Source: Turnera subulata (taxonomy: Eukaryota > Streptophyta > Magnoliopsida > Malpighiales > Passifloraceae). From it: a stretch of 64,000 nt of DNA. Each line of letters starts with the position of its first letter. The stretch's first letter is position 1. The stretch spans positions 23,690 through 87,689 of the forward strand of contig JAKUCV010000352.1 of the NCBI GenBank assembly GCA_028386065.3, given 5' to 3'. The notes beneath the pieces were generated by a model. It had not been told where the DNA came from. It ran no database searches and saw only the letters and a list, made by a program, of their open reading frames with translations. This document shows positions 1 through 64,000 of the stretch, piece by piece. The position numbers were made by a program, and so were the translations under genes.

Positions 1-1
1 A

Positions 2-931
2 CCTGTTGAGGATCCTGTTTACACCAAGCTGTCTAAGCTAGGTCTAGATGCTTTCACAGGGGTTACTAACCCACAGGCAGCTGACGAATGGCTCCGTCAA
101 GCTCACCGAGAGATGTTGAAGCTGAGATGCACCGAGGACAGGTAGGCTAGGTATGTTGCATCCATGTTCCGCAATGTTGCTGTGGATTGGTGGGATTCGG
201 CAACACGTGACATGGCGAAACCAGTCACCATGCCTTGGGCACAGTTCACTGAGATGTTCCGGAGGAAGTTTGTTACCGATGTCTACCAGGACCAGCTCAA
301 GCGAGAATTTCTGGGTCTGCGACAGTGAATTGGACAGTCGGTGAACGACTGTGAGATCCAGTTTGATCGTTTGTCCATCTATGCACCGGAGTATGTGTCC
401 ACACCAGAGGCCAGATGCAAGCGTTTTTGGGATGGCTTGCGATCCTACATCCAGACAGTCATGGGATGCAAGGTTTATGAGAATTATCAGGATATGCTTG
501 CAGATGCTCTTCGAGCAGAAGTTATTTGGATGGGGAACGAGAGAGAGATGGAAGAAGTCCGGAAGAGGAAATTCGCACAGAATGCTGGGAATCAGAACAA
601 GAGGTTCCAGAATGTCGGTAACAGGTCAGGGTATGGACAGACTCAATCCATGCCAGTGTCCCAGGGTCGAGGCTACAACAACAATCGTGGGAGTTCATGG
701 ACTCAGTCTGGAGGGACTTCATCCAGAGACACTCGCCCTAGACCTCCTCTGTCTAAGGTGAGGTGCTTTGAGTGCAATGAGGTTGGGCACTTTCGGAGTT
801 CGTGTCCTAGGTTGGGAAGATCTGGAGTTCCTATTCCTGCCCAAATTGTACAAGCATCAGTGGCCAGTGTACCTAGTGGTTCTGGAGTTGGCCGAGGTCG
901 TGGACGTGGAGCTGCTCCTACTCGGACTTAG
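2..931 (+). pseudogene. gag: gag of Tekay-like element, partial, with stops
   Basis: Encodes the structural protein that forms the virus-like particle and binds element RNA. One frame stays open across the region except for a TAG at 143-145 and a TGA at 326-328. A capsid-like segment (ADEWLRQAHREMLKL, later FRNVAVDWWDSATRDM) leads into a CCHC zinc knuckle, CFECNEVGHFRSSCP, near 761-810. A Gly/Arg-rich tail follows and ends at TAG 929-931. The same frame runs on into protease, so this last stop is probably a mutated sense codon within an original single gag-pol frame. The N-terminus lies outside the window. Confidence 0.88.
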
Positions 932-1570
932 TCAGCTATGAACCAGAGTGCAGCCGCTCCGAGGGCATTTGTGATCACGACTGAGGATGATCCCGAGAAC
1001 GCTGATGTTATTGCAGGTACCTTTACAACTTTCGGTAGTATTGCATACACTTTGATTGATCCTGGTGCCACACATTCTTTTATCGCTCAAAGTTTTGCCA
1101 TACAACATAGCTGTAAGGAAGAGAGTTTAGCAAGTCCGTTAAGGGTTAGATTACCCGCGGGCATAGTGGTGACATTAACATAAGCATGCAAGGATGTTCT
1201 CCTTTCTTATGATGATGAGGTTTTCTTAGCTCGTTTGGTGGTGATGAACATGGGGGGATTTGACATAATCCTAGGGATGGATTGGTTGTCAAGATATAAT
1301 GCCCTGGTGAACTGTCGGACTAAGGAAGTGCTGCTGACTTCCGATAAGGGACGACAAGTTTTGGTAGCCGGTATTAGGAGAGCTGTTGCCACGTGTAGCA
1401 TATCTGCTATGCAGGATCCTGGAGCGAAGCCGCATGGTCCAAATGTGTTGCTGAACCACATCACAAGTGAAGATGTACGGGATCCTACCCCAGGAGATAT
1501 ATCAGTAGTGAAGGAGTTCCTTGATGTCTTCCCAGATGATTTGCCAGGATTGCCACCTGACAGAGAGTTG
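932..1570 (+). pseudogene. pol: protease region of Tekay-like pol, with stop and altered active site
   Basis: An aspartic protease that would cleave the Gag-Pol precursor. It lies in the same frame as gag. The expected active-site triplet D-S-G reads D-P-G here (LIDPGATHSF, near 1055-1080), which would probably abolish activity. The later motif FDIILGMDWLSRYNA, near 1259-1303, is typical of Ty3/gypsy proteases. A TAA interrupts the frame at 1181-1183, and a one-base frameshift near 1570 separates protease from reverse transcriptase. Confidence 0.85.
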
Positions 1571-2327
1571 AGTTACCATCGAACTGATGCCAGGAGTCAC
1601 ACCCATATCGATGGCTCCATACAGGATGGCACCAATAGAGCTTCAGGAGCTGAAGAAGCAGTTGGATGAGCTGTTAGAAAAGGGTTACATCAGACCCAGT
1701 ACTTCACCATGGGGTGCACCAGTTCTGTTTGTCAAGAAGAGGGATGGTAGCTTGCGGATGTGTGTAGACTACTGCCAGCTGAACAAGGTGACAATTAAGA
1801 ACAAGTACCTGTTGCCTAGGATTGATGATTTGTTTGACCAGTTGCAAGGAGCCACTGTGTTTTCCAAGATTGATCTTCGGTCTGGGTATCATCAGATCAA
1901 GATTGCAGAGAAGGACATACCGAAGACTGCCTTCCGCACACGGTATGGTCATTTCGAGTTCACAGTGGTACCGTTCGGATTGACCAACGCACCAACAGTG
2001 TTCATGTGCTTGATGCACTTGGTCCTGAATGAGTTTTTAGATAAGTTTGTTGTGGTCTTCATCGACGACATTCTTATTTACTCTAAGAGCAAGGAGGAGC
2101 ATGAAGAGCATTTGAGGATAGTGTTACAGAGGTTACGGGAGAAGCAATTGTATGCCAAATTCAGCAAGTGTGAATTTTGGCTTAGAGAAGTTTCTTTTCT
2201 TGGACATGTGGTTAGCGGGGATGGAATTAAGGTTGACCCTGCCAAGGTAAAGGCCGTGTTGGAGTGGGAACCACCCAAGAATGTATCCGAAGTCAGAAGT
2301 TTCCTTGGACTTCCAGGATATTATTAG
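1571..2327 (+). pseudogene. pol: reverse transcriptase of Tekay-like pol
   Basis: The RNA-dependent DNA polymerase of the element. Visible blocks, in order, are [77 protein letters not shown] and the catalytic [11 protein letters not shown] with its Asp-Asp pair. [19 protein letters not shown] follows. The frame is open from about 1572 and closes at TAG 2325-2327, inside the conserved GYYRRFI block. Further frame breaks follow before RNase H. Some substitutions, such as NAPTVF for the usual NAPA.F, fit decay. Confidence 0.92.
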
Positions 2328-3054
2328 AGGTTCATTGAAGGTTTTTCCTTATTAGCCGACCCATGACCAAGCTATTAAGGAAAGAACAGGCATTTGTTTG
2401 GAGCCCAGAATGTCAGCAGAGTTTTGAGGAGCTTAAGAAGAAGCTGACTACAGCACAAGTTTTGACAGTACCAAGCCTGGTGTTGAGTATGTGTTGTTTT
2501 GTGATGCATCGGGACTTGGTTTAGGAGCCGTGCTGATGCAAGAAGGACGGGTGATTGCCTATGCCTCTAGGCAATTAAGGACTCACGAGAAGAATTATCC
2601 GACGCATGATCTTGAGATGGCAGCTGTGATCTTGGCTCTGAAGATTTGGAGACACTATTTGTTTGGAGAGAAGTGTTGGATTTTCACCGATCACAAGAGT
2701 CTTAAGTACATCATGACTCAGAAGGAGCTTAACCTACGACGGAGACGTTGGGTTGAGTTACTTAATGATTGTGACTGTACTATCGAGTATCATCCAGGAA
2801 AGGCTAATGTGGTAGCTGATGCCTTAAGCCGGAGACAACCAGAAGATGCTTCCACTAGTTACTCGATGTTCTCACTTATCGAGTTAAGGAAGCTGGGAGT
2901 TGGTTTATCAGTTGATGATACAGGAGCTTTACTGGCACACATGAGTGTCAAGTCTAACCTAAGAGGGTGGATAGTGGAGTTACAAGATGGAGATCCCGAC
3001 CTGGTCAAGCTTAAGGAAGGAGTAAGGAGTGGAAAAGGAGATAGTTTCGTATAG
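2328..3054 (+). pseudogene. pol: RNase H region of Tekay-like pol
   Basis: Degrades the RNA strand of the RNA-DNA hybrid during reverse transcription. After a frame break near 2360, an open stretch from 2491 contains [54 protein letters not shown] and [16 protein letters not shown], the usual Ty3/gypsy RNase H order. The open frame stops at 3052-3054, where homology moves to another frame before integrase. Confidence 0.9.
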
Positions 3055-4193
3055 CTGATAATGGAGCACTGATGATTGGAGAACGGGTTTGTGTACCCAA
3101 TGTTAGCAGCTTGCGAAGTTAGATCCTGGAAGAAGGTCATATGACGCCATATGTGATGCATCCTGGAAGCACCAAGATGTATCAGAACCAGAAGAGTCAT
3201 TTCTGGTGGCCTCGTATGAAAAAGGATGTAGCTGAGTATGTTGCAAGATGTCTCACTTGCCAACAGGTGAAAGCTGAGCATCAAGCTCCAGTAGGAAAGT
3301 TGAGATCCTTGACAGTGCCAGAGTGGAAGTGGGAGATGATCACTATGGATTTTGTGATTGGTTTACCGATGACTCGGAGGCAGCATGATGCTATTTGGGT
3401 CATCGTTGATCGATTAACAAAATCGGCACATTTTCTACCTATCCGCCAAACTGATACCATGGACACATTGGCGAGTAAGTATGTTGCTGAGGTTGTGAGA
3501 CTACATGGGATTCCAAAGTCTATAGTCTCAGATAGGGATCCGAGGTTTACATCACGTTTCTGGAAGAGCTTACAAGCAGCTTTGGGAACTAAGTTAAGCT
3601 TCAGTACTGCTTTTCATCCTCAGACAGATGGACAGTCTGAGAGGACCATACAGACACTGGAGGATATGTTGAGGGCTTGTGCACTTAACTTTAGTGGGAG
3701 TTGGGATAAGTATCTACCCTTGGCAGAGTTTGCTTATAACAACGGCTACCATTCCAGCATTGGTATGCCACCTTTTGAGGCCCTCTACGGAAGGAAGTGT
3801 AGGAGTCCAGTGTGTTGGGATGAAGAAGGTATGAGACTGATCGTTGCACCAGAATTAGTCCAACAGACAGTGGACAAGATCCAGACGGTGAAACAATGTA
3901 TGAGAGCTGCTCAAGATCGGCAGAAGAGCTACGCCGACAAGCACCGATGAGAGATGGAGTACAATGTTGGTGAGAAGGTTTTCCTCAGAGTAGCACCTTG
4001 GAAGGGTGTGATTCGGTTCGGCAAAAGAGGGAAGCTGAGCCCGAGATATATCGGACCCTATGAGATCGTGGAGAGAAGTGGACCACTAGCTTACAGGTTA
4101 TCTTTACCTGACGAGCTATCACGTATTCATGACGTGTTCCATATCTCTATGCTGAGGAGATATCGATCGGACCTAGCCATATTGTGGCCCTAG
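3055..4193 (+). pseudogene. pol: integrase of Tekay-like pol
   Basis: Inserts the cDNA into the genome. The zinc-finger region is partly visible (TPYVMHPGSTKMYQNQ..., CLTCQQVKAEH near 3255-3285). The DDE core follows: WITMDFVIGLP-like region near 3340, VSDRDPRFTSRFW and FHPQTDGQSERTIQTLEDML with the final Glu. TGA 3948-3950 lies where HRREMEY would be expected, and the same frame continues with VGEKVFLRVAPWKGV and HVFHISMLRRY-like residues (here HDVFHISMLRRY) of the GPY/F module. Another stop ends this frame at 4191-4193. Confidence 0.9.
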
Positions 4194-4387
4194 TGGATGA
4201 TGAGGTAGCAGAGGACCTCACCTACACAGAAGTGCCGGAGCAGATTCTTGCTCGAGAAGTTCGACAGTTGCGGAACCGTACCATTCCCATGGTTAAGGTC
4301 AAGTGGAGCAAGCATTCCGCTAACGAGTCTACTTGGGAGGTCGAAGAACACATGCGGTCCTAGTATCCGCATCTCTTCATAGAATAA
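4178..4387 (+). pseudogene. pol: C-terminal chromodomain of integrase
   Basis: In a frame shifted from integrase, the sequence reads VDDEVAEDLTYTEVPEQIL, then REVRQLRNRTIPMVKVKWS and ESTWEVEE. These are features of the group II chromodomain that targets chromovirus integrase to chromatin. A TAG at 4361-4363 interrupts the end before the natural stop at 4385-4387. The frameshift near 4180 disconnects it from the integrase core. Confidence 0.85.
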
Positions 4388-4415
4388 GAATGAATTTCGA
4401 GGACGAAATTCCTTT

Positions 4416-4422
4416 AAGGGGG
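4416..4422 (+). other. Polypurine tract of Tekay-like element
   Basis: AAGGGGG lies five bases before the first base of the LTR (TGTAACGG at 4428). It is the expected primer site for plus-strand DNA synthesis. The neighbouring text GGACGAAATTCC...AAGGGGGTAGAC recurs in diverged form next to the 3' LTR of the element at 42632-55624, which supports their relationship. Confidence 0.8.
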
Positions 4423-4427
4423 TAGAC

Positions 4428-7424
4428 TGTAACGGCCCGGGTAAAAATTTACGTTTTTACCGGGACTGTAAAAGCTTTGTACAGTAATTTACCTAATGAA
4501 ATTAATCTTGGGTAATTATTTCAGGGTAAATTATGCATCGGATTCTGAAACCGACACTTACCCCACGTTGTATATTTTTCTGCGGATTTTACGGACTAGA
4601 GTTGGTATTTTTCGGGTCCAGGGATTTCGAGGAAAGACAGGTTTAACCTCGAAAGAACGGACCAGAAATAAAGTATTGAGGGTACTTTAGTTATTTGCTG
4701 GTCCGGACGATACCCGCTCAAGTGTGTGGAACACACTTGCACACGTTTTTCTCCTGCCATGTGAAGCTTCCTCTTCACCAAGAAGCTTCACCCGGCAATC
4801 TTCTCCTTCTCCTACAAGATAAACAATTTCTTCTTCCTTACACCTTCTTGATTTTTCCAGGCAGCTTCCTAGCCTGTGTCCTTCCTCTGGCTGCAAAAAT
4901 AAAAAAAAACTTACCTTTGCTTTGCTTCTGCAAGCAAAACCCAGACACCCAGATACCTTCATTTTCCCCTCTGCACAAAAAATATTCTGCCGGATGCATT
5001 ATTAGTATTACTTAGAAAAAAAAAGAAAAGGAAACAAAAACACACAAAACACACACGACACACCACCCGTACCGACCGCCACCACAAGCTCCACGGCCGA
5101 CACCACCAAACCCGACCACCACCGCGAGCCACTACTCATCACCACACTCGCCGCCATCGACGTCGTGCTGCTTCTTTCTCCCTCCTCCTCGTTTGCCGCT
5201 GCGACCACCGGAGACATCCACCATCACACCTCCACCTTCGCGTGAAGACACCGAGCGAGCCCGCCACCGACTTGCACCTCGACGTCGCCGCGTTGCCACC
5301 TTGCCTTCGCGCCGCCAGACCGCACCTGCAGCCGTCCCTGCTCGCGTGTGTCCGTCGCTGCAACTCAGGTGAGCTGCAGGTTGAAGACAACCCCTCCCTG
5401 CCCGTTTCAGCAGCCGGGTCGTGGCCGGGCCGGGTTAACCCGACGGGTCCCTGGCCTGGGCTCAGACCGGACTGTTCATTTGGGCCTGGGCTTTCCTCTG
5501 GGTTTTGGGTTTTAGATGTTGGGCTTGGTGTGAGTTGGGTTGGATTTAATCTGGGCTAAGAAATGGGTTTCAGCACACTGGGCTTGGGCCTGGACCTTGG
5601 CCCAGTCCGAAATAATTAAAAAAAAGAAGAGGATAAATAATAATAATAATAATAGTAGGAAATAAAACTGGAAAAAAATATATAAATATGTTAACAAATA
5701 AATATATATGGTTGAAAATTTTCTGGAAAAAGAGTAACAAATAGTAAGTAGTTATAATTGCGGAATTAACGAAATAATTACCCTATAATAACATTTTTAA
5801 AGGATTAAGATAAATACTACATGATTATTAAATTATGGTAAGTACCCTTAAAGATGTATACTACGAAAATGCTGTACCAGAAAAATTCTTTTTTATAGAC
5901 ATGCAATTAATTTCTAGGAAAATTATTTTAAAATAGCTAGTACCTTTGAATATAAGTTATGATAATTATTTTTTAGGAGAAAAATATAAAAGTACGTTAG
6001 CATTTGAAGAAATATTTTATGATAAGTGTATTTTTGGAAAATACGGCAGAAAAGTATATACATGGTATATGATTATATTTGTGAGGACAAATGAAATAAG
6101 TCCTTTGATGCAATATTATTTTAGGAATATGTATATGGTTAATAATAATTATTTTAGGAGGTACAGACTTATAAAATAAATAAGTAAAGGGTATTATCAA
6201 AGTAAATACCGGAATAATAACCGGGTATAAATACAGTATGGAATCTTGACGCAGGAATAATAAATAGTGAATGATGATGATAACGGGGTTCACCGGGACG
6301 TAAACGAATCAGTTTAGTTTTATTTTTACGGTATAGCATCATTTGCATTTATGTGCATCTTATGTGAGTATGTGTTACTATTTGCTATATAGGAGCCAAT
6401 AACGAACAGTATCCCGAGGAACCGGAGCCGGGACAGTTTGAGGACTTCCAAGAGTAGGGAAATCGGCTAAGGTGAGGATGGATAACCTATGATATGTTGC
6501 ACATGATGCTGTGCTTGTTTTTCTGTGATTATTTTTCCTGATTGAACTGCTGAGCCATTTGAGTTTGACTGTGGTATTATTGCTGCTGTTGTTGATTTGT
6601 TGGTTGTGAATTTATTGATATGATGAGATAATTGGATAATTGGAAGTTGTGTTGACGACTTATTTGTCACTAGGAAAGTAGTGGTACGACTAGTTGGTTA
6701 GAGACTGTTTTGTGGTGGCTATGATCTGGGTTACTTATGTTAAGCATGTCTATGCTTGGGATGTCTATCCCGTTATTATATTTTTGGGATGTCAATCCCT
6801 GGGTTACTATTTTGGGATGTCGATCCCTGGATTGATCTAGCACCCAGAACATGTTGATAACCAGGTCTGGCCCCTAGCTTGTCCAGTGACAGGGCCCCGA
6901 AAGATAAAATTTGATAATAATAAACATTCTTTTGGTCCTGGCTCAGTTATTTGACTAGTTGATTCTTGTTATGACTTTTGCTGGAATTTTACTTCGAAAG
7001 TATTGTGTTGCCTGCATATTACTGTTTATCTTTCGTCGGTGAGCACTTCGGACTCACCCCTCGCCTGCGGGGTTTCATCCCGTAGGATGAGTTGCTCGTA
7101 GTACAGGTACGTGGTTCGGCCAGCTGCTGTTTCTACTCCACCAGACCCCGGATCCATACCTCCGTTGCATCTCATTCTAAGTCTTCCGCTGCTGATATTT
7201 TATTTGCTGCTGTATCATGTATTATATGTTTGGCGAGATCACGTATTGTATGTTTCTGCTACTGCTGTTGTGGTTTGAATAATAGTCCCCGGTGTCGGGG
7301 TGACGGATGTTGTCTCTGAGATTACTGGTATTGTATTTTATTTTGTATGTACTGTCTGCTACTGTAATAAGAATAGTTCTGGCACGTGTTTACTGTGTGC
7401 GGTAAATACAGGTCGGGGCGTTCA
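4428..7424 (+). repeat. 3' LTR of Tekay-like element
   Basis: A 2997-bp LTR beginning TGTAACGGCCCGGG after the polypurine tract and ending GGTCGGGGCGTTCA. The end motif matches the reverse complement of the TGAAACGCCCCGACC edges of related LTRs in the window. Inside are a GC-rich leader (about 5040-5400), a splice-donor-like CAG/GTGAGC at 5369, a long AT-rich tract, an acceptor-like TATATAG at 6392, short GGGAT...ATCCC hairpins at 6750-6840 and a hairpin cluster at 7038-7090. The right edge could be two bases further on (TTCACA), since no partner LTR is available for comparison. Confidence 0.82.
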
Positions 7425-7562
7425 CACAGTGTAGTCACTGTGGGTAACTGAATACATTGGATCTTCCAAAAATATTATAAGATATTTAATTTTTCCAAAG
7501 ATTTCCTTTCTTTATGGCTATTTTTTCTCCATGGTTTCCTTAGGATTATCACTATCTCTTTT

Positions 7563-10347
7563 TGAAGCGTCCCGACCCGTATTTACCGTACACAGTAAAC
7601 ACGTGCCAAAACTATTCTTATTAATAGAACAGACAGTACATTGCAGTCAAAATACTACACGGTAAATCCAAGTACAACAGAAACATCATCTGTCACCCAT
7701 ACACGGGGACCATTATTCAAACCACACACTAGCTCGACAGCAGCAGGATATCCAGTATAAACATCATCATAAGCCATATAGGAAAGCAGCAACACAGCAA
7801 CATATATAACACAGCAGCGGAAGACTTATATGCACATGCAGCGGAGGTATGGATCCGGAGTCAGGTGGAGAAGAAAGCAGCAGCCAACGAACGTCGTACC
7901 TGAACTACGAAACAACTTAACCTACGGGATGAAACCCCGCAGGCGAGGGGTGAGTCCGAAGTGCTCACCGACGAAGGATAAACAGTGATATGCAGGCAAC
8001 TACAATACTGTAAAGTAAACACAAGCAAAACAACAGCACATCTCAAACAAGATTGAGCCAAGACCAAAAGAATATTTATTATTATTTCCAATTTTATCTT
8101 CCGGGCCCCCGTCACTGGGCAAGCTAGGGTCGTACCAGGTTATCAATTAATTCCGGATGCCAGGTCAAAGAGAACCATACCAAATCTTACCATACCGGGA
8201 CCACGTCCCAAAATTACCATATCGGGATCAACATCCCAAAAATACCATACCGGGATCAACATCCCAAAAATACCATACCGGGATCAACATCCCAAAAATA
8301 CCATACCGGGATCAACATCCCAAAATTACCATACCGGGTTCAACAACCCAAAATAACCAAACCGGATTCAACAACCCAAAATTACCATACCGGGTTCAGC
8401 AACCCAAAGAACAACCGGGATCAACATCCCGTACCAAATAACCGACCATAGCATCCCAAAATAAATTTTCAAACCATCGGGTAGTACCACTACTTCCCAC
8501 GTGACAATTAAATCATCATCTCAAATTCAATTTCCAATTTCCATTTCCAATTTTCATTATCCTTTTCCCAATTATCCACAGTCAATAGTTCAACATCAAT
8601 CTCATCACAATATCAATATCACAGTCCAACAACCACAACAGCAATGATCACAACAGTCAAGTAACCAACAATGAACATCTCAGCAGTTCAATCCAACAAC
8701 AAAGCACACAAAGTATTACAGGCAATATAACAAAGGTTATTCATCCTCACCTTAGCCGATTATCAATTATGGAAATGTCCAACAGATTCCAAGTCCGGTT
8801 CCTCAGCAAACTGCTCGTTATCAACTCCTATATCAATCAAATAATATGCACACATAAGGTGATATGCAAATGCCATGCTAATACTGTGTACCGAAAAATA
8901 AATACTGACTCGTCTCGGTTACTGCCCCGGGTTAATTCTCCATTATCATCATAATTCACCATTTATTATTCATGTGTCAAAATACCATACTTATACTTAT
9001 ACCCGGATATTATTCCGATATAATACTTTGAAAATACCCTTTTCAAAATTTATTCCCTCATAATAATTTTTATTTACCATATATATATCCCCAAAATATT
9101 ATTTCCAAAAATATAACATTTTCTAAAATTATTTTCCTTTTCAGAATTATATTTTCCAAAATTATTCCTTTTCCCCAGATTTTATTTTCTTTTCTTTTTT
9201 TAATGGCCTGGGCCAAATAGTGTCAAGCCCAACCTACCACATGGGCTGATCCCAAGTCCCTCACAGGAGCCCAGGCGCCAGCCCACACAGTAGGCCCAAC
9301 AACACATCAGCCCATCCAAGCCAAAACCCAAACTCCATACCCAAAACGCAACCCACCAGCTCACGACCCGCGACCCGTCGGGTCAACCCGACCACAACTC
9401 AACCGGGTCATCAACAACCCCGGATTTGCAGCTCACCTGCAGCGGCGACGGCGCCAGCAGAACGGGAAAGAGACGGCACTGGGACGAAGGCGAGGCGATG
9501 CGAGGGAGTGCGACGAGGAGGGCGCGACCGTAGGTGGTGCTTGGCGGCGGCGGCTGCGTCGGTTGTAGCGACGAGGAGGAGAATGACGACGAGGGGAGGA
9601 GGAAAGAAAGGTAGATGACGGTGACGGCTTAGGGAGGAGCGGCGTCGGCTGGATTACGGCGACAAGGAGCAGGGAAGGAGGAAGATGGTGGCGCCGTGTG
9701 AGGCTTGGCCGGTGGTGGTCTTGGGTGGTTCACGGCCACGGGTTGGAGAAGAAGAAAATGAAAGGGAGAGGGGAGGATGGTGAAAATGGTGACGTGTGGG
9801 TGTGTTGTCTTGCTTGTTTTTTTTTTCTTTTTCTTTTCCTGGTTTGATGAAGGAAGGTTGGCAGAGGTTTTGCAGGTGGAGTTTTTGTAGAAGGTGATGA
9901 AGGCGATGAGGTGCACTGGAAAAGCAAATGAAAAATAGTTTTATAGGCAGGCAAAACTACTGGTAAGTCACAAGCTACACAGGCAGTTCACAAGCAGAAT
10001 AGGAGAAGGCGGCTGATAATTGAGCTCCTCAATTATGCAGTACTATGCTGCATGTGAAGTGTGTCCCGCCTGGACCAGAAAATATCCAGTATACCCCCTT
10101 ATCTTTATTTCTGGTCCGTTAACTCGAGGATAAACCCGACTTTTCTGAAGATTCCTAGACCCGAAAAATTCCAACTTTGGTCCGTAAAATCCGCAGAAAA
10201 ATCCCGAACGTGGGACAAGGCTCGGTTTCGAAATCCAATGCTTGATTTACCACGAATTAATTACCCAAGATTAAAATCAATGGTAAATTACTGTAAATTA
10301 ACTTAAACAGTCCCGGTAAAAATGACATTTTTACCTGGGCTGTTACA
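7563..10347 (-). mobile_element. Solo LTR of the Tekay-like family, TSD CTTTT
   Basis: A single LTR on the - strand. On the + strand it runs from TGAAGCGTCCCGACC at its left edge to GGGCTGTTACA at its right edge. The five bases on each side (7558-7562 and 10348-10352) are both CTTTT, a perfect target duplication, and no internal region is present. This is the usual product of recombination between the two LTRs of a full element. It carries an array of GGGAT...ATCCC mini-hairpins (8190-8440) and the hairpin cluster at 7921-7969. A donor/acceptor pair would define an intron at 9436-8828 on the - strand. Confidence 0.92.
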
Positions 10348-10505
10348 CTTTTCTATTCTTTAAAAAATCTCAAAATATTCACTAGATCTTTCCCTTAATT
10401 TTACACAGAGTTGATTTTAGTGTCGCTTTCCTTCTTTTTTATAAGTTTTAATTCCTTAATAGGATAATATAAATCTTGCCTTATAGCTTCTTTCTTTATA
10501 TATTT

Positions 10506-13500
10506 TATAACGACCCGGGTAAAATTTTCGTGATTTTTACCAAGTTGTTTTGACTTTTACGGTGGTTAATAAAATCTTATCGCTGTTAATCAAGGATTTT
10601 ACCAATCCGAGTCATTTTTCATTATTTTCATTATTACTTTGACTACTCTCAAAATTATTATTATTGTTATTATTTTTACCATTAATAATTTTATTCTCCT
10701 AATCAACATTAGTAGTAATATTACCATTATTTTGCTATGATATTTTTGTTACAATAATTTACCAATTATAGTTTAAAAATAAATTTCATCTTTTATTCCC
10801 ATAATATTTAATATATTATTCTTTGGAGATTTACTTTGAATTTTTATAAAAGAAAAATTGTTAAATCATGCTTATGTTTTACAAAGATTAAGTTAAAATA
10901 TTAAACATAAGGTTTGCTGTAACAACCCAGATAATTTTGCATTTTTACCAGGTACGTAAAAGTTTTTATACAGTGATTTACCGAATGAATTAATCTTGGA
11001 TAATTAATTTATGGTAATTCGTGCATCAGGTTCCGAAAACGAGCCTTGTCCCATGTTCGGGATTTTTCTGCAGATTTTATGGACCAAAGTTGGAATTTTT
11101 CGGGTCCAGAAATCTTCAGAAAAGTCGGGTTTATCCTCGAGTTAACGGACCAGAAATAAAGGTAAGGGGGTATATTGGATATTTTCTGGTCCAGGCGGGT
11201 CACACTTCACATGTTGCATAGTACCACATAATTGAGACAGCTCAATTATTCAGCCGCCTCTTTCCTGTGTGCCTAGTGCTTTCACCTGTGCCTCACTAGT
11301 ATGTTTGCATGTCTATTTAACTTGTGTTTCTTCAGCTTTCCATTACACCACACCACCATCTTCTTCCTGCAAACCTCAGTAGCATCTTCATCTCCTTCAA
11401 CTTCGTTTTTCCTGCACCTGCAAAGCCACACAGACCAACCAAACCAGGAAAAAAAAAGAGAAAAAAAAAGAAACACACACCCCCAAGCAAAACTGTGTCG
11501 TTTTGCCAACAACCCCATACCCCTATTTCTCTTCTTTCTTCTTCCTCTTCTCCCTTACCGTGAACTGCCACCACCAACCACCCGAGACCACCAGCTCGCC
11601 GCCACCTTGTCCTCCACCTTCCTCTTCCTTCTTTCCTGCATCACGCAGCAGCCGCCGCTTTCTCCAAGCGTCGCCAGCCGCTCCTCCCTGCTGCACACCA
11701 AGACGCGCCTCCACCTCTGCCGTCTCCTTCCCCGTGCTGCCGCCGCCGCCTGCAGCCACGCCGTTCGTCGCCTTCCTTCCTCCTTGCACCATCGCCTCCT
11801 CCCGACGCGCACTGCCTCGCCTCGCGTCTCGTCGTCGTCGCTGCAGGTAAGTAACCCGGGGTTGAAGACGACCCGGATGGGTCGAGCTTGACCCGTTTCG
11901 CGACCGGGTCGTGGCTTGGTCTGGTCTGGGTTGACTTTGGGCTAGGATTCTTGGGCCGAGCTGTTGACCTGAGCCTTGGCCTGACACCTGTGCTATGCTT
12001 GGTTGGGTTGGTCTAATCCTTTTGGACTGGCCCTATCCGGAAATAAAAAAAAGTATACAATTTCTGAAAATATATATATATATGGTATATTTCTGGAAAA
12101 GTATATATATAGTATATAATTATAGTTTTGAAGATAAATGAAATAAATACTTTGACATAATATTATTTTCGGTAATCAAGGTAATTATAACGTGATTCAT
12201 ATCCTTTGAAAAATTATTATATAGTAAATACTTTTTAGAAAAGGATATACGTACTATGAAATTTTGGAAAAAATATATAAGCTATCATTTTCTGAAAAAA
12301 ATATATATAGTATGTTATGGCATATACTTTATAACAGCATTGGTAAATGATTATGTTTATGAAAATATGTTTGAAAAAGAATATGTGATATAGAAAAAAA
12401 TATTTTATAGAATTATTTTTGGAAAGGAATATATGCCATATAATTATTTTGTGAAAATATTTTATCGGAATAGTACCCGGCTATAAATATGGTAAATTAT
12501 CATTTTGACTTGGAATTAAATGGTAAATGATAATGAAAATGGAATACAACTCGAGGCAGTAACCGAGTGGGCATAGTGTTTTATTTTACGGTTACAGCAT
12601 TAGACTTTCATTCGCATACCATTGCTGTGCATCTTATGTATGCATACTATGTGTTATATAGGAGTTGATACCGAGCAGTTCAATGAGGAACCGACTTTGG
12701 AACTCGTGGTGGAAACCCAGAGTTAATAACAGGCCAAGGTGAGGTTGCATACACGTCATTCCACCCGTGATAGCCAGGATGGTTGGTCTTGGAACTACAT
12801 AGGTTCCATTGCATCTTATGGTTATTGTTGTTGATATCTTTGTGATATTTGTTGATATTTGTTGTGAGGATGGATAACCCTTGATATGTGCCTGTATTAC
12901 TTTGTGTGCTTTGTTGTGTGATTGAATTGCTGAGATGGTCATTGTTGGTTATTTGACTGCTGTGGTTATTGCTGATGTGATTGTTGGACTGTGTTATTGA
13001 CTCTTGGATATTGTGTTGAGATTGATGTTGGACTATTGACTATGGATAATTGAGGAAAGGATAATGGATATGGAAATGGAAATTTGGAATTGAAACTGAG
13101 ATGATGATTTAATTGTCACGTGGAAAGTAGTGGTACGACCCGATGGTTTGAAGATTAATTTTGGGATGCTATGGTCGGTTACTTGGTTTGGGGATGTTTA
13201 TCCCGGTTTGGTTGGGTTGTTATACCCGGTTTGATATTTGGGGACGTGGCCCAGGTTTGGTATGTTCTCTTTGACCTGGCATCCGGAATTAATTGATAAC
13301 CTGGTACGACCCTAGCTTATCCAGTGACGGGGCCCGGAAGATAAAATTGGTAATAATTAAAGATGTTCTTTTAGCCCTGGTTCAGTCTTGATTAAGATGT
13401 GCTTTTGCTTTGATGGGCTGTGATGTGATATGTTCATTTGCATGATGTCTCATGATCATACCCTGGGAGGTTGTCAGTCCTTAGTTTAGTCGGTTGACCG

Positions 13501-14578
13501 TGGTCGGCATAGGTTTCCGGTTTACGGGTGTTAGTTGTTGTCGTTTGTCGTGAGTAGTCTATTGTTGTTGGCATCGGTTGCCAGTTGTCCTTTGTTTGTT
13601 GTCGGCTTCTTTTGGTAATTGTCGGATGAGTATCACTTGTCATTTTTTATCGGATAATGAGATATGTTGGTTGTCGGTTGTGGTCGATAGTTAGATGATT
13701 GTCATTTTTAAGAGTATGTTGATACCCAGAGATCGAGCTTAATGAGAATTGTTGTTGTTGTGGTTACGAGTTGCTGTGGTGACTGTTGTTACCGTGTTGT
13801 GTTGTGATTCTACCCGAGAACCGGTTTGTGATGTTGATTTGGTATGGTCCGTGCTGGTTGTCGGCTACCCGGTGAGCGAGGCTCACGTGATTTGAGATTG
13901 TTTTGGTACCGAGTTAGGAGATCAGCAAGCACAGTAACAGTATGTTATCATACAATGAGGAACCTCAGTTGAGTATAGTCTGTCAGGACTAGAGTATGTG
14001 TTGTATAGTCTGTTGAGACTGGGTCGGTTGCCTAACATGTGGTTGAGTTGAGGTGTCCTGGTCGGACACTATTGTATGGTACAGTCAGTATTGGGTGGTC
14101 AGTGCATTGCATAGTCGATGGGGTGGACATTTGCATAGTCCGCATTGTTCTTTGTGACTGCATTTGTTCTGTATACTGGACATGACTCGTATGCCATATT
14201 GATGTGCTCTTGACTGTTAAATATATGCTATGTTGATCATCATGGGTTATGTGTCGGTGAGATTAAGGAGAATCTCACCCCTCACCTGCCCCATCGGCAG
14301 GCTACGTTGTTCTTTGTGCAGAAACGTACATGGCAAGCTGCAGTGTACCCTCAGACAGGACTCGGATCCATAAGTTTGCATCGGGCTTTGCATATGTTGA
14401 TATTGAGTTTATAAATGCTTCCGCTGTGCTGTTGATGTTGAGGTACCCGAGGTCGGGTGATTTTTATTACATTGGGCGAATGGTCCATTCTTCTATTGTA
14501 TTACACAGTTTGTGCCACGTGTCGGCACTGTTGTCGGTAAATACTGTATGTTGGGTAATTTTGGGTCGGGGTGTTTCA
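10506..14578 (+). mobile_element. Solo LTR of a second long-LTR family, mosaic, TSD TATTT
   Basis: The five bases at 10501-10505 and 14579-14583 are both TATTT, so this is one 4073-bp insertion. It starts TATAACGACCCGGG (TG changed to TA) and ends GGTCGGGGTGTTTCA. Its two ends match the LTR at 15458-29940 in reverse. The segments 10918 to about 12700 and about 12866 to 13408 instead match the Tekay-like LTRs at 4428 and 7563. The first patch begins exactly at an LTR terminus, TGTAACAACCC. A strong donor CTGCAG/GTAAGT at 11847 and an acceptor TTATATAG at 12661 are present. A 9-bp-arm hairpin lies at 14256-14279. Confidence 0.85.
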
Positions 14579-14583
14579 TATTT

Positions 14584-15452
14584 TCTTTTCCTTTTTTCTT
14601 TTTTTTTTGTAAGTTGCCCATACATTAAAAAAAATATTTGATTAATAATGAACCAATTATTTATTATTTCCAAAATGAAAATGAAAAATTATTACATAAC
14701 AAAATAAATTTGTAAAAAATTCCTTAATGATTTAAAAATATAAGTATATAATTTAAGTTTTTTTAAACAAGTTTTTTAATCTAAATAATAGCTTATTATT
14801 AGATAGAATTTTTACATAATTGATCTACTAAAACACATATTAAATAATTTTAATACTTAATTAATTTTAATGTTTGACACTAAAATTTTCATTTGGACAC
14901 AATTGGTTATATAATGTTTCTTTTTTTGCCTACACTAAACAATATTCCTAAATCCGTCCTTGATTCTCATACTATGAAAAAGAATATATTCTCGTACTGT
15001 AATGGCCATAAAAATTAATAATTATTTAGGAAAGTAAAATCATTGTTCATTAATATTAATTGAACTACATATAATAAAAATGTTAAAACTAATTTCCATA
15101 ATATGTTCTTGCACTATAATGGGCATGTATCCTTACAAAAAAAATATTAGCTACCTTAAAATTTAATTATAAGTATCTATGTAAAAATTTTATTTAATTA
15201 ATTTGAATAAATGAATTTAACATTTATACAAATATAAATAGGAAATGAGTTTATGGAAAAAATTAGTGTAATATTTATAATATCAATTAATTATAATTGA
15301 ACATTCAAGAAATCATATATTTAGAAATTTTCCTCCTGTAGTAAGCAAATAATTGAACCAAAAAATAAATTAAAAATTATCAATAAATGCATGGACTAAT
15401 TATGTTAAGTCACATATCTACCCACTTAAATAATTAACCATGATTAAGAGGT
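14584..15452. other. AT-rich interval, no gene seen
   Basis: About 870 bases of strongly AT-rich sequence between two solo LTRs. I see no open frame with recognisable content, no terminal repeats and no RNA gene. It is probably old intergenic DNA or a repeat too decayed to recognise. Confidence 0.6.
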
Positions 15453-18400
15453 TAATTTGAAACACCCCGACCCAAATTTATCCAATAAACAGTATTTACC
15501 AAATACCAGTGTCGACATGTGGCACAGACAGTAAATACAACAGGAAAATCCGGCCCAACGGCCCAAAGATAATATCATGTCACCCGACCTCGGGTATAAC
15601 AGTATCATTAGCACAGCGGAAGCATTTAAATAATTACAGCAAAAGTATGAATCGACTCGATGCAACTATGGATCCAGATCCGTCAGAGGAGATGCCGCAG
15701 CCTGCCATGATGCATACCTGCACAAAGAACAACGTAGCCTGCCGATGGGGCAGGTGAGGGGTGAGATTCTCCATAATCTCAACGACACATAACCCATGAT
15801 GAACAACATAGCATATACTTAGTAGTCAAGAACACATCAATACGACATACAAGTAGTGAACAGAACACTGATCAAACACGGTCACAAAGAACAATGCCGA
15901 CCATGCAAATGTCCACCCCATCGACTATGCAATGCACTGACCATCCAATACTGACTGTACCATACACTAGTGCCCGACCGGGACACTTCAACTCGACTAC
16001 GTATTGGGTATTCGACCCAGTCTCTACAGACTATATAATACATACTCTAGTCCTGACATACTATACTCAACAGAGGTTCCTCATCGTATGGTAACACACC
16101 GATACTGTGCTTGCCGATCATCTAACCCGGTACCAAAACAAACTCAAATCACGTGAGCCTCGCTCACCGGGTAGCCGGCAACCTGCACGGACCATACCCA
16201 ATCAATATCACAAACCGGTCCCCGAGTAGAATCACAACACAATACGGTAACAGTAGTCACCACAACAACTCGTAACCACAACATCAATTCTCTTTAAGCT
16301 CGATCTTTAGGTATCGACATACCCTTAACAATCATCCAACCGTCGACCACAGCCGACAACTAACATATCTCAATATCCGATCAAAAACGACAAGTGATAC
16401 TCATCTGACAATTATCAAAGAAACCGACAACCAACAAAAGACAACTGGCAACCGATGCCAACAACAGTAGACCACACACGACCAACGACAACAACATACA
16501 TTCGCAAGCCGACAACCGATGCCGACCACGGCAACCAACTATACCAAGGACTGACAACCTCTCAGGGTATGATCATGAGACAACATGCATATGAACATAT
16601 CACATCACAGCCCATCAAAGCAATCTCAGCAACGTACAAATCTTCACAACAAATATCAACAAATGTCACACAGATATCAACAGCAATAAACCATAAGATG
16701 CAATGGAACCTATGTAGTTCCAAGACCAACCATCCCGGCTATCACGGGTGGAATGACGTATATGCAACCTCACCTGATACTCCTCGGAAGCTGGTATCCG
16801 GTTAAGCCTTGATATTCCTATAATATAACAACAGTAATCACTTATAATGCACAAACAAGATGATTATGCATGATGCCGGTTAACAGTTATTAGACGGCTT
16901 ATCAGTTCTACTTATTATTTCCATAGTTATCTTATTCATTTTTGTGGAGATTACTGACAACCTATTTTCCATCTGATATACCAATCATGTTCAACATAAA
17001 TCCATCCAAACCAAAGCCTAGCGTCCAAGCCGATATCCCGGCCCTTAGGTCGCTTATGACAATAAGGCATATATACGTACACTTATACATAGTGTATTAT
17101 TTAAGATAATATATTTGTAAGTAAATCAAGTTACGACCCGTTAAATACTCACAGTCCATATGACGTAAATAATACTTATTAAACATAATTATTCATAAAA
17201 AATTCTATTTGTAATTAATTGAAGTTATGACCTATATACTCATATATATTAGTTAGAAGAAATAACCGTTGTAAACGATATTTACATTTAGTAAATCTAT
17301 TTAATCGTAAGTACTTATATACTATAATCATTAATTAAATAGAAATACAGTCTAGCAATATCTATGCCGGTGAAAATAGTTACAGTACGTTATACGATAT
17401 ATATGTATATACTTGTATAATATTAAAATCAATAATTAAAATAAGGTATAAATCTATTATTATTTTACCTTAGGATTACGGAAATAAATAAATATATATA
17501 TATATATACACACACGTCTAGGCCTTTTATAATATAAATTCAATTAAACATAATTAAGGAAATTTAGAAATTAGACTCGGTAGGCCTTCACGAACGTTTA
17601 GCCCATCGGAGGATAAATCTAATATCAACATAATTTCGAAAATTAAATAAGAGACATAATTAAAATTAATAAATAACATAGGCCTTTTATTAATTAGCCC
17701 AATAAAATTAAATAAGCGAAAATTAAATACAATGGGCCTTATACGAGCCCAGGTAAACGTAAATAAAATTAAACTGGAATTTAAATATTATGGGCCTTGT
17801 ATGAGCCCAGATAAAATGTAAATAGAATTTAACCGAGAAATTGAATACAATGGGCCTTTTAATAGCCCAATTAAAATTTAAATAAGAACAGAAAATAAAT
17901 AAATGAACATAAATTAAATATTAAAAGCACAAATTAAATAAAAGCATAATAAAAGACATAAAATAAAAACCATAAGTTAATTAAATTAGGTTAATCAAAT
18001 TAAGTTAATAAATTTTAATTAGCGTTATTTTAATGTCCCGGTCCGTTTTATATCATTCGGGTTCGTTATGCATATGGATGGTCCAAGGCTCGGGTTTTAC
18101 CCAAAGGTCAGTTTCTGAGCTCGCCGGAAAATTCCCGGGACTGCCGGAAACTCGCCAGAATCCGGCCAAACACTGTTCACAGCAGCCCAAACTCCTCGGC
18201 TACTGTTCTTCTACTAACAACACAATCCAGTTCCACCACAAGCAGACCATCCCCGAGAACACCAACACCCATGCCATACCCGCAGCAATCCTCCGGTAAC
18301 CTGAGCTCCACCACACCACCGTGTCTGCCACCCAAAACACCCCAACCCAAAACCATAGCAGCCACAACCATGCCATCCCAACCACCACACTTAAATCCAC

Positions 18401-18915
18401 CGAAACCAAAACACAGAGGAACAACATCAACCCACCAATTCGAATCCATCCACACCCCAAACACAACCCACACAATCAAAGGTAACACGATTCAATCGTC
18501 ACAGAGCCATAGCCGAGAGCACAGAACACCAAGACCCAATTAGCAACTGGTAGAGGTCGGGTTAAGAAAAGAAAAGAAAATAAAGAAAGGAAGAGGAAGA
18601 ATGTTCGGTGTTGCGTCTTACCCACACAGCCACGAGATCGGCGACGACGGGTGATGGATCGGTGGCGAGACAGAGACGCAGGAACAGGAAAAGGAAGAAA
18701 GGGAAGATGACGGCACTATGTTGCGGCGGTGGAGGAGGAAGGGTAGAGGAAGAAGGCAGAGACGATGGCAGCACACAAGGAACCCAACCCCGAGTTCCTC
18801 GTCCCTGTACCCGTCGCCCTCAAGCCTTTTCCTTTCTCTGGCAGCGGTGGCAGGGGCAGCTTCAAAACAGCAGCACGGCGACGCGATGGGTGGGTTGAGA
18901 CGGGGACGGTGAGAG

Positions 18916-20529
18916 TGTTAGAACTCATGGCTCATTACAGGTTTTGATAATTGACAAACCAATTCCAGTTCATGACAAAGATGAAGCAAAAAGAAATCAG
19001 CAAACCAATCCTCCAAGCAAATGAAGGCAAACCTATCAAGAGTAAAGGATCAATATAAAAGAGCACAAGAATTGAAGAGCCATGCAAGAAGAGTTAGATT
19101 CATAAATTGTACAGAGGGTAACACTCAACTCTTCTAAGTTATTGGCTCAAAATAAGATGAATTTTGCTCATGCATCACATAACATATTTCCAAGCATAAA
19201 AATGTTTTTCGAGCCATGAACATCGATGTTGTGGATTTAAACATCGATGTTCCTGCCTTTGAACAATCTTTCAAAACAGGCAGTAGGCTCAGAACATCGA
19301 TGTTGGATTCCTAAACATTGATGTTCTCATGACCGTTGCATTTGAAAATATTTTTACATGAGCAAAACATCGATGTTGGCTTTAGAACATCGATGTTGTT
19401 CAATGATCAGTTTTCATCTCATTTTCACAGAAGCAAAATAACATCGATGTTGTAAATTAAACATCGATGTTCTTCAATGATCAGTTTTCATCTCATTTTC
19501 ACAGAAGCAAAATAACATCGATGTTGGTTTTGAAACATCGATGTTCTTCACATGATGCTTTAAGTTAATTTTGCCGAATCAAATAAACATCGATGTTAAA
19601 TTACCCAACATCGATGTTCTTTCAATTGATGCCTTAAATCGAATTTCGCCGAAGCAAAATAACATCGATGTTCTTGAAGCAACATCGATGTTCCATGATG
19701 ATCAGTTTTAAAAGAATTTTGCCGAACCAAAATAACATCGATGTTCCAAAGATCATCAGTTTTAATTGATTTCGCCGAGCCAAAATAACATCGATGTTGG
19801 ATTGGCAAACATCGATGTTTTAGTTACCGTTAGTCCAAAAATTCAAATTTACTGGATAAAACATCGATGTTGTACCTTTAAACATCGATGTTTAGCCGTT
19901 GAGCAGACAACTTTTCAGCACCCATTATGTTTTGTCCAAAGCTGTTTCTTGAGTGGATTTTAAACGGCTCCATAATTTTTCAGAGCTATAAATTGAGCAT
20001 TTTCAGCCTTGATTAAAAATAATCAACTCTCTACATTCATGCTATTCATTCATACATACATTACAAATCTTAATTGAGCCAATATCCTTTGAGGATTGAG
20101 AGTTGCCTTTTTGAGCTTAAATTCTGTAACTCATATCTACTCTTGTGAGAGCCTTTGTTTGAGTGATTGTGTTGTTATATATCCTAAGGGAGGTTAGTTC
20201 CCTTGTAGCAGCTCATAGGAAGAGTGAGTTTTCTTTCCTTGAGAGAAGTCTTGAAGTGTGGTATCTTCAAGCAAGAGATTAGAGTTTCTTGTGATTAGAA
20301 CTCTAGGTTTGTAACGGTTTGTTAAGCACCCCTAAGCTTAACATAGCTAGTGGAATCTTCAAGAGAGTCTCTTAAAGGACTGGATTAGCCACACAAGTAG
20401 TGTGTGTGTGAACCAGGATAATTTCTCTTGTTCTTCATTGTTTAAATTCCGCATTTATTTCCTGCTTATTTCGTTTTAATCAGATAAACGCTATTCACCC
20501 CCCTCTAGCGTAGGGCTATTGTTCTAACA
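18916..20529 (+). repeat. 5' LTR of Sirevirus element
   Basis: A 1614-bp LTR starting TGTTAGAACTCATGG and ending CTATTGTTCTAACA. The centre (19219-19892) holds 19 copies of the palindrome AACATCGATGTT, 18 perfect and one with a single change. It is longer than the 3' LTR by exactly one 73-bp unit of that array. Confidence 0.95.
19219..19892. repeat. Tandem array of paired AACATCGATGTT palindromes
   Basis: The 12-base perfect palindrome occurs at 19219, 19240, 19293, 19314 (one mismatch), 19366, 19386, 19440, 19460, 19514, 19534, 19586, 19607, 19661, 19681, 19734, 19787, 19808, 19860 and 19881. Copies come in pairs 20-21 bp apart, and pairs recur every 72-75 bp. The copy at 19734 has lost its partner and the next step is 53 bp, about 20 bp short. 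The linker usually contains TTCGCCGAAGCAAAATA or a variant. Confidence 0.95.
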
Positions 20530-20530
20530 A

Positions 20531-20545
20531 TTGGTAGCGGAGCCT
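20531..20545 (+). other. Primer binding site of Sirevirus element
   Basis: TTGGTAGCGGAGCCT begins one base after the 5' LTR. It resembles the initiator methionine tRNA primer site used by plant copia elements (usually TGGTATCAGAGC). The primer starts minus-strand DNA synthesis. Confidence 0.8.
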
Positions 20546-20584
20546 AACTCTCTGAAAGACTTAACCGTTTAAGAGAAACTTTTC

Positions 20585-22339
20585 ATGGCTTCTTCAAGTA
20601 ATTATGCAGGACTCTTCGAAGGACAATCCACTACTCGTCCACCGCTCTTTGATGGCACCAATTACAGCTACTGGAAGGAGAGGATGAGAATTTTCCTCCA
20701 ATCCAACAACTATGCTCTTTGGCGAATCATGAAGATTGGAGAGCAAATTCCGACGAAGAAAGTTGGTGAAATCACAGTGCCAAAGACGGAGGAGGAGTAT
20801 AACGCTGCAGACATTACGATGGTTGAAAACAATGCCAAATCAATCAACATGCTCTATTATGCAGTCAACCCCGATGATTACCGGAAAATCTCTTGCTGCA
20901 CAACCGCAAAAGAAATGTGGGATAAGCTGGAGGTCACCTACGAAGGAACCGATCAAGTTCGAGAGGCCAAAATCCACTCCCTCACTGCAGATTATGAACT
21001 CTTTCGAATGAAGGAGAACGAGGGAATAGAGGAGAAGTTCGAACGATTTTCTAAAATCGTAAATAACCTTCATGCTCTCAAGAAGGTCTACTTCGACAAG
21101 GACTTGGTCAGAAAAGTCCTTAGATGCCTCACTCCCGAATGGCGTTCTAAAGCCGACGCAATCTATGAAAACATCGGGACATCGAACACAACCATTGAAA
21201 GTCTTAGAGGTAATCTTCTAACCTATGAAGCCACTATTCTTAAGCCCTCTTTGCAGGAACCAAAGAAGAAGAACATAGCTCTCAAAGCTTCCACCTCCAA
21301 GACGCAAGAGTCGGACTCTAGCGATGACGATCAGGAACTTGGACTTGTCATCCGCAAATTCCATAAATTCATGAAGAAGGAATTTGTAAAAAAAGGGAGA
21401 AAGATGTCCAGAACACCCAAATGCTATGGGTGTAGAGAGATTGGGCACATCAAGCCCAAGTGCCCCAAAGCAAAGGAGGGAAAGGAGAAGAAGCCCTACA
21501 AGAAGCATAGGGCATACATCTCATGGGGAGGCGATTCCGGCGATGAATCATCCGATAGCGATGAAGGAGAAACGGCTAACCTATGTCTCATGGCAAGGGA
21601 AGAACCGGAAGAGGTAAGTACCACTTCTCCAAATGAAAATTTTACATATGAAGAATTGCAAAATGAATTTGATGAGCTTTATAGTGAATTCATTTCTATT
21701 TCTAAAGTTAACAAGAGTTTAAAGAAACAAGTTATAACTTTGGAAAAAGATATGGAAAATGTGTCCAATGAGAATAAGAATCTTAAGGAAGAAAATACGA
21801 CTCTAGACACACCCAAGGAATGTTTATCATGTGGCTCCTTAAAAGAACAAAATGAAAAATTAGCATGTGAGAATAGGAAGTTGAAGGATGAAAATAAGAT
21901 GCTAGAAAAGAAGAGTATAAAGGAATGTTCATCATGTATACCTTTAAGGAAACAAGTTGAACAACTTAAAACAACCTTGAAGAAGTTTAATACTCCTCAT
22001 AAAAATCTGAATTCTATGCTAGGTAATTTCCAATCTACTAGGCATGGAATAGGTTTTAGGAATGAACCTAAAAGACATAAAGTTAAATAAAAAAAACCTG
22101 AGGTACAACCTAAGGTAAACAAAGTGAGTAATGTGCATAAGTATAAGCAACATAGTAACTACTATCAACCTAGAAGAATGCATAACCCAAATGTCATTTG
22201 TCATTATTGCAATAGAATAGGACACATTGCTCCTGTTTGTTTCACTAGGCATAGGCATTGGGCTGAAGAAGAAGCTCATAACCACTATGCTCCTAACACT
22301 CAAGGACCCAAGAAGATTTGGGTATCTAAATCTCATTGA
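20585..22339 (+). pseudogene. gag: Sirevirus gag, one in-frame stop
   Basis: Encodes the capsid/nucleocapsid protein. The ATG at 20585 follows the primer site by about 40 bases and opens 501 codons: a UBN2-type Gag core (FDGTNYSYWKERM, KEMWDKLEVTYEGT), a CCHC knuckle CYGCREIGHIKPKCP near 21421-21465, an acidic stretch, then a Lys/Glu/Asn-rich coiled coil (about residues 355-480). TAA at 22088-22090 interrupts it. The same frame continues to 22339 and holds a second knuckle, CHYCNRIGHIAPVC, which Sirevirus Gag proteins often have. The 501-residue product may still be made, without its last knuckle. Confidence 0.88.
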
Positions 22340-22350
22340 TTTGATTTTGT

Positions 22351-25300
22351 AGGTATGCTTGAAGGCATCAAGTGTACTTTGGTACCTTGATAGCGGATGC
22401 TCCAAGCACATGACCGGAGAAGCATCCAAATTTTTGCAAATAAAGCCATCAAATGGAGGAAACGTTATCCTTGGAGACAACAACAAAGGAAAGATCATCG
22501 GCATTGGCTCGGTTGGCAAAGATGAGTCTTCTTCCATTGATAATGTCTTGCTTGTTAAGGGTCTTAAACACAATCTCTTAAGCATAAGTCAATTATGTGA
22601 TAAGGGGAATCGTGTGATTTTTTATTCCAAGTCATGCACCGTAGAATGTCTTAGTGATAATAAGATCATTCTACATGGTGATAGAATTGACAATATTTAT
22701 ATGGTTAACTTAGAAGAGTCTTCATCAAAGTTTTCAAAATGTCTAATGAGCAAAGAAGATGATATGTGGTTATGGCATCGTAGAATAGCTCACGTTAATA
22801 TGAAGACGTTAAACAAATTAGTGTCACAAGATTTAGTAGTTGGTGTTCCAAAGATTAAATTTGAAAAGGATTCTATATGCAATGCATGTCAAAAGGGAAA
22901 GCAAGTGAGAGCCTTGTTTAGTTCCAAAAACGTTGTCTCAACATCTAGACCACTTCAACTTTTGCACATGGATCTCTTTGGTCCCTCACAAATTAAAAAT
23001 TTTGGAGGAAATTATTATGCTTTTGTAATTGTTGATGATTACTCTAGATTCACTTGGACTTTATTTCTAACTCACAAAAGTGAAGCATTTAGTGTTTTCA
23101 AGAGTTTTGCTAAGAAAGTTCAAAATGAAAAAGATTGTTCAATTGCTAGCATTAGGAGTGATCATGGAGGTGAATTCGAAAACAATCAATTTTCAGCGTT
23201 TTGTGATAATCATGGCATTGAGCATGACTTCTCAGCCCCTCGGACACCACAGCAAAATGGCGTTGTTGAACGCAAGAATAGGTGTCTTGAGGAAATGGCA
23301 AGAACAATGCTCAATGAGGCTAAAATTCCCAAGTATTTCTGGGCTGATGCAGTGAGTACGGCTTGCTATGTGTTAAACCGAGCAATCATAAGGCCGATAC
23401 TCATGAACATGCCCTATGAATTATATAAGGGAAGAAAGCCTCACATTTCTCATCTACGAGTCTTTGGATGCAAATGTTTTGTTCATAATAATGGGAAAGA
23501 CAATCTAGGAAAATTTGATGGAAAATCTGATGAAGGCATCTTTCTCGGTTATTCATTGCACAACAAAGCGTATAGAGTCTTCAATAGACGTACTTTAAGT
23601 ATTGAGGAATCCCCTCATGTTGTGTTTGCAGAAAATGATGCTCGCTTGGCGAGAAAGGATTTCTGTGATGATCTTGTAGGTACACTTGAGAAGATGTCAT
23701 TGGATGATAAGGAAGAAGAAGATATCCAAGACAACTTTTGGAAGAAAGGAGGCACTTCAACCGAACCAACATCTCAGCAAAACACAGAACCTACACCTCA
23801 ACAAGAAGAACCAAGCCCAGTGGAAGACATACAAGAAACAATGGTTGATATCAACCAAGAATTACCCAGAGCATGGCGAGAGTCCAAAGATCATCCCCTT
23901 GACACGGTAATAGGTGATATCAACCGCGGAGTAAGTACTCGAAATTCTCTTAGAGACAACATAGGGCACATTGCATTTGTTTCACAAATTGAGCCTACAA
24001 CTATTTCTGAAGCAATTAATGATGAACATTGGACCTTGGCTATGCAAGAAGAGCTAAATCAATTCAAACGTAATGATGTTTGGGAATTGGTTCCAAGGCC
24101 CATTGATCATACAATAATTGGCACGAAATGGGTGTTTAGAAACAAACTAGATGAAAATGGCATAATAACTAGAAACAAAGCTAGGTTGGTAGCAAAAGGT
24201 TACAATCAAGAAGAAGGAATTGATTTTGAAGAAACATATGCACCTGTTGCACGTCTAGAAGCTATTCGTCTTTTGCTTGCATTTGCATCATCTATGAATT
24301 TCAAACTTTATCAAATGGATGTCAAAAGTGCATTTCTAAATGGCTTCATCCAAGAGGAAGTATATGTTGCTCAACCTCCTGGCTTTGAAGATCATACCTT
24401 TCCCGATCATGTTTTCAAACTCAAGAAAGCACTCTACGGTCTCAAACAAGCTCCAAGAGCTTGGTATGAACGTTTGAGTAAATTTCTTTTGGATAATGGA
24501 TTCACTAGAGGGAAGGTTGACACCACCTTATTCATTAAGAACAAACATCATAACATTCTTTTGGTTCAAATTTATGTAGATGATATTATTTTTGGTGCCA
24601 CTAATGAGTCTTTGTGCAAGGAATTCTCTAACATGATGACCAGTGAGTTTGAGATGTCCATGATGGGTGAGTTGACATTCTTCCTCGGTTTACAAGTCAA
24701 ACAAATGAAGGAAGGAACATTCATCTCCCAATCCAAGTATTGCAAGGAGCTGCTCAAGCGCTTTGAAATGGACAACTCCAAGCAAATGGCCACACCAATG
24801 AGCACTTCCATACATTTAGACAAAGATGAGAAAGGTATTGAAGTTGACATTAAGAAATATCGAGGTATGATCGGATCACTTCTTTACCTTACGGTAAGTA
24901 GGACGGATATCATGTTTAGTGTTTGTTTATGTGCAAGGTTTCAATCTTGTCCTAAAGAGTCTCATCTTAAGGCTATAAAACGAATAATGAAATACCTTAT
25001 AGGCACAATAAATGTTGGATTATGGTATCCAAAAGGCACTACATATCATCTCGTAGGTTATTCTGACTCTGATTTTGCAGGCTGCAAATTAGATCGAAAA
25101 AGCACTAGTGGGACATGCCATTTGCTAGGTAGCTCTTTAGTCTCATGGTTTAGCAAGAAACAAGCTAGTGTTGCATTGTCTACCACCGAAGCGGAATACA
25201 TTGCCGCTGGAAGCTGTTGTGCACAAATTCTTTGGATGAAACAACAACTAAAAGATTATGGTCTAAGCCTTAGTCATGTGCCTCTTAAATGTGATAACAC

Positions 25301-25523
25301 AAGTGCCATAAGCTTGACGAAGAACCCTGTTCTTCATTCTAGAACAAAACATATAGATATTAGGCATCACTTCATTAGGGATCATGTATCTAAAGGAGAT
25401 GTAGCTATTGAATTTGTTCAAACAAAATCTCAACTAGCTGACATCTTCACAAAACCCTTAGACAAAGAGTCATACTTTCGAATTCGAACTGAACTTGGCA
25501 TACTTGACTCTACATTAATGTAA
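22351..25523 (+). CDS. pol: Sirevirus pol polyprotein, open throughout
   Basis: Protease, integrase, reverse transcriptase and RNase H in copia order, with no stop over about 1,055 codons. Visible motifs are protease [13 protein letters not shown] near residues 8-20, the GAG-pre-integrase His-Cys region ([10 protein letters not shown]...CNACQKGK), integrase core [19 protein letters not shown] and [14 protein letters not shown], reverse transcriptase [10 protein letters not shown] and YVDDIIFG, and RNase [29 protein letters not shown] and [14 protein letters not shown]. The frame differs from gag, with a TAG just upstream at 22350-22352, so expression would need frameshifting or was lost when the gag-pol junction mutated. 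No env-like frame follows. Confidence 0.93.
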
Positions 25524-25640
25524 TCTATGCATTCTTTACATATCTCTTTTTGAACATTACTGACTTGAGCGTCGGAGGCTCCCCTAATTTTGTTTTGCAG
25601 GTACTCCCCTTACTAAAAGCAACAAGATAGGGGGAACAAG

Positions 25641-27516
25641 TGATGTGGTCAATCCTGCAAGTGCACAGAATCGTCGTGGTACTCAAGGTCGTATCCACAG
25701 AGACTAGGCAAGATATCAGTCGATTCAATCTAATGGCAAAGAAAATAAATGAAGAGAAACAATATCGGAATTGAAGATTGATAAGAGAGCAAATGGCGAA
25801 TTGAATGTAAAGAGAAGAGAAAGTAGAAATGACAATGAAACAATAAAGCTGGCCACTTCCTTAAAGCAAGAAATAAGCTCACAACAATCAATCAAAATTA
25901 CTTTGTGAATGGATTGTAGCAAATGGTACATCAAACCATAGCAAATTTATGGTAGGCTACATCCCTATGATCTAGAATGAAAGATTAGTTCATGAATGAA
26001 CTTGAAACAACAAATGGGAAAGACATGGTTTCCTCACAACAATCTCAAAAGAAAATAAAAGGAACAACTTGACAGAATTTTTTTGTTTCAAGGTGTGTGT
26101 TTGTGTTGCTTCCTCTCCCCCTTCAGCTCTCACCCTTTTATAGTGCTTCTTCACTAGTTGGACAGCTTGGAGATGACATATTCTTAGTGTCCTTTAGCCA
26201 CCAAAATCGTGCTGGAATGGGCCTCAATGTTGAAAGCATTTGCTGGTGGAGTGGTTGCAAGGTATGGGTTGCCACTTGCTTTTCCAGCTTAGCATGAATA
26301 TTCCTTCTCTTTTGCATGTGCTGATGGTTGAGCTTTCTTTCCATGAAATTATGTTGGTTTCCAGGCTGTTTTATTCTCTTTGAATACCTTCCAGGTTGTC
26401 CACTTAGATTGTCCAATAAGCATGTGCTAATGGCTGCCATGATGCTCTTCTAGAAGGGGTCACATTGTTAACAACTCATGACCCGAGAATTGAAAGCATA
26501 TTTTCGACCTTTAGACGGTCGAATTGGACTTTGGGTTGTTCTAAGAAGTTGTAGATAATTAGTTTATCTTTCTTTCCATATAAAGAACTCCCGAATTGGA
26601 TTTGTGTAGTAGGAGTTATGAGGAAAATACCGAGGCTGGGTCGGTGGCCAGTGCAGGATTCCTGCAAGTCTGGACTGAACTGAATTAATTACTGCTCCTA
26701 ATCCACAAGGCCAAAAATTATGAACTTTATATCATTGGAAAGCTCAGGATGTCTACTTTCATCTCCAACTAGTTTCATGTCAATTGAACTTCTGAGGCTT
26801 CTGAAATCGGCAAAAGAGTGAACTGTGCTCAAGTTTCTGCCCGGTTTCCAGCTTTGGCCGAAATTGATCGTTTTCGGTTGCGAAGTGGGACGATTTTACA
26901 CCTGAAAACATAATTGCTAGTTCAAGAAATTTATTCAACAATCAAACAAAGAAAGATAGGTAGAATGTATGATTTTTATTCGAAATCATCATAATAAAGA
27001 AGTTTTCATGCCTTTATTACTATGTGAAATATGTGCATACCAAATACCCCCGCACCTAAACTCTTGCTTGTCCCCAAGCAAAACAAATTATAACCATGGT
27101 GACAATGATATGCACTGATTTCTTTTCTCAACTCTGATCCAATGTCACTTGCTTCTAATTAACTTGTTCCGTAGACTAAATAGAGACATGTAAATCAAAA
27201 GTAAATCAAGGCACTTTACTCAGCTAAGTTTAACAAAGATGTCGAAGATCAAATTTCCGCACATGATTATACTAGTCAGTCCTTCTTTGGTATGCTCTTG
27301 ATCAATAAGAGGTGTTTGAACATCCCATATGCACATCCAAGGTTTCCACTTCCACTAATGGACACAATTCTTGAACTTAAGATCATTAGGTCTTTAAGGG
27401 TTGTAATGGGGCAAGGTTGGTGTATCAACAAGGGATAAAGGTAAACGAAGTATCTGTTGAAGTTGTGGATCAAATTTCCTCCTAAATTTGAGTTTCCTTG
27501 AAATATGTGCATATCA
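25641..27516 (-). mobile_element. Probable solo LTR nested in Sirevirus 3' region, candidate TSD ACAAG
   Basis: ACAAG at 25636-25640 precedes TGATGTGGTCAATCC. CATATCA followed by ACAAG occurs at 27517-27521, giving TGAT...ATCA termini and a 1876-bp insert. On the - strand a TATA box (CACTATAAAAGGG, near 26154-26142) suggests the LTR is in reverse orientation. No coding frame is recognisable. A second TATCA-ACAAG occurs at 27423-27432, so the right edge is less secure than the left. I cannot assign the family. Confidence 0.6.
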
Positions 27517-27593
27517 ACAAGCATAGAGATGTATATGTGTAGATAATATGCTAACTTTGATGTTGCGGATCATCATTTCTTTTTGCTAATGCC

Positions 27594-27735
27594 AAAAGGG
27601 GGAAGATAAGAAGAAGTATATGCATCAAGATAGGGGGAATCATAATTTGAAAAATAGGGGGAATTATCTTTATGTTGAACCTATAAAAATTGGCATATAC
27701 TTCTAGTTGTTTGTCATTATCAAAAAGGGAGAAAT
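27594..27735 (+). other. Multiple polypurine tracts before Sirevirus 3' LTR
   Basis: Four purine runs precede the 3' LTR: AAAAGGGGGAAG near 27594, AGATAGGGGGAA near 27629, AAATAGGGGGAA near 27653 and AAAAAGGGAGAAA near 27722. Another AGATAGGGGGAA lies at 25625, before the nested insert. Repeated tracts in this position are known for Sireviruses. The last one is closest to the LTR. Confidence 0.7.
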
Positions 27736-29276
27736 TGTTAGAACTCATGGCTCATTACAGGTTTTCATAATTGACAAACCAATTCCAGTTCATGACAAAG
27801 ATGAAGCAAAAAGAAATCAGCAAACCAATCCTCCAAGCAAATGAAGGCAAACCTATCAAGAGCAAAGGATCAATATAAAAGAGCACAAGAATTGAAGAGC
27901 CAAGCAAGAAGAGTTAGATTCATAAATTGTACAGAGGGTAACACTCAACTCTTCTAAGTTATTGGCTCAAAATAAGATGAATTTTGCTCATGCATCACAT
28001 AACATATTTCCAAGTATAAAAATGTTTTTCGAGCCATGAACATCGATGTTGTGGATTTAAATATCGATGTTCCTGCCTTTGAACAATCTTTCAAAACAGG
28101 CAGTAGGCTCAGAACATCGATGTTGGATTCCTAAACATCGATGTTCTCATGACCGTTGCATTTGAAAATATTTTTACATGAGCAAAACATCGATGTTGGC
28201 TTTAGAACATCGATGTTCTTCAATGATCAGTTTTCATCTCATTTTCACAGAAGCAAAATAACATCGATGTTGGTTTTGAAACATCGATGTTCTTCACATG
28301 ATGCTTTAAGTTAATTTCGCCGAATCAAATAAACATCGATGTTAAATTACCCAACATCGATGTTCTTTCAATTGATGCCTTAAATCGAATTTCGCCGAAG
28401 CAAAATAACATCGATGTTCTTGAAGCAACATCGATGTTCCATGATGATCAGTTTTAAAAGAATTTTGCCGAACCAAAATAACATCGATGTTCCAAAGATC
28501 ATCAGTTTTAATTGATTTCGCCGAGCCAAAATAACATCGATGTTGGATTGGCAAACATCGATGTTTTAGTTACCGTTAGTCCAAAAATTCAAATTTAGTG
28601 GACAAAACATCGATGTTGTACCTTTAAACATCGATGTTTAGCCGTTGAGCAGACAACTTTTCAACACCCATTATGTTTTGTCCAAAGCTGTTTCTTGAGT
28701 GGATTTTAAACGGCTCCATAATTTTTCAGAGCTATAAATTGAGCATTTTCAGCTCTGATTAAAAATAATCAACTCTCTACATTCATGCTATTCATTCATA
28801 CATACATTACAAATCTTAATTGAGCCAATATCCTTTGAGGATTGAGAGTTGCCTTTTTGAGCTTAAATTCTGTAACTCATATCTACTCTTGTGAGAGCCT
28901 TTGTTTGAGTGATTGTGTTGTTATATATCCTAAGGGAGGTTAGTTCCCTTGTAGCAGCTCATAGGAAGAGTGAGTTTTCTTTCCTTGAGAGAAGTCTTGA
29001 AGTGTGGTATCTTCAAGCAAGAGATTAGAGTTTCTTGTGATTAGAACTCTAGGTTTGTAACGGTTTGTTAAGCACCCCTAAGCTTAACATAGCTAGTGGA
29101 ATCTTCAAGAGAGTCTCTTGAAGGACTGGATTAGCCACACAAGTAGTGTGTGTGTGAACCAGGATAATTTCTCTTGTTCTTCATTGTTTAAATTCCGCAT
29201 TTATTTCCTGCTTATTTCGTTTTAATCCGATAAACGCTATTCACCCCCCCTCTAGCGTAGGGCTATTGTTCTAACA
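27736..29276 (+). repeat. 3' LTR of Sirevirus element
   Basis: A 1541-bp LTR, TGTTAGAACTCATGG to GTTCTAACA, nearly identical to the 5' copy. Its palindrome array (28039-28638) has 17 copies, one imperfect. It lacks the unit equivalent to 19440-19512 of the 5' LTR, which accounts for the 73-bp length difference. Confidence 0.95.
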
Positions 29277-30229
29277 GAGAGGGCAGAGGGAAGAAGAAAG
29301 GAGAGGAATAGGGATCAGTCAAGGGTGTGAGGTCGGTGGCTCCGGTCGTTGGGTTGAAGGCAACGACGGAGGGGAGAGGAAGAAGGTGCAGTGGCGGCTG
29401 CTTGGGAAGTAGAGAAGAGAGAGGGGTCGCGTCTGGCGGCAGAGGCAGGGGAAAATGAAGAGATGAAGGAGGAAGAGGAAAATGAGAAGAATGGTGTGTG
29501 GAAACCGGGGAGGATGGAGGGGAAAATAAAGAGGAAAAAGAAAGAAAATGACAAAGAATAAAAAGAGAGAAGTGAAAGGGGTAAGGGCCGGCTAGGAGAA
29601 AAAAACGGGAGAAAGAGGGAGAGGGAGAGCATGTGTTGTCGGCAATTATTGGTGTCAATATATATATCATTTTAAATTTTAATTAATAAATTATTGGAGT
29701 AAATATTTTTGGCATAATATATTAAAAGTGCTATTAATGATGAAGATAATGTTAATATTTCCAGTAATAAAAATAACAATTTTTATAATGTTAATTGTCA
29801 AGATTTCCATAAAAGAAATCGTTATGAAAATTAACTAGAAATAGAAAGATTCTTTATTAGCTGCGATAAAATTTTATTCACCACCGTAAAAGTTAAAACA
29901 GCATGGTAAAAATCACGAAAATTTTACCCAGGTCGTTACATAATTCATCATTTTTTAATAAAAGTAATTGTTACTATAATAATTCTTAACTAAAATACCT
30001 AACAGACCAAATAAGATTCACAACTATAATACACATTTTAACCTACATAAAAGTTGAAATCATGTAAAATATAATAAATTGTAAACTTACTGGAAACCCT
30101 TCCTTCTTCTCAATAATCAACTTGTCCTGTGGACAAAGAGCATACCTAAATAAAGGAAGAAAAAAAAGTTTTAACCAAAAAAGAGGAAGGAAAAGGGAAA
30201 GAGGAAGAAGACGGGTGGTTGTGTATATC

Positions 30230-30612
30230 TTACAAATTATCCACGGCTTTTCCACGGAATTTTTTTTTTTTTGCCACGGCACATTAACTTTGCCACAGAT
30301 TAGCCTCGAAAGTGGGTCTGTGGCTAATTTTGCCACGGATCAGCCTCAAAAGTGGGTCTGTGGCAAGTTTTGCCACAGCTACTTTCCGTCTCTAATCCGT
30401 GGCAAAATTAAATTGGACCCACTAACCAACTTTGCCACAGCGCATTCCGTGGCTAAAGTTAGTGGACCCAAGCTGCAAGTTTTGCCACGGAAAAAATTGT
30501 GGCTATTCCGTGGCTAATTTCATTCCGTGTCTATCCCGTGTCTAATCCGTGGCAAAATTTGCCACAGAAAGCTGCTGTGGCAATTTTTCCGAAGCTGTGG
30601 AATTTTGTAATG
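30230..30612. mobile_element. CACTA-like MITE with subterminal GCCACGG/GCCACAG repeats
   Basis: The ends form a weak inverted repeat: TTACAAATTATCCACGGC on the left and CATTACAAAATTCCACAGC on the right, read inward. Between them, GCCACGG, GCCACAG and their complements recur more than ten times in both orientations. Terminal CACTACAAA-like ends with such subterminal repeats are typical of plant CACTA transposons. No transposase frame is present, so it would be non-autonomous. A 3-bp target duplication is not clear. Confidence 0.5.
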
Positions 30613-31170
30613 TTACATCAATAAAGCAATCGTTAGTATATATAAAAAAAAAAAACACCAAGTTGCTTGATCAACTGCTTGATTAATCATGTTGTTGCTT
30701 TGCAGCTATATCATTTAAATCCTGTGCAGAGATTGCATTATTTATCTTGAAAAGTTTGCCACTTCATTGTTTCTTAAGAAAATGCTTATGAAGTGTTATA
30801 AGATTCAGGATTAAGCCTTACAGTTTCTCTTGTTGTGCACTCTTTAATTTATTTTTTGTTTGGAAGCTGGATCAGCTTTTGATAGAGAATAACTTTGCAA
30901 CAAGTTAAATCTGTGTATGCTTTATGGCTTTCCGGTTTGCAAACTTACTTCTAGAGGCCTGCATGTTATTGAAGCTTGTTTACCAGTTGTCAGTTGTCAC
31001 TTCTAGCTAGGGGAGGGACTACACGTTCCTTGATTTTCTAGGATTTATTAATATAATTAAACCAAAACTAAAAGTTTGGATATATAATTGAACAAAATAA
31101 AAAGTTAAGTATATAAATGAATGAAACCTAATAATTTAGGTATTAAACAAGTTGAAAACCGAAATAACCA
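30613..31170. other. Intergenic interval upstream of F-box copy 1
   Basis: No coding frame, terminal repeat or RNA gene is recognisable here. The final part, from about 31140, is similar to the DNA just upstream of F-box copy 2, so it belongs to the duplicated unit and probably includes the promoter. Confidence 0.55.
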
Positions 31171-31171
31171 A

Positions 31172-31179
31172 TATATAAG
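31172..31179 (+). promoter_or_regulatory. TATA box candidate of F-box copy 1
   Basis: TATATAAG about 104 bases before the ATG at 31283. The paralogous gene has the same motif at 32966-32973, about 126 bases before its ATG, in similar surroundings (AATAACCA.TATATAAG). The shared position supports a core promoter. Confidence 0.6.
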
Positions 31180-31282
31180 AAATCGCTGAAAAAGTCTAGG
31201 TTTAACAATCAATATAGATGACGGTGTTTATCAAGAGAACCACTGTTGCCTTCAGCCGATGCACAGCGTCCAAATCGAAGCC

Positions 31283-32374
31283 ATGGAACTAAAACTCGCG
31301 AAGAAAAACTATGAGGAAATTACACCCAAAAGTTTCCAAAGGTATGATCTCCTCCCAGACGACGCACTAAGACTGATCTTTTGAAAAACATCTTTTGTTG
31401 ATCATATTCGATTGAAACTGGTTTGCAAGAGCTGGAAAAGGGTATTAGATGGAGGAGATATTAGATCTACAAGTATATTGCCATGGATAATGTTCTATCG
31501 TTGGCGATCAGTCGCGGGTGATGAGGGGCTTGTTAAGGCTTTATGCAAACTATATGATCCATCACATCGCCAAACCTACACCTTAGAGGATGGGATCACA
31601 AATAGCAGATCAAAATTTGTGGACGCAGAAATTCTTGAGTCAAAGTATGGTTGGGTTCTCTTCCAAAAACTTACTTCCTTGTTCTTGTATTGTCCATTCA
31701 CTAGTGAGGTTATAGATATACCAAAACTAGAGCGTCATGCTATAGTTGCTACTCTAGCCACCTTCTCCTCTAATCCAACATCTGCAGGCTGCTTGTTCTT
31801 TGCTTTCGCGGGGGACAGCATCAGTTTATGTCGCCGAGGTGATCGGGCCTGGAAAACAATTCGAGTAGTGGATAGCGTTCTTGGGTCTTATTCCTTAAAC
31901 GGTGTGGCATATTCTAATGGATCCTTGTACTGCCTTTTTCATTACGGAGAACTAGGTGCTTTTAATGTTGCTACGGAGCAGTGGGATTTGCTTTTCGCTG
32001 AAGTATGGCAATACTCCTGTTGTCTTCTCGAATCTGATGGTCAGTTGTTTAGTGTACAGGTGGTCACAACTGAGTCCCATAAAAAGCCTGAGTACAGGAT
32101 TTCGAGGTTTGATTTCTCTGGCAGGAACTGGGTGCAGGGAGTGAGTCCTGGGCATCGTGCGGCTTTTACCAAAGCCGGGAGTAAACGTCTATCAATGTTC
32201 ATTCCGGCTGTGGGAGAAGCCACTCAACTTGCAGGTACACTAAACCAGTTATGCTCAACAATGGGACTAGTAGAGCACTATTCATTCAAGACCAATGAAT
32301 ACTTGCCGCAGCTGGATGCTTATTCTGAGGCTACATTCTCTACGGGTTCAGTTTTGATCCAACCCCCTAATTAG
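31283..32374 (+). pseudogene. F-box/DUF295 (KIB-type) protein, copy 1, single premature stop
   Basis: Family members are F-box adaptors of SCF ubiquitin ligases with a C-terminal DUF295 (KIB1-4) propeller-like domain. The frame runs 363 codons from the ATG at 31283. An F-box begins near residue 21 (YDLLPDDALRLIF...LKLVCKSWKRVL), followed by the DUF295 region (YGWVLFQK, SLFLYCPFTSEVIDIP, WKTIRV, GELGAFNVATEQWDLLF). Codon 34 is TGA (31382-31384) where copy 2 has TCG (Ser), so translation would end inside the F-box. Everything else looks intact, which suggests recent loss. A product initiated downstream would lack most of the F-box. No intron is evident. Confidence 0.85.
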
Positions 32375-32960
32375 TGTAGTGTAGGCTGTAGCTTCTAGCT
32401 TGCACGATCTTTACTAGTTTTGGATCATCACTCACTGATCATGTGTAATACAATTTGCAGCTATTTTATATAATTCTTGTTCACACACACTCATTGTCCG
32501 GCCTTTCCTGGTAGAGTTCTCATTCCTAACAAATCCTTTGAAACATGGACCTGAATGTGTACGTATGTCTCTTTGTTCTTGCCTTCCCTTCTTTCAATTC
32601 AGTGTTCGCAGGATCTTAAGGTGATATTTTTTTGTATTTATTTTATTTTAAAATAAATAAAACATATGTTAAAAAATAAAAACAAGAAGATAAAGACGGA
32701 TCCGAGAATAATTTGTGTGACATTAAAATAAGGAGACAAAAAATCATACTTAAATTGTTTTTTTGGTAGAAATCATACTTAATTGTAAAAAAACTATAAT
32801 TATTATCTAATATAATCACAGTAATAGAATATTAAGAAAGCACGCTAACACTTGCATAGTTGCATCGCACGTTAAAAAAATTATAAAAAAATTAATATAT
32901 GGACCACAAAAAACTAATATAATATTTTTTGGTAAACAAAATTAATAGAATATTGAAATA
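32375..32960. other. Interval between the tandem F-box copies
   Basis: AT-rich spacer. Its start resembles the sequence after F-box copy 2 (CTAGTTTTGGATCATCACTC at both places), as expected for a tandem gene duplication. No other gene is seen. Confidence 0.6.
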
Positions 32961-32965
32961 ACCAG

Positions 32966-32973
32966 TATATAAG
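32966..32973 (+). promoter_or_regulatory. TATA box candidate of F-box copy 2
   Basis: TATATAAG in the context ACCAGTATATAAGAG. It matches the motif upstream of copy 1 and lies about 126 bases before the ATG at 33099. Confidence 0.6.
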
Positions 32974-33098
32974 AGAACGCATGAGTTGAGGAAAACCAGT
33001 TGAGCTGAAAAAGTGTAGGGTTAACAATCAATACACGACGGTGTTTATTAAGGAAGCATTGTTGCCTTCAGCCGAAGCACAGAGTCCAAGTTAAAGCC

Positions 33099-33363
33099 AT
33101 GGATCTAAAATCCACGAAGAAAACCTATGGGGATTCACCTACAAGGTCCCGAAGATATGATCTCCTCCCAGACGATGCACTAAGACTGATTTTTTCGAAA
33201 ACGTCTTTTGTTGATCAAATTCGTATGAAACTGGTTTGCAAGAACTGGAAAAAACTATTAGATGGAGGAGATATCAGGTCTGCAAGTATATTGCCATGGA
33301 TAATGTTCTATACCAATCCCCGGTGATGAGGGGCTTCTGGAGGATTTGTGCAAACTATATGAT
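33099..33363 (+). pseudogene. F-box/DUF295 copy 2, first fragment
   Basis: From the ATG at 33099 the reading matches copy 1 (DLLPDDALRLIFSKTSFVDQIRMKLVCKNWKKLLDGG) and includes the F-box without the stop seen in copy 1. A small deletion near 33315 shifts the frame relative to copy 1. The fragment ends at AAACTATATGAT, where an LTR element with TSD ATGAT begins. The gene resumes at 41967. Confidence 0.88.
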
Positions 33364-33809
33364 TGATATGACCAAAAATGCTCTTAGGACTAATAAGCTT
33401 GAGCCATGATTTATAAAACCTGATTGTCCAATTGAAGGAGGTCAAACAATGAGAAGTCCATCTTCCTTTATAGTCTACACCCACATATGTCCAAAATGGA
33501 AGCCTAATATGGGGCATCCCATACTAGGTCAGAGGTACACTCCCTATGGTTTTCCCAAGGAAGCTCCACGGCAGCTCAAGGCGGGAACCTCGGGGCATCA
33601 AGCTTCCCAAACACGACTTGCTCAAGAAGCCATGACAACTTAAATCATGGCTGAAATCAAGGAAAAGTGGGCCCACCACAACTTGTCCACAAAGTAACTA
33701 ATAGTGTATTTTGACTCTATAAATAGAGAGTCCACATTCATGTACAAACTAATGGCAAATTGAAGGGAATAATACAATTGTCATTTACTCTCTCAATTTT
33801 TCCATATCA
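33364..33809 (+). repeat. 5' LTR of Tat-like element
   Basis: 446 bp, TGATATGACC to TTTCCATATCA, nearly identical to the copy at 41512-41961. A TATA-like CTATAAATAGAG occurs near 33717. It is followed at 33811 by TTGGCGACCACAGTGGGA, a primer-site-like sequence beginning with the TGG expected for a tRNA 3' end. I cannot name the tRNA. Confidence 0.92.
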
Positions 33810-36800
33810 TTTGGCGACCACAGTGGGAGTCCGAGAGGTTCCCTACGAGAAAATCTTTTGAGGAAGGGTTCAACCAGAATCAACCGACAACATCAATCCA
33901 ATGAACAGATCAAGTATCAACGAAACTCACCTCAAAGAGCAACGATGCAATCAAGGCATATAGAGCCACGCACAAAACACAAATCGAATTCAACAGTCCA
34001 TCGACCGAAAAAGCACGCATCAAAAAATTCGATCCAATCAACAAATCGAGTTCATCATCAACAACAAAAAATCGGTATGAAAACGACCGGATCTATGTAG
34101 TCCATACAATTTGAACATGTGTTCAACAACAACAAACAATCAATTAAAAAGGGAAGGTTTCCCGGCAGCTTTGCTGCCGAGATTCAGCCACGAAAAAATG
34201 GAACACTTGCTTCCCGGAGCCAAGACATGACCTGATGACCACCGCTTTCCACCGACACAGTCTAGTTAGACTACAATCTGACCGGATCGTGACATTACCG
34301 CACGAGTTCCCGCCAAGGATGGTTGTTCACAGCAGCCCAACAAGCGACCTGGGTTGATAAGGGTCCCTACCTGCCTCGATTGTGCCTGAGAACTGTAAGG
34401 ACAAAAAAGCCCGCGGGGTTGCTGGAGCCAAGGACCAGGTAACCATTGAGGAACCTCGCCATTGATGCCGCCCCTACAGTGGCAGTCGTTGCGTGCTCAC
34501 TCCTGTTGGATGCACTGAAGAATCGTCGTCGTTGCCCATTCCCCTCACGGGTGCGATGATGCCGCTGTAGCAGGCAACCGCCAACGTCAGCTCATGTCAC
34601 CACCCTCCTTTAGAGTCAGATATGCTGAGATCTCGAAAGGACGCACCCAGATACGCCCTCGCCGGAGCCGAATCGCCGCCCTCGAAGTCACACTCCCTGC
34701 CAGCCACCATTGCAGGTTGTCGCATAGACGAGTGCTACTCTTTGGGACAGAGAAGCCGGACCTCCACCGGATACTTTTAGATTCAAGCAAGATCCATCCA
34801 TGTTCGAAAAATTCTTCATCACCTGCTTGAAGACGCACCTCCGCCGGAGCCAAACCCGTCGTCGCTCTGGTTTAGCATCACACCTCTAGTCACTCGCGAG
34901 TCATCGCGTGCTTCTCCATGGCTAGTGAGTTTTAGGCACCACGCACCACTATAGTTCGTGCAAATGGACTGAGATCCAACCGGATCTCAAACAATCATCG
35001 TCACCAAAGTGAGATCCACGTTGCCGCTTGAGGTGCGAGAGAATCCGCCCTGTTTGTGGCCCTTACCAGCACACAGATGATGAGATCTAATGAGGTCCTC
35101 GCCATTGAAATTGAGCCTGCAGTCCATGCTAACCCGCCGTCATCGGACACCGCAACTCGCTTGCAGCCTCGCCTGAGCTTGAAGTGGTGGCAAAGTCGTG
35201 TTTGGTAAGGGAGCATCACGAATGAAGCAGACAAGCGCGTACAAAACGCGTGAAGAGAAAAACCAAGTGAAGAGCAGAAAAATGCTTGAAAAAGAAGAGA
35301 ATATCCAACGGCCCAAAACATTGTTGGCCCAACAGTCAACCCATATTATAATCTGAAGCGTCGACAACCCACAAGCCCAAATTCAAAATGCAGTGGTCCA
35401 GGAGCAAAGGCTTGTCTATAAACCAATACTTCATATTATGTGTTCATTCATAACAGCTGGCATAAATTGGTACCAAAATAATTGACACGGTTTATACATT
35501 CTCCACATGCAGCTTTATTACATTCCATGCGATTATTTTGGAGCAGAATGCAAGTCTTGCATATGATATTAATTCACCTAGCGAAAGGGCCATTGACAAT
35601 GCTTGCATGCTTCCTTATTTTTATACGCTATGCATAAGACATGGAGATTAAGGGTTCATTATAAATCATGAAGTCATGTCATTTCTATGCCTTTGGCAAA
35701 TACATTCGCCTAATGATTATAACCGAACAGAAGAGATTAGGAACAAAGACTTGCCAATGCCTTAAACTTTACCGTGAATGAATAATGCACATCTAAAAAT
35801 TGGATATTAAGGTCCGTACTCGGATTCTACTACTTGAACAATATTATAGGCTTTCTTGACGAAATACAGCCTTGCATAACAATGGATACTACTATGCTCA
35901 TTCACTTCACGCACTAGTCCACAATCATATGCCATGTGATTATAGTGCTCACTTTCTTTGTATGATAATTATTCCTATTTGATGTGACGCATACAACATA
36001 AGAATCATGATATAATTATTGCTTAATTATTCTATATCTCCCTATTCTCATTGACAAACGGCAATGTGTAAAATTGCATAAATGAGACCACCCGATCACT
36101 CTTTGATATAGTATCAAAGATCCGGTTAAGCTATAGTGGTGCCTGACATTATGGCTTGTGACTTTATTGTTGCAACTTTGTAAGCCCTATTTATGCTACC
36201 TTGGTGTACGCTAAAACATATTTGGTGATTTACACTTACATAATTTTTATCATGAGTAGTAATAAATTCGTCATTGTTAATGTTGCCTTGATGTAATGAT
36301 TTTGGCATCTTATGCATCCAGAAAATGCAAGTTTACCATGGCATCGAGATAAATAACCGTATTCTGTGACATTTATTATAATATATTCAGTTACATCATG
36401 ATTATCATTATAATATGTGCAATCATAGCATGATTACTTGCTATTACCTGTTAAACATTTTATCCTTAGCAATGTTGCTCAATAAGCTAATATGATGCTA
36501 ATCTGGCCATAAAAAAATGTCATGAGGGTTGTTTAAATGGTCCCTCCCCGTTTCGCATACATCAAAGTTTACATGAAAGTCATGACAATTGATTATAATT
36601 ATTGTCATTATGTTACTTCATTATTTGCAAATATTAAATCATTTATCATCGATATCCCGTATAGTGGACAGTCTCACAAAATAGCTGAGTGTTCATTGCT
36701 TTCATATGCTACTTCATTGCACCTCTGTGGTTTTATGGAACTAAATACTCCATGTTTGCATATGACATTAATTCGACCATAAGGCGTCTTGAAATGATTC

Positions 36801-37480
36801 CCATTTTACATCGCCCATACTGGTATACAATATAAGAATGGCCATATGATTATTGTTATGATTACTTAAACCATTCCATGTTCTCCGTGTTTTCGTTGGC
36901 AATTGAAATATGCTCCCTCATTATGCAACAATAGTTGAAACTACTCCATTACTCTTTAATATGGTATAGCTAACGTCGATATGTTGTCACCGAACATGTT
37001 TTGTAGCCTTTTTTCATTATGGCTTTGATCGTGTTATGTTTCTTTGGTGTGTAACCATAACACGTGATGTCCAGTGATGCATGCTTACATAATTTCCATC
37101 ATTGATATATGAATACTAGTGAAATTATCATTGATGTTTTTTGGTACTTCATGTGTTGAGAAAACAATTGATAAGGATCCAGGAACCTTTTTAAATGTCC
37201 CCCGAGGAGGAGCAAATGTCAAAGCAAATTTGGAGCAATGTTTACAAAAAGGAGGAACCCCGGTGATAGGACCTTGAAGCAATATCTAGAGCAATTTTAC
37301 AGACAACAAAAGCTCGACAGGGTCCCCATTACAGGATCCCGAAGCCAAGGATGCCACTGCCCTCAACTCGGAGCCAGAAGTTAAAGAGCTTCCCGAAGAA
37401 ATCTGCAAATGAGAAGAATTCAGATTTCATCCAGTATGTTACTTCCATCCCAACCATACAATGGTTACAAGCAACCTGAG
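33810..37480 (+). other. Non-coding interior of Tat-like element
   Basis: No conserved retroviral frame is visible. A moderately GC-rich part (about 34140-35400) holds a small perfect hairpin, CGGCAGCTTTGCTGCCG, near 34156. It is followed by an AT-rich part. In that part, stretches near 36095-36325 and 36947-37160 look like diverged copies of each other (CTCTTTgATATaGTAt..., then ACATAATTTtcATCAT), suggesting an old duplication of about 850 bp. Confidence 0.5.
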
Positions 37481-38260
37481 AAGTAGTATTTTGCAAGGTG
37501 ACGAAAACCATCCTCTATATTGACACGCAAGGCTGCTGGGACGAGTTCCCACCAATATCCACAGCTTCTTCCTATTACTGGCGGATCCACAACTTCCTGA
37601 CTTCCGGACCTTTAATTCCCCGAAAAGGACAACATATACACACCTCCTTAATGTCCAACATGATGTAGGAGAATTTCTCAAGGAGTATGTCTAGCAACTC
37701 AACAAAGAATATTGCCAATGGAAGATAAAAATGCTAAGACGGTTGTCACTTGAAGGGTCAGGAGAAGAGCTTCCCTAATTCGCTTTTCTGGTTCCCCAAA
37801 CGAATAACAACCAACTCACAAAGAGGCTAGCTGAGTACATTTGTTGGAATGGTGCCCGCCTGCCTAAACATAACAAAATGGTTACTGAGGATACCAAACA
37901 CAAAGACGAGTCACAACCAAATCCAAAGGCCTCCGATAGAAGTTAGGCAACACAACAAATATGATGTCAGGACAATCCGACATACTCTCTTGAGTTTTGC
38001 TGAGACCCACGTGATGAGCCTCAAAGGCTGCCCCTACGACGATTCAATAACAAAGGAATGAACAGAAAAGGACTGCCCTTCATGGGGGCTACCAGATCCG
38101 GACCCTCCAGAAATCTACTTCACCAAAGGAGGAGGACCCTCCCGAATACTCTTGGAGTCCTCACCAACTTTTCTTCAAACTAAATCCTGCACAATTCTGA
38201 ATGCATCTACAAGCGGAGGAAAGCAATCAACACACAAGCTCTAGCATATCTCCTTGCAAA
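37481..38260 (+). pseudogene. Decayed Gag-like region of Tat-like element
   Basis: Across frames broken by stops, one can read a stretch resembling plant Ty3/gypsy Gag: HLLNVQHDVGEFLKEYV near 37640-37690 and LNKEYCQW soon after. This resembles the LLNVKQ..ESLR.YV.RFNKEA pattern of Tat and Athila Gag proteins. Nothing resembling pol follows. The identification rests on this short similarity only. Confidence 0.4.
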
Positions 38261-39119
38261 ATGTATATTTAACAAGTCAATCCAAAGGTTCTACAAGAAG
38301 CATGGATCCTCTTAGTCGGTTGAGTCCTATGTCCTATAGGAGCAGACGCACGAGCAACTATTGAGGATCCCTAGGGAACCATATATGTTATAGCTCCCTG
38401 GTCTTTCCTCCTAATCACTAATGATCTGGCTGAATATAAAGCACTCAAAGCTGGTTAAAGAACCAACACCTTGCAGCACCAAGTTGGGCAACTCTCAAGA
38501 ATAAATTAAAAATGGCTCATCAAGCTAAATAATCCTTGAAGGAAGGAAGCTAACGATTAAGCACGATCCAGTAGAACAACGCATGGTAGCCCACGTCCTC
38601 AAAAATAGTTAATCTATCAGAAGGGAACCTTCCCCATAATGCTATAATCGAATCGTTGAATGCCCTAGGCATTGAATCCAGCAGCGGGATCATGATACTT
38701 GGCAAAAGAAGTCCATCCAAACATATGAGGGGTGCACATCAAGATGGATGACAGCATATCCGCAAAAATACATATTATCGGTGACCATGGAAAATGATCC
38801 AAGCCACATTTAAAGATCAAGGGAAGCAAAAACTACAACTGTATTTAATGCTAAAAAGGCTACAAGCCACAACAAAGGAGTACCAACACTCTAGGTGTCG
38901 GGGGCTGGTAGTGGAACAGCTACCAAGAGATTCCTAATTTGCTGGGGAGTTCGAATCCCATCAAGTATACCATTCACAACTGATCGATGATAATATTAAT
39001 ATGATAAGCTTCCCACAAAGTCAATATCCTATTGTGCAGGCTCGCGAGAGGGTTAAAATTGGCCACCCGATACTTTTGTGCCACTAGAAAGAATGCAATC
39101 AAAAGCACCCTCTTTGAAG

Positions 39120-39720
39120 GTACTAATACATTCAAGGATGCCCTTTCCAGGGGTACCTGCCGAGGTTCTTCCATATTGATGGGAACTTCACACTTAACGG
39201 ATGCCCTTTTCAGGGGTACCTACCAAGGTTCTTCCATGTTGATGGGAACTTCACACGTAACGGATGCCTTTTTCAGGGGTACCTACCGAGTTTATTCCAT
39301 GTTGATGGGAACTTCACACTTAACGGACGCCCTTTTCAGGGGTACCTGCCGAGGTTCTTCCATGTTGATGGGAACTTCACACTTAATGGATGCCCTTTCC
39401 AGGGATACCTGCAGAGGTTCTTCCATGTTGATGGGAACTTCACACTTAACGGATGCCCTTTTCAGGGGTACCTACCAAGGTTCTTCCATGTTGATGGGAA
39501 CTTCACACGTAAGGGATGAATTTTCAGGGGTACCTACCGAGTTTATTCCACATTGATGGGAACTTCACACTTAACAGACCCCCTTTTCAGGGGCACTAAT
39601 CAGGGATTTTCCATATTGATGGAATCCTCACACTTAACTACGCCCTTTCCAAGGACACTTATCAAGAATCTTTCATGTTGATGGGATCTTCACACTTGAC
39701 AGACACCATTTTGTGGAATG
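39120..39720 (+). repeat. 63-bp tandem repeat in Tat-like element
   Basis: The motif GGGGTACCTaCCaAGGTTC, then TTGATGGGAACTTCACACtT, recurs at 63-bp steps (for example at 39151, 39214 and 39277) about eight times before decaying. Because 63 is divisible by three, a 174-codon frame (39032-39556) reads through it as a 21-residue repeat. I regard that frame as a by-product. Confidence 0.85.
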
Positions 39721-39904
39721 CTCAAAAGGTTGTCCATCTCTTAATATGGTATGTACAAATCATTCAGGATGCCAGAAAATCACAAAGTGCGCAAAAGGCT
39801 TTCCCTGAAAATGGAGCCCCTCATAAATGAAAGGATGCTCATCTCTTAATGAGGCACCGTAACGAAATCCATCCATTCCCTGGTTATAGCAACGAAGGCG
39901 AAGA

Positions 39905-40560
39905 GGTGCCTAAAATAGACAACCCGTCGAGTGGTTCAAAACAGGGAGCCGTGGAGGTTCCCAAAACAAAGGCCAGGAGGTGCCCAACAAAGATAACCCA
40001 TAGAGTGGTTCAAAACAAGGACCCGTAGAGGTTCCCCAAACCGAAGGCCATGAGGTGCCCAACAAAGATAACCCATAGAGTGGTTCAAAACAAGGACCCG
40101 TGGAGGTTCCCAAAACGAAGGCCAGGAGGTACCCAACAAAGATAACCCATAGAGTGGTTCAAAACAAGGACCCGTAGAGGTTCCCAAAACGAAGGCCATA
40201 AGGTGCCCAACAAAAATAACCCATAGTGTGGTTCGAAACAAGGACCCGTGGAGGTTCCCAAAATGAAGACCAGGAGGTGCCCACAAAGATAACCCATAGA
40301 GTGGTTCGAAACAAAGACCCGTGGAGGTTCCTAAAACGAAGGCTAGGAGATACCTAGCCAAAAATAACCCATCAAGTGATTCAAAGCAAAGACTCTACGG
40401 AAGTCCCCAAAACGAGGGCCAGAAGGTGCCTAACCAAAAAAAACCTATCAAGTGGTTCAAAGAAAAGACCCTATGAAGGTCCCAAAATGAAGGTCAAGAC
40501 GTGCCCAACAAAGATCATCCATAGAGAGATTCTGAACCAAAACTCTACAAAGGTTTCAAA
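39905..40560 (+). repeat. 74-75-bp tandem repeat in Tat-like element
   Basis: A second, unrelated array with the core AGAGTGGTTCAAAACAAGG and GAGGTTCCCAAAACGAAGG repeats at 74-75-bp steps about eight times (40001, 40076, 40150 and onward), becoming more diverged after 40340. Apparent frames on the - strand are shadows of the repeat. Confidence 0.85.
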
Positions 40561-41511
40561 CTAGGGACAAAAGTAAAAGGGCAAGCTCTCTAGAACCACA
40601 TACTCAATATATAAGCAAGTCCTGAGCAGCCAAAAACTCCTACAAGGCATCTGAATCCTTGAAGATCACGAAAAATAATCTATGTCATGTTTCCACTCAA
40701 AACCCTTGGCCATATCCAAACTATTGAAAGGCGAGGAACCGCAAGCAATCACGCTGAGTGTTGGGGGCTGGTAACGGAAAAGCTACCCAAAGATTCCAAA
40801 CGGTACAAGGGAAGTTTGAATTCCATCAAGGACGCTGAAGTCTCTTCCCAAATATCCTTTTCAGAGGAACCAACGCTCTTACACGACTCTCTTCTTAGGG
40901 CCGCCTGATCAGGGATGCTAAGTAACCGCATGGTACCCAAAAGGTTGCCCACACCTCAAAAGGGTTCTTCAAAAACCAAAAAGACACCCAAAATGCAGAG
41001 AGACAATATATCAACACCAGGTTACCCATCTCCTAACAGGGCACCAAAAAAGGGTCGAGGGGACGCTCATCTATTTCCATGATGGAGCAACATCGAGGGT
41101 GCTTGAGGCCCATATACCGATTCACAAAAGATATCTATAGCCTTTCCACAAGCTACTTCTCAAGTAGGTTCTTAAAATCCCAGGATCCATTGAAGAAAAT
41201 GTTGGAGTGATCTTCAAAGTTTACTCTCTTCCCCGACAAGGAACCCGAGGCTACCACAATGTCTTTATCTAGGGTACCTGTATCTTCAAGGACACCACCA
41301 GATATATCAGTTCCTTCTCCAATACGCAAAATCCTTGCATTCTAAAAAAATACTAGATAATCATAGCAGCACCCATTTGATCGCTCATCTCTTAAGAGGC
41401 TACCATAATAAGAGTTACACATCCCTAAGAGGAGGCAATGCTGAGGCCTAGAGGTGAATAAGTACTCAAACGCCCGAACTTGTCCCATATTCGACCATTT
41501 AGGGGGCTAAG

Positions 41512-41961
41512 TGATATGACCAAAAATGCTCTTAGGCCTAATAAGCTTGAGCCCATGATCTATAAAACCTGATTGTCTAATTGAAGGAGGTCAAACAATG
41601 AGAAGCCCATCTTCCTTTATAGTCTACACCCACATATGTCCAAAATGGAAGCCCAATATGGGGCATCCCATACTAGGTCAGAGGTACCCTCCCTATGGCT
41701 TCCCCAAGGAAGCTCCACGGCAGCTCAAGGCGGGAACCTCGGGGCATCAAGCTTCCCAAGCACGACGTGCTCAAGAAGCAATGACAGCTCCTTAAATCAT
41801 GGCTGAAATTAAGGAAAAGTAGGCCCACCACAACTTGTCCACAAAGTAACCAATAGTGTATTTGGACTCTATAAATAGAGAGTCCACATTCATGTACAAA
41901 CTAATGGCAAATTGAAGGGAATAATACAATTTTTATTTACTCTCTCAATTTTTCCATATCA
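41512..41961 (+). repeat. 3' LTR of Tat-like element
   Basis: 450 bp, preceded by a purine tract (TTTAGGGGGCTAAG, 41498-41511) and followed by the target duplication ATGAT at 41962-41966. It aligns with 33364-33809 with few differences. Confidence 0.93.
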
Positions 41962-41966
41962 ATGAT

Positions 41967-42532
41967 CTATCACATTGTACTACTTACACCTTAGAGGATG
42001 GGATCACAAAGAGAGGATCAAAAGCTACCAATAAATTTGTGGGCGCAGAAATTCTTGACTCAAAATATGGTTGGGTTCTCTTCCAAGAACGTACTTCCTT
42101 GTTCCTGTATTGTCCATTCACTAACCAGGTTATTGATCTACCAGAACTAGAGCGGCCCGCTACTCTAGCCACCTTCTCCTCCAATCCAGCATCTGCAAGC
42201 TGCTTGTTTTTTGCTTTCAGTGGGGACAGAAGGCAGGGTTCGGTTACGGACAGTATCAGTTTATGTCGCCTTGGTGATCACGCCTGGAAAACAATTCAAG
42301 TACCGGACAGTATTACTAGGTCTTGTTTGTTATCCGGTGTGGCACCGTATTCTAACAGAGCCTTCTACTGCCTTTTCCATTACGGAGAATGAGGTGCTTT
42401 TAATGTTGCTACGGAGAAGTGGAATTTGCTTTTCGCTGAAGAATGGCAAATTTCTTGTTGGCTTCTCGAATCTGATGGTCAGTTGTTTAGTGTACAGCTG
42501 GTCACAACTGTGTCCCAAAAAAAGCTTGAGTT
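41967..42532 (+). pseudogene. F-box/DUF295 copy 2, middle fragment
   Basis: Continues the copy 2 gene after the Tat-like insertion: VGAEILDSKYGWVLFQERT, SLFLYCPFTNQVIDLPELE, DHAWKTIQVPDS. It carries a 12-bp insertion relative to copy 1 near 42026. A TGA replaces the Leu codon of GELGAF near 42390. The fragment ends in GAGTT, the target duplication of the TRIM-like element. The remaining 3' part of the gene is at 57457. Confidence 0.88.
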
Positions 42533-42631
42533 CGTTAGAATTGATCCTATTGCAATAATAGTTTAAATTGTCCCAAAAAAAGCTCGAGTTGGAATGGATT
42601 AATCTTTGAGTTTCCTTTCCTCCTCCACATC

Positions 42632-45454
42632 TGAAACGCCCCGACCCGTATTTACCGTACACAGTAAACACAAGCCGGAACTATGACAACCCAGCCCAAC
42701 AAGGCCTAGCATACAGTGTAAACAACCATAACTCGGCCCAACAGCCCAAAATAATAAAACAACATAAGTAACAAATCCGGCCTATTGGCCCAATAATAAT
42801 AAAAATAGTGCACAGCGGAAGACTTTAATATCTCACTAACACTGTATGCGACACATGCAAACTATGGATCCAAGCCTGTCCAAGGGATAACGCTGCAGCC
42901 TGTCTGGAATGCACCAAACCTGTACAATGAACAACTCATCCTACGGGATGAAAGCCCGCAGGTGAGGGGTGAGTCCGAAGTGCTCACGACAGTGGAAAAA
43001 TGATCAATATGCAACTAAAATTACTCAAGGCAAGAACAACAGTCAAACCAAAAGACCCGACCCAAAGTCGGTCCAAGACCGAAAAGACTCAAATAAAATC
43101 CAATTATCCAATTTTATCGGATGGGCCCCGTCACGGATAAGCTAGTGATCAAACCTGGTTATCAACACATTCCGGGTGCCAGACCAAATCAGAGAACCTA
43201 GGGATCGACAACCCAAAAATACGAACCCAGGGATAGACATCCCAAAAATATATCACGGGATAGACATCCCAAGCATAGACATGTTTATCAAGTAACCCAG
43301 GTCATGGCCACCACGAAACAGTTTCTAACCATCGAGTCGTACCACTACCTATCACGTGACAATTATATTACCATCGTCAATATCAAATCGTAGGGATCAA
43401 CATCCCTAACCAGAATACCGGGATAGACATCCCATCCAAAATACCAAGGATCGACATCCTTGTCACAATTCATTAATTATACCATTACTCTTAATCCGGA
43501 AAAAAACACAGAAAATCAACACGGGATAAACATCCCAAAAATACCCAACAAGACTCCGGGATTAACACCCCGAACCAAAACACAGCAAAAGCACATTCGA
43601 CAATGCACAATCATCAAAACATGATAGCCGAGTAATATAGGCACATATCGAAGGAAATCCATCCTCACCTTGGCCGATTACTCAACTCCGGAAACTATGA
43701 CCGGTACGATGCCGGCTCCTCGGGAAACTGCCCGATATCAAAAAATCTATACAACAAAATCATACATACACATAAATGCACATATTCGGTATACTATGAT
43801 GCCTATATTACGAATTAATCCCATCCCGATTACTTATCCTTTATTATTTCCATTTATCGAAAATATTTAACCATACGTATTTCCGTATATAATTTCGGTA
43901 CCATACTTTAATTAAAACTCTTAAAATATTTTCATAAAATAATTATAATTTCCAAAATAATAATCATCATAATTTTCCAGAAAAATATTAACCTATTTAT
44001 AATTTTCAGAAAATATTTATATAGTATTTATCTTTTTCTCAATATATAATAATATTTCCAACACAAAATTATAATTACCCTTAATTTCAAAGTACATATA
44101 TATATATATTCCATAACATATAATTTTCTAGGGAAAATAATATATAAATTTTCCAGAAATTAATTTCATGGTAATCATATATTTTTTTTCCAAATAATAA
44201 TAGTTTTCCAAACATAACTTAATTATTTATCAAAGTATATATATTTATATTTTCTTCAAAATACCAGAATTAATTAGATCATAATTTTCTCAAGGTAATT
44301 ATATTTTTTTCAGATTTTAGTTAGAATCCAGAAATTGTAAATACATATTTTTATATATATATATATAAAAAGAAATCCGGGCTGGGCTGAACAGGACCAA
44401 GCCCAGGCCATGCACTGTGCAAGCCCAAACCCGGCCCAACATCCAAGCCCAAGCCCATCGGTAACCAACAACCCAGAACCATATTCGCGACCCGAATACA
44501 ATCGGACGGATCATGCAGGAATCGGGTTGCTCACCTCGGGTTTGGCGACGGCGGCGCGAGGAGGGAAAGGCGAACACAGCAGCAGACTCGGCGGACGATG
44601 GCGACTCCACGGGCGGCGGAAAGGAGCGCTGGCGTCGTCGACGGGCTGAACAGGGCGGAGAAGGAGCAGATCCGCGGGTCTGCTCGCGGGTCAGCGGCGG
44701 TTGGCGGCGCGTCGACGGATGAAACCGGCAGGAGGCGACGGGTTCTTGATGGCGACGGCGAGACGAGGCCAACGGTGGCGGTGGTGCAGCGAGCGGATGA
44801 CCGGAGCTCCGTTTCGTGTACAGTAACGGTGGCGCGGCCGGGGTGACGCACTGTTCAAGGTTTTTTTTCTGTTTTTCTTTCTTTTTGTATTTTCTCTCCT
44901 TTTTTTTCTTTTTCCGAATTTTTTTCTTTTTTTTCCTCCTTTTTTTTCTATTTTCTGTATATTTTTTTCCTTTTCTTTTTTTATTTCTTTTCCCTCTCTG
45001 TTTCTTTTCCTTCTTCCTATTTTTTTCTTTTTTTCTTTTCTTTTTTTCTTTTCTCTTTTTTTCTCTCTTTTTCTCTCTTTTCTTTTTTCTTCTTCTTCTC
45101 CTCCTCACCCGGTTCCTTCCTTTTTACAAACTGAAAATTCACTATTACTCATGTGAGTTACAATAATGAATTTTCTTCTGCATTACGGGCGAGTCCGATC
45201 CGGACCAGAAAATAACAGATACCTCCTTAGTTATTTTCCGGTGTGATTTTCCGAGAAATTCCGAAACCCGAAAATACCAACTTAGGTTCGAAAAATCCGC
45301 GGGAAAATCACGAGCGCGGGAAAACCCTCGGTTTCGAAAAACGACTCCCGATTTACCTTGAATTAATTACCCAAGATTAATTCAACAGTAAATCATGGTA
45401 AATAGACTTTTACAATCCCGGTAAAAATCCAAAATTTTTACCCGGGCTGTTACA
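42632..45454 (-). repeat. 3' LTR of the non-autonomous Tekay-like element
   Basis: 2823 bp. On the - strand it begins TGTAACAGCCCGGG, has a purine-only leader tract of about 250 bases (+ strand T/C run 44857-45100), a GC-rich stretch, a donor GAG/GTGAGC at 44534 and an acceptor TGTATAG at 43747. Mini-hairpins lie at 43195-43560 and the hairpin cluster at 42987-42936. The + strand Phe/Ser/Leu-rich frame across the T/C run is not a gene. Confidence 0.9.
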
Positions 45455-45493
45455 GACTACCCACCTTAAAAAACTTTCGTCCCCAAAATTCCG

Positions 45494-45522
45494 TCTTATC
45501 CGTGGGTCCTACCACGATAAGA
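45494..45522. promoter_or_regulatory. Inverted repeat with GATA and TCP-like motifs upstream of ORF A
   Basis: TCTTATCCGTGG and CCACGATAAGA form an imperfect inverted repeat around GTCCTA, about 75-100 bases before the TATA box. The arms carry TTATC/GATAA, and GTGGGTCC fits the plant TCP-factor consensus GTGGGNCC. A regulatory role is inference. Confidence 0.35.
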
Positions 45523-45597
45523 TTCTGGCACACTCTGCCAGGTATCCAACCTCAACATGAGATACCGTTTATACCCTTAAGCGACATCTCATCCGCT

Positions 45598-45605
45598 TAT
45601 AAATA
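45598..45605 (+). promoter_or_regulatory. TATA box of antisense ORF A
   Basis: TATAAATA lies 36 bases before the ATG of the 125-codon frame at 45641, in the context CCGCTTATAAATACC. The spacing allows a very short leader. The strand is opposite to LTR transcription. Confidence 0.6.
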
Positions 45606-45640
45606 CCAAACCCTCATGACCTGCATACTCACACACAGTC

Positions 45641-46018
45641 ATGGATTCTCCACTGAGATCAAGGACAACCTCAGACTCCGAAAACAACAGCTACATCGGC
45701 GGCAAAGCTTTCCCGACAAGCTCCGATGATGAACCTCCAAAGAAGCGGTTCAAGACCAACATCATCGGCCTGAAGGAGCACATGGTCGTTTCCCCAAAAC
45801 GACGAAAGAAGCGAGTCCCCAAGAAAGCTGAAGATCGCAAGGGCAAGGCGGTAGCTGAGAGCAGCACTCCGCAACAGAAGCTGACGCAACTGAACTTCTC
45901 GCTGAAGAAGATCAGCTCGGCGGTGGCGCAAATAGAACTGGCGTGCATGGAGCTCTTCCCGCACATGGAAAATGTCAAAAAGATTGTAAAAGATCTAGAG
46001 AAGCAAGTAGCTCCTTAG
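45641..46018 (+). CDS. ORF A: small basic, coiled-coil protein inside the LTR element
   Basis: A 125-residue frame on the strand opposite to the host LTRs. The N-terminal third is rich in Ser and acidic residues (SDSENNSYIGG, SSDDEPP). Basic clusters KKRFK and KRRKKRVPKK follow, which look like nuclear localisation signals. The C-terminal 45 residues (QQKLTQLNFSLKKISSAVAQIE..., VKKIVKDLEKQV) have coiled-coil spacing. A TATA box at 45598 and overlapping AATAAA signals at 46052-46061 give it the layout of a complete small gene. I do not recognise a family. Extra antisense frames are known in some plant Ty3/gypsy elements, and this may be one. A nuclear role is inferred from composition only. 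Confidence 0.6.
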   Translation: MDSPLRSRTTSDSENNSYIGGKAFPTSSDDEPPKKRFKTNIIGLKEHMVVSPKRRKKRVPKKAEDRKGKAVAESSTPQQKLTQLNFSLKKISSAVAQIELACMELFPHMENVKKIVKDLEKQVAP

Positions 46019-46051
46019 AGTACTCCTTCTCCTGTTGTAAACCTTTTATGA

Positions 46052-46061
46052 AATAAATAAA
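46052..46061 (+). terminator. Polyadenylation signal candidate for ORF A
   Basis: Two overlapping AATAAA hexamers within GAAATAAATAAAATAA, 34-43 bases after the stop codon of ORF A, followed by T-rich sequence. The placement suits a plant near-upstream element. Confidence 0.5.
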
Positions 46062-46753
46062 ATAATTTCCTTTTAAATCAAAAATTCTTGTGTTATGAAA
46101 TCTCTTGTTAAATGGAAAATAAAACATCTCAAAGTAAAATAAAAATTAACTATAAGAGTATAATATCAAATGTAAGAAAATTAAAACAAAACTCGTTTAT
46201 CAAAATCAAACAAAAAGGAATTAAAATAAAACATATTTTCATGATTGGTGCTCGTATCAGACGTAAACATCCTCGAATCACAAAACGTGTCACGTACAGC
46301 TAACGGTGACGTCGATTCCCTCATAAAAAGATGACCGTTAACTCGCACGGCGATGATCACGAGCACGTCCTGTGTCCCTCGAAAGACATGTTACCCACTT
46401 TTTCTCGAAATTCCGCATAAGCCAAAAACGTCTGACAAAGCTCGTATCTCTCCACGATGTCCGAACAGCTGTGAACTCGTCGCACATGCGCTCTACTCGA
46501 GGTGTGGTCCCATCCGTCTAGCCTCAACGGTCACGGATGCAAGTGATAAAAGATGCAAGGAAAATATAGTAAAACATGATAAGAAAGGACAAGGTAGCCA
46601 GAGCGGAAGAAAATCATGAGATGGAAAAGGCTGAGAAACTCTGGCATGGGTCCGAAAAACGCGTAAAGTATCAAAGCAATAAATGAAAGCAACGGTAAAA
46701 TTCAAAAAGCAAGATCTTGAAAATCAAAAACGGTAATCACGCTCCCATAAGAG
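46062..46753. other. Spacer between antisense ORFs A and B
   Basis: No convincing coding frame. A part near 46285-46345 contains a GTGACGTCG element and ACCGTTAAC, motifs of the TGACG/bZIP and MYB-site type. They could belong to the promoter of ORF B, whose TATA box is at 46754, but this is speculative. Confidence 0.4.
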
Positions 46754-46761
46754 TATAAAAG
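46754..46761 (+). promoter_or_regulatory. TATA box candidate of antisense ORF B
   Basis: TATAAAAG in the context AGAGTATAAAAGAAACG, 110 bases before the ATG at 46871. The intervening leader is A-rich. Like the one before ORF A, it reads against the host LTRs. Confidence 0.5.
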
Positions 46762-46870
46762 AAACGGAGCGGTGAGAGTAAATCATCAAAAGCATTTTAA
46801 AAGCGAACAAACTGCTCAGGCAAACAAAAACACAACGCTCCAAAAACAAAATACCCACTTCCAAAACACG

Positions 46871-47554
46871 ATGCCTGCTCCCTCATCAGTCTTCTTCGTC
46901 GAAGGTGCCAACCTAGGCAGAAGGAATCGACTGGCCTACAACATGGTCAACGAACGCGCTGAAGAACTACCGAACGAGCTCGGCAGGATGCCCCGACTGG
47001 TCTTCGTCGACGAACTCTACTCATCGCGGTTCTTCGTCACTCCAATGGAAGAGGTGTTCTTCCTAGAGGATCGCGGCACTCTGAGGACATCCTACTACGG
47101 ATCAGCCAACTCCGTGATGTTCTTCATCTCCGAGAGGCTATAAGAGTTCAACTTGGAGTCCACTTGCCAAACTGTGGAGCAAGGTGCCTACTACCAGCTC
47201 TCGATGACAGCTCAGAGCATGCCCAGAATGACTCGACTACCTCCAACCTGGCCCAAGGCAAGACTACTGGTGTGGAACTGCAGAGGAGTGGCAAGGCGTG
47301 CACAAGAATTCCCGCGTACTTTGAGGGACTTGAAGAACCAGTACAAGCCGAACATGATTCTTCTGACGGAGACACAGTGGCAACCACGAGACGATCACGG
47401 TCTCATCCCACTCCGGTTCCCTACAGCAAACCGGTTCGAGATTCCTGGTCAGCGCGACAGAGGCGGCATGTGGTTCTCGTGGAGCGACAGGGTCACGGTC
47501 AACATCAACAGTGATCCAAATAGTTTCCGTGTCAACGTCGTTCCGAATCGTTAA
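46871..47554 (+). pseudogene. ORF B: unknown N-terminus plus LINE-type endonuclease-like segment, one stop
   Basis: One frame of 228 codons from the ATG at 46871, broken only by TAA at codon 91 (47141-47143). The first 90 residues (from MPAPSSVFFVEGANLG) match nothing I recognise. After the stop the frame reads LLVWNCRGVARRAQ, YKPNMILLTETQ and RGGMWFSWSDRVTV. These are the opening blocks of the endonuclease/exonuclease/phosphatase fold as found in plant LINE ORF2 (xxWNCRG; the Glu of TET). The later catalytic Asp/His blocks are missing, so nuclease activity is unlikely. It may be a captured LINE fragment fused to another sequence. Whether the TAA is read through or is a lesion cannot be told here. 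Confidence 0.55.
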
Positions 47555-47855
47555 ATGTATTTTCTATTTTTATAAAAATATCAAAAATCCATGTAATATT
47601 TCCCTTTATTTTATAAAATATCAAATATTAATGTAGTATTTTTGTTTGTACTTCCAATATTATCAATATTAATAATATTTGTATTTCTGCTTATTATGGC
47701 ATCATTTACCTCTTATGTGTATGCTCTGCGAAAGCTGGCGTCCCTCGACTGGATCCATAATGTACTAACTAAATAATATAAAATAATAAACAAATGGAGC
47801 GAACTATGCAAACAAGACAACAAACACACAAAGACTGCCCAACAAGACCTAACGC

Positions 47856-47869
47856 CCGCTCCGTTACCA
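47856..47869 (-). other. Primer binding site of the non-autonomous Tekay-like element
   Basis: On the - strand TGGTAACGGAGCGG begins a few bases after the LTR end (GGGGCGTTTCA). It resembles the initiator-Met primer site TGGTATCAGAGC. Its position fixes the element's orientation as minus, so ORFs A and B are antisense. Confidence 0.7.
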
Positions 47870-48768
47870 AAATGAAACGCCCCGACCCGTATTTACCGTA
47901 CACAGTAAACACAAGCCGGAACTGTGACAACCCAGCCCAACAAGGCCTAGCATACAGTGTAAACAACCATAACTCGGCCCAACGGCCCAAAATAATAAAA
48001 CAACATAAGTAACAAATCCGGCCTATTGGCCCAATAATAATAAAAATAGTGCACAGCGGAAGACTTTAATATCTCACTAACACTGTATGCGACACATGCA
48101 AACTATGGATCCAAGCCTGTCCAAGGGATAACGCTGCAGCCTGTCTGGAATGCACCAAACCTGTACAATGAACAACTCATCCTACGGGATGAAAGCCTGC
48201 AGGTGAGGGGTGAGTTCGAAGTGCTCACGACAATGGAAAGACGATCAATATGCAACTAAAATTACTCAAGGCAAGAACAACAGTCAAACCAAAAGACCCG
48301 ACCCAAAGTCGGTCCAAGACCGAAAAGACTCAAATAAAATCCAATTATCCAATTTTATCGGATGGGCCCCGTCACGGATAAGCTAGTGATCAAACCTGGT
48401 TATCAACACATTCCGGGTGCCAGACCAAATCAGAGAACCCAGGGATCGACATCCCAAAAATACGAACCCAGGGATAGACATCCCAAAAATATATCACGGG
48501 ATAGACATCCCAAGCATAGACATGCTTATCAAGTAACCCAGGTCATGGCCACCACGAAACAGTTTCTAACCATTGAGTCGTACCACTACCTATCACGTGA
48601 CAATTATATTATCGTCGTCAATATCAAATCGTAGGGATCGACATCCCTAACCAGAATACCGGGATAGACATCCCATCCAAAATACCAAGGATCGACATCC
48701 TTGTCACAATTCATTAATTATACCATTACTCTTAATCCGAAAAAAAATACAGAAAATCAACACGGGAT

Positions 48769-51634
48769 TGAGACGCCCCGACCCGAATTTACCGAACACA
48801 GTAAACACGAGCCGGAACTGTGACAACCCAACCAAATAAACCCAAGCATACAGTGTATATAACGGAGATCCGGGCTCAACGGCCTATAATATAAACAATA
48901 ATAAAAACTCATCCGGCCCAACAATAAAATATCATAACTGGCCCAATGGCCCAACAATAACAAAAGCAGTGCACAGCGGAAGACTTAAAGACTCACTAAC
49001 ACTGTATGCATATATGCAAACTATGGATCCAAGCCCGTCCAAAGGATAACGCTGCAGCCTGTCTGGAATGCACCAAACCTGTACAAAAAATAACTCATCC
49101 TACGGGATGAAAGCCCGCAGGTGAGGGGTGAGTCCGAAGTGCTCACGACAATGGAAAGACGATCAATATGGACACTAAAAATTACTCAAGTCCAAAAATA
49201 ACAGTCAAACCAAAAGACTCGACCTAAAGCTGGTCCAAGACCAAAAAGACTTAATAAAAACCAATTATCCAATTTTATCTTTCCGGACCCCGTCACGGAT
49301 AAGCTAGGGTCGTACCAGGTTATCAACCTGTTCCTGGTGCCAGATCAAAAAGAACCCAGGGATAGATATCCCAAAAATAACAAACTCAGGGATCAACATC
49401 CCAATCAAACCGGCATCAACATGCCCATCATAAGTAACCCAGATCATGGCCACCACAAAACAGTCTCAAACCATCCGGTCGTACCTCTACTTACCAAGTG
49501 ACAATTATATTACCATCATTAAAAACAAACCGTAGGGATCGACATCCCTAACCAAAATCCCGGGATAGACATCCCATCCAAAATACCAAGGATCGACATC
49601 CTTGTCACAATTCATTAATTATACCATTACTCTTAATCCAAAAAAACACAGAAAATCAGCACGGGATAAAAATCCCAAAAAATACCCAACAAGACTCCGG
49701 GATTAACATCCCGAACCAAAACACAGCAAAAGCACATTCGACAATGCACAATCATCAAAACATGATAACCGAGTAATATAGGCACATATTGGAGGAAATC
49801 CATCCTCACCTTGGCCGATTACTCAACTCCGGAAACTATGACCGGTCCGACGCTGGCTCCTCGGGGAACTGCCCGATATCCAACCTATACCACAAATCAA
49901 TATACACTCACATAAATGCACATATTCGGTATGCAATGATGCCAATACTACGAAATTACCCATCCCGGTTCGTATCCGTTATTATTATCTTTTATCGAAT
50001 ATAATTAACCGTACATACATCCGAATATTATTTCGGTATCATACTTTAATTAAAATTCTATTCAAAATACTCTCATAAAATAACTATAATTTCCAAAATA
50101 ATAATCCACATAATGTTTTTCCAGAAAATAATAAGCTATTTATAATTTTCAGAGAATATTTATATAGTATTTATCTTTTTCTACCAATATTTTCCGACAC
50201 CAAAATATAATTAACTTAAATTTACAAAATACATATTTATTTACATAAACCACAATCATAATTTCCAGACGAAAATAATATACATTTTAATTTTCAGAAA
50301 TTATTTTCAAGGCATATATATAATTTTCCAATTAATAATAGTTTTTCAAACATAAATTAATTATTTATCAAAGTAATTATATTTATATTTTCCTGAAAAT
50401 AACAGAATTAAATTGTCTATAATTTTCTAAAAATATATATAATTTTTTTCCAAAATTAAATTCCAGAATATTAATAAAAATATATATATAATTTGTTTTT
50501 TTAAAAAATAAATCGCGCTGGGCCATGAATAGTGCGGCCCAGTACCAAGGCAACAGCCCAACACAGTGCCAAGGCCCGGCCCACACCACTCAGCCCAACC
50601 CAGAAGCCCATAACCCAACTACCGAGTTCGCGACCCGTTTCCACGAACGGATCTTTGCCAAGAACCGGGTCTTACCTCCGGGTTCGACGCTGGCGGTGCG
50701 ACGGCAGGCGCGAGAAGGGAAAGGCGAACCTAGCAGAAGACGCGGCGGACGATGGCGACTCCTCAGGCGGCGGAAGAACGGCGCGACGTCGCCGGCAGCG
50801 GTGTAGAAGCGTGAGGAAAGCCGGATCTGCGGGGAAACCGGCGGGTCGAAGGCGGTGGAGTGCGCGTCCGGCCGCGTAACCGAGCGGGGGTGACAGGGTT
50901 GGGTTCGCGACGGGATGGGCTACCTCCAGGTGGCGGCGGTGAGTCGAAACGACGGCCGGAGCTCCGTCGCGTGCACAATAACGGGGAGCGGCGAGGGTGG
51001 CAACTGTTCACCTCTGATTTCTTTTTTCTTTTTCTTCTTTTTCGTATTTGTTTTCTTTTTCTTCAGTTTTTCTTTTATTTTCTTTTCTCTCTTTTTTTTC
51101 TATTTTTTTCTGTAATTATTTTTTTCCCTCTTCTTCTTTTTTTTTCTGGTTTCTGTGTTTTTTTTTATCTCTTTTCTTTTCCTCTTTTTTTCTTTTTTTT
51201 CCTCTTTTTTTTTCCTCTCATTTCCTCTTTTCACTCTTTTTTTTTCCTCTTTTTTTTTTCTTTTTCTTCACCTCTCCTTCCCCTCGACCGGCTGCCTTCC
51301 CCTCTTTATACATAAAAAATTACTATTAAACATGTGATGTCCAATAACACGATTCGTCTCCATTACGGGCGAGTCCGATCCGGACCAGAAAATAACCGAT
51401 ACCTCCTTAGTTATTTTCTGGTGTGAGTTTTCGAGAAATTCTGAAACCCGAAAAATACCAACTTAGTTCCGAAAAATACACGCGAAAATCACGAGCGCGG
51501 GAAAACACTCGGTTTCAAAAGACGACTCCCGATTTATCTTGAATTAATTACCCAAGATTAATTCAGCAGTAAATCACGGTAAATAGACTTTTACAGTCCG
51601 GTAAAAATCCAAAATTTTTACCCGGGCTGTTACA
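48769..51634 (-). mobile_element. Nested solo LTR, TSD GGGAT
   Basis: Starts TGAGACGCCCCGACC and ends GGGCTGTTACA. GGGAT flanks it at 48764-48768 and 51635-51639, inside the 5' LTR of the element at 42632-55624. It belongs to the same broad LTR family but is clearly diverged. Donor GAG/GTAAGA at 50675 and acceptor GTATAG at 49885 (- strand) are present, with a purine leader tract (+ strand T/C run 51015-51290) and the hairpin cluster at 49146-49094. Confidence 0.92.
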
Positions 51635-54506
51635 GGGATAAACATCCCAAAAATACCCAACAAGACTCCGGGATTAACATCCCGAACCAAAACACAGCAA
51701 AAGCACATTCGACAATGCACAATCATCATGACATGATAACCGAGTAATATAGGCACATATCGAAGGAAATCCATCCTCACCTTGGCCGATTACTCAACTC
51801 CGGAAACTATGACCGGTACGATGCCGGCTCCTCGGGAAACTGCCCGATATCCAAAAACCTATACAACAAAATCATACATACGCATAAATGCACATATTCG
51901 GTATACTATGATGCCTATATTACGAATTAATCCCATCCCGATTACTTATCCTTTATTATTTCCATTTATCGAAAATATTTAACCATACGTATATCCGAAT
52001 ATAATTTCGGTACCATACTTTAATTAAAACTCTTAAAATATTTTCATAAAATAATTATAATTTCCAAAATAATAATAATCATAATTTTCCAGAAAAATAT
52101 TAACCTATTTATAATTTTCAGAAAATATTTATATAGTGTTTATCTTTTTCTCAATATATAATAATATTTCCAACACAAAATTATAATTACCCTTAATTTC
52201 AAAGTACATATATATATTCCATAACATATAATTTTCCAGGGAAAATAATATATAAAATTTCCAGAAATTAATTTCATGGTAATCATATATTTTTTTCCAA
52301 ATAATAATAGTTTTCCAAACATAACTTAATTATTTATCAAAATATATATATTTATATTTTCTTCAAAATACCAGAATTAATTAGATCATAATTTTCTCAA
52401 GGTAATTATATTTTTTTCCAATTAATAATAGTTTTTCAAACATAACTTAATTATTTATCAAAGTAATTATATTTATATTTTCCTGAAAATAACAGAATTA
52501 AATTGTCTATAATTTTCTAAAAATATATATAATTTTTTTCCAAAATTAAATTCCAGAATATTAATAAAAATATATATATAATTTGTTTTTTTTAAAAATA
52601 AATCGGGCTGGGCCATGAATAGTGCGGCCCAGTACCAAGGCAACAGCCCAACACAGTGCCAAGGCCCGGCCCACACCACTCAGCCCAACCCAGAAGCCCA
52701 TAACCCAACTACCGAGTTCGCGACCCGTTTCCACGAACGGATCTTTGCCAAGAACCGGGTCTTACCTCCGGGTTCGACGCTGGCGGTGCGACGGCAGGCG
52801 CGAGAAGGGAAAGGCGAACCTAGCAGAAGACGCGGCGGACGATGGCGACTCCTCAGGCGGCGGAAGAACGGCGCGACGTCGCCGGCAGCGGTGTAGAAGC
52901 GTGAGGAAAGCCGGATCTGCGGGGAAACCGGCGGGTCGAAGGCGGTGGAGTGCGCGTCCGGCCGCGTAACCGAGCGGGGGTGACAGGGTTGGGTTCGCGA
53001 CGGGATGGGCTACCTCCAGGTGGCGGCGGTGAGTCGAAACGACGGCCGGAGCTCCGTCGCGTGCACAATAACGGGGAGCGGCGAGGGTGGCAACTGTTCA
53101 CCTCTGATTTCTTTTTTCTTTTTCTTCTTTTTCGTATTTGTTTTCTTTTTCTTCAGTTTTTCTTTTATTTTCTTTTCTCTCTTTTTTTTTCTATTTTTTT
53201 CTGTAATTATTTTTTTCCCTCTTCTTCTTTTTTTTTCTGGTTTCTGTGTTTTTTTTTATCTCTTTTCTTTTCCTCTTTTTTTCTTTTTTTTCCTCTTTTT
53301 TTTTCCTCTCATTTCCTCTTTTCACTCTTTTTTTTTCCTCTTTTTTTTTTCTTTTTCTTCACCTCTCCTTCCCCTCGACCGGCTGCCTTCCCCTCTTTAT
53401 ACATAAAAAATTACTATTAAACATGTGATGTCCAATAACACGATTCGTCTCCATTACGGGCGAGTCCGATCCGGACCAGAAAATAACCGATACCTCCTTA
53501 GTTATTTTCTGGTGTGATTTTTCGAGAAATTCTGAAACCCGAAAAATACCAACTTAGTTCCGAAAAATACACGCGAAAATCACGAGCGCGGGAAAACACT
53601 CGGTTTCAAAAGACGACTCCCGATTTATCTTGAATTAATTACCCAAGATTAATTCAGCAGTAAATCACGGTAAATAGACTTTTACAGTCCGGTAAAAATC
53701 CAAAATTTTTACCCGGGCTGTTACAGGGATAAACATCCCAAAAATACCCAACAAGACTCCGGGATTAACATCCCGAACCAAAACACAGCAAAAGCACATT
53801 CGACAATGCACAATCATCATGACATGATAACCGAGTAATATAGGCACATATCGAAGGAAATCCATCCTCACCTTGGCCGATTACTCAACTCCGGAAACTA
53901 TGACCGGTACGATGCCGGCTCCTCGGGAAACTGCCCGATATCCAAAAACCTATACAACAAAATCATACATACGCATAAATGCACATATTCGGTATACTAT
54001 GATGCCTATATTACGAATTAATCCCATCCCGATTACTTATCCTTTATTATTTCCATTTATCGAAAATATTTAACCATACGTATATCCGAATATAATTTCG
54101 GTACCATACTTTAATTAAAACTCTTAAAATATTTTCATAAAATAATTATAATTTCCAAAATAATAATAATCATAATTTTCCAGAAAAATATTAACCTATT
54201 TATAATTTTCAGAAAATATTTATATAGTGTTTATCTTTTTCTCAATATATAATAATATTTCCAACACAAAATTATAATTACCCTTAATTTCAAAGTACAT
54301 ATATATATTCCATAACATATAATTTTCCAGGGAAAATAATATATAAAATTTCCAGAAATTAATTTCATGGTAATCATATATTTTTTTCCAAATAATAATA
54401 GTTTTCCAAACATAACTTAATTATTTATCAAAATATATATATTTATATTTTCTTCAAAATACCAGAATTAATTAGATCATAATTTTCTCAAGGTAATTAT
54501 ATTTTT
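50325..54506. repeat. 2.09-kb tandem duplication across a nested-LTR junction
   Basis: Copy 1 (about 50325-52415) and copy 2 (about 52416-54506) are almost identical; I noticed about four substitutions and a one-base T-run difference. Each unit holds the inner half of the solo LTR, its TSD copy and about 780 bp of the surrounding LTR. The junction lies in TTTTTTTCC, where the two source sequences share only a short T/C run. Confidence 0.9.
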
Positions 54507-55777
54507 TTCAGATTTTAGTTAGAATCCAGAAATTATAAATACATATTTATATATATATATATATAAAGAAATCCGGGCTGGGCTGAACAGGACCAAGCCC
54601 AGGCCATGCACTGTGCAAGCCCAAACCCGGCCCAACATCCAAGCCCAAGCCCATGGGTAACCAACAACCCAGAACCATATTCGCGACCCGAATACAATCG
54701 GACGGATCATGCAGGAATCGGGTTGCTCACCTCGGGTTTGGCGACGGCGGCGCGAGGAGGGAAAGGCGAACACAGCAGCAGACTCGGCGGACGATGGCGA
54801 CTCCACGGGCGGCGAAAAGGAGCGCTGGCGTCGTCGACGGGCTGAGCAGGGCGGAGAAGGAGCAGATCCGCGGGTCTACTCGCGGGTCAGCGGCGGTTGG
54901 CGGCGCGTCGACGGACGAAACCGGCAGGAGGCGACGGGTTCTTGATGGCGACGGCAAGACGAGGCCAACGGTGGCGGTGGTGCAGCGAACGGATAACCGG
55001 AGCTCCGTTTCGTGTACAGTAACGGTGGCGCGGCCGGGGTGACGCACTGTTCAAGGTTTTTTTTCTGTTTTTCTTTCATTTTGTATTTTCTCTTCTTTTT
55101 TTTCTTTTTCCGAATTTTCTTCTTTTTTTTTTCTATTTTCTGTATATTTTTTTCCTTTTCTTTTTTTTTTATTTCTTTTCCCTCTCTGTTTCTTTTCCTT
55201 CTTCCTTTCTTTTTTTCTTTTCTCTTTTTTTTCTCTCTTTTTCTCTCTTTTCTTTTTTCTTCTTCTTCTCCTCCTCACCCGGTTCCTTCCTTTTTATAAA
55301 CTGAAAATTCACTATTACTCATGTGAGTTACAATAATGAATTTTCGTCTGCATTACGGGCGAGTCCGATCCGGACCTGAAAATAACAAATACCTCCTTAG
55401 TTATTTTCCGGTGTGATTTTCCGAGAAATTCCGAAACCCGAAAATACCAACTTAGGTTCGAAAAATCCGCGGGAAAATCACGAGCGCGGGAAAACCCTCG
55501 GTTTCGAAAAACGACTCCCGATTTACCTTGAATTAATTACCCAAGATTAATTCAACAGTAAATCACGGTAAATAGACTTTTACAGTCTCGGTAAAAATCC
55601 AAAATTTTTACCCGGGCTGTTAGAACATCTTTAGGTTTCTTCCTGATCAGGGGAAACAATCTTTTAGCTTTTGTTTCTGAGTTTCCTAATCAAAAGGAAA
55701 CTCCATCTTTGTGATCTGTTTTGGTTCGTTTCCTATCTAAAGGAAACTCTGCTTTTTTGTATCTTTCTTTTTTAACA

Positions 55778-56241
55778 TGGTAGCGGAGCCCTCATGGTCT
55801 TAAGGGCCTGTAAACCTTGAGCTTTTGGTGGAGAAAATGCTGCATTAAGATTGCAGCAAAACTTTGGAGCTTTGGCTGAGAAAATTTGGAAGAGAAGAGA
55901 TATGTTGGGAGTTATCTTTTCATAAAGTGCTTTTGAAGTTTGCTTGCAGGATTTTTGAACAGATGGAGAAGATGTGCAGAAGAATGTTCTCAAGTGGATG
56001 TTGCAGAAGGTTTTTTTTTTGGTTGCTCGAATCTTTGGAGCTTTAAAGCTTTGGTTGAAGATGTTTGATGCTGGCGATGCATAAGTGAGCTGGAAAAGTT
56101 CTCAAGAGTTGCTGCAGAAGAATTCCGGTTGCAGAAGCTTTTGAGCTTTTGTTGAAGAGGTTTGCTGGGACTAAGGAAATTGATATACATCAGAATCTTA
56201 TGAGCTAGGTGGAAGTTATTGACAATAGGATCAAGGGGGAG
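55778..56241 (+). other. First interior of the TRIM-like element
   Basis: 464 bp from the primer site TGGTAGCGGAGCC to the purine tract CAAGGGGGAG. It has a Leu/Phe/Lys-rich 60-codon frame repeated at the same place in the second interior, but no known domain. I do not consider it a gene. Confidence 0.75.
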
Positions 56242-56616
56242 TGTTAGAATTGATCCTATTGCAATAATAGTTTAAATTCAAGAGTTATGGCGTGAAGTCT
56301 AGAGAGTTCTAGGTGTAGTTAGTCTGCTAAGGATTTTATGTGGACATGAAGTCTTTAACGTGTACTCATTAATGTACATAATTTATGTCTATAAATATGC
56401 TATATGTGTAACCGATAACCTCGAGTTGGAATGGATTAATCTTTGAGTTTCCTTTCCTCCTCCACATCTTTATGTTTCCTCCTGATCAGGGGAAGCAATC
56501 TTTTAGCTTTTGATTCTGAGTTTCCTAATCAAAAGGAAACTCCATCTTTGTGATCTGTTTTGGTTCGTTTCCTATCTAAAGGAAACTCTGCTTTTCTGTA
56601 TCTTTCTTTTTTAACA
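56242..56616 (+). repeat. Middle LTR of the TRIM-like element
   Basis: 375 bp, TGTTAGAATTGATCC to TTTTTTAACA, with a CTATAAATATGC TATA-like motif near 56390. It is the most complete of the three and serves as the reference for the 141-bp loss in the first LTR. Confidence 0.9.
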
Positions 56617-57080
56617 TGGTAGCGGAGCCCTCATGGTCTTAAGGGCCTGTAAACCTTGAGCTTTTGGTGGAGAAAATGCTGCATTAAGATTGCAGCAAAA
56701 CTTTGGAGCTTTGGCTGAGAAAATTTGGAAGAGAAGAGATATGTTGGGAGTTATCTTTTCATAAAGTGCTTTTGAAGTTTGCTTGCAGGATTTTTGAACA
56801 GATGGAGAAGATGTGCAGAAGAATGTTCTCAAGTGGATGTTGCAGAAGGTTTTTTTTTTGGTTGCTCGAATCTTTGGAGCTTTAAAGCTTTGGTTGAAGA
56901 TGTTTGATGCTGGCGATGCATAAGTGAGCTGGAAAAGTTCTCAAGAGTTGCTGCAGAAGAATTCCGGTTGCAGAAGCTTTTGAGCTTTTGTTGAAGAGGT
57001 TTGCTGGGACTAAGGAAATTGATATACATCAGAATCTTATGAGCTAGGTGGAAGTTATTGACAATAGGATCAAGGGGGAG
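56617..57080 (+). other. Second interior of the TRIM-like element
   Basis: 464 bp, essentially identical to 55778-56241, with its own primer site and purine tract. The near-identity of both interiors points to a recent duplication or recombination between element copies. Confidence 0.75.
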
Positions 57081-57451
57081 TGTTAGAATCGATCCTATTG
57101 CAATAATAGTTTAAATTCAAGAGTTATGGCGTGAAGTCTAGAGAGTTCCAGGTGTAGTTAGTCTGCTAAGGATTTTATGTGGACATGAAGTCTTTAACGT
57201 GTACTCATTAATGTACACAATTTATGTCTATAAATATGCTATATGTGTAACCGATAACCTCGAGTGGAATGGATTAATCTTTGAGTTTCCTTTCCTCCTC
57301 CACATCTTTAGGTTTCTTCTGATTAGGGGAAACAATCTTTTAGCTTCTGATTCTGAGTTTCCTAATCAAAAGGAAACTCCATCTTTGTGATCTGTTTTGG
57401 TTCGTTTCCTATCCAAAGGAAACTCTGCTTTTTTGTATCTTTCTTTTAACA
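57081..57451 (+). repeat. Third LTR of the TRIM-like element
   Basis: 371 bp, TGTTAGAATCGATCC to CTTTTAACA, followed directly by the target duplication GAGTT at 57452-57456 and the rest of the F-box gene. Confidence 0.9.
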
Positions 57452-57456
57452 GAGTT

Positions 57457-57715
57457 CAGGTTTTCGAGGTTTGATTTCTCCAGGAATTGGGTGCAGGGAG
57501 TGAGTCCCGGACATGGTGCGGCATTTACCAAAGCTACACGGTGTACATGTCTGTCAATGTTGATTCCGGCTGTGGGAGAAGCCACTCAACTTGCAGGTAC
57601 ACTAAACATAATTCCTTCAATAACTGGAGTAAGGCACTATTCATTCAAGACCAACGAAAACTTGCCGCTGCTGGATGCTTATTCCAAGGCTACAATATCC
57701 CCTGCGGATGTATGA
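57457..57715 (+). pseudogene. F-box/DUF295 copy 2, last fragment
   Basis: Matches the 3' end of copy 1 (WVQGVSPGHGAAFTKA, LSMLIPAVGEATQLAGTLN, YSFKTNENLPLLDAYS) and ends at TGA 57713-57715. The sequence beyond it (CTAGTTTTGGATCATCACTC) also matches the 3' flank of copy 1. Joined with 33099-33363 and 41967-42532 it totals about 1090 bp, against 1092 bp for copy 1, so the gene was complete before the insertions. Confidence 0.88.
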
Positions 57716-58320
57716 TAAAGTTTGGATCCAACCCCCTAAATGTAGCATCTAGCTAGCACGATCTTACTAGTTTTGGATCATCACTCATCCATGTGTATTG
57801 CATGATGTCTAGGAAGAATTTTGAAGAATTGATGGGCCGGGTTTTTTAATTAGTCATTACTTTTTCATTATTGGTACGGTTGGTGTCTTGGAAACCAATT
57901 TGCCAAATCTTGACATTCGCCTCCTCATGATGTTCTCTTGAGTGCCTCTAATGAATCCCGTTGCAGCAATTAATTAGCACAACTTTTCGTTGTCCCTACT
58001 ACCTGAAATCAATCAGCCAATTACTTTGGTTTTACAATTCTAACACCCAAAATTGCAGCAATGAAGTGACGCTGAATATATATAATATGAATTTCAATTC
58101 TATACCAAGCAGATCAGATATTCACGTGGTGTTTGATCAATAAATTTATGCTTATGCAGTAGATATTATTTCTAAAATTATTATTAAATGTTTCTATAAT
58201 TATATAATATGACTTCAGAAAAATGATTAATAAATCACATAGATAACATGATTATTATTTTTTTGTACCAATGCTTTTATTAAACTAAATCACAGAGTCA
58301 CTAGCATTAGTAGCGTTCGC
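57716..58320. other. 3' flank of F-box copy 2 and AT-rich interval
   Basis: The first 80 bases match the DNA after copy 1. The rest is AT-rich with no recognisable gene or repeat. Confidence 0.55.
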
Positions 58321-58329
58321 AAGTATCGG

Positions 58330-58866
58330 GGAGGTCTATTTCCAATGGGTTGAAGTGTGGGGTTTTGAAGAATCAATTTCCCAAATTATTTTCTATTTCC
58401 ATAGGGCATGGTCTTGGACGCCATAATGGAGGAGAGTTTGATTCTCTTGGGAGTTAGAGGAAGTAGATGTGCTTAAGGGATTACTAGCTTCTGTGAGTGT
58501 TTTGTTTCATATGAATGATAGTTGGTATTGGATTGGTAGCAAGGGTAGGTCTTACTCTGTGAAATTCGGGTATAGTTGGTGCTTTAGTCAGGGTCACAGG
58601 GAGCTCTTGATACCTTGCGTATGGTTGGGCCTTGCAACTGTTAAGGTTGAGTGCTTTCTCTAGGTCGCTTTCCAGAATGGTCTTGCCATTAGACTTGGCC
58701 TCCTGAACCGAAATATCCTCACTAGGAGTGCTGCAGCGTTTGTTTTTTGCTTGAAGAATGTCGAATCTAAAAACCATCTCCATTGCCAATTTTCTTGGCC
58801 CCTTGCTTGCTGAAGTATGTAAGTGGTGGGGTGTGAGCTAGTGTGTACCTTTCTCTCTGGAAGATA
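58330..58866 (+). pseudogene. LINE ORF2 remnant, zinc-binding C-terminal region, + strand
   Basis: The frame reads ELEEVDVLKGLLASVSV, DSWYWIGSKGRSYSVKFGYSW and VWLGLATVKVECFL. This resembles the reverse-transcriptase zinc-binding region (zf-RVT) found near the C-terminus of plant LINE ORF2, with the usual D.W.W...G..SVK.AY pattern. Stops and frame changes break it. It lies head-on against the - strand LINE that begins at 58869. Confidence 0.6.
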
Positions 58867-58879
58867 TATTTTTTTTTTT

Positions 58880-60012
58880 ATGCGAACGAGATCTTTATTG
58901 ACTATCGAAATTTAGAGAGTAATACAGTATGCACAGAGTACATGTATCAAACCAGGATACCATGCAAAAACATATAGCCTATCACAATGTTACAACACGC
59001 ACAGCATTCCTGTTGTTCACGGCTTTGCTAAATAAGAGAAATTTCGCTTGAAGCTTTTCCAATTCTTAATGCACTCTGCATTTGATAGAACAAGAGAGGC
59101 ACTGTATGGAAAGTTTACATGCATAGACCTTACCCAGGATATAGCGTGGACGAGAATAACATCGACTAACCTTTCCATGCTGCGTCTCTCATCGTTGAAT
59201 ATTCTCTGGTTCCTTTCAATCCACAGCGTCCACAGTGCTGCCATACCAATAATAAACCAGCAGGCTCTATTTTCGGAAGAGGGGGATAAGAATGTCCATT
59301 GCAGAAGGAAGTCATCCAACGATTCAGGGATACACCATGCAATTCCCCACCACTTACATAATCTACCCCAGATTTGCCAAGTAACAGGGCATCTCAGAAG
59401 CAAATGATCTCGCATTTCTATGTTAGAGTTGCAAAAAACACAAATAGAATTGGCGAGAGGGATGATACCTCGGTAGCAGAGTGCATCTTTGGTAGGGATT
59501 CCCCTGTGGATAGCAAGCCATAACCAACACTCAATTTTAAATGGGATTAGGGCTGTCCATACATAAGGTTTCTGGCTAGTAAGTCCAGCACTTTTATAGA
59601 TGAATTCCCTCCCATTCTTAAGCGCGATCAGCTGTCCAAAACCACTGGTCCTCTCCTCGTGTTTGGATGCTTATATCTGTTATCTCTGCCAAAATTGTTT
59701 CTACATCCAACAATTCCCAGTCCCACAATTGTCGTCTCCAACTAGTCATCCACCGGGATTGGGAACCTGCCTGTTGGAGGCAGCTGTACACTGTCAGCTC
59801 TTGGCACGAGGAGACAGCAAACAACCGTGGAAATCGATCTTTGAGTATCCCTTTTTCAGTCCAATTATCCTTCCAAAAACTAGCACGGTCACCCCTCCCA
59901 ACATGTATACAAGCTCCATCCATGAGTGCAATTTTGGACTGACTCTGCATACCACCAGAACGAGCAATATCCCTCCAAATAATTGATGCTTTCGACATAT
60001 CAAAGTATGGAT
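58880..60012 (-). pseudogene. LINE ORF2, C-terminal part with zf-RVT
   Basis: Reading from 59998 downwards: WRDIARSGGMQSQSKIALM, VGRGDRASFWKDNWTEKG, then a zinc-binding region IPTKDALCYRGIIPLANSIC, CVFCNSNIEMRDHLLLRCP and a final WIERNQRIFNDERR. This is the usual end of plant LINE ORF2. Two open stretches (59998-59618 and 59415-59017) are separated by stops or frame changes. Confidence 0.82.
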
Positions 60013-60040
60013 TATAGAAAGTGTGTAATGGCTCATCTTA

Positions 60041-60965
60041 GGGGTGTGAGGACAAGAAATACGATGAATAATACCATGAACACGAAAGTATTCTTGAAAA
60101 GCATGGTTAACAAATTCGCCACCACCATCAGATTGAAATGTCTTGATAGTGGTGTGAAACTGGTTGCGAACAAGGGCTGCAAAAGTTACAAAATGACGAT
60201 AGACCTCATTCTTTTGTTTCATCGGATAATTCCAGGAATATTTGGAATAATCGTCAAGAAACAAGACATAGTAACGAAAACCAGTATGTGAAGGAATCGG
60301 AGATTGCCAAACATCACTATGAATTAATTGAAACGGAAAGGTAGAGTGAGACACGGAGGAAGGAAAAGAAAGTTTATGATGTTTACCGAGTTCACAAGCT
60401 TGACAACAAATAGAAGGAGAAGCACTCCCATGACCAGAGACAAGACTTTTTGTAAAAAGAAAAGATAGAACATTGTTATTGGTATGAGCTAGATGTTGAT
60501 GCCACAATTGACGCGAGGACAAAGAGGTGGACAAGGCTGGATGAAGACGAGACGAACCGACGAAAGCATCACTGGATGAGATAGGATAAAGAGGGCCACC
60601 ACTAACGGAGTGAAAAAGGATGGTCTTGGTCGTCGGATCCTTCAAACAAAAACTAGAGTCAGTGAACTCAGCGACACACTTATTCTCACGACATAGCTGA
60701 CGAATAGACAGTAGGTTTTTACTTAAAGAGGGAACATAATATACTGTATGCAGAGGAAAAGTATGAGTAGAAGTAACTAATTGGGAAGTGCCAACAGCCT
60801 TAATGGGAAGAAGTGTACCATCTCCAACATAAATTTTATCAAGGCCAAGGTAAGGTTTAAAGGTGAGCAGCATACCAGAATTGTTAGTCATGTGAACAGA
60901 GGCACCGCTATCAGGGTACCAGGCAGTATCATGAATGGAAACAGCCGAGAGTGATTGTTGCGCGA
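60041..60965 (-). pseudogene. pol: Protease and truncated integrase of Ale-like element
   Basis: Protease motif AWYPDSGASVHMTNN near 60925; GAG-pre-integrase LWHQHLAHTNNN and CQACELGKHHKLSF; integrase core LIHSDVWQSP, FLDDYSKYSW and FQSDGGGEFVNHAF. The frame ends at ISCPHTP, where QQNG would be expected, because of the internal deletion to the LTR near 60040. Downstream codons to 59794 belong to LTR and LINE sequence. A frameshift separates it from gag. Confidence 0.88.
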
Positions 60966-62023
60966 GAGTGGGGGCAAGAATGCGCAATATGTCCAGGAGC
61001 ACCACAATACTGGCAGAAAGTGGACGAGAGGGGCGGTGCCACACCAAGAATACCAGAGTGAGAAGAAGATGGTGGTCGTGGGAAAGTAGGATAGTCGAGA
61101 CGAGGCTGGTAAAAGGAATTGTTATACCCTCGGTAATAGCCTCCACGGCGACCCCTGTCGCGGCCGCGTCCCTGAAAATTCCGGAAAGAACCAGCACGGT
61201 CCGTAGGATGCATAACAAGAGCAGCAGGACCTGTAGACTGAGAAGAAGATGGCGGGACAGAGGTACTAGAGGAAGCCGAAGGTGCAACAACTAGAGCAGT
61301 CGAAGTGGCAGTAACAGGGGTTGTGTCAGCCTGCTGGCGACTACTAACACGTGACTCAAAAGCCAGAAGGAGAGACCGAATATGAGTGAATGTCGGCAGT
61401 GGAGTTTGAGCAAGTAGAGGGTTAACAATGCTATCATACTCTGCAGGCAAACCATTAAGAACCTGAAGAACAAGAACACTCTCAGTAGGGTCAGAGTTAA
61501 TTGCCTTTAGGGAATCACGGAGAGTTTTTGCGTCAGTGAGATAAGAGTGCATCGTCTGAGTTGTTTTCTTGAGATTGTGGAAGCAAAGTTTGAGTTGATT
61601 TTGATTGGCAGAGGCATCATCCACATAGAGGCTGTGAATGGCATCCCAAATCTCACGAGCAGTATGAGAATCATCAACATCATAAACATGCGCAAGAACT
61701 TCAGGAGAAATTGTGGAATAAATCCAATTAAGAGCCATACTATCAGCTTGACACCACGTGGTATAGAGAGGATTGGGAGCATCGGGAGAAAGAAGTGCAG
61801 GAGGGCACGGGGTATCACCAGTGACATGCCCGTCAAGTTGATGGGCACGAAGAGCATTGAGGAAGATGCTTTTCCAGAGAAGGTAATTGGTGAGATCAAG
61901 TTGGACTTTCACAACCCGATGAATATCAAGAATTGTAGGGGAAGAGGTTGCAGAAAAGGTTGGACCAACTGTGGTCGAAGAAGAAGCTGGAGTAGAAGGG
62001 CTAGAGGGAGGAGGTGGTGCTAT
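60929..62023 (-). pseudogene. gag: gag of Ale-like element
   Basis: Reads VKVQLDLTNYLLWKSIFLNAL, AREIWDAIHSLYVDD and VLQVLNGLPAEYDSIV, a UBN2-type copia Gag. A Ser/Arg/Gly-rich stretch (GRGRDRGRRGGYYRGY) and a CCHC knuckle CQYCGAPGHIAHSCP near 61000 follow. The frame extends upstream of the first possible start to an ATA at 62023-62021, followed by APPPPSSPSTPASSS, so the original ATG has probably mutated. It ends out of frame with pol after the knuckle, where a single frame is usual. Confidence 0.85.
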
Positions 62024-62091
62024 GATGAAGAAGGAGTAGAAAGAAAAGAGAAAAGAACAAAACCCTAATTTGACCTGGGCTCCGCTACCAT

Positions 62092-62224
62092 ATAGAAAGT
62101 GTGTAATGGCTCATCTTACTATTGCAAATATCGTAGGAATATATAGTACAGGATTTACTTGGTGAACACGAATAATACAGATACTCAATGATATTGTTTC
62201 CTTATATACAATCTATTCCTTATA
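62092..62224 (-). repeat. 5' LTR of Ale-like element
   Basis: 133 bp, from TATAAGGAATAG to CACACTTTCTATA on the - strand, bounded by the target duplication TGGAT (+ strand 62225-62229) and the primer site. A TATATATTCC motif lies inside. The remnant at 60013-60040 matches its last 28 bases exactly. Confidence 0.85.
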
Positions 62225-63803
62225 TGGATTAAGAGCAGTATGTGCAATCTCACATTTACTCTTTATGAGGGTGTTCCAATCTTTCTCTTCAGGGTGAATA
62301 TACTTCCAGAGCCATTTAAATAAGAGGCACTGATTCATCATGTTCAGATCAATAATCCCCATGCCTCCTAGCTCACGTGGCAGTGCAATTTGTCTCCAAG
62401 CCACAAGGCATGCTTTTCTTGAATCATCCAGTCCCCTCCAGAAAAAATTCCTCATTAAAGATATTAATTTTTTGCCCACCACGATAGGCATTTGGAATAG
62501 GGACATAATGTATATAGGCAAGCCAGAGAGTACTGACTTGATAAGGGTAACCCGACCTTAAGCTTCGCGTGGAATTTTTCTACCACTGGTTGCCATGCCT
62601 TTCCTCTTTTCATATTAGCTCCAAGAGGGAGCCTGAGGTACGTGATGGGAAGAAATTCAGCCCTACTATGCGCCATATTGGCAATTTGTTGCACTCTGTT
62701 TTGCCTTAAGCTAATACCCACCATGCTGCTCTTTGAGAAGTTAATACTCAATCTGGAGAGCGCTTCAAAAATTCTCAAACATCGCTTAAGGTTCATAATC
62801 AGCCTATCCTCTGCAGGTGAGAATAATAATGTGTCGTCGGCATACTGGAGGATATTGACTTGGGTATTGTGTACGTCAATCGGCTTGGTGAGACCCAACT
62901 CATTAGCTTTTGCCAGGATAGATGGTAGTCCTCGGATGCCAAGTTAAATAGGTATGGGGATAAAGGGTCCCCCTGTTTCAAACCTCTCCCCATCTTGAAT
63001 TCTTCAGCCGGAGATCCATTCACGAGAGCCATCAAAGTTGACGTAGAGAGGCACTCTTTAATCTAGCGATGCCACCTATCTCCAAATCCCATCGCCTTCA
63101 TTACCTCCAATAGATAGCTCCAGCTGATTGAGTCATATGCCTTTCTGAAATCAATTTTCCACATGATGGCCTCAAATTTGTTTCTCCTCAAAGAATGAAC
63201 AATCTCATTTGCAAATAAGGCGCTATCCATGATGCTTCTGCCTTCAATAAAGGCCGATTGTTGATTTCCAATTAGAGAACTCCTAACCTTCTTGATGCGT
63301 CTCGATAATAGCTTTGAAATTATCTTATATATATAGGCCATTGATCAAAGTGATGGGCCTAAATTCATCCAGAGACTCGGCATCAGCTTTTTTGGCAATC
63401 AAAGTAATGTAGGCGATGTTGACTCCCTTAGGTAACCTGCCACTTTGATAAAAATTAGAGACCATATCAAACACATCAGATTTAATTAAATCCCAACATT
63501 TTTTATAAAATGTGAAGTTAAAACCATCGGGGCCAGGGGCCTTGGACCCATCACAATCCCATACAGCCTCCTTCACCTCCTCAAATGAGAATGGTCTTTC
63601 CAGCTCGGCACATGAAGACACATCAATCCACCTGAACGCAAGGGATCCAATTGAGGGTCTCGACATATCTGGGCATGAATAAAACTTGGTAAAAAAGTCA
63701 GTGATTTCCTCTTTAGTTGCAATAGGCTCAGACACCATCTGGTCACCAATCCTCAATTGCCCGATTTTGTTCTTCCTCCCCCTTATTCCGATCCTCAAGT
63801 CTA
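62225..63803 (-). pseudogene. LINE ORF2, reverse transcriptase domain
   Basis: Several frame pieces on the - strand carry L1-type reverse transcriptase blocks in order: AVWDCDGSKAPGPDGFNFTF and YITLIAKKADAESLDEFRPI near 63400-63560, IGNQQSAFIEGRSIMDSAL and MWKIDFRKAYDSISW near 63150-63270, MGRGLKQGDPLSPYLFNLA near 62960, and the catalytic ILQYADDTLLFS near 62840. MGIIDLNMMNQCLLFKWLWK follows near 62330. Frameshifts separate the pieces. Confidence 0.88.
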
Positions 63804-64000
63804 TGTTAGGAACAATAGACTTAAGCTAGAGGGGGGGTGAATAGCTTATGACCGAAAATTAAAAACTTTGCAGGAAATGAAGTGCGGAATTGAAAAATAG
63901 AAGGACACAAGAGATTTTTATACTGGTTCACACACAACTAATTTGTGGCTAATCCAGTCCTTCAAGATACACTTGAAGAGTTCACTATCTACCGTTAAGC
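63804..64000 (-). mobile_element. Second Sirevirus-like LTR, 3' end only, runs off the window
   Basis: Starts TGTTAGGAACAATAGACTTA, then AGCTAGAGGGGGGTGAATAG. This is the reverse complement of an LTR 3' end like that of the Sirevirus at 18916-29276 (TCTAGCGTAGGGCTATTG). GACTGGATTAGCCACA is shared further in. The divergence shows a different family. The insert breaks the LINE at 63803; the flank GTCTA (63799-63803) is the candidate target duplication. Confidence 0.8.

What the first reader, a model, noticed from the sequence alone, without database searches (positions are those of the whole stretch)
19219..19892. Helically phased array of a 12-bp palindrome in Sirevirus LTRs
The 5' LTR holds 19 copies of AACATCGATGTT (18 perfect). 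Start-to-start distance within a pair is 20 or 21 bp, two DNA turns, and pairs recur every 72-75 bp, close to seven turns. The dyad is conserved while the linkers vary, as expected for protein-binding sites on one face of the helix. The two LTRs differ by exactly one 73-bp unit, so the array still changes length. Possible roles are an enhancer, an insulator, or a binding site for a host or element protein.
Basis: partly seen in the sequence, partly recalled or inferred. Interest (0 to 1): 0.78.

Follow-up and report, generated by a model that had tools for sequence, protein, structure and literature searches.

The report
Helix-phased palindrome arrays in plant retrotransposons
A young plant retrotransposon carries a row of near-identical 12-letter palindromes that almost always sit a whole number of DNA-helix turns apart, a pattern seen across this plant's genome and best explained as docking sites for an unidentified DNA-binding protein.

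Summary
The array is real: 19 boxes AACATCGATGTT (18 exact) in the 5' LTR, 17 (16 exact) in the 3' LTR, which lacks one 74-bp unit. The element is a young Sirevirus-type copia insertion.

The own genome (518.7 Mb) holds 76,101 exact boxes; the reversed word gives 63. Pairs of exact boxes by start-to-start spacing: 18-22 bp, 30,980; 23-28 bp, 68; 29-33 bp, 3,744; 34-39 bp, 855 (48 of 50 listed are 39 bp, apparently 21+18); 40-45 bp, 6,845. Counts above 45 bp could not be obtained. In sequence in hand, 82 distinct linkers peak at two, three, four and five turns with one exception. Linkers vary freely; the box is sharply bounded. Random spacing folds as RNA just as well, so hairpins do not explain the phasing.

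The box also arrays in a second, deeply diverged copia family, downstream of its TATA box.

Palindromic repeats in Sirevirus LTRs are known (PMC2829016). The phasing, and sharing by a non-Sirevirus-like family, I did not find in print. Protein binding is inferred; the protein is unidentified.

The parts
18911..18915 (.). target site duplication GAGAG, left
18916..20529 (+). 5' LTR, 1614 bp, TGTTAGAAC...GTTCTAACA
19219..19892 (.). array of 19 AACATCGATGTT boxes, 18 exact, within 1 bp of one 10.5-bp phase
19987..19992 (+). TATAAA, 95 bp after the last box
20498..20507 (+). C-rich signal near the LTR end (integrase signal of PMC2829016)
20530..20543 (+). ATTGG plus primer binding site TAGCGGAGC (2 of 9 differ from the Sirevirus 9-mer)
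20573..22090 (+). copia gag open frame, 505 aa
22353..25523 (+). copia pol open frame, 1056 aa (integrase, SH3, reverse transcriptase pieces)
27596..27735 (+). four polypurine-tract-like octamers and the AT before the 3' LTR
27736..29276 (+). 3' LTR, 1541 bp
28039..28638 (.). array of 17 boxes, 16 exact, one 74-bp unit shorter
29277..29281 (.). target site duplication GAGAG, right

Best explanation
The array is a homotypic, enhancer-like docking platform. Each 12-bp palindrome is one site for a dimeric, sequence-specific DNA-binding protein of the host plant. Neighbouring sites are kept a whole number of helical turns apart, so the bound dimers face one side of the double helix, where they can touch each other or present one surface to the transcription or chromatin machinery at the LTR promoter. 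Binding would switch the element on, keep it free of silencing, or both. Shown here: the boxes, their sharp edges, the whole-turn spacing, the variable linkers, and the box in two deeply diverged copia families on opposite sides of the TATA box. Inferred: that a protein binds, that it is a dimer, that it is a host protein, and that its effect is activating.
For: Genome-wide pair counts: 30,980 at 18-22 bp, 68 at 23-28, 3,744 at 29-33, 6,845 at 40-45. 82 distinct linkers give spacings 19-22 (43), 30-32 (3), 42-44 (7), 51-55 (28), 58 (1) and nothing in between. The window array keeps one 10.5-bp phase to within 1 bp over 662 bp; in 7 of 8 arrays tested at most 0.1% of 2000 phase-destroyed versions did as well. 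Box 1.67-2.0 bits per position against at most 0.35 bit at 19 of 20 flanking positions. CpG observed/expected is 1.39 in the array against 0.11 and 0.32 in the rest of the LTR, and 18 of 27 array CpGs are in boxes. The window family has the array 95 bp before TATAAA; the C8 family has it after its TATA-like sequence, near the LTR end (TATA by eye).
Against: No binding, expression or methylation data. No known plant factor was matched: a text search with the core returned 267 papers of which the 25 listed were looked at by title and abstract start only. Exceptions to the rule: an 18-bp spacing in one burst family that accounts for most of the 855 pairs at 34-39 bp, a 58-bp linker that is 6 bp longer than its relative, and the C3 array, whose resultant at 10.5 bp is only 0.46 (4.8% of phase-destroyed versions reach it). 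Long-range coherence beyond what the single spacings give is significant in the window array only (1.1% of order shuffles; 1 of 8 arrays). Copies of one burst are not independent, and bins from 46 bp up were not obtained.
Confidence: 0.6

Rival explanations
1. Architectural or insulator platform: the same phased protein sites, but the bound protein sets a chromatin boundary or loop that shields the element, as the Su(Hw) site cluster of the Drosophila gypsy element does (recalled), rather than activating its promoter.
For: A dense homotypic cluster, tolerance of position around the promoter, and possibly a leader position in L008 (a nested insertion is not excluded).
Against: In the window and C8 families the arrays stay within a few hundred bp of the promoter. 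No boundary data.
Confidence: 0.14
2. Target array of an element-encoded anti-silencing protein, as VANC proteins bind repeated short motifs in VANDAL transposons (PMC5735166, passages seen) and remove DNA methylation.
For: Dense, rapidly changing motif arrays in non-coding regions are what VANC targets look like; CpGs are kept in the array while the rest of the LTR has lost them.
Against: The window element has no other open frame of 120 codons or more on its coding strand besides gag and pol, and the box is shared by copia families with pol pieces only 34% identical. VANC motifs are not described as palindromic or phased in the passages searched.
Confidence: 0.1
3. RNA hairpin: paired boxes fold back in the transcript and are seen by the small-RNA machinery, as proposed for maize Sirevirus palindromes (PMC5311732 and PMC10760457, passages seen). 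Spacing is then a by-product.
For: Each of the eight pairs folded makes a 12-bp stem of -12.4 to -15.3 kcal/mol, and the whole array (-212.8) is far more stable than with scrambled boxes (mean -137.0, sd 17.5, 60 runs).
Against: Boxes at random spacing fold as well or better (mean -221.1, sd 5.5, 60 runs), so folding does not ask for whole-turn spacing. RNA hairpins give no reason for separations of three, four and five turns. Each copy is itself a dyad and single boxes also keep phase (19734). The C8 family has the boxes downstream and the window family upstream of the promoter, so they would lie at opposite ends of the transcript (inference).
Confidence: 0.07
4. No function: a tandem repeat that grows and shrinks by slippage or unequal exchange, with spacing inherited from an ancestral unit.
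For: Unit gain or loss is seen (74 bp between the LTRs), some neighbouring units are close copies (91%), and most long linkers are of one length class. Since insertion boxes changed no slower than the rest of the LTR (2/204 against 12/1335).
Against: Inherited units would keep linkers as well as boxes, yet linkers differ widely between families and often between neighbours while the 12 bp stay fixed. Other spacing classes lie at one-turn steps and hardly between them. Of two aligned relatives with unequal length one differs by 20 bp; by eye two more differ by 30 and 11 bp. The other aligned case, 6 bp, is a counter-example.
Confidence: 0.05

Closest known systems
Sirevirus LTR repeated motif (RM) boxes, Bousios et al. 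2010 (PMC2829016; sections 7, 9-13 and 19 read)
   Same: Many near-identical palindromes clustered in the LTR upstream of a TATA box and rich in CpG; at least eight copies per element.
   Different: All but one published RM have a CGG-CCG core; this box has ATCGAT. The paper gives no spacing rule in the passages searched and calls the RM absent from classic copia elements, whereas here the box also arrays in a family that fails Sirevirus marks.
RM box ACAATCGATTGT of tobacco Tnd-1 (Table 3 of PMC2829016)
   Same: Twelve-bp palindrome with ATCGAT centre, no env gene, boxes only in the LTR.
   Different: Outer half-sites differ (ACA/TGT against AAC/GTT); 8 copies against 17-19; spacing of the Tnd-1 boxes was not available to me.
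Maize Opie/Ji/Giepum palindromes CACCGGACNNNGTCCGGTG as small-RNA hotspots (PMC5311732, PMC10760457, passages; the 2016 source paper was not held)
   Same: Palindrome cluster in the LTR of Sireviruses, able to fold in RNA.
   Different: Other sequence; explained there through secondary structure, whereas the phasing here points to double-stranded DNA.
VANC target motifs of VANDAL transposons (PMC5735166 passages, PMC10398659 abstract)
   Same: Dense short-motif arrays in transposon non-coding DNA that change quickly and are read by a sequence-specific protein.
   Different: DNA transposons with their own binding protein; motif YAGTATTAY, arrayed in one orientation, not a palindrome.
Heat-response element of ONSEN/Copia78 (PMC3907296, passages)
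   Same: A copia LTR that recruits a multimeric host factor (HSFA2) to its promoter.
   Different: A heat-response element in the LTR rather than up to 19 separate dyads; the factor is known there.

Membership tests
Sirevirus (window element) | AT dinucleotide between terminal PPT and TG of the 3' LTR | tested here: met
   GGGAGAA-AT-TGTTAGAAC; rule
Sirevirus (window element) | several identical PPT octamers upstream of the 3' LTR | tested here: inconclusive
   Four PPT-like octamers at 27596, 27631, 27655, 27725, but not identical; three further weaker hits up to 2.1 kb upstream
Sirevirus (window element) | ATTGG between LTR end and PBS TATCAGAGC | tested here: inconclusive
   ATTGG present; PBS reads TAGCGGAGC, 2 of 9 different
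Sirevirus (window element) | C-rich signal about 21 bp before the LTR end | tested here: met
   CCCCCCTCTA at 20498-20507, 22 bp before the end
Sirevirus (window element) | inverted repeat around the PPT/3' LTR junction | tested here: inconclusive
   The script (no gaps allowed) found only a weak 14-bp pair; by eye TTTGTCA-TTATCAAAA before the junction and TTTTGATAATTGACAAA in the LTR match with one base of gap
Sirevirus RM boxes | palindrome, at least eight copies, clustered in the LTR upstream of TATA | tested here: met
   19 and 17 copies, TATAAA 95 bp after the last box
Sirevirus RM boxes | CGG-CCG core signature | tested here: not met
   Core is ATCGAT; the published exception is Tnd-1
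Sirevirus RM boxes | cluster forms a CpG island | tested here: inconclusive
   CpG observed/expected 1.39 but G+C only 0.34; CpGplot was not run
Sirevirus RM boxes | restricted to Sireviruses | tested here: not met
   C8 family: pol piece 34% identical, PPT runs straight into TG without AT, no C-rich LTR-end signal found
VANC-type anti-silencing target array | dense repeated short motif in non-coding transposon DNA | tested here: met
VANC-type anti-silencing target array | bound by an element-encoded protein that removes methylation | not testable with these tools
   No methylation or binding data; no extra frame of 120 codons or more on the coding strand of the window element

The most novel reading that the evidence does not exclude
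Unrelated copia retrotransposon families in one plant have converged on, or exchanged, the same 12-bp dyad and the same whole-turn spacing rule, building phased platforms of up to 19 sites that recruit one host DNA-binding complex able to read helical phase over hundreds of base pairs. With some 76,000 exact sites in the genome, this complex would be a main shared lever for activating, or escaping silencing of, the plant's retrotransposons.
Probability: 0.3. Interest if true: 0.85.

Novelty: new variant of a known kind. Interest (0 to 1): 0.62.

Why it matters
What Sirevirus palindromes do has been open since 2010: cis-regulatory sites, or RNA hairpins seen by the small-RNA machinery. Whole-turn spacing separates these readings, because only double-stranded DNA has a helical phase. 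If it holds in maize, barley and tobacco elements too, the question moves from 'hairpin or binding site' to 'which protein', and the arrays are a ready bait of up to 19 copies of one site. A factor shared by unrelated retrotransposon families would be a common control point for much of a plant's mobile DNA.

Tried and rejected
RNA hairpins as the reason for the spacing: rejected as main cause. Pure tandem duplication: rejected as main cause. Nucleosome-surface phasing: best periods of single arrays run from 10.34 to 10.58, nearer to free DNA (10.5) than to nucleosomal DNA (about 10.2, recalled); not tested further. A third family from L008 was not claimed: its array (2120-2801) lies between the 5' LTR and the coding part of another copia element, but ATTGG at 1958 and 2924 could be the target duplication of a nested insertion; ATTGG is frequent there, so this is weak either way. 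A box pair with an 8-base linker was sought in IMG/VR viral contigs: 0 found. The plant was not identified; named pol relatives among the 120 listed of 7990 are from many plants, at 39-80% identity over varying coverage. Text searches for the box (listing only), its core with plant factors (25 of 267 listed), Tnd-1 or ATCGAT with retrotransposons and helical phasing or spacing of retrotransposon motifs showed nothing that describes this box or its phasing. A sample of contig ends was poor: 8 of 20 stretches were at least 30% N (3 wholly N) and 1 of 20 held an array; of 4 further control stretches none did (L009-L012).

Unfinished: genome-wide counts for 46-50, 51-55 and 56-61 bp were asked for and never answered. 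A genome-wide test of the L008 boundary and a count of the Tnd-1 box were planned and not run. One of my notes says 49 of 51 for the 34-39 bin; recounted it is 48 of 50.

Full report
The finding. The window lies in a 518.7-Mb assembly (C316:23690-87689); its retroelements are of plant type. The 5' LTR of a copia element at 18916-20529 carries 19 copies of AACATCGATGTT between 19219 and 19892, 18 of them exact; the 3' LTR at 27736-29276 carries 17, 16 of them exact. A target duplication GAGAG flanks the insertion. The LTRs differ by 14 substitutions in 1539 aligned positions and by one 74-bp unit; K is 0.0092, about 0.35-0.65 million years at rates of 1.3 and 0.7 x 10^-8 (recalled). The frames are copia gag and pol. 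Of the Sirevirus marks in PMC2829016 (sections 7, 9-13 and 19 read), AT/TG and the C-rich LTR-end signal are met; several PPT-like octamers, the ATTGG/PBS junction and the junction inverted repeat are present but imperfect.

How far it goes. The own genome holds 76,101 exact boxes, against 63 for the word read backwards. Pairs of exact boxes by start-to-start distance: 18-22 bp, 30,980; 23-28 bp, 68; 29-33 bp, 3,744; 34-39 bp, 855; 40-45 bp, 6,845. Reversed-pattern controls were 15, 0, 1, 0 and 5. The 34-39 bin seems mostly not to be neighbours: 48 of 50 listed places are exactly 39 bp and most come in couples shifted by 21 bp; on C23, where it could be checked, they are the sum of a 21 and an 18. 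So one burst family with an off-phase 18-bp spacing exists. Likewise 5 of 50 listed in the 40-45 bin are 40 bp, which on C50 is 21+19. Of the 50 listed per bin, 18-22 splits into 21 (35), 20 (12) and one each of 18, 19 and 22; 23-28 into 23 (31) and 19 others; 29-33 into 30 (21), 31 (14), 32 (15); 40-45 into 44 (18), 42 (15), 43 (12), 40 (5). Weighted by bin totals and leaving out the 34-39 bin, the mean cosine at 10.5 bp is 0.87. The lists are the first places in contig order, not random samples.

Independence. Copies of one burst are not independent, so I also counted distinct linkers in the sequence in hand: 11 arrays (two in the window, one each on C3, C12 and C50, six on C8), 82 distinct linkers. 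Spacings are 19-22 (43), 30-32 (3), 42-44 (7), 51-55 (28) and 58 (1); nothing lies in between. The 39 linkers of 15 bp or more form 19 similarity groups. Among 32 similar couples 30 differ by 0-2 bp in length, one by 20 and one by 6; the last gives the off-phase 58. By eye two more couples differ by 30 and 11 bp. Treating 8 of the 11 arrays as wholes (near-duplicates left out), the resultant at 10.5 bp ranges from 0.46 (C3) to 0.98 and the best period from 10.34 to 10.58. In 7 of 8 at most 0.1% of 2000 phase-destroyed versions reach the observed value; on C3 4.8% do. The window array stays within 1 bp of one phase across 662 bp, which 1.1% of order shuffles match; the other 7 do not stand out in that test.

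What is conserved. The 12 positions carry 1.67-2.0 bits; 19 of 20 flanking positions carry at most 0.35 bit. The mismatch spectrum is bimodal. CpG observed/expected is 1.39 in the array and 0.11 and 0.32 in the rest of the LTR; 18 of 27 array CpGs are in boxes. Between the two LTRs boxes changed no slower than the rest (2/204 and 12/1335): constraint seems to act on replicating lineages, and each inserted copy then decays freely.

Not only Sireviruses. On C8 (L006/L007) arrays of 4-8 boxes belong to a different LTR; in the element with both LTRs seen (TGTTGATTG...GCCAACA, L006 1235 to about 6586) the boxes fill the last 150-220 bp of the LTR, after a TATA-like sequence (by eye), followed in the 5' copy by ATTGGTAGCAGAGC and a gag frame. 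Its pol piece is 34% identical to the window's; its PPT runs straight into TG without AT, and no C-rich LTR-end signal was found. So the box lies before the promoter in one family and after it in another. L008 may show a third setting, in the leader of another copia element (25-26% identity), but a nested insertion is not excluded.

Mechanism. Helical phase has meaning only in double-stranded DNA. RNA folding of the array is strong, but random spacing folds as well or better. A palindrome with sharp edges, kept at whole turns, most simply means dimers lined up on one face of the helix. Sharing of the site by diverged elements points to a host protein. Tolerance of position around the promoter points to enhancer-like action; an insulator or an anti-silencing role is not excluded. 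All steps from 'a protein binds' onward are inference.

Against the known. Sirevirus LTR palindromes were described in 2010 (PMC2829016): at least eight copies, upstream of TATA, CpG-rich, CGG-CCG core except for tobacco Tnd-1 (ACAATCGATTGT). The present box fits that kind apart from the core, and its centre is like Tnd-1's. New, as far as the searches show, are the whole-turn spacing rule at genome scale and the box in a non-Sirevirus-like family. PMC2829016 was searched for 'spacing', 'helix' and 'distance between' and no passage speaks of box spacing. The maize palindrome paper of 2016 was not held, so what it says about spacing is unknown to me; only papers under open licences were searched.

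Noticed in passing
G000:C23:17019-17090 and places listed: A burst family with boxes at 21, 18, 21 bp: the main off-phase exception, worth asking whether those boxes are still active.
   Followed up: partly
G000:C924:21499-23967: Three LTR starts at regular 1090-bp steps (21499, 22589, 23679): perhaps tandem LTRs from recombination.
   Followed up: no
L008:1960-2120: By eye a run of short inverted repeats with small loops just before the box array in the leader of a copia element.
   Followed up: no
19619-19660 (and long linkers in L006/L007): Several long linkers carry CGCCGAA / TTCGGCCGA-like words, recalling the CGG-CCG core of other Sirevirus boxes; seen by eye.
   Followed up: no
39136-39697 and 39891-40526: Two neighbouring tandem repeats, 63 bp x 9 and 74 bp x 8.6.
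   Followed up: no
31385-32374: Open frame with a KIB1-4 beta-propeller domain, likely a host gene of the plant F-box/KIB type.
   Followed up: no
3123-3950, 59794-61290, 62464-62943: Other retroelement pieces: a zinc-binding integrase frame, a second copia pol piece on the minus strand, and an RVT_1 match below its cut-off.
   Followed up: no
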